This document shows positions 1-36,392 of a DNA stretch of 36,392 bases, piece after piece. Each line of letters starts with the position of its first letter. The first letter of the stretch is position 1. The stretch is taken from positions 1-36,392 of the forward strand of contig JAHBYM010000014.1 of the NCBI GenBank assembly GCA_019635975.1, read 5' to 3'. This DNA is from Parvibaculum sp. GTDB lineage: Bacteria; Pseudomonadota; Alphaproteobacteria; Parvibaculales; Parvibaculaceae. The position numbers and the translations under genes were made by a program. Below the pieces are notes generated by a model. That model searched no databases. It was not told the DNA's origin and worked only from the letters and a program-made list of their open reading frames with translations.

Positions 1-584
1 AGCCACTCGGTCGGCTTGCCGTCATAGCCGCTGCCGCCGGTTTCCCCGATCTCCACTTCGGACCAGTGACCGCTCGCCGCGACCCAGTCGGCGAGTTCGC
101 CCCTCGACGGATAATTGTAGTAGCGGTCGAGCGTGTCGCGCCCTTCCGCGCCGCCCGACTTGAAGCTCGCAAAGAGGCGGCCACCCGGTTTCAGCGCCCG
201 GTGGACGCGGGCGAGGATGCCGACGATCGAGTCGCGCGGGACATGGAGAAGCGAGGCATGCGCCCAGATGGCGTCGAAGACCTCGACGTCCTCGATTTCG
301 TCGAAGCGGGCGACGCGAACGGGCTTGCCGAGGCGGCGGCTGGCGATGGCGGCGAGACCCGAGGAGCCGTCGAGCGCCGTCACCTCGAAGCCCGCTTCCA
401 TTATTGCCGCAGCGTGGCGGCCGTCGCCTGAGCCGAGATCGAGAACATGCGCGCCGGGCGCGAGGCGAGCGAGGAAGGCGCCAAGCGATCCGCTCACATT
501 GCTTCTGTCGCCGCGCGCGGCATAGGCTTCCGCTTCCGCGTCGTAGAAGGAAAGGGTTTTGGGGTCGTGGGTCTTTTCGCTCAT
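1..584 (-). CDS. Class I SAM-dependent methyltransferase (3' end cut by window edge)
   Basis: The minus-strand frame opens with ATG at 584 and stays open through the left edge, so at least 194 residues are present and the C-terminus is missing. Residues 47-55 read VLDLGSGDG, the glycine-rich motif I that binds S-adenosylmethionine. An acidic residue, D72 in ALDGS, follows beta-2, and LKPGGRLFASFK matches the post-motif II/III strand of the Rossmann methyltransferase fold (Methyltransf_11/25-like). A CGGAAG stretch sits upstream of the start as a possible ribosome-binding site. It probably acts on a small molecule in the cytoplasm, but the substrate cannot be read from sequence. It lies downstream of a hairpin terminator that separates it from the MoxR gene. 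The fold is secure; the substrate is unknown. Confidence 0.85.
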   Translation of the reverse strand, partial: MSEKTHDPKTLSFYDAEAEAYAARGDRSNVSGSLGAFLARLAPGAHVLDLGSGDGRHAAAIMEAGFEVTALDGSSGLAAIASRRLGKPVRVARFDEIEDVEVFDAIWAHASLLHVPRDSIVGILARVHRALKPGGRLFASFKSGGAEGRDTLDRYYNYPSRGELADWVAASGHWSEVEIGETGGSGYDGKPTEW

Positions 585-611
585 GTGAGCACTTCCGTTG
601 GGTCATACCGA

Positions 612-640
612 AAAGCCCGCGCGGGTGAGGCGCGGGCTTT
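612..640 (-). terminator. Hairpin terminator after the MoxR gene
   Basis: Perfect 11-bp stem AAAGCCCGCGC / GCGCGGGCTTT around a 7-base loop. Read on the minus strand the stem ends in TTTT. It lies downstream of the MoxR-type gene and upstream of the methyltransferase start. Confidence 0.7.
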
Positions 641-664
641 GATGTTCGTGTGGCTCCCCCGCCC

Positions 665-705
665 CGAACGAGCTTCGCTCGTTCGACCCTCCCCGAGGGG
701 AGGGT
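665..705. repeat. Two adjacent perfect inverted repeats in an intergenic spacer
   Basis: Two palindromes lie back to back. CGAACGAGC-ttc-GCTCGTTCG is at 665-685 and ACCCTCCCC-ga-GGGGAGGGT is at 686-705. Each has 9-bp perfect arms and a tiny loop. The paired-hairpin layout resembles dispersed intergenic repeats (REP/RIME-like) common in alphaproteobacteria; copy number in the genome cannot be judged from one window. Confidence 0.5.
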
Positions 706-721
706 GGGAAGGAAGACGAAG

Positions 722-1567
<846 letters not shown>

Positions 1568-1756
1568 CGAAATGGCTTTCCCCTGGGACGCGGCAACGAA
1601 CGCTTGAGCCAAGCGCTGACCGCTGGATATCGAATTGCTGAACGGCTGAGAAACTAATGTGTGACCTTGGCCGGTTCAAGGAAAAGGCCTGTGCGCTGGC
1701 GGCAGTCGTGCCATTCGATTTCGAGCGGCAAGGGGCCGCCGCGGCCGCTGACCTTG

Positions 1757-1771
1757 CGGCAATTTCTGCCG
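1757..1771. promoter_or_regulatory. Candidate FlbD/ftr enhancer palindrome upstream of flgE
   Basis: Inverted repeat CGGCA-ATTTC-TGCCG. Its centre is 84 bp upstream of the sigma-54 GG element of flgE. Near-identical palindromes occur upstream of fliX and flgF at the same distance from sigma-54-like elements. This fits an enhancer for the sigma-54 activator FlbD (ftr sites in Caulobacter). The assignment to FlbD is inference. Confidence 0.6.
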
Positions 1772-1816
1772 GGCGGGGGGCAGGGGCTGCTGCGCGCCGG
1801 AATGGTTAATAAATCG

Positions 1817-1829
1817 TAACTCATTGATT
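1817..1829 (-). promoter_or_regulatory. IHF-like site in the flgE promoter
   Basis: TAACTCATTGATT is a full match, on the minus strand, to the IHF consensus WATCAANNNNTTR. It lies between the upstream palindrome and the sigma-54 element, where IHF would bend the DNA to bring activator and polymerase together. The surrounding DNA is locally AT-rich. Confidence 0.55.
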
Positions 1830-1846
1830 TGGTTATATAAAATCTA

Positions 1847-1862
1847 TGGCCCGCTCCTTGCT
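1847..1862 (+). promoter_or_regulatory. Sigma-54 promoter of flgE
   Basis: TGGCCCGCTCCTTGCT has the invariant GG-N10-GC and differs from the consensus TGGCACG-N4-TTGCW at only one defined position. Transcription would start near 1873, giving a leader of about 54 nt before the flgE ATG. Confidence 0.75.
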
Positions 1863-1926
1863 CATTTGCTGGCAGCACGCGTTCCGCGGGAGCCCCCGCC
1901 GGAACCCACCGCATGGAGATGAGCCC

Positions 1927-3291
1927 ATGAGTTTCTTTGGATCGATGACCACCGCCCTTTCCGGCATTCGCGCCCAATCGAGCGCGCTCGGTCACATCTC
2001 GGACAATATCGCCAATTCGCAGACGGTCGGCTTCAAGCGCACCGATACGAGCTTCTCGGACATCGTGACCGCTTCGACCAGCCGCAACCACCTGCCGGGT
2101 GCGGTTCTGGCGGCGCCGGCCTTCACCAATTCGGTGCAGGGCTCGATCGACGCCTCGGAAGTGCCGACCCATATGGCGATCAATGGCGAGGGCTTCTTCA
2201 TCGTCTCGTCGACGATTGCGACGGTCGATAACCGGCCGGTCTTCGACAACGTCAACTACTACACGCGGCGCGGCGACTTCGCGATGGACAAGTATGGCTA
2301 TCTCGTGAACGGCGCGGGCTATGCGTTGCAGGGACTGGCGATCGATCCCGTGACCGGCAACCCGGTCGGCGACACGCCTGGCCGCATCCAGATCGACCGC
2401 GATTTCCTGGCGGCGCGCACGACATCCTCGATCAGCTACACCGCCAACCTGCCAGCCTGGCCGCAGACGGTGAACGCCGATGCGGGCGTTGCCGACAGCG
2501 AGTTGCTGACCGTTGGCCGCTTCGCGCCGCCGCTCGCCGATCTCGACGCGATCCCGGCCAGCGGCGAGGACGTGTTCCTCGACAACTCGCTTTCGGGCGG
2601 CGCGATCACCGGCTACGACGCGCTTGGCGCGCCGGTCAATATCCAGCTGCGCTGGGCCAAGGTCGACAATGCCAATGGCGGCGGCGACGAGTGGAACCTG
2701 TTCTACAAGACCGACGACGCGGCAACGGGCGCCCAGGACAAATGGCTGAATATCGGCCAGTCCTATGCATTCAATGCGCAGGGCCGCCTCGACCCGGCCG
2801 TCGATTCGACAACCATTACCGCGCTCACCGTCAACGGCATCAATCTCGGCGATGTGACGGTCAATCACGGCGCATCGAACATCACGCAGTTCCAGAGCAC
2901 GGGCGGCACCGTGGCGGTCAACACAATCGACCAGAACGGCTATCCGTCGGGCGAGCTTGTCAGCATCGCCGTGTCGGAGAACGGGCGCATCGTCGGCACC
3001 TATTCCAACGGCAAGGCCGTCGATCTGGCCGAAGTGTCACTGGCCAAGTTCAATGCGCCGGACAAGCTGAAGAAGCTCGACGGCACCGCCTTCGCGGCGA
3101 CGCAGGAATCGGGCGAGGCCATTCTCGGCGCTGGCGGCGACATCATCGCCTCGGCGCGCGAAGCCTCGAACGTCGATATCGCGGACGAGTTTTCGAAGCT
3201 GATTGTGACGCAGCAGGCCTATACGGCCGGTACGCGCATCGTGACGACGGCCGACGAACTGATCCGCGAAACGCTGAACATGAAGCGCTAA
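1927..3291 (+). CDS. flgE: Flagellar hook protein FlgE
   Basis: 454-residue subunit of the flagellar hook, the flexible joint between rod and filament, exported through the flagellar type III apparatus. The N-terminus MSFFGSMTTALSGIRAQ is followed by the rod/hook-family signature ISDNIANSQTVGFKR (about 24-38). The C-terminus QQAYTAGTRIVTTADELI is the conserved coiled-coil D0 helix. The frame is open further upstream, but this ATG has GGAG 8-10 bases before it and gives the standard family start. It is first in a plus-strand run with flgK and flgL, behind a sigma-54 promoter, as expected for a late-class hook gene. The hook cap flgD is not in the window. The 231-bp centre is variable, as usual for the exposed hook domains. 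Confidence 0.95.
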   Translation: MSFFGSMTTALSGIRAQSSALGHISDNIANSQTVGFKRTDTSFSDIVTASTSRNHLPGAVLAAPAFTNSVQGSIDASEVPTHMAINGEGFFIVSSTIATVDNRPVFDNVNYYTRRGDFAMDKYGYLVNGAGYALQGLAIDPVTGNPVGDTPGRIQIDRDFLAARTTSSISYTANLPAWPQTVNADAGVADSELLTVGRFAPPLADLDAIPASGEDVFLDNSLSGGAITGYDALGAPVNIQLRWAKVDNANGGGDEWNLFYKTDDAATGAQDKWLNIGQSYAFNAQGRLDPAVDSTTITALTVNGINLGDVTVNHGASNITQFQSTGGTVAVNTIDQNGYPSGELVSIAVSENGRIVGTYSNGKAVDLAEVSLAKFNAPDKLKKLDGTAFAATQESGEAILGAGGDIIASAREASNVDIADEFSKLIVTQQAYTAGTRIVTTADELIRETLNMKR

Positions 3292-3304
3292 CAGATGCAG
3301 GCGG

Positions 3305-3332
3305 CGGGCGTTTCCTTCAAAGGGTACGCCCG
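3305..3332 (+). other. Possible stem-loop between flgE and flgK
   Basis: CGGGCGT / ACGCCCG arms (7 bp) flank a 14-base loop just after the flgE stop. No T-run follows, so this may be an mRNA-stability or partial attenuation structure. Evidence is weak. Confidence 0.25.
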
Positions 3333-3369
3333 GCGCTAAGGTTCCGTTCTCTCGTATTCAGGTTGCCAG

Positions 3370-5220
3370 ATGAGCCTTTCCACCGCACTCGGCGCCGCAT
3401 TGAGCGGATTGAACGTTGCCCAGTCGGGCATCGACGTCACCGCGCGCAACATCGCCAATGTCGGCACGCCGGGCTATACGCGCAAGGTGCCGAACCAGGT
3501 CAACGCGCTGGCGGGCAGCGAGGGCATCGGCGTGCGGCGCGAAGCGGCGCAGCGGCAGATTGACGAATTCCTGCAGCAGCAGTTGCGCGTGGCCTCGGCC
3601 GGCGCGGCGAGCCTCAACGTCAAATCGTCGATGCTGGGCCGCGTGGATGCGCTGTTCGGCACGCCGAATTCCAACGCCTCCATCGCCGGTTCGATCAGCG
3701 CACTGGCGACGGCGCTGCAGGAACTGGCCGGCAATCCGGAACAGCCGGCGGCGCGGCAGGCGCTGCTCAATCAGGCCGGCAACTTCGCGGCGCAGCTCAA
3801 CACGATGTCGCGGACCGTGCAGGATTTGCGGCTTGAGGCCGAGCGCAACATCGCCCATGCGGTCGAGGCGGCCAACGGGCTGCTGAAGACGATTTCCGAG
3901 GTCAACAACCAGATCTCGCAGCGCCAGGCGTCGAGCCAGCCGGTGGGCGACCTGCAAGACAAGCGCGACATGGCCATCGACGAATTGTCGCGGCTGATGG
4001 ACGTGAAGGTGACGAACCGCGACGACGGCACGGTGACGATTTTCACCTCGGGCGGGCAGTTGCTGCTCGACCGGACGCCGGTGACGCTGAGCTTCAACGA
4101 ACAGACGCAGGTCGATGCGACTTCGTCGCTGGCCAATGGCGGTGTCGGCACGATCACGCTGAATGCGGGTACGACTTCCGTCGACCTGCTGGCGGCCGGC
4201 GCCATCCGCTCCGGCGCGATTGCCGGTTATGTCGAGATGCGCGACACGGTGCTGACGCAGGCGCAGGCACAGCTCGACGAACTGGCCGCGCAGCTTGCGC
4301 TCGCCCTGTCGGAAGAGACGGTGCCGGGCGAAGCGGCCGTGGACGGCGCGGCCGAAGGCTTCGAGATCGATACGGCGGCGCTGCTGCCGGGCAATTCGAT
4401 GACGCTGAGCTATACGGTCAACGGCGTGCCGAGCACCGTGACGATCGTTCGCGTCGAGGATCCGACGACGCTGCCGCTGACCAATGCGGCGACCGCCAAC
4501 CCCAACGACACGGTCGTCGGCATCAATTTCAACCAGCCGATGGCGGCCGTTGTCGCGGCGCTGCAGGCGGCGCTGCCGCCGGAAGTCGTGGTGTCGAACC
4601 CCGGCGGCGAGACGATCCGCTTTCTCGACGACGGCGCCGGCGCGACCAGCGACATCGACGGACTGTCGGCGCTTGTGACCCCGGCGGGTCTCACCGACGG
4701 CAGCACCGGCATGGCGCTTTTCGTCGACGGGCCTTCGGGCAAGATCTTCTCCAACAGCCTCGACAATCCGCCGCAGAAGACCGGTTTTGCGAGCCGCATC
4801 CAGGTCAATCCGGCGGTCATCGCCGACGACACGCTGTTGGTCGCCTACGATGCGGATGTGCCACTGGGCGACGCGACGCGGGCACACGACCTCATCGACC
4901 GGCTGACGGGGCAGAGCCGCTATTTCTCGCCGCAATCGGGCATCGGCGGCGCGGCCTCGCCCTTCAACGGCACTATCGACAGCTTCGCGCGGCGCCTCGT
5001 TTCGTTCCAGTCGTCACAGGCCGCCAATGCGCAGCGCGACGCCGACGCGCAGCAGGTCGTGGCGTCGTCGCTGCAAGATCGCTTCGACGCGCAGACCGGC
5101 GTCAATATCGACGACGAGATGTCGAATCTTCTGCTGCTGCAGAACGCCTATTCGGCGAATGCGCGCGTTATCACCACCGTCAAGCAACTCTTCGACGTGC
5201 TTATGAGCATCGGCAGGTAA
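3370..5220 (+). CDS. flgK: Flagellar hook-associated protein FlgK (HAP1)
   Basis: 616-residue hook-filament junction protein. The N-terminal helix carries the axial-protein motif ARNIANVGTPGYTR (25-38). The end, NIDDEMSNLLLLQNAYSANA followed by a short helix to MSIGR, is the matching D0/D1 C-terminal helix. The middle (roughly 310-470) is a long, Thr/Ala/Val/Gly-rich beta region, probably surface-exposed and variable. It sits 78 bp after flgE and 5 bp before flgL on the same strand, the classic order, and is likely co-transcribed. The start ATG opens the conserved MSLSTALGAALSGL helix. The assignment is firm. Confidence 0.95.
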   Translation: MSLSTALGAALSGLNVAQSGIDVTARNIANVGTPGYTRKVPNQVNALAGSEGIGVRREAAQRQIDEFLQQQLRVASAGAASLNVKSSMLGRVDALFGTPNSNASIAGSISALATALQELAGNPEQPAARQALLNQAGNFAAQLNTMSRTVQDLRLEAERNIAHAVEAANGLLKTISEVNNQISQRQASSQPVGDLQDKRDMAIDELSRLMDVKVTNRDDGTVTIFTSGGQLLLDRTPVTLSFNEQTQVDATSSLANGGVGTITLNAGTTSVDLLAAGAIRSGAIAGYVEMRDTVLTQAQAQLDELAAQLALALSEETVPGEAAVDGAAEGFEIDTAALLPGNSMTLSYTVNGVPSTVTIVRVEDPTTLPLTNAATANPNDTVVGINFNQPMAAVVAALQAALPPEVVVSNPGGETIRFLDDGAGATSDIDGLSALVTPAGLTDGSTGMALFVDGPSGKIFSNSLDNPPQKTGFASRIQVNPAVIADDTLLVAYDADVPLGDATRAHDLIDRLTGQSRYFSPQSGIGGAASPFNGTIDSFARRLVSFQSSQAANAQRDADAQQVVASSLQDRFDAQTGVNIDDEMSNLLLLQNAYSANARVITTVKQLFDVLMSIGR

Positions 5221-5225
5221 AACCC

Positions 5226-6716
5226 ATGCAGGTTTCAACGCTCTCCCAATCGATGGCGCTGCGCAGCTCGATCAGTTCGATGCGGGCGCAGTTCGACGAT
5301 CTCCAGCGCCAGCTCGCGACCGGGCTGAAGGCCGACAGCTATGCCAAGCTCGGTACAGACCGCAACATGGTGCTGTCGCTGTCGCATCAGTTGAGCCAGC
5401 TCCAGACCTATACCCGCACGATTTCGCAGGCGCAGATGCGCATCGAGGTTTCGTCGGACGCGCTGACGCGCGTTGCCGATATTGCCAGCACGATGAAGAC
5501 GACGAGCCTGACCACCGGCTTCGAACTGGTGAACGGCAAGCAGACCAGCGCCCAGGTGACGGCGGCGATGCAATTCGACGAGATCATCAACCTGCTCAAT
5601 CTCAATATCGAGGACCGCTATCTCTTTGGCGGGCGCGATACGCAGACGCCGCCCGTGGCGGTTCCCGATGCGATGATGAACGGTGTGGACGACAAGGCCG
5701 GCCTCAAGCAGTTCATCGACGAGCGGGCGCAGGCCGATCTCGGCGCCGACGGCCGCGGACGGCTGGAACTCGACCTGACCGGCAATGCGTTGACGCTGTC
5801 GGAAGATGCGGCACCCAGCGTCTTCGGCTTCAAGCTCGCCGACGCCGCATCGACGCTTTCCAACGCCACCGTTACCGGCCCGGCGGGTGCACCTGCCGAA
5901 ATCGAGGTCGATTTCACGGGCGTTCCGCTGGCCGGCGAAAAGCTGACGCTCGATCTCGCGCTGCCGGACGGCACGACGGCGCGGGTGACGCTGACGGCGA
6001 CGGAAGCCAACCCGCCGGCGGCCGGCGAATTCACGATCGGCGTCGATGCGACGGCGACCGCGACCAATTTCCAGGCGGCGCTCGATCAGGCGATCCAGAG
6101 CGAAGCCCGCACCACGCTGACTGCCGCCTCGGCCGTGGAGGCCGCCAACAACTTCTTCGACTATGCCAATGGCGGGGCGCCGCAGCGCGTCGACGGACCG
6201 CCTTTCGGCACGGCAACCGCGCTTCGCGACGGCACCGATGCCGACACGGTGTTCTGGTATCGAGGCGACCAGACGGGCACGCCCGGCAACAACATGATCG
6301 CCAGGATCGACGACGGGCGGCAGGTGGCCTATGGCGCGCGAGCCGATCAGGAGGCAATCCGCGATACGCTGAAGGCGGCGGCGCTGATGACGGCGGTTGA
6401 ATATGCCGATGACGGGGCGGAGGCGAACGCCTCCTACAAGGCGCTGACCAAGCGCGTGGGGACGACGCTCAATTTCGAAGGCAAGCCGTCGGTCGAAAGC
6501 ATCGTGACCGGGCTCGGCCTGACAGCGGCGACGCTCGCCAACACGCAGGACCGGCACGACAACATGATGTCGGTCGCCAACGGCATCCTCGGCGATATCC
6601 AGAACGCCGATCCTTACGAAGTGGGCGTCAAGCTGACGACCTTGCAGACGCAGCTCGAGGCGAGCTACCAGGTGACGGCGATGCTGTCGCGGATGTCGCT
6701 GGTCAATTACCTGTAG
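5226..6716 (+). CDS. flgL: Flagellar hook-associated protein FlgL (HAP3)
   Basis: 496-residue flagellin-like junction protein between FlgK and the filament. Flagellin-type helices are seen at the N-terminus (RSSISSMRAQFDDLQRQLA, then ATGLKADSYAKLG) and C-terminus (YQVTAMLSRMSLVNYL). LNLNIEDRYLFGGRDTQTPP (about 124-143) is the FlgL-typical FGG motif that ends the first conserved block. It is longer than many FlgL proteins because of a beta-rich insert near 215-300 that resembles the flagellin IN motif. It begins 5 bp after the flgK stop, indicating translational coupling, and ends before a strong bidirectional terminator. Confidence 0.93.
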   Translation: MQVSTLSQSMALRSSISSMRAQFDDLQRQLATGLKADSYAKLGTDRNMVLSLSHQLSQLQTYTRTISQAQMRIEVSSDALTRVADIASTMKTTSLTTGFELVNGKQTSAQVTAAMQFDEIINLLNLNIEDRYLFGGRDTQTPPVAVPDAMMNGVDDKAGLKQFIDERAQADLGADGRGRLELDLTGNALTLSEDAAPSVFGFKLADAASTLSNATVTGPAGAPAEIEVDFTGVPLAGEKLTLDLALPDGTTARVTLTATEANPPAAGEFTIGVDATATATNFQAALDQAIQSEARTTLTAASAVEAANNFFDYANGGAPQRVDGPPFGTATALRDGTDADTVFWYRGDQTGTPGNNMIARIDDGRQVAYGARADQEAIRDTLKAAALMTAVEYADDGAEANASYKALTKRVGTTLNFEGKPSVESIVTGLGLTAATLANTQDRHDNMMSVANGILGDIQNADPYEVGVKLTTLQTQLEASYQVTAMLSRMSLVNYL

Positions 6717-6731
6717 AAGAATTCAGGCGAC

Positions 6732-6763
6732 AAAAAAGGCCCGGAGAAATCCGGGCCTTTTTT
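6732..6763. terminator. Strong bidirectional terminator between flgL and flaF
   Basis: Perfect 14-bp stem AAAAAAGGCCCGGA / TCCGGGCCTTTTTT around a GAAA loop, with A- and T-tracts on both sides. It separates the convergent flgL (plus) and flaF (minus) genes and can stop transcription from both. Confidence 0.92.
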
Positions 6764-6785
6764 CGTTGGCGCGTTGCCGGGCGGC

Positions 6786-7163
6786 TCAGCCCTTCTGGTA
6801 GAGGCCGGCGGCGATTTCGCGGTTGATCATGATCAGCGTGTCGAGGAGCTGCGGCTCGGGCTCGCGGTTGGCCTCGATCTCGGCGGTGCGCTTGAAGATG
6901 AAGACGGCGAGATTGGCGATGTTCTGCTTGATCTCGCGCGGCAGCGGATGCTCGAGTTCGGCGGCCGAGGCGGCGAAGACGGTCCAGATGCGGCGATTGT
7001 AGAGCAGGGCGTCGCGCAGCGTAGCGTTGGATTCGGCAGTCCAGTTGTCGCGGATGCGCTGAAGCTGGCCGGCGGCGCGGGTGAGGATCGACGCCTCGAA
7101 CTCGCGCGGATCCGAAATCGTCATCCGCGACGCGCTGGCATAGGCCTCATGCGGTCTTGACAT
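6786..7163 (-). CDS. flaF: Flagellin synthesis regulator FlaF
   Basis: 125-residue cytoplasmic protein of the FlaF family, required in alphaproteobacteria for flagellin synthesis or secretion and working against FlbT. The conserved core runs from MSRPHEAYASAS through ILTRAAGQLQ, then DALLYNRRIWTVFAA (about 52-66), LPREIKQNIANLAVFIF (74-90) and the C-terminal INREIAAGLY. The length is typical. Its start overlaps the end of flbT by 17 bp on the same strand, so the two are translationally coupled, as in other alphaproteobacterial flagellin loci. It ends before a bidirectional terminator. Confidence 0.92.
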   Translation of the reverse strand: MSRPHEAYASASRMTISDPREFEASILTRAAGQLQRIRDNWTAESNATLRDALLYNRRIWTVFAASAAELEHPLPREIKQNIANLAVFIFKRTAEIEANREPEPQLLDTLIMINREIAAGLYQKG

Positions 7164-7539
7164 TCTCCAGCAACCCCCGTTCGTACTCGATCAGCTTTCG
7201 AGCTTCCTTGAGAGCTTTATACATTTCGCCGGTTAAGATTTTACTGTTGATGGCGTCCAGATGGGGACGCGTGGATGGCGCCGCTTCGGCCACATCCTTA
7301 ACGATCTGGAAATACATATCGTGGTGCGGGCGCGGATCGGGCGAGAGATACATCATCTGGACGAGCAGGTAGACGCGCTTGCAGGGCGTGTCGGCGTCGG
7401 CGGCACGCAGGATGTCCTTCTCGCGCAGGATCGGCGCGTCGCCCTCGATGAACAGGCGCGTGCGCTGGTCGTCGTTGGTGATGACGCTGTCGCCGAGGAT
7501 GAAGCGTTCGCCGGGCTTGAGTTCGACTTTGAGGGCCAT
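7147..7539 (-). CDS. flbT: Flagellin mRNA regulator FlbT
   Basis: 130-residue FlbT, an RNA-binding post-transcriptional regulator. In Caulobacter it binds the flagellin leader and promotes mRNA decay until the hook is complete. The conserved N-terminus MALKVELKPGERFILGD and the block LVQMMYLSPDPRPHHDMYFQ are clear. The frame is open 34 codons further upstream, but those codons look non-conserved, and this ATG is preceded by GGAACGGAACGG. It overlaps flaF downstream. Upstream lie a terminator and flagellin 1, so flbT needs a promoter between 7540 and 7648 or relies on read-through. Confidence 0.92.
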   Translation of the reverse strand: MALKVELKPGERFILGDSVITNDDQRTRLFIEGDAPILREKDILRAADADTPCKRVYLLVQMMYLSPDPRPHHDMYFQIVKDVAEAAPSTRPHLDAINSKILTGEMYKALKEARKLIEYERGLLENVKTA

Positions 7540-7648
7540 GCCGTTCCGTTCCGATTGGGCCGTTCCGAGGGGCTTTGCTTTGAATCGGCCGCAGTCTAGC
7601 GCGAATCGACGGGCGTTGGCAGGGCCGGCGGACAATTTCAAAGAGAAA

Positions 7649-7672
7649 CGGCGGGGACCTGGGTCCCCGCCG
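7649..7672 (-). terminator. Terminator of flagellin gene 1
   Basis: Perfect 11-bp GC-rich stem CGGCGGGGACC / GGTCCCCGCCG with a 2-base loop, about 42 bp past the flagellin stop. On the minus strand it runs into GTTTCTCTTTG, a broken T-rich tail. Confidence 0.7.
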
Positions 7673-7713
7673 CTCGTTTTCCGTGTCCAGGTGTCGCCCG
7701 AAGGCGATCCCGA

Positions 7714-8838
7714 TTAGCGCAGCAGCGCGAGGACGCTCTGCTCCGACTGGTTGGCCAGCGACAGCGAGGTCGAGGCCAGCGACTGGCGGGTCTGCAGGGC
7801 GAGCAGGTTCGCCGCTTCGACGTTGGTGTCGGCCAGCGTCAGGTTGCCCGCACCGGCTTCCAGAACATCGATCATGTTCTTGGTGAAGTCCTGGCGGCTC
7901 TGCACGACCGAGAGGTTCGCACCGAAGGTCGAGGACTGCTTGCGCAGCGTCGCCGTCGCGGCGTTCAGCTTGGTCACTTCCGCGTCGATGTCGGAGAAGT
8001 CGGTGTCCGTGAGGCCGATACCGGAAGCATTGAACGTCACGCCTTCGATATCGAGCTTCGAGGTGCTCGACTCGTTGAACATCACCGAGAGGTTGTTGCC
8101 GGCGAGCAGGTTGATGCCGTTGAAGCTCGTGTCGAGCGACAACTGATCGATCTGCGCGAGCAGGTTGTTGTAGTCGGTCGAATAACCGGCCTTGGCTTCG
8201 GCCAGCGTTTCGCCGTTCGTGGCGGCGCCGTTGATGCCGAGCGTTGTGGCGGCAGCACCGGCAATCGTGATGTCCTCACCGGAAGCGAGGGCGAAGGAGA
8301 GGCCGGCACCCGAAACCGTGACGGTCAGGCCGTCGATGTTGAGGGCGTCGATGCCCGCCTTCACAGCGGCAGCGGCAGATGCACCGGTCGCGAAGTTGCT
8401 ACCCGCGCCAGTCGGGATCACGACGTCCTGGGCGGCGGCCGTGCCGATCTGGATCGAGTAGGTGCGCGTTGCGGCGGTACCACCCGAAAGGTTGGCAGCC
8501 GACACCGTCGAGTTGAGGGTTGTCGCCGTCGCCTTGGACTGCAGCGCCTGGTTGGCAACCGACTTGGCCTGGTCGACCAGCTTCTGGATCGACTTGATAC
8601 CTTCGTCGGCGGCACGCAGCGTCTGAACACCGAGGCTCATCGAGTCGAGCAGGGCGCTCATGTCGGTCGCGCGGCTCGAAAGGCCGGCGGCCGTGAAGTA
8701 GGACTGCGGATTGTCGAGAGCGGACGAAACCTTCAGGCCGGTGGCCAAGCGGTTCTGCGTCTGCGCCATGAGCTGTGCGGTGTTCTGCAGCGTGAGCAGG
8801 TTCGTCCGCACGGCGCTCGAAATGGTGATATCACCCAT
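7714..8838 (-). CDS. Flagellin 1
   Basis: 374-residue flagellin, the filament subunit exported by the flagellar apparatus. The N-terminal D0/D1 helices (AVRTNLLTLQNTAQLMAQTQ, then NRLATGLKVSSALDNPQSYF) and the C-terminal helices (FTKNMIDVLEAGAGNLTLAD, then ANLLALQTRQSLASTSLSLA) are typical of alphaproteobacterial flagellins. The centre (about 120-215) is a Thr/Ala/Gly-rich beta region like the flagellin IN motif and offers many Ser/Thr sites for O-glycosylation. It is paralogous to the flagellin upstream. It has its own terminator and possibly its own sigma-54-like promoter; AGGAAAGGAAC upstream of the ATG is a good ribosome-binding site. Expression is probably controlled by FlbT/FlaF next door. 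Confidence 0.95.
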   Translation of the reverse strand: MGDITISSAVRTNLLTLQNTAQLMAQTQNRLATGLKVSSALDNPQSYFTAAGLSSRATDMSALLDSMSLGVQTLRAADEGIKSIQKLVDQAKSVANQALQSKATATTLNSTVSAANLSGGTAATRTYSIQIGTAAAQDVVIPTGAGSNFATGASAAAAVKAGIDALNIDGLTVTVSGAGLSFALASGEDITIAGAAATTLGINGAATNGETLAEAKAGYSTDYNNLLAQIDQLSLDTSFNGINLLAGNNLSVMFNESSTSKLDIEGVTFNASGIGLTDTDFSDIDAEVTKLNAATATLRKQSSTFGANLSVVQSRQDFTKNMIDVLEAGAGNLTLADTNVEAANLLALQTRQSLASTSLSLANQSEQSVLALLR

Positions 8839-8871
8839 AGTTCAGTTCCTTTCCTAGGACCTAGTACTCAC

Positions 8872-8887
8872 GGCTCTTTCTGAGCCA
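8872..8887 (-). promoter_or_regulatory. Possible sigma-54 promoter of flagellin 1
   Basis: Minus-strand TGGCTCAGAAAGAGCC has the invariant GG-N10-GC but only about 7 of 11 consensus positions. The predicted start leaves a short leader holding AGGAAAGG before the ATG. GGCTC/GAGCC is itself palindromic, so the match may be chance. Confidence 0.35.
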
Positions 8888-8984
8888 TGGCGCGATCATG
8901 CAGCGGCGTCCGTTAAGGGGCGGTAAAACGGATCGTTTTTTTTCTAATCATTTCGAAAAATTTTCAGATCGTTCCAAAAAGGAA

Positions 8985-9010
8985 AAAGGCGGGTCCGAAG
9001 ACCCGCCTTT
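8985..9010 (-). terminator. Terminator of flagellin gene 2
   Basis: Perfect 11-bp stem AAAGGCGGGTC / GACCCGCCTTT with a 4-base loop, 32 bp past the flagellin 2 stop. On the minus strand a T-run (TTTTTCCTTTTT) follows, so this is a classic intrinsic terminator that isolates the two flagellin transcripts. Confidence 0.92.
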
Positions 9011-9041
9011 AGAAGCGGTGTATCGCTTGTATTGTCCGAGC

Positions 9042-10223
9042 TTAGCCGAAGAGGCGCAGGACGCCCTGTTCGGCCTGGTTGGCCAGCGAGAGCGCCGTGG
9101 TGCCCAACTGCTGGCGCGTCTGGAGGGCCAGCATCTTGGCGCCTTCCTCGTTGGTGTCGGCGACCACTAGGCTCGAAGCACCGGATTCCAGCGTGTTGAT
9201 CAGCGACTTGGTGAAGTCCTGGCGGATCTGCACGACGCCGAGATTGGCGCCGAAAGTCGAGGCCTGCTGGCGCAGCACATTGGTGGCGGCGTTCAGGTTT
9301 TCGACGAAGGCCTTGATTGCGGCGTCGAGAGCAAAACCGTGATCGCCGGATTCGCTGGCGACCTCGGCGATGTTCAGTGCGCCGTCCGGCGTCAGCGAGA
9401 CGCCCTGGATGTCGAGCTGGCTCGTCTGTTCGGTGTTGAAGAAGACGCTGAGCAGGTCGCTGCCCTTCAGCAGGTTGACGCCCTTGTAGCTCGCGTCGCC
9501 GGCCAACTGGTCGATCTGCTCGCGCAGATTGTTGAAGTCGCGTTCGTATTTGTCGCGATTGACACCGTCGGTCGCCGTGGTGCGGCTGCCGACAAGTCCA
9601 TCGAGGCTGACGGCCGTACCGCTGTCGTTGGCGGAAATCGAAATATCGCGGCCATTCGCGGCGGTGAACTGCAACTGGCCCTCAGCGGTGAGCGTCGCGG
9701 TGAGCGGTTCGTCGCCGTCGAAAGTGGCGGCGACCCAGTCCATAAGGGCCGTGACGGTGGCGACCTGGGTCGAGCCGGCGCCGATGGTCACGTTGTGGGT
9801 GACCTCGCCGACCGTGACGACGATCTGGTGGCCGGCGGACAGTCCGCCGAGGCCCGCGAGCGCCCGTCCGCCTGTGAGCGGCGTGTTCTGGTTGCCGGTC
9901 AGGACCGTTGCCTTGATCTTGGTTTCGAGCGCCTGGTTGGCGACCGATTTCATGCTGTCCACGAGCTTCAGGATCGACTTGATGCCCTGATCCGCCGCTT
10001 CCAGCGTCTGCACCGCCTGACCCATCGAGTCGAGCAGGTTGTTCAAATCCGAGGCACGGTTGTTGAGACCCTGCGCCGTGAAGAAAGCCGTCGGGCTGTC
10101 GACCGCGCTGCGGACCTTCAGACCCGTTGCAAGGCGGAGCTGCGATTCATCGAGCAGCCTTGCGGTATTCTGCATGCTGAGCAGATTTGACCGGATCGCA
10201 CCGGAAAGGACCACATCAGCCAT
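9042..10223 (-). CDS. Flagellin 2
   Basis: 393-residue flagellin paralogue. The conserved D0/D1 ends are present: AIRSNLLSMQNTARLLDESQ, then RLATGLKVRSAVDSPTAFFT at the start, and FTKSLINTLESGASSLVVAD with ALQTRQQLGTTALSLANQAE at the end. The variable centre (about 120-225) again has beta-strand IN-like character (HQIVVTVGEVTHNVTIGAGS). It differs clearly from flagellin 1, so the filament is likely to use two distinct subunits. It lies downstream of the FlmG-like glycosyltransferase gene on the same strand, with a 329-bp gap that should hold its promoter. Confidence 0.95.
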   Translation of the reverse strand: MADVVLSGAIRSNLLSMQNTARLLDESQLRLATGLKVRSAVDSPTAFFTAQGLNNRASDLNNLLDSMGQAVQTLEAADQGIKSILKLVDSMKSVANQALETKIKATVLTGNQNTPLTGGRALAGLGGLSAGHQIVVTVGEVTHNVTIGAGSTQVATVTALMDWVAATFDGDEPLTATLTAEGQLQFTAANGRDISISANDSGTAVSLDGLVGSRTTATDGVNRDKYERDFNNLREQIDQLAGDASYKGVNLLKGSDLLSVFFNTEQTSQLDIQGVSLTPDGALNIAEVASESGDHGFALDAAIKAFVENLNAATNVLRQQASTFGANLGVVQIRQDFTKSLINTLESGASSLVVADTNEEGAKMLALQTRQQLGTTALSLANQAEQGVLRLFG

Positions 10224-10552
10224 TGTCTCTACCCTCCAGGGTTTGGCTCGGCCGTCTCATGGCGGCACGGGCACTACACTCGGCATTAATCATTAATTCG
10301 ACGTAAACAGTCCGAACTGCATTTCGATTTGGCTGTCGATCCGCCGATTGAAGATCGTCAACCGCTTCGCCGTCGAACCGGGGGCGTGAGGCAATCTGGA
10401 TTGCGATCCTGCACCCGCGATTTCATCTGCCGTTCTCTTCGCAAAGGCCGGGCCAGAAATAAAACAGAATAGAATCAACGGGTTATGTGGAGGGCGCGTG
10501 AAGATGGCTGGCAGGAACTGCCGCGGACCGGGAAAGTTTTGCCGAGCCGAGC
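10224..10552 (-). other. 329-bp non-coding region upstream of flagellin 2
   Basis: No convincing gene is seen. The part nearest flagellin 2 should hold its promoter. An AT-rich block with ATTAAT-c-ATTAAT at 10285-10297 stands out, but I found no good sigma-54 match, CtrA box or CGGCA-N5-TGCCG palindrome. The far end is only weakly featured. Confidence 0.5.
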
Positions 10553-12175
10553 TCAACCGCGGACGAATGCGGCGACGTCCACCGCAATGCGTTCGATCAA
10601 TGCCGAGCGGTCAGTGGTTTGATCGAGTGCATAGCAACGCATTGTGGGAAACCAGGGCAGGCGATCGGTGCCGAGTTTCGTCCATGCCCGCGGTGCGGTG
10701 TAGTGAAAGCAGGGAACGCCGAGACCGGCCGCGAGTGTGGCCGGAAAGCTCGACGGCGCAACCGCGGCTTCCATGCAGGCGCTCAGCGCAGCCGCACCCT
10801 CGATATCGTTGAACAGGTCGAGACCGGGCATCCGGTGAAGTGTCATGCCGAAATCGCGCTGCAAGGCGGCTGCTTCCTCGGTCACATCCGTATATTGCAG
10901 ATTGACGATCCGGGCTCCTTCAATGGCGAACAGCTCTTTCCAGTCGTTCAGATCGGTGTAGAGGCGCGATCGAAGGCTGGTCTTGACGGCCGAACTCCAG
11001 GACAGACCGATCACGGGGCCGGAGCCGAGCGTGTCGAGCCATGCGCGGCACTCCGCGACGCGCGCCGGGTCCGGCACGAGAAAACGCGGTTCCGCGGGGA
11101 AGGCGTCGAGGTTGCGGCGCAGCAGCGCGGCCGCCATGCCGGCAGGCGCCGTGAAATCGAAATCGACGTCGCCATAGTTTTCGAGACCGGTCGACGTCGC
11201 GGTTTCGGCGCGCACCGTCGCTTCGGGCCATGTCCGGCGGTAAAGCGAAACCAGGCGCGGGTTGGTTTCAATAATGACGTGGCCGGCGCGGGCGATCAGG
11301 TCGGTGTAGCAGGTCGAAAAGATCACATCGTCGCCGATGCCTTGTTCCCGCCAGACCATGATTGTCTTGCCGGTGAGGTCTTCGCCCTCCCAGATCAACC
11401 CCGGAAAGGGGCGACAGGGCAGGCGTTGGCCGCAGGCAAAGCCGAAGCCGTACATGTCCCAGCCCGCCTCGATATGGCCGGTTGCGAGGAGGAGACGAGC
11501 GAGATTCCAGCGTGTGGCGTCGCAATCGGGCTTCAGCAGAAGCGCCTGTTCGCAGATTTTCAGCGCTTCGTCGTGCCTGCCGATCGATTCGAGCATGGCC
11601 GCGAAGTTGGTGTAGACCGTTGGACTGTTCGGCTTCAACTCGATCGCGCGGCGGTAGCAGATCATGGCATCGTCGAACTGGGCAGCATTGGCGAGAATCC
11701 GCCCGAGCGACGCATAGGCATCGGCCGCATTTGGATCGAGTTCCAGTGTGCGGGAGAGGAGATCCGCAGCGCGCTGCGCTTCACCGCGTTCGTCGAGCAG
11801 ATTGGCAAGATTGACGAGGGCGACCGGCGCGTCAGGCGTGATCGTCAACACGCGCTCGTAGAGTTTCTCGGCGAGACGGTAGTGCTGGATAGCGAGACAG
11901 ACCTGCGCAAGCTCATAAAGCGGCTGTTCGTTGTTTTCGGTTTCGGCCGCGACGCCGTCGAGCATTTCAACGGCTTCCTGCGATCGGCCGGTGGCTATCA
12001 GCGATCGGGCGAGACCCGTCAGTGCCGCCTTGTCGTCCGGCTGGGCGGCCAGCACCTTGCGGAAGCGCGATACAGCCTCGGCGTGGCGGTCCTGGGCCTG
12101 AAGCCGGAGGCCCTGTTCGAGTTTCTTGCGGATTGTGCCGCTGTCGCCTTCGCGCCGTTTCTTCAATGCAGACAT
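10553..12175 (-). CDS. TPR protein with glycosyltransferase-like C-terminus (FlmG-like flagellin glycosyltransferase)
   Basis: 540-residue protein. Residues about 20-245 form tandem tetratricopeptide repeats (for example AVSRFRKVLAAQPDDKAAL and AAQFDDAMICYRRAIELKPN). The C-terminal half is like GT41/GT9-type glycosyltransferases: WEGEDLTGKTIMVWREQGIG, then DDVIFSTCYTDL, GPVIGLSWSSAVKT and a late SACMEAAVAPSSFPATLAAG that fits the nucleotide-sugar site. This two-part layout matches Caulobacter FlmG, whose TPR half binds flagellin and whose other half adds pseudaminic acid-type sugar to it. Position beside two flagellin genes supports that role. No pseudaminic acid pathway genes are in the window. 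Domain layout is seen; the FlmG identity is inferred. A general TPR glycosyltransferase is the alternative. Confidence 0.72.
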   Translation of the reverse strand: MSALKKRREGDSGTIRKKLEQGLRLQAQDRHAEAVSRFRKVLAAQPDDKAALTGLARSLIATGRSQEAVEMLDGVAAETENNEQPLYELAQVCLAIQHYRLAEKLYERVLTITPDAPVALVNLANLLDERGEAQRAADLLSRTLELDPNAADAYASLGRILANAAQFDDAMICYRRAIELKPNSPTVYTNFAAMLESIGRHDEALKICEQALLLKPDCDATRWNLARLLLATGHIEAGWDMYGFGFACGQRLPCRPFPGLIWEGEDLTGKTIMVWREQGIGDDVIFSTCYTDLIARAGHVIIETNPRLVSLYRRTWPEATVRAETATSTGLENYGDVDFDFTAPAGMAAALLRRNLDAFPAEPRFLVPDPARVAECRAWLDTLGSGPVIGLSWSSAVKTSLRSRLYTDLNDWKELFAIEGARIVNLQYTDVTEEAAALQRDFGMTLHRMPGLDLFNDIEGAAALSACMEAAVAPSSFPATLAAGLGVPCFHYTAPRAWTKLGTDRLPWFPTMRCYALDQTTDRSALIERIAVDVAAFVRG

Positions 12176-12271
12176 GCCGGATGTCGCTCCCGTATCCCGC
12201 CCGTTCGATTCCGAGTGCCTATCTGCGGGCCATCGTGGTTACCACCGGGTTAACGGCGGATGCAACGCAGT

Positions 12272-12751
12272 TCAGATTCGGGCGTCGAGCGTGAGAGAGG
12301 CGGGCGCGGCCGGATTTCCGGCACGGCGGGCGGCCGGGGCGGCGTCGCGGCCATAGCCCAGTGTCGGCGCGGCGCGTTCGTTCATCGCGCTGGCGACCAT
12401 GCGGATCAGGCCTTCGGATACCGAGCGGGCGGCGTTGAGCGCCTCGCCGTTTTCGGCCAATGCACGGTCGAGTTCGATCATCGCCGTTTTCAGCTTCGAG
12501 ACGCGCTCGGCCGGCGCGCGGTCGATCAGGTCCTTGCGGCGGCGGATCGCTTCGGCGTCCATCGCGTAGTCGTTGGCGATGCGGATTTTTTCAGGTTGCA
12601 GCGCGGCGACCTCGGACCGGGCGCGGTCGCGCAGAAAGCCCGTCTCGCGCCGCACGATATCGGTCAGGCCGGCCGTCAGTTCGAGCATCCGTTCGACCAG
12701 ATCGGCGGGTGTCAGCGCTTCGGCGGCGGTGCGGCGGGCGGTTGCTGTCAT
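12272..12751 (-). CDS. FlgN-like flagellar chaperone/regulator (FlbY family)
   Basis: 159-residue, mainly helical cytoplasmic protein. It has long amphipathic helices (LVERMLELTAGLTDIVRRET, then EVAALQPEKIRIANDYAMDA) and a Pro/Ala-rich tail. The fold and position match FlgN-type export chaperones for FlgK/FlgL, called FlbY in Caulobacter. It starts inside the end of flgJ (4-bp overlap), so flgI-flgJ-flbY form one coupled operon, the same order as in Caulobacter. It is identified mostly by context and helical pattern, so the family is likely but the chaperone role is not proven. Confidence 0.7.
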   Translation of the reverse strand: MTATARRTAAEALTPADLVERMLELTAGLTDIVRRETGFLRDRARSEVAALQPEKIRIANDYAMDAEAIRRRKDLIDRAPAERVSKLKTAMIELDRALAENGEALNAARSVSEGLIRMVASAMNERAAPTLGYGRDAAPAARRAGNPAAPASLTLDARI

Positions 12752-13065
12752 TTGGGCGCTTCCTGCATCTTCAGCATCTCGCGATAGACGACGTCGGCAA
12801 GGCCGATGCCGCCGCTTTTGACCATCTCGCGGCCATATTGTTCGACGAGCAGCGAGCGGAACATGTTTTCGCCGGGTCCGCCGCCAAAGGCATCGTCCTG
12901 GCCGGTTCCTTCGAACATCGGCTGCAGAAGCACCGAAACGAACTGGGCCTCGAAATCGCGCGCGGTTTCCCAGGCGCGCATGTCGCGCGGCTCGGCGGCC
13001 GGCTTCGGCGCCGGCGCGTGCGTAAAGGGCTGGGGCGGGACGGGGAGGGCTGCGAGGTTCATCAC
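12748..13065 (-). CDS. flgJ: Flagellar rod-binding protein FlgJ (rod-binding domain only)
   Basis: 105-residue rod-assembly factor containing only the rod-binding domain (PF10135): RDFEAQFVSVLLQPMFEG, then GENMFRSLLVEQYGREMVKS and GIGLADVVYREMLKMQ. It lacks the C-terminal muramidase domain of enteric FlgJ, as is usual in alphaproteobacteria, so a separate peptidoglycan hydrolase must open the wall. A proline-rich stretch (about 9-25) precedes the domain. It overlaps flgI by 4 bp upstream and flbY by 4 bp downstream. Confidence 0.92.
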   Translation of the reverse strand: MMNLAALPVPPQPFTHAPAPKPAAEPRDMRAWETARDFEAQFVSVLLQPMFEGTGQDDAFGGGPGENMFRSLLVEQYGREMVKSGGIGLADVVYREMLKMQEAPK

Positions 13066-14201
13066 ATCACCTCAATGTTGGCCTGCAAGGCGCCGGCGGA
13101 CTTGATCGCCTGCAAAATGGTGATCATGTCGCGCGGGCTGACGCCGAGCGCGTTGAGCCCGTCGACAAGTTCCTTCAGGCTGATGCTGCCGTCGATAATG
13201 CCGAGCTTCTTGCCGCCCTCTTCGTCGACCGTGACGTTTGTCCGCGGTACGACAACCGTGTCGCCCTGCGTCGAGAAGGGCGACGGCTGGCTGACCTGTG
13301 GGGTTTCGTTGACCGAGATGGTGAGATTGCCCTGTGCGATCGCGACCTGACTGACGCGGACGTCCTGGCCCATGACGATGACGCCGGATGCTTCGTCGAT
13401 GACGACGCGGGCGGCGAGATCGGGCTGGACGCGCAATTGTTCGATGTCGGTGAGAAGGCCGACGACACCGCCGCGATATCCGGCGGGCATGCGGAGTTGC
13501 ACCGTGGTCGGATTGTCGGCGGTTGCCGTGCTGGCGCCGAGATAGGTGTTGATGGCGGCGGCAACGCGCTGTGCCGTCGTCAGGTCCGGATTGCGCAGCG
13601 AAAGGCGCAGCGAGCGCAGTTCGGACAACTGGAATTCGAGTTCGCGCTCGACAATGGCGCCGTTGGCGATGCGGCCATTGGTCGGTACGCCGCGCACGAC
13701 CGAAGAGGCTTCGCCCTTGGCCGAGAAACCGCCGGTTGCAACCGAACCCTGGGCGACGGCATAGACCTGGCCGTCGGCGCCCATCAGCGGTGTCACCAGC
13801 AGTACGCCGCCCTGCAGGTTGGTCGCGTCGCCAAGCGCCGAGACCGTTACGTCGATGCGGGTGCCCTGGGCGGCAAAGGCCGGCAGATCGGCCGAAACCA
13901 TGACGGCGGCGACGTTGGCGGTTTTCAACGTCGTGCCGCGCGTGTTGACGCCAAGGCGTTCCAGCATGCCGATCAGGCTCTGCTGGGTGAAGGGCGCGTT
14001 GCGGAGCGTGTCACCGGTGCCGTTGAGGCCGACCACGAGGCCGTAACCGACCAGCATGTTGTCGCGGATACCTTCGACATCGACGATGTCCTTGATGCGC
14101 GAGCTGGCGCTTGCCTCGACCGGCATGGTGGCGGTCAGAAGGGCGGCGGCGAGCACGAGCGTCAGGAAGGAGCGGAGACGAAGGGCAATAAGCCGGGACA
14201 T
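13062..14201 (-). CDS. flgI: Flagellar P-ring protein FlgI
   Basis: 379-residue periplasmic protein that forms the P-ring around the rod. A Sec signal peptide (MSRLIALRLRSFLTLVLAAA, then a cut after EASA) precedes the mature start SRIKDIVDVEGIRDNMLVGY. GLVVGLNGTGDTL and the C-terminal LVDGLNALGVSPRDMITILQ are family hallmarks. An ATG 51 bases upstream is in frame, but 14201 places the signal peptide at the N-terminus, so it is preferred. It is transcribed divergently from fliX, with a control region holding a CtrA box and an ftr-like palindrome between them, and heads the flgI-flgJ-flbY operon. Confidence 0.94.
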   Translation of the reverse strand: MSRLIALRLRSFLTLVLAAALLTATMPVEASASSRIKDIVDVEGIRDNMLVGYGLVVGLNGTGDTLRNAPFTQQSLIGMLERLGVNTRGTTLKTANVAAVMVSADLPAFAAQGTRIDVTVSALGDATNLQGGVLLVTPLMGADGQVYAVAQGSVATGGFSAKGEASSVVRGVPTNGRIANGAIVERELEFQLSELRSLRLSLRNPDLTTAQRVAAAINTYLGASTATADNPTTVQLRMPAGYRGGVVGLLTDIEQLRVQPDLAARVVIDEASGVIVMGQDVRVSQVAIAQGNLTISVNETPQVSQPSPFSTQGDTVVVPRTNVTVDEEGGKKLGIIDGSISLKELVDGLNALGVSPRDMITILQAIKSAGALQANIEVM

Positions 14202-14272
14202 GGACCAACCGATCAATCGCTTGCGATACGGCGTCTCTCTAGCGAAAGACATGCCATCCGGCGGCCCGGCAC

Positions 14273-14285
14273 AACCATTTGATTT
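14273..14285 (-). promoter_or_regulatory. IHF-like site in the flgI/fliX control region
   Basis: Minus-strand AATCAAATGGTTG is a full match to WATCAANNNNTTR. It sits on the flgI side of the divergent control region, about 89 bp from the ftr-like palindrome. Its target promoter is unclear. Confidence 0.45.
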
Positions 14286-14360
14286 ATATAAGGTTTTTCA
14301 TTTTCCGGCGGCCGGCAGCCAGGTTTTGGCGGTGCTGCGCGGGCATCTCCTGCCGCGCGG

Positions 14361-14375
14361 CGGCAATTCCTGCCG
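14361..14375. promoter_or_regulatory. Candidate FlbD/ftr palindrome between flgI and fliX
   Basis: CGGCA-ATTCC-TGCCG differs from the flgE-upstream copy at one loop base. Its centre is 81 bp from the GG of the possible fliX sigma-54 element. It could act on either divergent gene. Confidence 0.6.
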
Positions 14376-14401
14376 CTGGCGGGTGACGGCGCAAGTTAAG
14401 A

Positions 14402-14416
14402 TTAACGCCGCTTTAA
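14402..14416. promoter_or_regulatory. CtrA box upstream of fliX / flgI
   Basis: TTAACGCCGCTTTAA is a perfect TTAA-N7-TTAA CtrA box, 69 bp upstream of the fliX ATG. It lies in the divergent spacer with flgI. This is the canonical position for a CtrA-activated early flagellar promoter. Confidence 0.75.
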
Positions 14417-14447
14417 GACCTCCGGTTCATTTTGGAGGGAGTGAAAC

Positions 14448-14463
14448 CGGACCGGCATTTGCC
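14448..14463 (+). promoter_or_regulatory. Possible sigma-54 element upstream of fliX
   Basis: CGGACCGGCATTTGCC has GG-N10-GC and TTGC, 8 of about 11 consensus positions. The predicted start is only about 12 nt from the fliX ATG, so the leader would be very short. The 81-bp spacing to the palindrome is the main support. Confidence 0.4.
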
Positions 14464-14484
14464 GGATCGCGGTGGGGCAGTGAA

Positions 14485-14919
14485 ATGAAGATCGGCAATA
14501 CCAGAGCGACATCCCAGAGCGGCGCGGCCCGCGGCGCTTCGGTTCGCAGCGGCGGCAGCGGCTTTGCGCCTGCGGGCGCCGGCGCCACGCGGGGGGCGGC
14601 CGGGCTTTCGGGACCGGCTTCGCTCGGGGCCGTCGATGCGTTGCTGGCGCTTCAGGAAACCGGTGGTGTCGACGACGCGCTCCATGCGCCGCGCCGCAAG
14701 GCTGTCGCCCGGGCCGAGGAAATGCTCGATATTCTCGATGACATCAAGCTGGCACTGCTGATGGGCCAGGTGCCGAAATCGAAGCTTTCCCGCCTTCTTT
14801 CGGTGGTCGAACGGCAGCTTGGCGGCATTGCCGATCCGGGCCTGCGCGATCTGCTCGACCAGATCGAACTCCGGGCGCGGGTCGAGCTGGCCAAGTTCGG
14901 AACCTATACCAAAGGCTAG
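14485..14919 (+). CDS. fliX: Flagellar assembly regulator FliX
   Basis: 144-residue FliX, an alphaproteobacterial cytoplasmic regulator. In Caulobacter it links completion of the early basal body to activity of the sigma-54 activator FlbD. A Gly/Ser/Ala-rich N-terminal tail (1-45) precedes the conserved part: VDALLALQETGGVDDAL, AEEMLDILDDIKLALLMGQV (about 76-95) and LDQIELRARVELAKF at the end. The frame is open upstream, but the ATG at 14485, behind GGTGGGG, gives the family-length protein. It is divergent from flgI, as in Caulobacter. flbD itself is not in the window. Confidence 0.92.
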   Translation: MKIGNTRATSQSGAARGASVRSGGSGFAPAGAGATRGAAGLSGPASLGAVDALLALQETGGVDDALHAPRRKAVARAEEMLDILDDIKLALLMGQVPKSKLSRLLSVVERQLGGIADPGLRDLLDQIELRARVELAKFGTYTKG

Positions 14920-14997
14920 GTTTTCGAGACGCTTTTCGGGCGCCGCGCATTCTCCGGATTTCACAGATATTTCACCGGCTTGGCGGGTCCATCGCTG

Positions 14998-15026
14998 TTG
15001 AGAATCGTGGGGCCGGTCGCTATAGT
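14998..15026 (+). promoter_or_regulatory. Housekeeping-type promoter of dksA
   Basis: TTGAGA and TATAGT are separated by exactly 17 bp, a near-consensus sigma-70 promoter. The predicted start is near 15034, about 38 nt before the dksA ATG. dksA is therefore probably transcribed independently of the flagellar genes. Confidence 0.7.
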
Positions 15027-15071
15027 CCGGCCCGTTTCCGCAAGGGACGCGTGCTGGAGAGATCGCTGCGA

Positions 15072-15488
15072 ATGGCCGTACGTTTACCCAAAGGCTACAT
15101 ACCGTCCGACGACGAGCCGTTTATGAACAAGCGGCAGAAGGAATATTTTCGCCGCAAGCTCGAGAAGTGGAAAGAAGACATCCTTATCGAGAACCGCGAA
15201 ACGCTGCAGCACCTGCAAGACGACAGCGCGCAGCATCCCGATCTTGCCGACCGCGCTTCCTCCGAAACCGAACGCTCTCTCGAACTGCGCACGCGCGACC
15301 GGCAGCGCAAACTGGTGGCCAAGATCGACGCGGCGCTCCGGCGGATCAGCGAAGGTACTTACGGCTATTGCGAGGAAACCGGCGAGCCGATCAGCCTGAA
15401 GCGGCTCGACGCGCGGCCGATCGCGACGCTGTCGATCGAGGCTCAGGAGCGGCACGAACGCCGCGAGAAGGTTTATCGCGACGATTGA
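15072..15488 (+). CDS. dksA: RNA polymerase-binding transcription factor DksA (single-Cys type)
   Basis: 138-residue DksA/TraR-family protein that binds the RNA polymerase secondary channel and works with ppGpp. The coiled coil spans about 20-85 (QKEYFRRKLEKWKEDILIEN, then ETERSLELRTRDRQRKLVAK). The globular end has YGYCEETGEPISLKRLDARP, then ATLSIEAQERHERR. Only the first of the four zinc-finger cysteines remains, so this is the zinc-independent form often seen in alphaproteobacteria. A GTG 21 bases upstream is possible, but the ATG has GGAGAGA at the right distance. It lies between fliX and a strong terminator. Confidence 0.92.
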   Translation: MAVRLPKGYIPSDDEPFMNKRQKEYFRRKLEKWKEDILIENRETLQHLQDDSAQHPDLADRASSETERSLELRTRDRQRKLVAKIDAALRRISEGTYGYCEETGEPISLKRLDARPIATLSIEAQERHERREKVYRDD

Positions 15489-15511
15489 GATGCCGGCGAT
15501 ACGAAGATGCG

Positions 15512-15542
15512 AAAACGCGGCCCGAAAACGGGGCCGCGTTTT
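15512..15542. terminator. Bidirectional terminator between dksA and flgH
   Basis: Perfect 12-bp stem AAAACGCGGCCC / GGGCCGCGTTTT with a 7-base loop, flanked by A- and T-tracts. It serves the convergent dksA (plus) and flgH (minus) genes. Confidence 0.92.
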
Positions 15543-15560
15543 GCTTTTGAAGGATGGCGA

Positions 15561-16298
15561 TCAGAACGGCATCAGGATGTCGAAGAGCTGCTGGCCGTAG
15601 CGCGCCTGTTGCACGTCGGAGATTTGGCCCTGGCCGCCATAGGCGATGCGGGCTTCCGCGATCTGGGTGTGCTGGATCGTGTTGATGTTCGAAATGTCCT
15701 CGGGCCGGACGATGCCGGTGACGTCGAGTTCGCGTACTTCGAAATTGACGCGGACCTGCTGGCGACCGGAAATGACCAGGTTGCCGTTGGGCAGGACCTG
15801 GGTGACGACGGCGGCGACTGTCAGCTCGATCTTTTCGCGACGGTCGACCGAGCCCGCACCGGTGCTGGAGCTGTTGGAGCCGAGATTTGCAAGGTTGGTG
15901 TTGTCGACCGCGTTCGGAAAGACCTTGCCGAGATAGCTCTCGTAGCCAAGCAGGTTGTCGACGGAAGCGTTCTCGGCATTGGCGCGGCTGCGCTTGGTCG
16001 TGTTGTCGACCTTGGCATTGTCGGAAATGTTGATCAGTACCGTCAGGATGTCACCGACGCGGGCTGCGCGCTGGTCGCGGAAGAAGGCGCGCGAGCCGGA
16101 GCGCCAGAGCGAATTCGGCTGATAGACGATTTCTTCGGCCGCCGGCATGGGCATCGAAACGCGCGGCTCGATCGTGCCGACAGGCGCCATGTCGGGTGCC
16201 TTGCCGATGTTGGCGATACGATCGGCGCTGTTGCAGCCAGCCAGCGTCGCGGCGACGAGGACAGCAGCGATGAGGCGGCAAGTGGAACTGACAAACAT
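15561..16298 (-). CDS. flgH: Flagellar L-ring lipoprotein FlgH
   Basis: 245-residue outer-membrane lipoprotein forming the L-ring. The lipobox LAGC ends at Cys22, after a hydrophobic stretch (RLIAAVLVAAT). Family motifs are SLWRSGSRAFFRDQRAARVG (about 75-94), DILTVLINISDNA and the C-terminal ARYGQQLFDILMPF. The same frame stays open upstream through flgA, but the ATG at 16298 starts the lipoprotein signal and has AAAGG before it. It is last in the flgF-flgG-flgA-flgH operon and ends just before a terminator. Confidence 0.95.
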   Translation of the reverse strand: MFVSSTCRLIAAVLVAATLAGCNSADRIANIGKAPDMAPVGTIEPRVSMPMPAAEEIVYQPNSLWRSGSRAFFRDQRAARVGDILTVLINISDNAKVDNTTKRSRANAENASVDNLLGYESYLGKVFPNAVDNTNLANLGSNSSSTGAGSVDRREKIELTVAAVVTQVLPNGNLVISGRQQVRVNFEVRELDVTGIVRPEDISNINTIQHTQIAEARIAYGGQGQISDVQQARYGQQLFDILMPF

Positions 16299-16339
16299 CG
16301 TTTTTGAACCTTTTCGGTCGGAACTTTTTTGTATTGCGA

Positions 16340-17332
16340 TCAGGAATTGCCGCCGATGGCGTTGTGCGCGGCTGCCGAGCGGGCCGCGCCCGGTGCATCG
16401 ATGCGGACCATGTTGGGGCCTTCGATGACGCCCTGAACGGTGCGGTTGGAGCGGCTGTTGAGCACATTCACGATGTCGCCGATGGCGCCGCTGTCGAGAG
16501 CGCGACCGCGCGCGGTTAAGGTCAACGCACCGGAAACGAACGTCATGTCGACCTGCGCGCCCTTTTCGACGACGAGCGGCGGACGCATGTCGGAGAGGCG
16601 GAGCGGCTCTCCGGCGCGAGCCGGGTTGCGCGGCGACATGCCGACAAGCTGCGGTAGCGATGTGACGATATTCTGGCTGACGCGCGTGGCGGGCAGGCGA
16701 ATCCAGTCGATATCGGTGCGGCGCACGACGTCGCCCGGCATGACGTCGCGAGTCAGAACCGGAACGTCGATGACCGGATAGGCGCGACCGGCGATGCGCC
16801 GCAGCGGGCTCATCATGTCGTTTGCGGGCGCGCGAACGACGGCGGTAAACGCGCCGTTGCGCGGATTGAACGAAAGCTGTTCGACGCGAACGCTGCGTTC
16901 GGCGTCTTCGGCGACCTGGATGCCGGCGGCGCCGTTGGCGAAATCGACCTGCAGGATCGCGGCGGAGGGGAGCGAGGAGGATTGCGCTTCGATGGCGCCC
17001 GCGATGGCCGACGCGATTTCCTCTTCGGGCACGCTTGCGCCGCTGCGGCCGACGACAATGTGCGTCAGGCCTGCATTGTTGCGCCATTCGATGCCGTTGC
17101 GGCGCGCGGCGAGCGAGATGCGGGAGACCGAAATCTCGCCTTTGAGGCCGGGCGCGGGTGCGTTCGCGACGACGACATGAGCGGCAGTGCCCGCATCGTC
17201 GAAGATGTCGCCCAGCGTTACCGTTTCGCCGGCGACGGTGACTGTGGGGCGCAATTCGGCCGAAGCGGCGGCGCCTGCGAAGAACGCGGCGGCGGCAATT
17301 GTTCCGATCGTGAGAGTGATACGCGCATACAT
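16340..17332 (-). CDS. flgA: P-ring assembly chaperone FlgA
   Basis: 330-residue periplasmic chaperone needed to assemble FlgI into the P-ring. A signal peptide (MYARITLTIGTIAAAAFFAG, cut after AASA) is followed by a beta-rich N-terminal region, then the SAF domain from PVLTRDVMPGDVVRRTDIDW (about 195-214) to the C-terminal VNVLNSRSNRTVQGVIEGPN. It is longer than enteric FlgA because of the N-terminal region, as usual in alphaproteobacteria. A GTG 9 bases upstream is in frame, but the ATG at 17332 has GGTGA at the right distance. It follows flgG after a few bases. Confidence 0.92.
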   Translation of the reverse strand: MYARITLTIGTIAAAAFFAGAAASAELRPTVTVAGETVTLGDIFDDAGTAAHVVVANAPAPGLKGEISVSRISLAARRNGIEWRNNAGLTHIVVGRSGASVPEEEIASAIAGAIEAQSSSLPSAAILQVDFANGAAGIQVAEDAERSVRVEQLSFNPRNGAFTAVVRAPANDMMSPLRRIAGRAYPVIDVPVLTRDVMPGDVVRRTDIDWIRLPATRVSQNIVTSLPQLVGMSPRNPARAGEPLRLSDMRPPLVVEKGAQVDMTFVSGALTLTARGRALDSGAIGDIVNVLNSRSNRTVQGVIEGPNMVRIDAPGAARSAAAHNAIGGNS

Positions 17333-17344
17333 TTCAATCACCGT

Positions 17345-18130
17345 TTATTTGACGTTCGCGGCAACGGACATCATCTCGTCGGAGGTGGTGATGACCTTGG
17401 AATTCATTTCGTAGGCGCGCTGCGCGGTGATGAGCGACGTGATTTCGCTTACCGCGTTGACGTTCGAGGTCTCGAGGAAGCCCTGAAGAACGCCGCCGAA
17501 GCCTGCATTGTTGGGTGTGCCGATGAGCGGCGCGCCGCTGGCGGCCGTTTCGAGGAAAAGATTGTCGCCCTGCGGATCGAGGCCGGCTTCGTTGGCGAAG
17601 TTCGCCAGTTCGATCTGGCCGACGACCTGCGAGGCTGTCTGACCCGGGATCATCACCTGCACCTGGCCATCGCGGCTGATGGTGAGGTCGGTCGCTTCGG
17701 CGGGGATCGAGATGCCGGGCGCCAGCGTGTAGCCGTCGGCGGTCACGAGCTGGCCGTCGGCGCTGATCTGGAAGGAACCGGCGCGGGTGTAGGCGTCCTC
17801 GCCGCTCGGCAGTTCGACGCGGAAATACCCGCGTCCCTGAATGGCGACGTCGAGCTTGTTCTCGGTGTTGTCCATGTTGCCCTGCGTCATCACCCGGTAG
17901 ACGGAGCTCGTCTTGACGCCGAGACCGACCTGCACGCCGGCGGGCACGATGGTGCCGGCGTCCGACGAATTGGTGCCGACGCGGCGCAGGTTCTGGTAGA
18001 GCAGGTCCTGAAACTCCGCGCGCTGACGCTTGAAGCCGGTTGTGCTCATGTTGGCGATGTTGTTGGAGATCACCTCGACGTTGAGCTGCTGGGCCATCAT
18101 GCCGGTGGCGGCGATGCTGAGCGACTGCAT
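17345..18130 (-). CDS. flgG: Distal rod protein FlgG
   Basis: 261-residue distal rod subunit. MQSLSIAATGMMAQQLNVEV, then ISNNIANMSTTGFKRQRAEF, is the FlgG N-terminus, and SEITSLITAQRAYEMNSKVI, then TTSDEMMSVAANVK, is the canonical C-terminus. The length equals that of enteric FlgG (about 260). It follows flgF by 40 bp and precedes flgA by about 12 bp. Confidence 0.97.
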   Translation of the reverse strand: MQSLSIAATGMMAQQLNVEVISNNIANMSTTGFKRQRAEFQDLLYQNLRRVGTNSSDAGTIVPAGVQVGLGVKTSSVYRVMTQGNMDNTENKLDVAIQGRGYFRVELPSGEDAYTRAGSFQISADGQLVTADGYTLAPGISIPAEATDLTISRDGQVQVMIPGQTASQVVGQIELANFANEAGLDPQGDNLFLETAASGAPLIGTPNNAGFGGVLQGFLETSNVNAVSEITSLITAQRAYEMNSKVITTSDEMMSVAANVK

Positions 18131-18170
18131 GGGACTTGTTCCTTACCCTTGTGTCATATCGAAAGGGGCC

Positions 18171-18902
18171 TCAGGCCGGGCTTCCGAGTTCCTGTATCGC
18201 CTTGCGGCGCATCTGATCGGATTGGTCGATAAGCTTCTGTGCGCTCGCATAGGAACGCGATACTTCGATCATGTTCGTCATCTCGACGATCGGCTGTACG
18301 TTCGAACCTTCGAGCGCGCCCTGCACCAGGCGCGGCGCCTCGACGGGCTGCTCGTCCTGCAAGGTGCCGAGCAGCGTTCCGCCGGCGTTCTGCATGGCTT
18401 GCGGATTTTCGAAGGTTACGACCGAAAGCTTGCCACGGAGGCCGAGGCTCGATGAAACCGTCCCGTCGCGCGCGATCGTGATGTCGGTTTCGTCCTGGGC
18501 GAAGAGGATCGGCGCGTCGGCGTCGGACAGCACGGGGTTGCCGTTCGCCGTCACGAGCTGGCCCGTTTCGTCGAGACGAAAGTGTCCGTTGCGGGTGTAC
18601 ATGACGTTGTTCTCTGTCTGCACCCTGAAAAAGCCGTCACCGCTGATCGCCACGTCGAAGGGATTTCCGGTTGTCTGCAGCGTGCCGTCTTGCAGATTGC
18701 GATGCTGGCCGAAATCCTGAACGAAGGTGATCTTCGCCGCCTTGCTGGCCTCAGTGGCGTCCTTCATCACGTACTGGTCGAACAGCATCGCCTCCGACTT
18801 GAAGCCGGCCGTGTTCATGTTCGCGAGGTTGTTCGCGATGGTCGCCATTTCGCGCGTCATCGCCATCTGGCGCGATAGAGCTATGAGAAGGGCGTTTTCC
18901 AT
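18171..18902 (-). CDS. flgF: Proximal rod protein FlgF
   Basis: 243-residue rod protein. MENALLIALSRQMAMTREMA, then TIANNLANMNTAGFKSEAML, is the rod-family N-terminal signature, and VEMTNMIEVSRSYASAQKLI is the C-terminal helix. A TTG 24 bases upstream is in frame; the ATG at 18902 gives the usual start. It leads the flgF-flgG-flgA-flgH operon, behind a sigma-54 promoter whose predicted start leaves a leader of about 50 nt. Confidence 0.95.
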   Translation of the reverse strand: MENALLIALSRQMAMTREMATIANNLANMNTAGFKSEAMLFDQYVMKDATEASKAAKITFVQDFGQHRNLQDGTLQTTGNPFDVAISGDGFFRVQTENNVMYTRNGHFRLDETGQLVTANGNPVLSDADAPILFAQDETDITIARDGTVSSSLGLRGKLSVVTFENPQAMQNAGGTLLGTLQDEQPVEAPRLVQGALEGSNVQPIVEMTNMIEVSRSYASAQKLIDQSDQMRRKAIQELGSPA

Positions 18903-18963
18903 TGCGGCGTCGGTCGTCCGGTTCAAGTTGCGGGCGCTGGTACTGGCAGCCCGCCGGGGGATG

Positions 18964-18979
18964 TGCAGGGCTTGTGCCA
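18964..18979 (-). promoter_or_regulatory. Sigma-54 promoter of flgF
   Basis: Minus-strand TGGCACAAGCCCTGCA matches TGGCACG-N4-TTGCA at all but two defined positions, with intact GG-N10-GC. The predicted start is near 18953. This is a strong sigma-54 match. Confidence 0.8.
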
Positions 18980-18996
18980 GAAAAAAACATCAATAA

Positions 18997-19009
18997 AATC
19001 AATTAGATA
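18997..19009 (+). promoter_or_regulatory. IHF-like site in the flgF promoter
   Basis: AATCAATTAGATA matches the IHF consensus WATCAANNNNTTR at 12 of 13 positions. It lies in an AT-rich patch between the sigma-54 element and the ftr-like palindrome, centred 25 bp from the GG element as at flgE. Confidence 0.45.
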
Positions 19010-19055
19010 TCCTCCATCCTCCGCACCAGGAGGCCGTTTGGCGGCAGGGAATACC

Positions 19056-19070
19056 GGGCAGTTTCTGCCG
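19056..19070. promoter_or_regulatory. Candidate FlbD/ftr palindrome between flgF and fliL
   Basis: GGGCA-GTTTC-TGCCG on the plus strand, i.e. CGGCA-GAAAC-TGCCC toward flgF. Its centre is 85 bp from the flgF sigma-54 GG. It belongs to the same motif family as the copies upstream of flgE and fliX. The rest of the 352-bp flgF-fliL spacer must also hold the fliL promoter, which I could not place. Confidence 0.55.
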
Positions 19071-19254
19071 GTTCGGCGGTGCGCCGGCGGTTTCCGCTTG
19101 AGACGGCTTGGGAACGCGGCGGACACAACGCTTCATTAACCAAAGTGCGAGAGCATCGCCCTTGTGTCGCGAAGAAGCCGCGATGCGACGAATACAGGGC
19201 AAAGGACAGCGCGGGCGAAGGCACCGCGACGTCCGCGAGGTGGGACATTTCAAA

Positions 19255-19761
19255 ATGGCTGCAGTCGACGCCGAAGTCGCCGAAGAAGAAGACGAGGACG
19301 TTTCCGAAGCGCCGGCACGACGCCGGATTGCCGGCAAGGTGCTTGTTCTCTATGTCGCGTTGCCAGTGCTGGTTCTGATCGGCGCCGGCGCCGGGCTCTA
19401 CATGTCGGGCATTTTCGGCGGATCCGGGGAAGAAAAGCCCGTCGAGGAAGTGGTCGCGGATCCGGTGTTCTACGATCTGCCGGACTTTCTGGTGAACCTC
19501 AGCGGTCCGCCGCCCGCGCACTACCTCAAGATGCGCGTGTCTTTACAGGTCGTTGATGCCGAAGCCGTCAAGCGTCTCGAACTCGAGATGCCGCGCGTGC
19601 TCGACGGATTCCAGACGTTCCTGCGCGATCTCCGGCCGGAAGACCTCGAAGGCTCGCAAGGCATGCTCAGCCTGAAGGAAGAGCTGATGCGCCGCCTGAC
19701 GCTTGCGACCCAGAAGCCGCTCGTCACGGACATTCTGTTCCGGGAAATCATCGTTCAGTAA
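19255..19761 (+). CDS. fliL: Flagellar basal body-associated protein FliL
   Basis: 168-residue single-pass inner-membrane protein that rings the stator and supports motor torque. An acidic N-terminal tail (EEEDEDVSE) precedes the transmembrane helix (about 28-50). The periplasmic domain has the typical start FYDLPDFLVNLSG, then HYLKMRVSLQV, and ends PLVTDILFREIIVQ, a standard FliL tail. The frame is open upstream, but the ATG at 19255 has GAGGTGG before it. It is followed after 19 bp by fliM. Confidence 0.93.
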   Translation: MAAVDAEVAEEEDEDVSEAPARRRIAGKVLVLYVALPVLVLIGAGAGLYMSGIFGGSGEEKPVEEVVADPVFYDLPDFLVNLSGPPPAHYLKMRVSLQVVDAEAVKRLELEMPRVLDGFQTFLRDLRPEDLEGSQGMLSLKEELMRRLTLATQKPLVTDILFREIIVQ

Positions 19762-19780
19762 AGGGTTCGGGGACCGTTTT

Positions 19781-20875
19781 ATGGCCACCACAGACGTCAA
19801 GGACAACGACACGGACGCGCTTGCCAATGCCGCGCAAGCGGCGGCGAAAGCGCCGGAGCGCGTGCTCAACCAGGACGAAATCGACAGTCTGCTCGGCTTT
19901 GAGGTCGAGGACGGGCAGACGCAGGACCGGCACGGCATCGATGCCATCGTCAATTCGGCGCTCGTGTCCTACGAGCGGCTGCCGATGCTCGAGATCGTGT
20001 TCGACCGGCTCGTCCGTTTGATGACCGTGTCGCTCCGGAATTTCACCTCCGACAACGTCGAAGTGTCGCTCGACAACGTCTCGTCGATCCGTTTCGGCGA
20101 TTATCTCAATTCGATTCCGTTGCCTGCCATTCTTGCCGTTTTCCGCGCGAAGCAGTGGGACAATTACGGCATGTTTACGGTCGACTCGAACCTCATCTAC
20201 TCGATCGTCGACGTCTTGCTGGGCGGGCGGCGCGGCACGGCGGCGATGCGCATCGAAGGCCGACCCTATACCACCATCGAACTCAATCTCGTGCAGCGCA
20301 TGATCGAAGTCGTGCTGCAGGACGTGCAGGCGGCGTTCGAACCCTTGTCGCCGGTGACGCTCGAACTCGACCGCATGGAAACCAATCCGCGGTTCGCGGC
20401 GATTGCGCGTCCTGCGAATGCGGCCATTCTCGTCAAGCTGCGCGTCGACATGGAAGATCGCGGCGGGCGCATCGAACTGATGTTGCCCTATGCGACGCTG
20501 GAACCGATCCGCGAATTGCTGTTGCAGATGTTCATGGGCGAGAAATTCGGCCGCGACACCATCTGGGAAGGGCATCTTGCGACCGAGCTCTGGTCGACGC
20601 GGGTTCCGGTCGAAGCGGTGCTCGACCAGCAGCAGCTCACGCTGCGCGATGTCATGGATTTTCAGGTCGGCCAGACGCTGATGTTCAACAACACGCCTGA
20701 CGGCGCGATCGATATGCGCTGCGGCGGGGTGCATGTGGCGACCGGCCGAATGGGGCGCGTCGGCAATCATGTCGCGGTGCGTATCGAGCAGGCAATCCGC
20801 AAGCACAGACGGGTGGCGCTTGTGGAACCGGAAAAAAAGGCCGTTGAATCCAGAATTACGGGAGCGTTCAAATGA
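19781..20875 (+). CDS. fliM: Flagellar motor switch protein FliM
   Basis: 364-residue C-ring switch protein that binds CheY-P and FliG. The CheY-binding peptide is LNQDEIDSLLGF (29-40). The middle domain has the GG motif VLLGGRRGTA, and the C-terminal SpoA-like domain contains LTLRDVMDFQVGQTLMFN. A frame extension upstream overlaps fliL and is not needed. The 4-bp ATGA overlap with the next gene shows tight coupling. fliG and fliN are not in the window. Confidence 0.96.
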   Translation: MATTDVKDNDTDALANAAQAAAKAPERVLNQDEIDSLLGFEVEDGQTQDRHGIDAIVNSALVSYERLPMLEIVFDRLVRLMTVSLRNFTSDNVEVSLDNVSSIRFGDYLNSIPLPAILAVFRAKQWDNYGMFTVDSNLIYSIVDVLLGGRRGTAAMRIEGRPYTTIELNLVQRMIEVVLQDVQAAFEPLSPVTLELDRMETNPRFAAIARPANAAILVKLRVDMEDRGGRIELMLPYATLEPIRELLLQMFMGEKFGRDTIWEGHLATELWSTRVPVEAVLDQQQLTLRDVMDFQVGQTLMFNNTPDGAIDMRCGGVHVATGRMGRVGNHVAVRIEQAIRKHRRVALVEPEKKAVESRITGAFK

Positions 20876-21321
20876 CCGTTCTTCAGGCCGTACCCTTCGG
20901 CGTTCTCCTTGAGGGCATCGTCTGTCTCTTCCTGATCGCGACCATCGCCTATTGCGCGATGCTGGATCGCCGCCTGCGGGCGATGCGGTCGGGTCAGGAC
21001 GGTTTGCGCGGCCTCATCAACGATCTCAACACCGCGACGGCGCAAGCCGCAGCGGCCATCAACAACCTGAAATCGGCGAGCGCCGCCACCGGCGAAGATC
21101 TCGGCGAGCGCGTCCGGCGCGCCCGGGGGCTTGCCGATGAACTGGCTTTGATGCTCGAGGCTGGCGATCGCATTGCGGACCGGCTCGAGCGGAACGACAA
21201 ACCGCCGCTTGTGCGGCCTGCCGCGGGCCCGCGCCAGACACCGGCGGGCGTTTCCCGCGACACCAGCAATCCGTCCCGTGCAACGCATCCGCTGCTCGAT
21301 GCGCTGAAGCGGGCACGTTGA
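20872..21321 (+). CDS. Small membrane protein of the fliLM operon (DUF6468-type, PflI-like)
   Basis: 149-residue protein with one N-terminal membrane helix (about 8-29, FGVLLEGIVCLFLIATIAYC). A basic stretch (LDRRLRAMRSG), a helical/coiled-coil part and a Pro/Arg-rich cytoplasmic tail follow. Its start overlaps the fliM stop by 4 bp. The layout and position match the DUF6468 family of alphaproteobacterial flagellar operons. In Caulobacter the flagellum-positioning protein PflI is a bitopic membrane protein with a Pro-rich tail which, as I recall, is encoded next to fliM. The PflI link is inferred from layout and context, not alignment. Confidence 0.7.
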   Translation: MTVLQAVPFGVLLEGIVCLFLIATIAYCAMLDRRLRAMRSGQDGLRGLINDLNTATAQAAAAINNLKSASAATGEDLGERVRRARGLADELALMLEAGDRIADRLERNDKPPLVRPAAGPRQTPAGVSRDTSNPSRATHPLLDALKRAR

Positions 21322-21334
21322 GGCAACCGAAATC

Positions 21335-22039
21335 ATGATGGACCGTCTTCGACTGCTGCCGATCGTCATACTCTGCGCCTCGATGCTGCTGGGACTGAAG
21401 CTTGCCGACCTGGCGACGGGTGGCGCCGGCACGCAATCCTTTGCGGCGATAACGGTCGCGCGGGCGGAAGGGATCAAGGCCGAGGCGGCCGTGGCCGAAG
21501 AGGTGGCGCCGGACGAAGGCGGGCAAACGGCTGCGGCCGATGAAGCGTTGCGGCCGGAGGACTTCGCGGCGCAGGGCGACCCGCGGCTCAGCAAGGCGGA
21601 AATGTCGGTGCTCGAAAGCCTCGCGGCGCGGCGTGCGGAGCTCAACAAGCGGGCCGAAACGCTCGATATGCGCGAGCAGGTTCTGGCAGCGGCCGAAAAA
21701 CGCGTCGAGGACCGGATCGCCGAGCTCAGGGAGATCGACCGGAAGATCAACAGCCGGATCGCCGAGATCGACGCGGCCCAAGAGGAACAAATGGCTTCGC
21801 TGGTCGCGATGTACGAGGGCATGAAGCCCAAGGACGCTGCTCGGATTTTCGAACGCCTCGACATGGGCGTACTGCTCGATGTCGTCAAGCGGATGCAGCC
21901 GCGCAAGATGTCGGCCGTGCTGGCCGCGATGGACCCGGTGGTGGCCCAGGACCTGACCGTCGAACTGGCGACCGGCGAGCGCCTGGTCGACATGCCGGTG
22001 CCGGAAGCGGCCCTGCCGGTGGACAAAAATGCCAGCTAA
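21335..22039 (+). CDS. MotE-like flagellar motility protein
   Basis: 234-residue protein with an N-terminal membrane anchor or signal (about 6-24), an Ala/Glu-rich linker and a long coiled coil (about 88-150, SVLESLAARRAELNKRAETL onward). A C-terminal MgtE-N-like helical domain (MYEGMKPKDAARIFERLDMG, then VLAAMDPVVAQDLTVELA) completes it. This is the architecture of rhizobial MotE, a periplasmic chaperone that stabilises the stator-regulating protein MotC. It lies 13 bp after the PflI-like gene. A second start codon (MM) directly follows the first. The family is fairly sure; the partner in this organism is unknown. Confidence 0.8.
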   Translation: MMDRLRLLPIVILCASMLLGLKLADLATGGAGTQSFAAITVARAEGIKAEAAVAEEVAPDEGGQTAAADEALRPEDFAAQGDPRLSKAEMSVLESLAARRAELNKRAETLDMREQVLAAAEKRVEDRIAELREIDRKINSRIAEIDAAQEEQMASLVAMYEGMKPKDAARIFERLDMGVLLDVVKRMQPRKMSAVLAAMDPVVAQDLTVELATGERLVDMPVPEAALPVDKNAS

Positions 22040-22060
22040 TCCGCGAAAAAACGCCGTTCT

Positions 22061-22075
22061 TTAAGCACCGTTTAA
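22061..22075. promoter_or_regulatory. CtrA box upstream of the large TPR gene
   Basis: TTAAGCACCGTTTAA followed by C is a perfect TTAA-N7-TTAA(C) box. It lies between the MotE-like stop and the large gene, about 80 bp before the latter's start. A separate, cell-cycle-controlled promoter is likely. Confidence 0.72.
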
Positions 22076-22155
22076 CCGACAGGCCCGTAGACTGCGCTGA
22101 TGCGCGGCAGAAAGCCGCGTGGTTTTGGCAGAAGCTGCAGGGGCGTGCGCCGGGT

Positions 22156-25100
22156 GTGAGCGAAATCCATCGACATATGACGGGCGGCACAAGACATCGC
22201 AACCTTGCGGGTGCGATGGCGTTTGCCCTTCTCCTGCTGTTGGCGCCGGCCGGCGCCTGGGCGCAAGCCGCGCTCGACCGTCTCGATCTCAGCGAGAATG
22301 ACGGCTATGGCCGCATGATCTTCTCGTTTCAGGGGGCGGTGCCCAAACACCGGATCGAAATCAATGCCGGCGTCATGGTGCTGGCCTTCGACCGGGCGGT
22401 TTCGGTCAATCTCGACGAATTCGCGCGCCAGATGCCGCGCTTCATCGCAACGGCGCGCCAGGACAACGACGGCAAGACGCTGCGCTTCGCACTCAAGGCC
22501 GATTTCTGGAGCGATGCGAAGCAGGCCGAGAAATCGCTTTACGTCGACTTGATGCCGTCGCAATGGACCCATGCGGCGCCGCCGCTGCCGGCCGAGGTTC
22601 TGGCGCGCATCGCCGCCGCCGCCGAGGAGAAAAAGGCCGCGGAGGAAGCCAAGGCCGTCGCCGCGGCGCAAGGCATCGTCGAACCGGATGTGCCCTTGCC
22701 CGATCTCGATGTGCGCGTTGCGCGCCAGGAAGGGATTACGCGTCTCGTCTTCGACTGGAACCAGCCGGTGCTCTATTCGCTGGTGCAGCGGCAGGGGCTC
22801 GCGACCATCACCTTTGACCGGACGGCGACCGTCGATCTGTCATCCTTGCGCGTCGATCCGCCGCCTTATCTCAGCCACGCGACCGCCATCGAACACGAGG
22901 GACGGCTTGCGGTGATTTTGACGCTGAAGCCCGGTGTCGTCGTCAACGACTTCCGCGAAGAGATGGCGGTCGTGCTCGATCTCAAGCCGGGACAGGCGCG
23001 GGACAATGCCGAGGCACCTGTTGCCGCCGGTCCGACGGACATTCGTCCGCAAGCCGCTCAGCCCGAAGCGAAAGAAGAACCGGCGGAAGAAGAAATAGCG
23101 GTCGCCGGCGAGGTTGGAACCGACGCGGTTGAGGCCAAGGCCGAGGACGCGTCTGCTGCCGATGTGGCGCCGTCGGCCGCGGCCGGACCGATGCCTGCCG
23201 GCGTGAGACCGGTCGGCGAGGCGGTCGCCAGCGTTCGCGCTGGGCGCGCCGGCACCGACATTGTGGTGTCCTGGCCTGAACCCGTCGGCGCTGCGGTGTT
23301 CGAACGCGCGGACCGTTTGTGGATGGTCTTCGATGAGGCTTTGCCGATCGACATCGCAGGTCTGGTCTTTGCGGCCGAGGCCGGATCGCCGGCGCCGTTC
23401 GGCGATCCGGAAGTCGTTCGTTTCGACGGTGGCGTGGCGCTCGTTCTGCCGTTGCATGAGCGTGTGCTTGTCAGCGTCGTCGAGGAAGGTGCCGACTGGC
23501 GCATCTCTGCCGGCGAAACGCTTCAGACGACCGGGCGGCCGATTGCGATTTCGCGCAACTGGCGTGAGGACGGGCGCGGCAGCGTGACGTTCGATCTCAA
23601 GGCGACGCGCAAGATCTTCAAGTTCGAGGACCGGCGGGTCGGCGACATGCTGATCGTCGCGACGGCGCGGGGCCCATCGCAGGCCGTTCAGACACCGCAC
23701 AGTTTTGTGGAATTTCAGGCGCTCCAGACGTCGCAGGGTATCGCGATCGTGCCGATCGCCGACGATCTCATCGTCGCCGCGGCGCCCGACAATGTCGTGG
23801 TGTCGCGACAGGACGGGTTGATGCTTTCGGGCGATGCGGGCAGCGCCGTTTCCGGCGGCATTCTGGCCAGTACTACCGCGCTTCCGGCGGTGATGGAGTT
23901 CGACGCCTGGCGGGTTGCGCCGGGAAGAAACTTTATCGAGCGGCGTCAATATTATCTGGATCGCCTGGCCGTGGCGGTGACGCAGGAGGTCGGCGCGGCG
24001 CGCTTCGACTATGCGAAGTTTCTGCTCGGCTACGGACTCGCGCCGGAAGCGCTGGCGGCGCTCAACGCGGCAGCAATCGAAGACACCGCGCTGGTCAAGG
24101 ACCCTGCCTTTCGCGGGGTCAAGGGCGTCGCGGAGGCGATGAGCGGACGCTATGTCGACGCGATCCGAAGCCTCAGCGGCAACGGGCTCGACAACATTCC
24201 GCACGCTGCGGTCTGGCGCGGCCTCGCACGGGCGCAGCTTGGCCATTGGGATGCGGCGCGCGCCCAGTTTGCGCTGGCGGGCGCGGTCATGGATTCATTC
24301 GACGACGGTTGGAGGACAATTTTCCGGGCGCGCGCAGCCGAAGCCGCGTTGACGGCCAACGACGTCGATGGCGCAAGACATCATGCGGCGGCGTTCCCCG
24401 AAGAACCGGTAGGGCGCCGGGCACAGGCTGAAATCATGCTTGTCGATGCATTGATCGCCGACCGGCTCGGCCGCACCGACGAGGCGCTTGTCCGCTACGA
24501 CCGAGCCATCGAGAACGGATATCCGCCGATTGCGGCGCGGGCCCGCTTCGGCAAGGCGGTTCTGCTCAACAAGACCGGGGTGATCGACAACGATGCGCTG
24601 GCCGAAGAACTCGAGAGCCTGCGTTACGCCTGGCGCGGCGACGCGCTGGAGCTCGAGGTGCTGAGCAAACTGGCTTCGCTTCATCTCCAGTCGGGCGGTA
24701 TCGTCGATGCGCTGAAGATCATGCGTATTGCGACCGCGAACTATCCCGACAGCGATCACGCGCACCGGATGAACATGCAGATGTCCGACCTTTTTGCCGA
24801 TTTCTTCCTCGGCGAGGACGCGAGCCACATGACGCCATTGCAGGCGCTGGCCTTTTTCGAGAGCTTCAAGGATCTGACGCCTATCGGCCAGCGCGGCGAC
24901 GAGATGATCCGTCACCTCGCCGAGCGTCTTGTTGAGGCAGACCTGTTGCTTCAGGCGGCGCAGCTTCTCGACTACCAGGTCGCCAACCGGCTGCATGGCG
25001 GCGTTGCCAAGGCGCAGGTCGCGGCGCGGCTTGCAGCCATTCTGCTGCTCGACGACAAGCCGGAAAACGCGCTGGCGGCGTTGCGCGCCACCAAACAGAA

Positions 25101-25587
25101 CCTGCTGCCCGAGGCGTTGGCGGAGCGGCGGTTGTTGATCGAGGCGCGGGCGCTTGCCGAGCTGAAACAATATGACTACGCGCTCGATCTGCTTGAGGAG
25201 CGAAACGATGCGCTGTCCACGATTTTGCGGGCCGATGTGTTGTGGCAGGCGGGCCGTTGGGAAGAAGCGGGCGGCGCTTTCGAGGCCATGCTCGGCGATA
25301 GCTGGAAGACCGAAGCCGCGCTTTCGGACGATATGCGCTTGCAGGTGATGCGGGCGGCCGTGGCTTATTCGCTGGCCGGCGACGAAGACGGGCTGTCGCG
25401 CATGCGGACCAAGTTCGGCGAGGCCATGAGCCGCAGCGCGGATGCCGGCGCCTTCGCCGTGGTTTCCGATCCGATCGTCGAGCAGGGTGTTGCGTTCCGC
25501 GAACTGGCCAGCCGCATCGCCTCCATCGACACGATGGAGCGGTTCGTGACCTCGCTGAAGGACAACGCGTCGTCGGCGATCAACTAG
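22156..25587 (+). CDS. Large exported protein with N-terminal beta repeats and C-terminal TPR-like helices
   Basis: 1143-residue protein, function not recognised. A Sec signal (GAMAFALLLLLAPAGAWAQA, cut near 37) implies export. At least three, probably four, related beta segments follow (about 40-90, 180-232, 354-405 and 465-503). They share the pattern small-R-hydrophobic-F, then PV, then a FD-x-acidic/hydrophobic end (LVFDWNQPVLYSL, DIVVSWPEPVGAAVF), somewhat like AMIN-type wall-binding domains. An acidic Ala/Glu-rich linker lies near 285-345. From about 600 onward the protein is TPR-like helix pairs (FRARAAEAALTANDVDGARH). The first start is GTG; an ATG 21 bases later (22177) gives the same signal peptide. 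It has its own CtrA box and ends convergently with fliP. It is probably a periplasmic scaffold for motor or pole. Confidence 0.8.
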   Translation: MSEIHRHMTGGTRHRNLAGAMAFALLLLLAPAGAWAQAALDRLDLSENDGYGRMIFSFQGAVPKHRIEINAGVMVLAFDRAVSVNLDEFARQMPRFIATARQDNDGKTLRFALKADFWSDAKQAEKSLYVDLMPSQWTHAAPPLPAEVLARIAAAAEEKKAAEEAKAVAAAQGIVEPDVPLPDLDVRVARQEGITRLVFDWNQPVLYSLVQRQGLATITFDRTATVDLSSLRVDPPPYLSHATAIEHEGRLAVILTLKPGVVVNDFREEMAVVLDLKPGQARDNAEAPVAAGPTDIRPQAAQPEAKEEPAEEEIAVAGEVGTDAVEAKAEDASAADVAPSAAAGPMPAGVRPVGEAVASVRAGRAGTDIVVSWPEPVGAAVFERADRLWMVFDEALPIDIAGLVFAAEAGSPAPFGDPEVVRFDGGVALVLPLHERVLVSVVEEGADWRISAGETLQTTGRPIAISRNWREDGRGSVTFDLKATRKIFKFEDRRVGDMLIVATARGPSQAVQTPHSFVEFQALQTSQGIAIVPIADDLIVAAAPDNVVVSRQDGLMLSGDAGSAVSGGILASTTALPAVMEFDAWRVAPGRNFIERRQYYLDRLAVAVTQEVGAARFDYAKFLLGYGLAPEALAALNAAAIEDTALVKDPAFRGVKGVAEAMSGRYVDAIRSLSGNGLDNIPHAAVWRGLARAQLGHWDAARAQFALAGAVMDSFDDGWRTIFRARAAEAALTANDVDGARHHAAAFPEEPVGRRAQAEIMLVDALIADRLGRTDEALVRYDRAIENGYPPIAARARFGKAVLLNKTGVIDNDALAEELESLRYAWRGDALELEVLSKLASLHLQSGGIVDALKIMRIATANYPDSDHAHRMNMQMSDLFADFFLGEDASHMTPLQALAFFESFKDLTPIGQRGDEMIRHLAERLVEADLLLQAAQLLDYQVANRLHGGVAKAQVAARLAAILLLDDKPENALAALRATKQNLLPEALAERRLLIEARALAELKQYDYALDLLEERNDALSTILRADVLWQAGRWEEAGGAFEAMLGDSWKTEAALSDDMRLQVMRAAVAYSLAGDEDGLSRMRTKFGEAMSRSADAGAFAVVSDPIVEQGVAFRELASRIASIDTMERFVTSLKDNASSAIN

Positions 25588-25600
25588 GGCAGGGTCGCCG

Positions 25601-26365
25601 TCAGGGGCCGAAGCTCTGGACCAGACTTCCCGCGATCAGCGACCAGCCGTCGACCAGCACGAAGAAAATCAGCTTGAACGGCAGTGAGATGATGATCGGC
25701 GGCAGCATCATCATGCCCATCGACATCAGCACCGACGCGACCACCATGTCAATGATGATGAAGGGCAGGAAGACCAGAAAGCCGATCTCGAAGGCGCGGC
25801 GCAACTCGCTGATCATGAAGGCGGGAATGAGCACCTGAAGGCCGATGTCGGTTGCCTGTTCGGGTTCTTCGATGTCCGACAAATCGACGAAGAGTTTCAG
25901 GTCTTGCTTGCGCACCTGCGAGAGCATGAAGGTCTTGAACGGCTCGCTCGATTTCTCGAAAGCTTCGCCCATCTCCATTTCCTGATTCATCAGGGGCAGA
26001 ATGCCGGCGTCGTAGGCCTTGGTGAAGGTCGGCGCCATCACGAAGGCCGTCAGGAAGAGCGCGAGGCTGACCAGAACCGCGTTCGGCGGCGATTGCTGCA
26101 TGCCCATGGCGGTCCGGAGCAGCGACAGCACCACGATGATGCGCACGAAGGACGTGACCATGATCAGGATCGAGGGCGCAAGGCTCAGGATCGTCACCAG
26201 CGCGACAATCTGCACCACATGGTCGGTAAGGCCGAGGCCGTCGGAGAGATCGACGCGGATCTGGTTGGCGAAAGCCGGGTCGGCAAGACCGAACGACAGA
26301 AGCACGGCAAAGAGGCCGGTCAGCAGGCGCTTGCCGCGCGCCGACATAACGGGAAGACGGGTCAC
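25601..26365 (-). CDS. fliP: Flagellar export gate protein FliP
   Basis: 254-residue core membrane subunit of the flagellar type III export gate. It has a cleavable signal peptide (about 10-33), then transmembrane helices. Conserved motifs are LAPSILIMVTSFVRIIVVLS, LRTAMGMQQSPPNAVLVSLA and the C-terminal VASVLMSMGMMMLPPIIISL with PFKLIFFVLVDGWSLI. The GTG start at 26365 overlaps the fliO stop by 4 bp and has AGGAG 9-10 bases upstream, so it is preferred over the in-frame ATG at 26347. The frame is open further upstream through fliO, but that part is a shadow. Confidence 0.94.
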   Translation of the reverse strand: MTRLPVMSARGKRLLTGLFAVLLSFGLADPAFANQIRVDLSDGLGLTDHVVQIVALVTILSLAPSILIMVTSFVRIIVVLSLLRTAMGMQQSPPNAVLVSLALFLTAFVMAPTFTKAYDAGILPLMNQEMEMGEAFEKSSEPFKTFMLSQVRKQDLKLFVDLSDIEEPEQATDIGLQVLIPAFMISELRRAFEIGFLVFLPFIIIDMVVASVLMSMGMMMLPPIIISLPFKLIFFVLVDGWSLIAGSLVQSFGP

Positions 26366-26733
26366 GCGCGGCGCTCCTTGATGAAATCGACGATACGCTG
26401 GAACTGCAGAACGGGCGCCGGCTGGACCGCCGCACCGGAGGCCGCGTCGGCCAGCGCCACGGGCGCCGGCGCGTCGATGCCGGTCTCGATCAGCAGGGAT
26501 TGATCGCCGCCGAGAAGGATCAGATGTTCCTTGCCGTCGCGGCGGATCAACATCAGGCGGTGTTTCGCATCGACGGGTTTTACTTCGACGATGGCGAGAC
26601 GCTTCTGGCTGCCCGGCGTCACGATGCCGCCGGCCGCAAAGCCCATGCGGCGCGCAACGAAGGCGCACAGGCCGATCAGGCCGATGATGAAGACCAGTGC
26701 TGCGACGAACCGCAAAATTTCGGAGATTTCCAT
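26362..26733 (-). CDS. fliO: Flagellar biosynthesis protein FliO
   Basis: 123-residue membrane protein that assists assembly of FliP into the export gate. One N-terminal transmembrane helix (FVAALVFIIGLIGLCAFVAR, about 9-28) is followed by the cytoplasmic domain with KRLAIVEVKPVDAKHRLMLI (44-63), then RRDGKEHLILLGG, the FliO signature. It is first in the fliO-fliP pair and starts about 70 bp downstream of a perfect CtrA box. Confidence 0.9.
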   Translation of the reverse strand: MEISEILRFVAALVFIIGLIGLCAFVARRMGFAAGGIVTPGSQKRLAIVEVKPVDAKHRLMLIRRDGKEHLILLGGDQSLLIETGIDAPAPVALADAASGAAVQPAPVLQFQRIVDFIKERRA

Positions 26734-26803
26734 TGCCCGTAAACCCCACCTGAGGGCGGCCGCCCGGCCGGCCCTGTCATGGGAAGAATTTGCCGCCTCA
26801 GGC

Positions 26804-26818
26804 TTAATACCGGGTTAA
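26804..26818. promoter_or_regulatory. CtrA box between fliO and flgB (fliO-proximal)
   Basis: TTAATACCGGGTTAA is a perfect TTAA-N7-TTAA box, 71 bp upstream of the fliO start, in the divergent fliO/flgB spacer. The box is palindromic in its core and could act on either side; distance favours fliO. Confidence 0.75.
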
Positions 26819-26884
26819 GGGCGAGGGATTGCAAGGCGTCCGCTGGTTAGCCGTTTGTGAACGCACCGGGACAAATTTGCCGCG

Positions 26885-26899
26885 TTAGCACGATCTTAA
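26885..26899. promoter_or_regulatory. Second CtrA-like box, flgB-proximal
   Basis: TTAGCACGATCTTAA, followed by C, matches TTAA-N7-TTAA(C) with one mismatch. It is about 110 bp upstream of the flgB ATG. Two CtrA-type boxes in one spacer fit separate control of fliOP and flgBC. Confidence 0.55.
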
Positions 26900-26907
26900 C
26901 TCTCGGA

Positions 26908-26926
26908 GGCAAAACTCGGGTTTGCC
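26908..26926. promoter_or_regulatory. Inverted repeat GGCAAA-N7-TTTGCC upstream of flgB
   Basis: A 6-bp perfect palindrome with 7-base centre just after the CtrA-like box. It resembles the CGGCA-N5-TGCCG motif in arm sequence but with other spacing. It may be a variant regulator site, perhaps a repressing FlbD site; function is unknown. Confidence 0.4.
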
Positions 26927-27011
26927 GCCAAGGAATGCGTGGCTTCGGACCCGGTCCCGATTGCGCCCAGAACAAGGGTGTTCGACAGACCGGCTGATGG
27001 GCACGCGGGCT

Positions 27012-27440
27012 ATGACAATCGGCAGTCTTCCGATCATCGAAATGATGAAGCAGCGCATGCAGTGGCTGACGCAGCGTCAGCAGGTGCTCGCGCAAAACGT
27101 CGCCAACGCAGACACGCCCGGTTATACCGCGCGCGATCTCAAACAACTCGATTTTGGCGCGATGGTGAAGCGGAGCGGGCCTGTGCTCACGCCCGTCGCC
27201 ACGCAGGCTTCGCATATCGGCAGCCCGGCCACGGGCTCGGGCGCCGGCTTCCGGCCGGGACAGGCGACGGGCGGGCAGATCGTCAAGCGGCCCGACTTCG
27301 AGACGACGCCCGGCGGCAACTCGGTCGTGCTCGAGGAGCAGATGATCAAGGTCGCCGAGACGCAGATGGATTATCAGGCGGTGACCGGGCTCTATTCCAA
27401 GAGCCTCGGTCTGATCAGGATTGCGCTTGGACGCCCCTGA
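27012..27440 (+). CDS. flgB: Proximal rod protein FlgB
   Basis: 142-residue rod protein. IIEMMKQRMQWLTQRQQVLA, then QNVANADTPGYTARDL, is the FlgB N-terminal signature, and VAETQMDYQAVTGLYSKSLG is the C-terminal helix. The long open frame before it lies in the control region. An ATG at 26997 (five codons earlier) is an alternative; neither has a strong ribosome-binding site. It heads the flgB-flgC-fliE-fliQ-fliR-flhB operon. Confidence 0.95.
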   Translation: MTIGSLPIIEMMKQRMQWLTQRQQVLAQNVANADTPGYTARDLKQLDFGAMVKRSGPVLTPVATQASHIGSPATGSGAGFRPGQATGGQIVKRPDFETTPGGNSVVLEEQMIKVAETQMDYQAVTGLYSKSLGLIRIALGRP

Positions 27441-27469
27441 GCGTTCGGGCCTGAAGGGAAAAGATCGAC

Positions 27470-27889
27470 ATGAGCGCCATGGACCTTATCAAGTCGATGA
27501 TGGTTGCGGCTTCGGGGCTGAAAGCCCAGAGCGGGCGCATGCGCATCATCGCCGAGAATATCGCCAACACGGATTCGGCGTCCCGCATACCCGGCGGCGA
27601 GCCCTATCAGCGGCGGATACCGACCTTCCAGCAAAATCTCGATCGCGAAATCGGCACGCATGTCGTGTCGCTCGGGCGGCCGGTGCTGGACAAGACCGAA
27701 TTCAAGCTCAAATACATGCCCGGCCATCCCGGCGCCGACGAGAACGGCTACGTCAAGATGCCGAACGTCAACGGCATGGTCGAGGCGATGGACATGCGCG
27801 AGGCACAACGCAGCTACGAGGCCAATCTCAATCTCATCCAGGCATCGCGCCGCATGATCTCGCAGACGATCGAAATTCTGCGGAAGTAA
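27470..27889 (+). CDS. flgC: Proximal rod protein FlgC
   Basis: 139-residue rod protein of normal length. MVAASGLKAQSGRMRIIAEN, then IANTDSA, is the rod N-terminus. The middle YMPGHPGADENGYVKMPNVN is the FlgC-specific block, and MDMREAQRSYEANLNLIQAS is the C-terminal helix. It lies 29 bp after flgB and 13 bp before fliE. Confidence 0.97.
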   Translation: MSAMDLIKSMMVAASGLKAQSGRMRIIAENIANTDSASRIPGGEPYQRRIPTFQQNLDREIGTHVVSLGRPVLDKTEFKLKYMPGHPGADENGYVKMPNVNGMVEAMDMREAQRSYEANLNLIQASRRMISQTIEILRK

Positions 27890-27902
27890 GAGGTAAGGGG
27901 CT

Positions 27903-28223
27903 ATGGCAATTCCGGCATCTTTCGCACTCGACGCCTATGCCCGCGCTGCCGGCATCGGCGCCGGCGCGCCTGCGGGGCAGGCAGGCGGCGTCAAGGACGG
28001 CGCCGGCGGCTTCGGCGACATCCTGAAGCAGGCGCTCGACGAAGCGGTGGAAACCGCGAAGGCCGGCGAACAGAAGATCGCAGCGACGACAAGCGGCCGC
28101 GAGGGCAACATCGTCGATGTCGTGACGGCGGTTGCCGAGGCCGAAGCCACGTTGCAGACGGTCGTGACCGTGCGCGACAAGGTGATCACGGCCTATCAGG
28201 AAATCATGCGTATGCCGATCTGA
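27903..28223 (+). CDS. fliE: Flagellar hook-basal body protein FliE
   Basis: 106-residue export-gate/rod adapter joining the MS-ring and rod. A Gly/Ala-rich N-terminus is followed by GGFGDILKQALDEAVETAKA and the C-terminal AEAEATLQTVVTVRDKVITA, then YQEIMRMPI, which is the FliE hallmark. It continues the flgBC operon, 38 bp before fliQ. GAGGTAAGGGG upstream of the ATG is a strong ribosome-binding site. Confidence 0.95.
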   Translation: MAIPASFALDAYARAAGIGAGAPAGQAGGVKDGAGGFGDILKQALDEAVETAKAGEQKIAATTSGREGNIVDVVTAVAEAEATLQTVVTVRDKVITAYQEIMRMPI

Positions 28224-28261
28224 CGATCGGCGGTTGGGGCGGCGAGGGGCGTAACCACAAA

Positions 28262-28525
28262 ATGAGCGGACCGGAAATTCTCGATCTGGCGCGGCAGGCG
28301 ATCTATGTGCTGCTGACGCTGGCGGCGCCGATGATGATCATCGCGCTCGCCGTCGGTCTGGCGATTGCGCTTCTGCAGGCATTGACGCAGGTGCAGGAAA
28401 TGACGCTGGTCTTCGTGCCGAAGATTCTCGCCATCTTCGTAACGCTGCTCGTCGCGCTGCCGTTCATGGGTTCGTCGCTTGGCGGGTTCATGAATCTGAT
28501 CGCGCAGAAAATCGTGTCCGGTTGA
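28262..28525 (+). CDS. fliQ: Flagellar export gate protein FliQ
   Basis: 87-residue two-helix membrane subunit of the export gate. Two hydrophobic hairpin segments (about 14-38 and 50-75) flank ALLQALTQVQEMTLVFVPKI, the FliQ signature. The length equals that of other FliQ proteins. It is followed by fliR after 19 bp. Confidence 0.96.
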   Translation: MSGPEILDLARQAIYVLLTLAAPMMIIALAVGLAIALLQALTQVQEMTLVFVPKILAIFVTLLVALPFMGSSLGGFMNLIAQKIVSG

Positions 28526-28544
28526 TCGTGCCGGGAACGCCATC

Positions 28545-29306
28545 ATGATCACCGTCGATTTCCTGCCGCAAACCGCCTTCACTTTCCTGCTCGTGTTTTC
28601 GCGCATCGCGGCGATGCTGATGCTGATGCCGGCGCTCGGCGAAGCGAGCATTCCGGCGCAGGCGCGGCTGATCATGGCGCTGTTGCTGTCGCTCATCATG
28701 ATGCCGCTTGTCGCCGGCAACTACGGCACACTGCCGGAAACGGTCCCGGCGCTTGTCTTCATGGTGGTTCACGAGATCGTCGTCGGTCTCTTCATCGGCA
28801 GCGCGGCGCGGCTCATCATGAGCGCGCTTCACGTCGCCGGCAACATCATCGCGTTGCAGATGAGCCTTGCGTTCGCCCAGAACGTCGATCCCACGCAGGG
28901 CATGCAGGGCGTGATGATCGCCAATTTTCTGTCGCTGCTTGCGGTGACGCTGATCTTCGCCACCGGTCTCGATCATTTGCTGATCGCCGCGATGCGCGAC
29001 AGCTACGAGATTTTCCGTCCCGGCGCGGCACTGCCGGTCGGCGATTTCACGCAGACGGCCGTCAAGATCATGTCCGGCGCATTCCGGCTCGGATTGCAGC
29101 TTGCGGCGCCGTTTCTGGTGTTCGGGCTGATCTTCTATCTCGGCATCGGCATTCTTTCGCGCTTAATGCCGCAGATACAGATTTTTTTCATCGCGATGCC
29201 CGCCAATATCGGGCTCGGTCTCATTCTGCTGATGCTGCTGCTCGGCGCCATGATGACATGGTTCCTGCAGAGCTTCGAGCAGACGATCTCCATGTTTGTC
29301 GGCTAG
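28545..29306 (+). CDS. fliR: Flagellar export gate protein FliR
   Basis: 253-residue polytopic membrane subunit of the export gate, pairing with FliP and FliQ. Conserved segments are FTFLLVFSRIAAMLMLMPAL (about 11-30), VVHEIVVGLFIGSAARLIMS and FAQNVDPTQGMQGVMIANFL. It sits between fliQ and flhB in the usual order, with 15 bp to flhB. Confidence 0.95.
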   Translation: MITVDFLPQTAFTFLLVFSRIAAMLMLMPALGEASIPAQARLIMALLLSLIMMPLVAGNYGTLPETVPALVFMVVHEIVVGLFIGSAARLIMSALHVAGNIIALQMSLAFAQNVDPTQGMQGVMIANFLSLLAVTLIFATGLDHLLIAAMRDSYEIFRPGAALPVGDFTQTAVKIMSGAFRLGLQLAAPFLVFGLIFYLGIGILSRLMPQIQIFFIAMPANIGLGLILLMLLLGAMMTWFLQSFEQTISMFVG

Positions 29307-29321
29307 GCGAGGGGTACGCCC

Positions 29322-30404
29322 ATGTCGGAACATGACGATTCGGAAAAAACAGAAGAACCAACACACCGAAAACTGGAAGAAGCCCAGAAGAAGGGCGATG
29401 TCGTCAAGAGCCAGGAAGTCAGCACCTGGTTCGTGATGCTGGGCGCCGCGATTGCGATTGCGCTGATGGGAACGTCGACGGTGAGTTCGCTGTCGGGCAC
29501 GTTCAAGATATTCCTCGCGCAGCCCGAAGCCATTCCGATGGACCCCGATCACCTGCGCAAGATCTGGCTCGACATCGGCGGCGCCGCATTCGGCGCGTTG
29601 CTGCCGCCATTGGCGATCCTCATCCTGGCGGCGCTGCTCGGAAATATCATCCAGCACGCGCCGGTTTTCACGGCCGACAGGATGAAACCCAAACTTTCAA
29701 AGATTTCGCCCAAGGAAGGGCTGAAGCGTCTCTTCGGTGCGAAAAGCCTGATGAATCTCGCCAAGGGCATTGTCAAGCTCTCGGTTGTCGGCGTCGTTGC
29801 CACGCTGATCATCTGGCCCGAGCGCGACCGGCTGGCCTTGATGATGACATGGGAGATCGCCCAGCTTCTGCCGCTGGTGCGCGAGCTGGCGTTGAAGATG
29901 TTTGCCGGCGTGATTGCGGTGATGACGGTCGTTGCGGCGCTCGACTATCTCTTCGAGCGGCTGCAATGGATGAAGAAGCAGCGCATGACCGTGCAGGAGG
30001 TCAAGGACGAATACAAACAGATGGAAGGCGATCCGACGGTCAAGGCGAAGCTGCGCCAGATCCGCGTTGAGCGCGGGCGCAAGCGCATGATGGCCGCCGT
30101 GCCGACATCGACCGTCATCATCACCAACCCGACCCATTATGCCGTGGCGCTCAAATACGAGCAGGGCATGGGCGCGCCGGTCTGCGTCGCCAAGGGCGTC
30201 GACGCGGTCGCCTTCCGCATCCGTGAAATGGGTATCGAGCACGACGTACCGATCGTCGAAAATCCGCCGCTCGCCCGCGCGCTGCATGCGACCGTCGAGA
30301 TCGACCAGGAAATCAACCCGGAACACTACAAGGCCGTCGCCGAGGTGATTGGCTATGTGATGCGGCTTAAGGCTAAGATGACCGGCGGACGCGGCCGGAA
30401 GTGA
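29322..30404 (+). CDS. flhB: Flagellar export switch protein FlhB
   Basis: 360-residue substrate-specificity switch of the flagellar export apparatus. The N-terminus DDSEKTEEPTHRKLEEAQKK is diagnostic. Four transmembrane helices follow. The cytoplasmic domain has the autocleavage motif NPTH (N269-P270) in TVIITNPTHYAVALKYE; cleavage switches export from rod/hook to filament proteins. It ends with a basic tail. It is last in the flgB-flhB operon, 92 bp before cckA on the same strand, so cckA could be partly read through. flhA is not in the window. Confidence 0.97.
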   Translation: MSEHDDSEKTEEPTHRKLEEAQKKGDVVKSQEVSTWFVMLGAAIAIALMGTSTVSSLSGTFKIFLAQPEAIPMDPDHLRKIWLDIGGAAFGALLPPLAILILAALLGNIIQHAPVFTADRMKPKLSKISPKEGLKRLFGAKSLMNLAKGIVKLSVVGVVATLIIWPERDRLALMMTWEIAQLLPLVRELALKMFAGVIAVMTVVAALDYLFERLQWMKKQRMTVQEVKDEYKQMEGDPTVKAKLRQIRVERGRKRMMAAVPTSTVIITNPTHYAVALKYEQGMGAPVCVAKGVDAVAFRIREMGIEHDVPIVENPPLARALHATVEIDQEINPEHYKAVAEVIGYVMRLKAKMTGGRGRK

Positions 30405-30439
30405 TTCGGGCCGGTTGTCGGCTGTGCGCCGTGTGTTTC

Positions 30440-30479
30440 GACGGCAAACAAGCCGACGACAAACCCGTTGACGGCAAAC
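30440..30479 (+). repeat. Three direct repeats at 15-bp pitch upstream of cckA
   Basis: GACGGCAAAC, GACGACAAAC and GACGGCAAAC start at 30440, 30455 and 30470, exactly 15 bp apart. They lie between flhB and the chosen cckA start. Because 15 is a multiple of 3 they are also in frame with cckA (DGKQA-DDKPV-DGKPD), so they could be part of a longer N-terminus if a GTG at 30401 is used. Otherwise they are leader or operator repeats. Confidence 0.6.
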
Positions 30480-30496
30480 CAGACCGGGAGTTGGGA

Positions 30497-33031
30497 ATGG
30501 CCGAGACGCCGGCCGATTATGCCGACACGATCGATGGCGCCGCCGCCGATCGGCAGGCGGCGGACGGCAGTGCCGGCCGGGTGTTGCCGGCGCGGCGCTG
30601 GATCGTCCTTGGCGGCGTCGCAATCGGTGTCGTCACGACATTGCTCGATACAGCCGGCGTTCACGCATTCGGCGTGCCGGGCGCGTTGACCGTGTTCGGT
30701 CTGCTCGCGATTGCGGGCGCCGTTCTCTACAGCTTTTCCGGCAGCAATGCCGACGCTTTGAGCCGGTCGCCGCAGGCCGCCGGCGAGGCGCTGAACGCGC
30801 TGCCCGATCCCTGCTATGCCACCGACCGGCGCGGTTCGATCCTGTTTGCCAACGAGGCCTACCGGATGCTGGCGGGCGGCTTCGACCTTGATCGGCCGGC
30901 GCCGCTGGAGCGGCTCCTGGCGGGGCGGGGCGACATGGCGGAAGTGGCCTTCCGGCTGGCGCAGGCCGCGCGCACCGGCTTTGCCGCCGAGGAAGATGTC
31001 CGTTTCGAGACGCCGGGCGGCGTCGAGCGTCTCTACAAGGTGGTGGTGCGGCCGCTCAGCGGTGCCGATGGCGGCGCCGTCTGGCTGTTCCGCGACCTGA
31101 CGGTGGAGCGCGACCGCGCCGAACTCGCCGAGCGCACGCACAAGCGGTCCATTTCCTACATTGAGAACGCCCCTGTCGGTTTCTTCGCCGCCGATGCCGA
31201 ACGCGGCGCCATCGTCTATCTCAACCCGACGCTGGGCCGCTGGCTCGATGTCGAACCGGCGCATGTCACCGGGCGCGGCCTGACGCTTTCCGATCTGGCG
31301 CTTGGCGAAGCGCCGGCGCTGACCCACGGGGAAGGCGGTCCGGATGGCGAAATGACACCGCTTGATCTCGATCTGAAGGGACCGGAGGGCCGCGCCGTGC
31401 CTGTCCGCATCATCCGCAGCCGGCTCGAGGGTGTGCGCGGCCGGCCGGGGCACATCTTTGCGCTGGTGCTCAACCGGACGACCGGCGACAAGGCCGAGGT
31501 GACGGCCCGCGACGCCGAGATGCGGTTTGCGCGCTTCTTCAACAATGCGCCGATCGGTATTGCGACGGTCGATCAGGACGGCCGGATCGACAATGCCAAC
31601 AGCGCCTTTGTCGGCTATGTCGGCGAGAGCGTCGAACGCGGCATGCGGCTTGCCGATCTCGTGGCCGAGGACGACCGGCCGGCCGTTGGCGAGTTGCTGG
31701 CGCGCGCACGATCCGGCCAGTTGTCAGGCGCCGCGGTCGATATTCACCTGCAGCGCAATGCCGAGCGGGTCGGCCAGCTCTATGCGGCGCGGGTCGATGC
31801 GGGCGAGGGCGCGGCGCTGGTCGTCTATCTGGTCGACGCGACCGAACAGAAATCGCTCGAGATGCAGTTCGCGCAGTCGCAAAAGATGCAGGCCGTCGGT
31901 CAGCTCGCGGGCGGCGTCGCGCATGATTTCAACAATCTGCTGACGGCGATCATCGGCTTCTGCGACTTGCTGCTGGCGCGCCACCAGGCGGGCGATCCGT
32001 CTTTCGCCGACGTGGTGCAGATCAAGCAGAACGCCAATCGCGCCGCCAACCTGACGCGCCAGTTGCTCGCCTTCTCGCGGCGGCAGACCCTGCGCCCCAA
32101 GGTGTTGTCGTTGACGGACGCGCTGGCCGAATTGCAGAACCTGCTGGCGCGGCTGCTCACCGAAAAAGTCGAACTGAAGATCGTGCATGGCCGCGATCTC
32201 GGTCTCGTCAAGGTCGACCAGAACCAGCTGGAGCAGGTCGTCATCAATCTCGCCGTCAATGCGCGCGACGCGATGCCGGACGAGGGCGGGCGTCTGACGA
32301 TCCGCACCGCCAATGTGTCGGAGGCCGACAGCCGGGCGCTCGATCACGCGCTGATGCCGCATGGCGAATATGTGCTGATCGAGGTTGCCGATACCGGTCA
32401 CGGCATTCCGAAGGAAAATCTCGGCAAGATTTTCGAGCCCTTCTACACGACCAAGGATCCCTCCAAGGGCACGGGGCTCGGCCTTTCGACGGTCTATGGC
32501 ATCGTCAAGCAGACGGGCGGCTTCATCTTCCCTTATTCGACGGTCGGCAAGGGCACAACCTTCCGCATCTATCTGCCGCGCTATGTCGAGACGGCGGCCG
32601 ACCGGAAGCAGGAGGAAATCTCGCTCGCCGCCGCGCCGCCGGAACCGTCGGACCTCACCGGCAAGGGAACGATCCTGCTGGTCGAGGACGAGGACGCCGT
32701 GCGTACCTTTGCGGCGCGGGCGCTGGCGACGCGCGGCTACGAAGTGCTGCAGGCCGAAAGCGGCGAGGCGGCGCTTGCGGTGGTCGATGCCCATGAGGGC
32801 CGTATCGATCTCGTGGTGTCCGACGTCGTGATGCCCAACATGGACGGGCCGACCATGGCCAAGGAGCTGAAGCACAAGCTGCCGGACACGCCGATCATCT
32901 TCGTGTCAGGCTATGCGGAAGATGCCTTCGCCAAAAGCCTCGATCCCGAACAGGAATTCCACTTCCTGCCCAAGCCTTTCTCGCTGAAGCAGCTTGCGGC
33001 GGCCGTCAAGGAAGTGATGGGGAAGAAGTGA
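30497..33031 (+). CDS. cckA: Hybrid histidine kinase CckA
   Basis: 844-residue bifunctional hybrid kinase/phosphatase that feeds phosphate via ChpT to CtrA and CpdR. Two membrane helices (about 35-51 and 60-80) are followed by PAS-type sensor regions (about 100-465; NAPVGFFAADAERGAIVYLN and NNAPIGIATVDQDGRIDNAN). HisKA carries His476 in GGVAHDFNNLLTAIIGF. The ATPase domain has NLAVNARDAMPDEGG, DTGHGIPKENLGKIFEPFYT and GTGLGLST. The C-terminal receiver (about 715-840) has Asp776 in VVSDVVMPNMDG. The ATG at 30497 has GGGAG close by; a GTG overlapping the flhB stop (30401) would add 32 residues. The GTG of the next gene overlaps the cckA stop. Confidence 0.92.
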   Translation: MAETPADYADTIDGAAADRQAADGSAGRVLPARRWIVLGGVAIGVVTTLLDTAGVHAFGVPGALTVFGLLAIAGAVLYSFSGSNADALSRSPQAAGEALNALPDPCYATDRRGSILFANEAYRMLAGGFDLDRPAPLERLLAGRGDMAEVAFRLAQAARTGFAAEEDVRFETPGGVERLYKVVVRPLSGADGGAVWLFRDLTVERDRAELAERTHKRSISYIENAPVGFFAADAERGAIVYLNPTLGRWLDVEPAHVTGRGLTLSDLALGEAPALTHGEGGPDGEMTPLDLDLKGPEGRAVPVRIIRSRLEGVRGRPGHIFALVLNRTTGDKAEVTARDAEMRFARFFNNAPIGIATVDQDGRIDNANSAFVGYVGESVERGMRLADLVAEDDRPAVGELLARARSGQLSGAAVDIHLQRNAERVGQLYAARVDAGEGAALVVYLVDATEQKSLEMQFAQSQKMQAVGQLAGGVAHDFNNLLTAIIGFCDLLLARHQAGDPSFADVVQIKQNANRAANLTRQLLAFSRRQTLRPKVLSLTDALAELQNLLARLLTEKVELKIVHGRDLGLVKVDQNQLEQVVINLAVNARDAMPDEGGRLTIRTANVSEADSRALDHALMPHGEYVLIEVADTGHGIPKENLGKIFEPFYTTKDPSKGTGLGLSTVYGIVKQTGGFIFPYSTVGKGTTFRIYLPRYVETAADRKQEEISLAAAPPEPSDLTGKGTILLVEDEDAVRTFAARALATRGYEVLQAESGEAALAVVDAHEGRIDLVVSDVVMPNMDGPTMAKELKHKLPDTPIIFVSGYAEDAFAKSLDPEQEFHFLPKPFSLKQLAAAVKEVMGKK

Positions 33032-33558
33032 GCGGGAGGCGCGGCGCTTTCCTCGTCATCCTGTCGGGGTTACCCGGCAGCGGCAAGACAACGTTCGCGA
33101 GAGCCCTCGCGCGTGAGTTTGATGCCGTGCATATCCGCATCGACACGATCGAGCAGGCGTTGATGCGCTCATCTCTGCACCTCGAAGATGCTGCCGATGC
33201 CGGCTATGCGGCGGGCATCGCGCTGGCGGAGGACAATCTCAGGCTCGGGCATATCGTGATCGCGGATTCGGTCAACCCGTTGCCGGTCACGCGGGAGGCC
33301 TGGCGCGGGGCCGCGCGGCGAGCCGGGGTGCCTTTCGCCGATATCGAGATCGTCTGTTCGAACGGGGCGGAACACCGCGCCCGCGTCGAGGAACGGCGGG
33401 GCGATATTGAAGGACATGTGCCGCCGACATGGGCGGAAGTCGTGGCGCGGGACTATCGGCCCTTCGACGGCGAGTGCCTCCGGATCGATACGGCAGGCCG
33501 GAGCGAGAGCGACTGCGTGAACGAGCTTCTTGCGGGACTGCCGTTGCTTCGACGCTAG
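33028..33558 (+). CDS. Small P-loop kinase-like ATPase coupled to cckA
   Basis: 176-residue cytoplasmic P-loop protein. Walker A is GLPGSGKT (14-21), preceded by hydrophobic AFLVILS. HIRIDTIEQALM resembles the substrate-binding DXD-type turn of small AAA_33/CPT-like kinases, and VIADSVNPLPVTREAW gives a DS motif in the Walker B region. The C-terminal part is charged. The likely reaction is phosphorylation of a small molecule or nucleoside-like substrate; toxin or antibiotic-modifying kinases of the same fold are the alternatives. It starts with GTG inside the cckA stop (GTGA), so translation is coupled. Whether it works with CckA cannot be told from sequence. Confidence 0.8.
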   Translation: MSGRRGAFLVILSGLPGSGKTTFARALAREFDAVHIRIDTIEQALMRSSLHLEDAADAGYAAGIALAEDNLRLGHIVIADSVNPLPVTREAWRGAARRAGVPFADIEIVCSNGAEHRARVEERRGDIEGHVPPTWAEVVARDYRPFDGECLRIDTAGRSESDCVNELLAGLPLLRR

Positions 33559-33574
33559 TATCCCCTTGAAACAT

Positions 33575-34556
33575 GGGGAGTGAATTGCTATATTTCGGTC
33601 ATAGGAGATGACGCCCATGACCAAGATGACCCTCAAGACCTTCAACGCCCGCTTCCCGGACGATGACGCCTGTCTGGACCATCTCATGGCGGTCCGCTAC
33701 GGCCACAAGTTCCATTGCGGCACCTGTGGCGCGGACGCCAAGCATCACAGGGTCAAGGGCCGCCGCTGCTATGAGTGCGAGTTCTGCGGCCATCAGGTCT
33801 ACCCGACCGCCGGGACGCCTTTCGAGCGCACCCGCACAAGCCTCCGGGACTGGTTCTTCGTCATGTACCTGTTCACGACGACCCGTAACGGGGTCAGCGC
33901 GAAGGAAATCCAGCGCCAGATCGGAACCACCTACAAGACGGCATGGCGCATGGGCCACGAAATCCGCAAGTACATGGGTTGGGTTGACGGTGACGACCCT
34001 ATCGGCGGCGACAAGATCGTTGAGGCCGACAAGGCTTTCATCGGCGGCAAGGACAAGCGGGGCCATGACGACAAGACCGTGGTTCTCGGCATGGTCGAGC
34101 GGGGCGGCGACGTGATTACCCGCATCGTCGCAGAGCGCGGCGGCTTCTTTGTCGTCCCCCGCATTATCGAGCATGTGAAGCCCGGTTCGCGGATCGCAAC
34201 CGACGAAGCCGGTGCCTTCAAGGGCCTCGCGGATGAGGGTTTCCGTCACGGGACCGTCAATCACTCCAAGAAGGAATATGTCAGAGGCGACGTGCATACC
34301 AATTCAATCGAAGCCTTCTGGTCCAGCCTCAAGCGCGGGATTTCGGGGACCCACGTTTGGGTTTCGCCTCAGCACTTGCAGAAGTATCTCGGCGAGTTCG
34401 AGTTCCGCCATAACCTTCGGAAGCGCCCGCACCTGATGTTCGAGCTTCTTTTGCAGGCTTTTCCTCGCCCCTGACCATCTTGGACAGGAGAAGATCGAAA
34501 CGAGAGAACGCCATTTACCTGTTTCCTTCCTAGCCGGTTGGCTAACAATATCACCC
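33575..34556 (+). mobile_element. Probable IS1595-type insertion sequence (ends tentative)
   Basis: A transposase gene lies between imperfect inverted ends. The left end begins GGGGAGTGAATTGCTA and the right end, read inward on the minus strand, begins GGGTGATATTGTTA; with one or two gaps GTGA-ATTG-TA and a downstream TAGGA agree. No clear 8-bp target duplication was found, so the exact boundaries are uncertain. It could be an old copy, or the true right end could lie beyond the next gene. Confidence 0.4.
33617..34474 (+). CDS. IS1595/ISXO2-family transposase
   Basis: 285-residue DDE-type transposase. An N-terminal zinc ribbon has C34xxC37 and C54xxC57 (HCGTCGADAK, YECEFCGHQVY). The catalytic region has the first Asp in VEADKAFIGG, the second in IATDEAGAF and the family HTNSIEAFWSSLKRG near the third carboxylate. 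The ATG at 33608 touches the AGGAG, so the next ATG, 9 bases on, is chosen. The gene is intact, with no visible frameshift, so the element may still be mobile. It lies between the cckA-linked kinase and an unrelated membrane protein gene, in a segment unlike the surrounding flagellar DNA. Confidence 0.9.
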   Translation: MTKMTLKTFNARFPDDDACLDHLMAVRYGHKFHCGTCGADAKHHRVKGRRCYECEFCGHQVYPTAGTPFERTRTSLRDWFFVMYLFTTTRNGVSAKEIQRQIGTTYKTAWRMGHEIRKYMGWVDGDDPIGGDKIVEADKAFIGGKDKRGHDDKTVVLGMVERGGDVITRIVAERGGFFVVPRIIEHVKPGSRIATDEAGAFKGLADEGFRHGTVNHSKKEYVRGDVHTNSIEAFWSSLKRGISGTHVWVSPQHLQKYLGEFEFRHNLRKRPHLMFELLLQAFPRP

Positions 34557-34580
34557 TAACAATTGGGGCAGGGGTTGGAA

Positions 34581-35561
34581 ATGGGTAGGAGCTATCGGCT
34601 CGCAATCATTGCGCTTGGACTGACGCTCTTTGCGTTCCAGGGGCACTCACAAGAGGCCGAAGAACCGACTCTCGAAAGTCAGCCAATAGCCGAGGAAGGG
34701 CAGCCCGAGAGCGCTCCCGAAGGCGAGGAAATAGCCACCCCAGAACAGCAGGACTCCCTTCCGCTTGTTCCCGCTATCCAAGGCGTCGAAACCGCGATCC
34801 GCGATCTTGTAGCCGCGCAGAACCAAGAAGAAGACCCCGCCCATATACAGCGCCAGAAAGATGATCTGGACGCCCAAGAGCGTATGGCTTTGTGGGCCAA
34901 GTGGATGTTCTTCGCGGCTGTCGGTTCGGTCTTTTTGACCGGGCTTGGCGTTCTCCTGATTTGGCGCACCCTGTATCACACCAAGCGAGCCGTAGCCCAA
35001 GCGGCTATAGCCTCCGATGCCGCTATGAAGGCCGTTGCAGAGGCCCGCAAAAGCAACAGAATCACTGTCGCATCCGCGAAAGAGAGTCGGCGTATAGGGC
35101 ATACTCAAACGCGCGCGTATGTCAGCGTCTCGGAGTGTTTCATTCGCTTTTTGCCCGATGGCTTGCCGCCGAACTTCAACATCGACTTCAAGAACACTGG
35201 GCAAAGCCCGGCATATGACTTGCGTGGCAGAATGGGGTGGGCGTATTGGAACAAAGATCGCCTTGATGAGATTTCGTTGGACCATATAGGCATCAAGCCG
35301 TGGGCTGGTGTCATCGGCAGCGGCGGCGTCCTTAATCGACTCATCGTCCCAACCAGCGGGGAGGAATGGCGCACTTGCGAAGCCGCCGTTAATCGCGGCA
35401 CGCATGTAGTCGTGGTCTTTGGGGAGCTGACCTACGAGGACATATCGCGAAAGGGCAGGAGAACGCTTAAATTCCGCCTGTTCCTGCCCACGCTCCGCCG
35501 CAGTCCCGATCTGAACGAAGTAGACCTGTTCTATTGCGAGCAGGGCAACGACGGCGACTAG
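34581..35561 (+). CDS. Unrecognised membrane-anchored protein
   Basis: 326-residue protein, not recognised as a named family. It has a signal-like start (MGRSYRLAIIALGLTLFAFQ), a Glu/Pro-rich acidic extracytoplasmic stretch (about 25-75) and a transmembrane helix (about 107-128, WMFFAAVGSVFLTGLGVLLI). A charged helix (TLYHTKRAVAQAAIASDAAM) follows, and then a soluble domain with TRAYVSVSECFIRF and NIDFKNTGQSPAYDL. This layout occurs in scattered alphaproteobacterial accessory proteins. The minus-strand frame opposite is also long and was set aside. A TTG 18 bases upstream is possible. The surrounding DNA is less GC-rich than the flagellar genes, which suggests transfer. Confidence 0.65.
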   Translation: MGRSYRLAIIALGLTLFAFQGHSQEAEEPTLESQPIAEEGQPESAPEGEEIATPEQQDSLPLVPAIQGVETAIRDLVAAQNQEEDPAHIQRQKDDLDAQERMALWAKWMFFAAVGSVFLTGLGVLLIWRTLYHTKRAVAQAAIASDAAMKAVAEARKSNRITVASAKESRRIGHTQTRAYVSVSECFIRFLPDGLPPNFNIDFKNTGQSPAYDLRGRMGWAYWNKDRLDEISLDHIGIKPWAGVIGSGGVLNRLIVPTSGEEWRTCEAAVNRGTHVVVVFGELTYEDISRKGRRTLKFRLFLPTLRRSPDLNEVDLFYCEQGNDGD

Positions 35562-35792
35562 GGCCGCCGCTCTCACCTCGCACCCCCTTTCGGGGTGAGG
35601 TTATCGGCCCCATGTCTAAGGGGGATATGTGCGTGCTTCGAGTTCGTGAACGTCGAGCGAACATGAATTGAATAATCCAGCTTTATCAATGACTTAAAAA
35701 TCTGGTTGCCAAGGAGAACAAAATAGGTACGCTGCCTTCCATCAAGAGCGCATTGCGCGACTCGGCGGGCGATGGTTAAAGGGGAAAACGGC
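35562..35792 (+). other. Spacer and recA promoter region
   Basis: 231 bp with no gene. It begins with a small imperfect hairpin (CACCCC-ctttc-GGGGTG at 35581-35597) that may end the upstream gene. The recA control region follows; AT-rich TTGAATAATCC lies just after the LexA box. I could not fix the -10. Confidence 0.5.
35648..35662 (+). promoter_or_regulatory. Alphaproteobacterial LexA (SOS) box of recA
   Basis: GAACGTCGAGCGAAC is a perfect GAAC-N7-GAAC direct repeat, i.e. GTTC-N7-GTTC on the other strand, the LexA operator of alphaproteobacteria. It lies about 130 bp before the recA ATG and is expected to repress recA until DNA damage. Confidence 0.8.
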
Positions 35793-36392
35793 ATGTCCAA
35801 GAATGTAGTGAGCCTCGTGAAAGACGATTCAGACAAGAAGAAGGCGCTGGACGCCGCTCTGAGCCAGATCGAGCGGTCGTTCGGCAAGGGCTCCATCATG
35901 CGGCTCGGCAAGAACGAGCAGATCGTCGAGATCGAGGCGATCTCGACCGGATCGCTCGGCCTCGATATCGCGCTGGGGATTGGCGGCTTGCCGCGTGGTC
36001 GCGTCATCGAAATCTACGGGCCGGAATCTTCCGGCAAGACCACGCTGGCATTGCAGACGATTGCCGAGGCCCAGAAAAAGGGCGGCGTCTGCGCCTTTGT
36101 CGATGCCGAACACGCGCTCGACCCGATCTATGCCCGCAAGCTCGGCGTGCAGCTCGACGAATTGCTGATTTCCCAGCCCGATACCGGCGAGCAGGCGCTC
36201 GAAATCGCCGATACGCTGGTGCGCTCCAGCGCCGTCGATGTGTTGGTGATCGATTCGGTCGCGGCGCTGACGCCCAAAGCCGAACTCGAAGGCGAGATGG
36301 GCGACAGCCTGCCCGGCCTCCAAGCGCGGCTGATGAGCCAGGCGCTCCGGAAGCTCACCGCCTCGATCGCCAAATCGAACACGATGGTCATT
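35793..36392 (+). CDS. recA: Recombinase RecA (3' end cut by window edge)
   Basis: First 200 residues of RecA, the DNA strand-exchange and LexA-cleavage co-protease; the frame is open to the edge. The Walker A is GPESSGKT (76-83), with VDAEHALDP and the Walker [21 protein letters not shown]. The start region is [27 protein letters not shown] is 9-12 bases before the ATG. The remaining third is off the window. The LexA box upstream indicates SOS control. Confidence 0.98.

Follow-up and report, generated by a model that had tools for sequence, protein, structure and literature searches.

FlmG of Caulobacter crescentus (CCNA_01524) is a flagellin pseudaminic acid O-glycosyltransferase in which an N-terminal TPR domain precedes a C-terminal GT-B domain. 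Its gene lies beside flagellin, flbT and flaF genes, and the protein carries an EQGxGD[D/E] core. Binding of flagellin by the TPR domain is known for Caulobacter only, and the founding FlmG paper raises the question of whether nonulosonic acids other than pseudaminic acid can be accepted by the enzyme (PMC7591256). Maf flagellin glycosyltransferases likewise act in cytoplasmic flagellin O-glycosylation with nonulosonic acids, and belong to a different family from FlmG. Here, we describe a gene of Parvibaculum sp. that shares the domain layout, neighborhood and core motif of Caulobacter FlmG. The stretch of DNA analyzed, which we call the window, is a single contig of 36,392 nucleotides (C46) from a 337-contig assembly that is 84.37% complete.

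The gene starts with ATG and contains an uninterrupted reading frame (Table 1). TPR families in Pfam cover residues 19 to 240 or thereabouts of the encoded protein (best TPR_19, 3.3e-28), and the NCBIfam matches to TPR proteins that were shown all fall under their cut-offs. The C-terminal half matches no glycosyltransferase family in Pfam or NCBIfam at E 0.001, no Pfam match to a GT41 catalytic domain was found at that threshold, and the protein does not match PF01973 (Maf, MptE-like). Because the family HMMs give no glycosyltransferase match, assignment of this half rests on the fold predicted by AlphaFold2. The model, for which the window protein was aligned with 44 FlmG relatives (44 of the 80 named loci), has a mean pLDDT of 86.5 and a pTM of 0.81, and shows helical repeats at residues 13-247 followed by a mixed strand-helix part. 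Residues 264-540 of the model align with the GT9 GT-B structure 3tov_B with a Z score of 17.4 and an rmsd of 3.4 over 264 residues (VIA-align), and matches to the full-length model are SPINDLY and OGT. The predicted likeness to GT9, SPINDLY and OGT is one of fold, and is no demonstration of function. An N-terminal TPR domain followed by a predicted C-terminal GT-B domain is the layout given in the original prediction, and it is borne out by Pfam for the repeats and by the model's alignment to 3tov_B for the GT-B half.

The flmG gene lies upstream of, and on the same strand as, two flagellin genes, which are followed by flbT and flaF. Upstream of flmG, also on the same strand, are an unnamed gene, flgJ and flgI. 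Both neighbors originally called flagellins carry Flagellin_N and Flagellin_C domains. The unnamed protein has no family match in Pfam or NCBIfam; it may be a flagellar protein similar to FlbY or FlgN. The order flgI-flgJ-unnamed gene-flmG-flagellins, with flbT and flaF, recurs in all seven loci of the family that were read. In 17 of another 18 one-piece loci from the genus, flmG has a flagellin gene as its neighbor; in the remaining one, the contig ends there. FlmG is present in 33 of 37 family genomes, and the four genomes without it have either no Flagellin_N match or one weak match in a 155-aa frame. Elsewhere in the window, an AAA ATPase gene (722-1612(-)) adjoins the flagellar genes, and its homologue stands beside FlmG in many Caulobacterales loci; an IS1595-type transposase gene (33608-34474(+)) lies close to the contig end.

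Table 1. Features of the flmG locus in the window.
Feature	Position	Strand	Basis
flaF, flagellin secretion chaperone family	6786..7163	-	PF07309
flbT	7147..7539	-	PF07378, 2.2e-44; listed ORF extends to 7641 from TTG
flagellin 1 (predicted acceptor), with hypervariable middle domain	7714..8838	-	Pfam Flagellin_N, Flagellin_C
flagellin 2, predicted acceptor	9042..10223	-	Pfam PF00669/PF00700 (Flagellin_N, Flagellin_C)
low-identity block versus sister genome G001, 58-81% per 250 bases	10500..12250		DNA comparison and 4-fold sites
flmG orthologue, TPR + GT-B flagellin O-glycosyltransferase (predicted), 540 aa	10553..12175	-	ORF; reciprocal best hit with Caulobacter FlmG; AlphaFold2 model
GT-B catalytic domain (predicted), residues 264-540	10556..11386	-	alignment to GT9 structure 3tov_B, Z 17.4
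D504 of LGTDxxPW, weak candidate donor-linked residue	10664..10666	-	alignment; independent-pairs test not significant
EQGIGDDVIF, residues 277-286; EQGxGD core	11318..11347	-	aligned relatives
TPR domain (predicted to bind flagellin), residues about 13-247	11435..12139	-	Pfam TPR matches; helical repeats in AlphaFold2 model
conserved unnamed gene, 159 aa, between flgJ and flmG	12272..12751	-	same place in relatives
flgJ, rod-binding protein	12748..13065	-	PF10135
flgI, P-ring protein, first in conserved order	13062..14252	-	PF02119

The window protein and Caulobacter FlmG are about 31% identical and have the EQGxGD core in common, as seen in the alignment that the original prediction had proposed as a check. 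In all seven Caulobacterales and Rhizomicrobium genomes tested, the best match of the window protein is the flbT/flaF-adjacent FlmG. With FlmG of C. vibrioides OR37 as the query, the window protein is the sole match in its genome (G000) at E<=1e-10, and the flagellar-locus TPR-glycosyltransferase tops the matches in 11 of 11 Parvibaculum genomes. The window protein and Caulobacter FlmG are reciprocal best hits. Our set of named FlmGs comprises 80 loci from a scan of genome contigs; flbT lies near 73 of them, flaF near 69 and a flagellin gene near 57, short contigs included. The FlmG-like identity first suggested for the gene stands, upheld by reciprocal best hits, conserved neighborhood, matching architecture and fold, and co-occurrence with flagellin. 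We file the gene as a member of the FlmG family on the basis of orthology, architecture and synteny, with binding and catalysis as predicted properties.

The motif EQGIGDDVIF had been thought unusual by comparison with EQGLGDTIQF, a point that our alignments do not sustain. E277, Q278, G279, G281 and D282 are invariant both in 16 diverse relatives and in 45 aligned FlmGs, and the residue after GD is aspartate in Parvibaculum, glutamate in Caulobacter-type FlmGs, and serine or alanine in two generic TPR-glycosyltransferases; GD[S/A]IQF belongs to these more generic enzymes. The Parvibaculum motif is not odd, since FlmG-type proteins normally have an acidic residue behind GD, and with the core invariant as well, we reject the motif difference as a sign of a new enzyme class.

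Overall, the window gene very probably encodes the FlmG orthologue of Parvibaculum, an enzyme predicted from sequence and model to O-glycosylate flagellin in the cytoplasm. Our data show orthology, architecture, predicted fold, synteny, the pse genes and the divergence pattern described below; flagellin binding, transfer, donor and sites are inferred. The N-terminal TPR solenoid would capture the two flagellins encoded just downstream, and the C-terminal GT-B domain would move sugar from a soluble activated donor to serine or threonine residues of flagellin. The glycosylated sites are probably in the exposed flagellin middle domain, and glycosylation would precede FlaF-assisted export. What speaks against this reading is the low identity to Caulobacter FlmG (about 31%) and the fact that no glycosyltransferase family HMM matches.

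We compared the window with the genome of a sister species (G001). FlgK, FlgL, FlaF, FlbT, the unnamed protein, FlgJ, FlgI, FlgA, FlgG and FlgF are 96-100% identical between the two, and FlgH is 95% identical. The FlmG proteins are 62% identical (TPR domain 53%, glycosyltransferase domain 71%), and the flagellins are 82% (flagellin 1) and 91% (flagellin 2) identical. At the DNA level, most intervals flanking the low-identity block around flmG stand at 92-98%, the flagellin middles excepted: identity drops again to 58% in the middle of flagellin 1 and, less deeply, to 78% in flagellin 2. Divergence at 4-fold sites reaches 0.48 for flmG and 0.46 for the middle of flagellin 1; it is 0.26 for either flagellin gene taken as a whole, and 0.05-0.13 in the other genes compared. 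This raised silent-site divergence argues for import by recombination rather than for selection on the protein alone. Judged by these comparisons with the sister species, recombination seems to have replaced the flmG allele and the middle domains of the flagellins. A chimeric contig or assembly is a possible source of the divergent flmG, but the single contig, the intact gene and breakpoints close to the gene ends all speak against it, as does a similar disparity seen when assembly G012 is compared with G022 (FlmG 49%, FlgK 94%, FlgL 97%). The latter pair is an imperfect parallel, with wider divergence upstream that takes in the unnamed gene (77%) and FlgJ (76%). Our flagellar core tree is a quick tree of 27 genomes with unequal gene coverage, in which missing data give some placements (G002, G012, G022) odd branch lengths.

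The original prediction had noted the lack of nucleotide-sugar genes in the window, left the donor blank, and suggested a genome search for pse/neu genes. The window ORFs that were scanned agree with the first point, and the search fills the blank: contig C273 (18.9 kb) of the same genome holds a NeuB-family gene within a five-gene pse set, with PseB (548.1 bits), PseC (558.6), PseF (309.4), PseG (157.0) and PseI (490.8) each over its NCBIfam cut-off. The candidate for PseH is a GNAT protein at 51.2 bits, under the cut-off of 93.1. A nonulosonic acid pathway, with its PseH candidate below cut-off, is present in the same genome as flmG, and Maf (PF01973) has no match anywhere in that genome. 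The five-gene set makes CMP-pseudaminic acid a plausible donor, and we put forward CMP-pseudaminic acid from this cluster as the most likely donor in this species, with our confidence about evenly balanced. Against it, the cluster is not near flmG and its PseH candidate is under the cut-off; moreover, a fragment of a WbaP-like sugar-phosphate transferase (lipid-linked sugar transferase type) adjoins the cluster, which may for this reason serve a surface polysaccharide.

The genus-wide pattern weakens the case for pseudaminic acid on flagellin. Among 26 FlmG-bearing Parvibaculum genomes, PseI is over its cut-off in five (G000, G001, G012, G017, G022), another NeuB-type gene of 216-229 bits is present in nine, one (G026) has a NeuB-family fragment at a contig edge, and 11 give nothing at E<=0.001 with TIGR03586 or PF03102. 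Within the near-complete subset (>=90% complete, <=5% contaminated, n=19), nine genomes have a NeuB-family synthase, counting the G026 fragment as present, and the family is absent by TIGR03586 and PF03102 from the other ten (G003, G004, G006, G007, G011, G014, G015, G016, G019, G020), which keep both FlmG and flagellin. As a control, we searched 50 FlmG-bearing Caulobacterales and Rhizomicrobium-type genomes drawn from the 80 named loci (all 18 isolate-like or complete genomes plus 32 MAGs); the NeuB family PF03102 is present in 49 of these, the only one without it being Caulobacter sp. B11 (2.5 Mb). The difference in NeuB presence between genus and control gives a Fisher p of 2.6e-6, a value that ignores genome relatedness. 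In the ten near-complete genomes without NeuB, FlmG therefore needs another donor or has another role.

By eye, no donor genes were seen in the flagellar locus of nonulosonate-free species (stretches in L041, L044 and L045). Nonulosonate-type CMP transferases follow the NeuB split in the scan of 37 genomes (G023-G036 outside), save for one orphan in G007. This orphan is a PseF-like CMP transferase (L176:1071-1790) that scores 80.6 bits, under its cut-off, and the searches found no NeuB-family gene in G007. Nearly all genus genomes scanned have a long match to CMP-sugar transferases, which we read as KdsB by its length.

A tree of glycosyltransferase domains (46 rows, leaving out the truncated FlmG of G026 and a fragment, copy 1 of G034) contains two well-supported clades in the genus. 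Clade A has 14 rows (support 100/99), 13 of them from genomes with nonulosonate genes; clade B has 11 rows (support 100/99), with such genes in one (G022). From these alignments and searches, clade A and nonulosonate genes broadly coincide, and G022 breaks the rule. Clade B FlmG, G022 aside, is without a nonulosonic acid donor as far as searches can tell. On the tree, the presence of nonulosonate genes changes at least three times, and the type of synthase also at least three times. The FlmGs of G001 (PseI) and G013 (NeuB-type) are 88% alike despite their different synthase types, which counts against a pseudaminic acid donor, as do the ten near-complete congeners without a NeuB-family gene. 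In three NeuB-type clusters of clade A genomes (L173, L174 and L175, from G018, G025 and G008, respectively), we observed a PseB-like gene (tested in L173 and over cut-off there) and no match to the PseC query; the L173 NeuB protein is under both the PseI and the NeuB cut-offs.

No simple donor-site signature for nonulosonate users emerged from the alignments. Position 504 is aspartate, asparagine or alanine in clade A and glycine or proline in clade B genomes without NeuB; G022 has aspartate and G009, of clade A, has alanine. As a marker of nonulosonate genes, this position does somewhat better than the SSFP/WNA difference described next, but it was a post hoc choice among 37 differing columns, and an independent-pairs test with only three pairs, two of them agreeing, gives p 0.5. 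A difference between SSFP and WNA at about residues 475-478 fails as a donor signature, as G022 combines PseI with WNA, and Caulobacter FlmGs have SNA. The Ser/Thr content of the flagellin middle domains is 0.263 and 0.237 in clade B versus 0.23 and 0.173 in clade A.

Two readings of these data remain: either FlmG in the genus does not use nonulosonates, or clade A does and clade B does not. Under the first, Parvibaculum FlmG would be independent of nonulosonic acid and take a universal donor, most simply CMP-Kdo, with the Pse and NeuB clusters serving LPS or exopolysaccharide. CMP-Kdo is a candidate because KdsB-length transferases are near-universal in the genus and because Maf enzymes are reported to transfer Kdo (PMC7591256). 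The ten of 19 near-complete genomes that keep FlmG and flagellin without NeuB fit this scheme, as do the close tie of nonulosonate-type transferases to NeuB (the G007 orphan apart), the three or more changes of synthase type on the FlmG tree, and the adjoining of nonulosonate clusters to WbaP. We nevertheless consider it rather unlikely, given NeuB in 49 of 50 other FlmG-bearing genomes and the agreement of both clades with their gene content (13 of 14 rows with nonulosonate genes in clade A, 10 of 11 without in clade B), an agreement that suggests FlmG may track its donor.

It is improbable that clade B FlmG, in species that lack a nonulosonate donor pathway, has lost its enzyme function and persists as a TPR flagellin-binding factor only. 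Clade B does depart from Caulobacter-type FlmGs at W498 and D504, residues common in the latter, but its glycosyltransferase domain is full length and keeps E277, Q278, G279, G281, D282, W393 and S395, whereas decay would be expected of an inactive domain. Finally, a GT41/OGT-like TPR enzyme that O-glycosylates proteins in general with UDP-GlcNAc as donor, its gene being adjacent to flagellin genes by chance, would suit the full-length structural matches to SPINDLY and OGT, but is highly implausible in view of the missing Pfam GT41 match at E 0.001, the alignment of the glycosyltransferase half by itself to GT9, the strict co-location with flagellin genes, and FlmG as the best match.

Returning to our preferred reading of the gene as an FlmG orthologue that glycosylates flagellin, we tentatively suggest, at less than even confidence, that flmG and the exposed flagellin middle behave as a surface cassette that recombination exchanges among species, and that a whole clade has moved to another donor, for example CMP-Kdo. 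If so, FlmG would be an enzyme class able to work without any nonulosonic acid.

The window gene is a sound annotation as a new member of the FlmG family, and what makes it of interest is that, across the genus, FlmG is uncoupled from nonulosonate synthesis and flmG appears to be exchanged together with flagellin middles. Close FlmG orthologues accompanied by Pse-type genes, by another NeuB type or by neither make the genus a natural experiment on donor specificity, in which P. lavamentivorans DS-1 (matched to G014), a cultured and polarly flagellated type strain, appears on the side with none. Because FlmG co-varies with flagellin middles, the genus could also be used to match TPR surfaces with the flagellin surfaces that they read. 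There is no novelty in hypervariability itself, since variable flagellin glycosylation loci have already been treated in the literature. Kint, Dubois and Viollier reportedly described FlmG reprogramming in EMBO J in 2023. Our literature search, mostly without full texts, found nothing on FlmG in Parvibaculum or on FlmG without nonulosonic acids.

Set against known systems, the Parvibaculum protein is shorter than Caulobacter FlmG (540 versus 596 aa), and its gene runs in the same direction as the flagellin genes and lies upstream of them; in named relatives, flmG and flbT are divergent. Unlike the Caulobacter locus, flmG here comes after flgI-flgJ, and the apparent allele replacement and the nonulosonate-free members are likewise features of Parvibaculum. 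In Rhizomicrobium-type genomes, a second TPR-glycosyltransferase lies a few kb from a short NeuB-family gene of about 290 aa (L178:3105-7260 in G040; G129:C12:123751-127812), and L178 also has a CMP-sugar transferase-type frame; this linkage of enzyme and donor is missing in Parvibaculum. The sister genera g3, g4 and g5 encode a second flagellar-locus TPR-glycosyltransferase of the same family, in tandem with the orthologue of the window gene (L042:8148-9986, L043:8244-10079 and L049:9373-11247), which forms a separate tree branch and is absent from the Parvibaculum flagellar loci read; the two members of such a pair may transfer different sugars or act on different flagellins. OGT and SPINDLY (GT41), also cytoplasmic protein O-glycosyltransferases with a TPR solenoid followed by GT-B, resemble FlmG in fold, with no GT41 match in sequence.

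Follow-up and report, generated by a model that had tools for sequence, protein, structure and literature searches.

A probable MotK/FssB-type flagellar spoke protein with a predicted CtrA promoter of its own in Parvibaculum

The window analyzed in this study is the whole of a 36,392-nucleotide stretch of a Parvibaculum genome (contig JAHBYM010000014.1). It contains a flagellar cluster comprising fliL, fliM, a DUF6468 gene, motE, fliP, flgC, fliR, flhB, fliX, flgK, flagellin-type genes, and cckA. The named relatives of the window, with identities of 78-93%, comprise Parvibaculum MAGs plus a single alphaproteobacterial MAG. On the forward strand, fliL (19108-19761; PF03748, E = 1.1e-19), fliM (19703-20875; PF02154, E = 2.4e-69), the DUF6468 gene (20872-21321; PF20072, E = 1.2e-22), and a motE-like gene (21335-22039) follow one another. 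By position, in a gene order like that described in PMC10954123, the DUF6468 gene is probably pflI. The motE-like gene is assigned to the E-ring proteins of the MotE/FlgY/FlbB group; its product matched NCBIfam collar_FlbB at E = 1.7e-9, which is below the curated cut-off, and MgtE_N at E = 6e-4, and has an N-terminal hydrophobic segment followed by a charged helical stretch. Downstream of motE lies an open reading frame of 1143 codons with a GTG start (22156-25587, forward strand), which we designate a motK/fssB-like gene (motK below) for an exported flagellar scaffold protein with AMIN-like domains and a TPR solenoid. It is followed on the reverse strand by the convergent fliP (25601-26749; PF00813, E = 1.8e-80, at ORF residues 184-376), whose true start is probably near 26200. 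An IS1595-type transposase gene was observed near the end of the cluster (33608-34474).

The architecture of the 1143-residue protein was deduced mainly from structure models. Residues 1-35 (22156-22260) form a Sec-type signal sequence ending in AWA-QA, recognized by reading and by the equivalent stretch in relatives, and the full-length AlphaFold2 model (mean pLDDT 80, 30-row alignment) has a signal helix at the N-terminus. Residues 36-556 were modeled separately, and this model gave the AmiC and PilQ matches of the AMIN domain. In the models, the first beta domain, residues 38-136 (22267-22563), is AMIN-like and falls within a match to the PilQ N domains of 3jc8. The second, residues 178-279 (22687-22992), is an AMIN domain that superposed on residues 30-145 of Escherichia coli AmiC (4bin; Z 13.7, rmsd 2.2 Å over 102 residues) and matched Neisseria meningitidis PilQ (4av2) with a Z of 11.5. 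A disordered linker (residues 280-349, 22993-23202; pLDDT <50) leads to two further beta domains (residues 356-551, 23221-23808), for which the structure search gave no specific match, a result that does not imply a new fold. The C-terminal half is a TPR-like alpha solenoid of about 31 helices (residues 582-1133, 23899-25554), seen in the models and in weak TPR matches. Additionally, the AMIN-like domain PF24837 was detected in 9 of 30 relatives of the protein.

Searches of Pfam, NCBIfam, and PDB sequences with the protein gave only weak or generic TPR matches, and the PDB sequence search contained nothing beyond generic TPR or chance matches. The structural-homology search that had been proposed in the initial annotation was informative: the top PDB match of the full-length model in Foldseek was 9hmf_K, a chain from the periplasmic flagellar scaffold of Campylobacter jejuni (E = 2.7e-10), although the superposition was loose (TM 0.14-0.19); other large TPR proteins came next (E of about 1e-7), and the TPR proteins among the structural matches included PilF, MamA, and SprE. 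We infer that 9hmf_K is the motor spoke PflA because its 773-residue chain matches mature PflA 16-788 (PMC12222027, PMC11870540). In C. jejuni, PflA is a spoke that runs from the E-ring to the stator rim (PMC12222027, PMC11870540), and its N-terminal domain was termed AMIN-like in the PflA paper by comparison with PilQ. Within this loose superposition, the two proteins share an N-terminal AMIN-like beta-sandwich, a disordered linker, and a TPR superhelix. However, PflA has one beta-sandwich rather than four beta domains, is about 770 residues long, and works with PflB, and no sequence similarity between the two proteins was detectable.

The initial annotation had placed a perfect TTAA-N7-TTAAC between the motE-like gene and the large exported protein, and this was confirmed. 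The CtrA full site, TTAAGCACCGTTTAAC at 22061-22076 on the forward strand, is located past the motE stop codon (22039) and before the start of motK, and it is the only perfect match in the window, where 0.02 were expected. In the whole genome, 17 perfect matches were found, compared with 8 for a reversed-pattern control (approximately twofold), so the match alone is weak evidence. Conservation was assessed in an alignment of 24 promoters, consisting of the window and 23 loci of the genus, anchored on the box; the box in each locus was picked by best match and was found at the expected place every time. The proteins encoded at these loci were as little as 46% identical to that of the window. 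The box was perfect in 22 promoters and had one mismatch in the other two (L026 and L027), which have TTAG in place of TTAA. Eight of the nine fixed positions were kept in 24/24 promoters and the ninth in 22/24, whereas the N7 spacer averaged approximately 73% identity to the commonest base and the flanks approximately 53% (53-54%). Because the fixed bases are conserved while the spacer and flanks drift, we consider the box convincing despite the weak genome-wide excess. Beyond the genus, a perfect box at the equivalent place was found only in genome G031 and, on the opposite strand, in G147. When one mismatch was allowed, the window contained 12 boxes against 0.5 expected, and the box upstream of motK is one of a set within the flagellar cluster. 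One-mismatch CtrA-like boxes were also observed at 8912, 10293, 12238, 14401, 26803, and 26884, and several of them lie in flagellar intergenic gaps, such as that before fliX and that between fliP and the flgB-flgC region. None of the 12 boxes lies just upstream of fliL.

A probable -10 element, TAGACT (22088-22093, forward strand), lies 11 bp past the box, and the corresponding CTAnnCT element is kept 10-11 bp after the box among the aligned promoters of the genus. If TAGACT serves as the -10 element, transcription would start at about 22100, placing the box with its 5' base near -39. In Caulobacter, the ctrA P2 promoter has a CtrA full site at -39, and full sites located around -35 are mostly activating (PMC4287350). 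The predicted motK promoter thus has a TTAA-N7-TTAA full site near -35 that is conserved in relatives, and genes for both CtrA and CckA are present in the genome. The CtrA receiver was found in the same assembly (C152:2998) with 90% identity to a CtrA receiver probe; a PF00486 search had missed this chromosomal CtrA. The gene of the CtrA phosphorelay kinase, cckA, is in the window itself (30401-33031, forward strand; NCBIfam HisKinCckABruc, E = 3e-271, 902 bits against a cut-off of 1000), and it directly follows flhB in the flagellar cluster. Judged from promoter conservation and geometry, CtrA control of motK, as suggested in the initial annotation, is strongly supported, with binding itself predicted. 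The accompanying suggestion that such control implies timing with the cell cycle goes further than the box, which does not by itself entail such timing.

The motK leader has an inverted repeat, CGCGGC-AGAAA-GCCGCG (22103-22119, forward strand), that is conserved among the nearer members of the genus. Within 22103-22150, the CGGC-AGAAA-GCCG repeat is followed about 21 bp on by a second GGCAGAA, an arrangement also kept in the closer members of the genus and occurring once in the whole genome. The repeat is possibly an operator or a leader element. Considered as RNA, it had no excess folding stability (z 0.02), and its covariation rested on few changes (two double-change pairs, not above shuffles), with a score that 7 of 500 shuffles also attained; given these results, an RNA element was dropped. 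A short upstream ORF at 22100-22159 was likewise rejected, its frame not being conserved among relatives in a reading of the alignment. Our literature search found no paper giving a consensus for FlbD/ftr binding.

To describe the distribution of the family, a profile built from 30 relatives was used to search 289 sampled alphaproteobacterial genomes. The family was detected in 160 genomes, and many genomes of the class matched the profile strongly; a few weak matches may be generic TPR proteins. FliM was present in 152 of the 160 family-positive genomes, and conversely the family was present in 152 of the 168 FliM-positive genomes (about 90%), a co-occurrence with a Fisher p of 9e-52 when genomes are treated as independent despite their shared ancestry. 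Strong family members accompanied by no detected FliM were found in four genomes (G063, G133, G285, and G301), perhaps reflecting incomplete assemblies. Nearly every locus read has the order fliL-fliM-DUF6468-motE-motK-fliP. A detailed reading of 20 loci showed fliL-fliM-DUF6468-motE ahead of motK in each case where the contig extended far enough, mostly with a convergent fliP on the downstream side. The position of motK after motE in a fliL-fliM-pflI neighborhood is shared by the window and other families. In a previous study, BLAST searches could follow MotK no further than Paracoccaceae and Roseobacteraceae (PMC10954123).

Outside the genus, 13 of the 18 loci in which both motE and motK were found have 1.4-4.4 kb of genes between them (L064, L065, L066, L067, L069, L073, L074, L077, L078, L079, L080, L082, and L083). 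These gaps always contain two short MotB-like genes, as judged by reading and, for three loci, by Pfam (for example, L064:5426-6852 and L069:4989-6328), and some also hold cheY- and cheZ-type genes. One member of the pair lacks the proton-carrying Asp and the other has the MotB plug motif; there is no adjacent motA, and the OmpA part is often degenerate or undetected. Such pairs next to motK were seen across many alphaproteobacterial families. Canonical motA-motB genes are located elsewhere in these genomes. In Parvibaculum the pair is absent, and the CtrA promoter lies between motE and motK instead; in the genus set, consisting of the window genome and 26 others, there is one MotB_plug gene per genome (27/27). 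The pair is likewise missing at the locus in G028, G031, G090, G147, and G211. Losing the pair appears to coincide with a closing up of motE on motK, as a correlation only. One could imagine that MotK spokes were first built with a pair of non-conducting MotB-like proteins and later became simpler in Parvibaculum, where MotK came under a CtrA switch of its own, with stator docking timed independently of ring assembly, but we regard this history as rather doubtful.

The features of the window protein were compared with published descriptions of related proteins. MotK of the Cereibacter (Rhodobacter) sphaeroides Fla2 system is likewise exported, with an AMIN-like N-terminus and a mainly TPR body (PMC10954123, PMC13023049), and its gene lies by motE in a fliL-pflI-motE group of a CtrA-controlled flagellar system. 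In contrast, the Parvibaculum protein has two AMIN-like and two more beta domains; its gene has its own CtrA box, whereas the box in C. sphaeroides is upstream of fliL2, and in that species motA2 is located between motE and motK. C. sphaeroides MotK and MotE reside in the periplasm and interact with one another and with MotB2; rotation requires both proteins, and neither is present in cells without CtrA (PMC10954123). Caulobacter FssB (CC_2058) similarly has a Sec signal and TPRs, and its gene directly follows the motE homologue CC_2059; on the features compared by description, it differs only in species. The Caulobacter delta-fssB mutant is flagellated but paralyzed, and FssB acts via the stator (PMC7885107). 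Sinorhizobium meliloti MotC and Borrelia FlcB are also TPR partners of the MotE/FlbB ring protein, MotC being set apart by description as having no AMIN domain (PMC13023049). In a 2026 review, the MotE/FlgY E-ring has MotK, MotC, CC_2058, and PflA as its partners (PMC13023049).

The window gene shows every feature of the MotK/FssB group that could be tested: a Sec-type signal (by reading), an N-terminal AMIN-like domain (in the model), a TPR solenoid as the C-terminal half, and a place after motE. We therefore consider it highly probable, on the basis of fold, neighborhood, and published descriptions, that the protein is the Parvibaculum member of this group, a PflA-like spoke promoted by CtrA, and a periplasmic spoke made from its own CtrA promoter is the likeliest mechanism. 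It had been guessed in the initial annotation that the protein could be a periplasmic scaffold for the motor, stator, or pole. The motor and stator side of this guess agrees with the AMIN domain, the top fold match to PflA, the co-occurrence with FliM, and the neighborhood, and also with the phenotypes reported for its nearest described counterparts (PMC10954123, PMC7885107). Nothing in the analysis spoke for a pole-organizing role.

Three alternatives were weighed. The protein could be mainly a chaperone or stabilizer of MotE or MotB instead of a built-in spoke, as in the Sinorhizobium MotE-MotC pair, where MotC is stabilized by MotE (PMC13023049), and the stability of C. sphaeroides MotE does need MotK (PMC10954123). 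Nevertheless, MotK is found at flagellated poles in dependence on MotA2/MotB2 (PMC10954123), and the fold of the motK product resembles a built-in spoke, so we regard this alternative as improbable. Slightly less probable still is a pole- or envelope-organizing TPR/AMIN protein (an amidase activator, pilus, or Tol-type protein) that is a bystander in the cluster and whose timing by CtrA serves the cell cycle. Division proteins and type IV pilus proteins do carry AMIN and TPR domains, as the AmiC, PilQ, PilF, MamA, and SprE matches illustrate, and polar functions are under CtrA control in Caulobacter; however, the nearly one-to-one occurrence with FliM across the class and the conserved neighborhood point to a flagellar part rather than a general envelope factor, and the published relatives are tied to the stator. 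Regarding the promoter, a chance TTAA-N7-TTAAC, with motK expressed solely by read-through from fliL-motE, would fit the modest genomic excess over the control and the reading of C. sphaeroides motK from the fliL2 operon promoter (PMC10954123). We consider this very unlikely in view of the fixed bases, which are invariant or nearly so across the 24 aligned promoters amid drifting surroundings, and the conserved, correctly spaced -10 element.

Returning to the CtrA-promoted spoke, the mechanism could operate as follows. The motK gene would be transcribed from its own CtrA promoter (22061-22076) alongside the other flagellar genes that CtrA controls in the cluster, and its product would be exported to the periplasm. 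There, the N-terminal AMIN-like domains may contact peptidoglycan or neighboring motor proteins, while the long C-terminal TPR solenoid would extend inward as far as the MotE ring, which surrounds the MS-ring, and would grip MotB; stators could thereby be recruited and unplugged. The spoke would in this way link the MotE ring with peptidoglycan and the stators, and the protein probably keeps the torque-generating units in position. We infer that CtrA binds the box, that the protein is periplasmic and contacts MotE, MotB, and peptidoglycan, and that its loss would cause paralysis.

A gene called a hypothetical protein in the public annotation we saw can now be named and given an architecture and a predicted promoter. 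The earlier remark that its product is none of the standard flagellar parts is correct for the E. coli/Salmonella list, but not for the literature of 2021-2026, in which such proteins have been described. The window protein belongs to this already described spoke kind (MotK/FssB/PflA type), and the result is one of annotation, not of a new kind of system. Spokes of this type occur in about 90% of the sampled FliM-positive alphaproteobacterial genomes, more widely than the BLAST range of PMC10954123. Because the predicted CtrA promoter is lineage-specific, it becomes testable in Parvibaculum whether stator docking may be timed separately from ring assembly.
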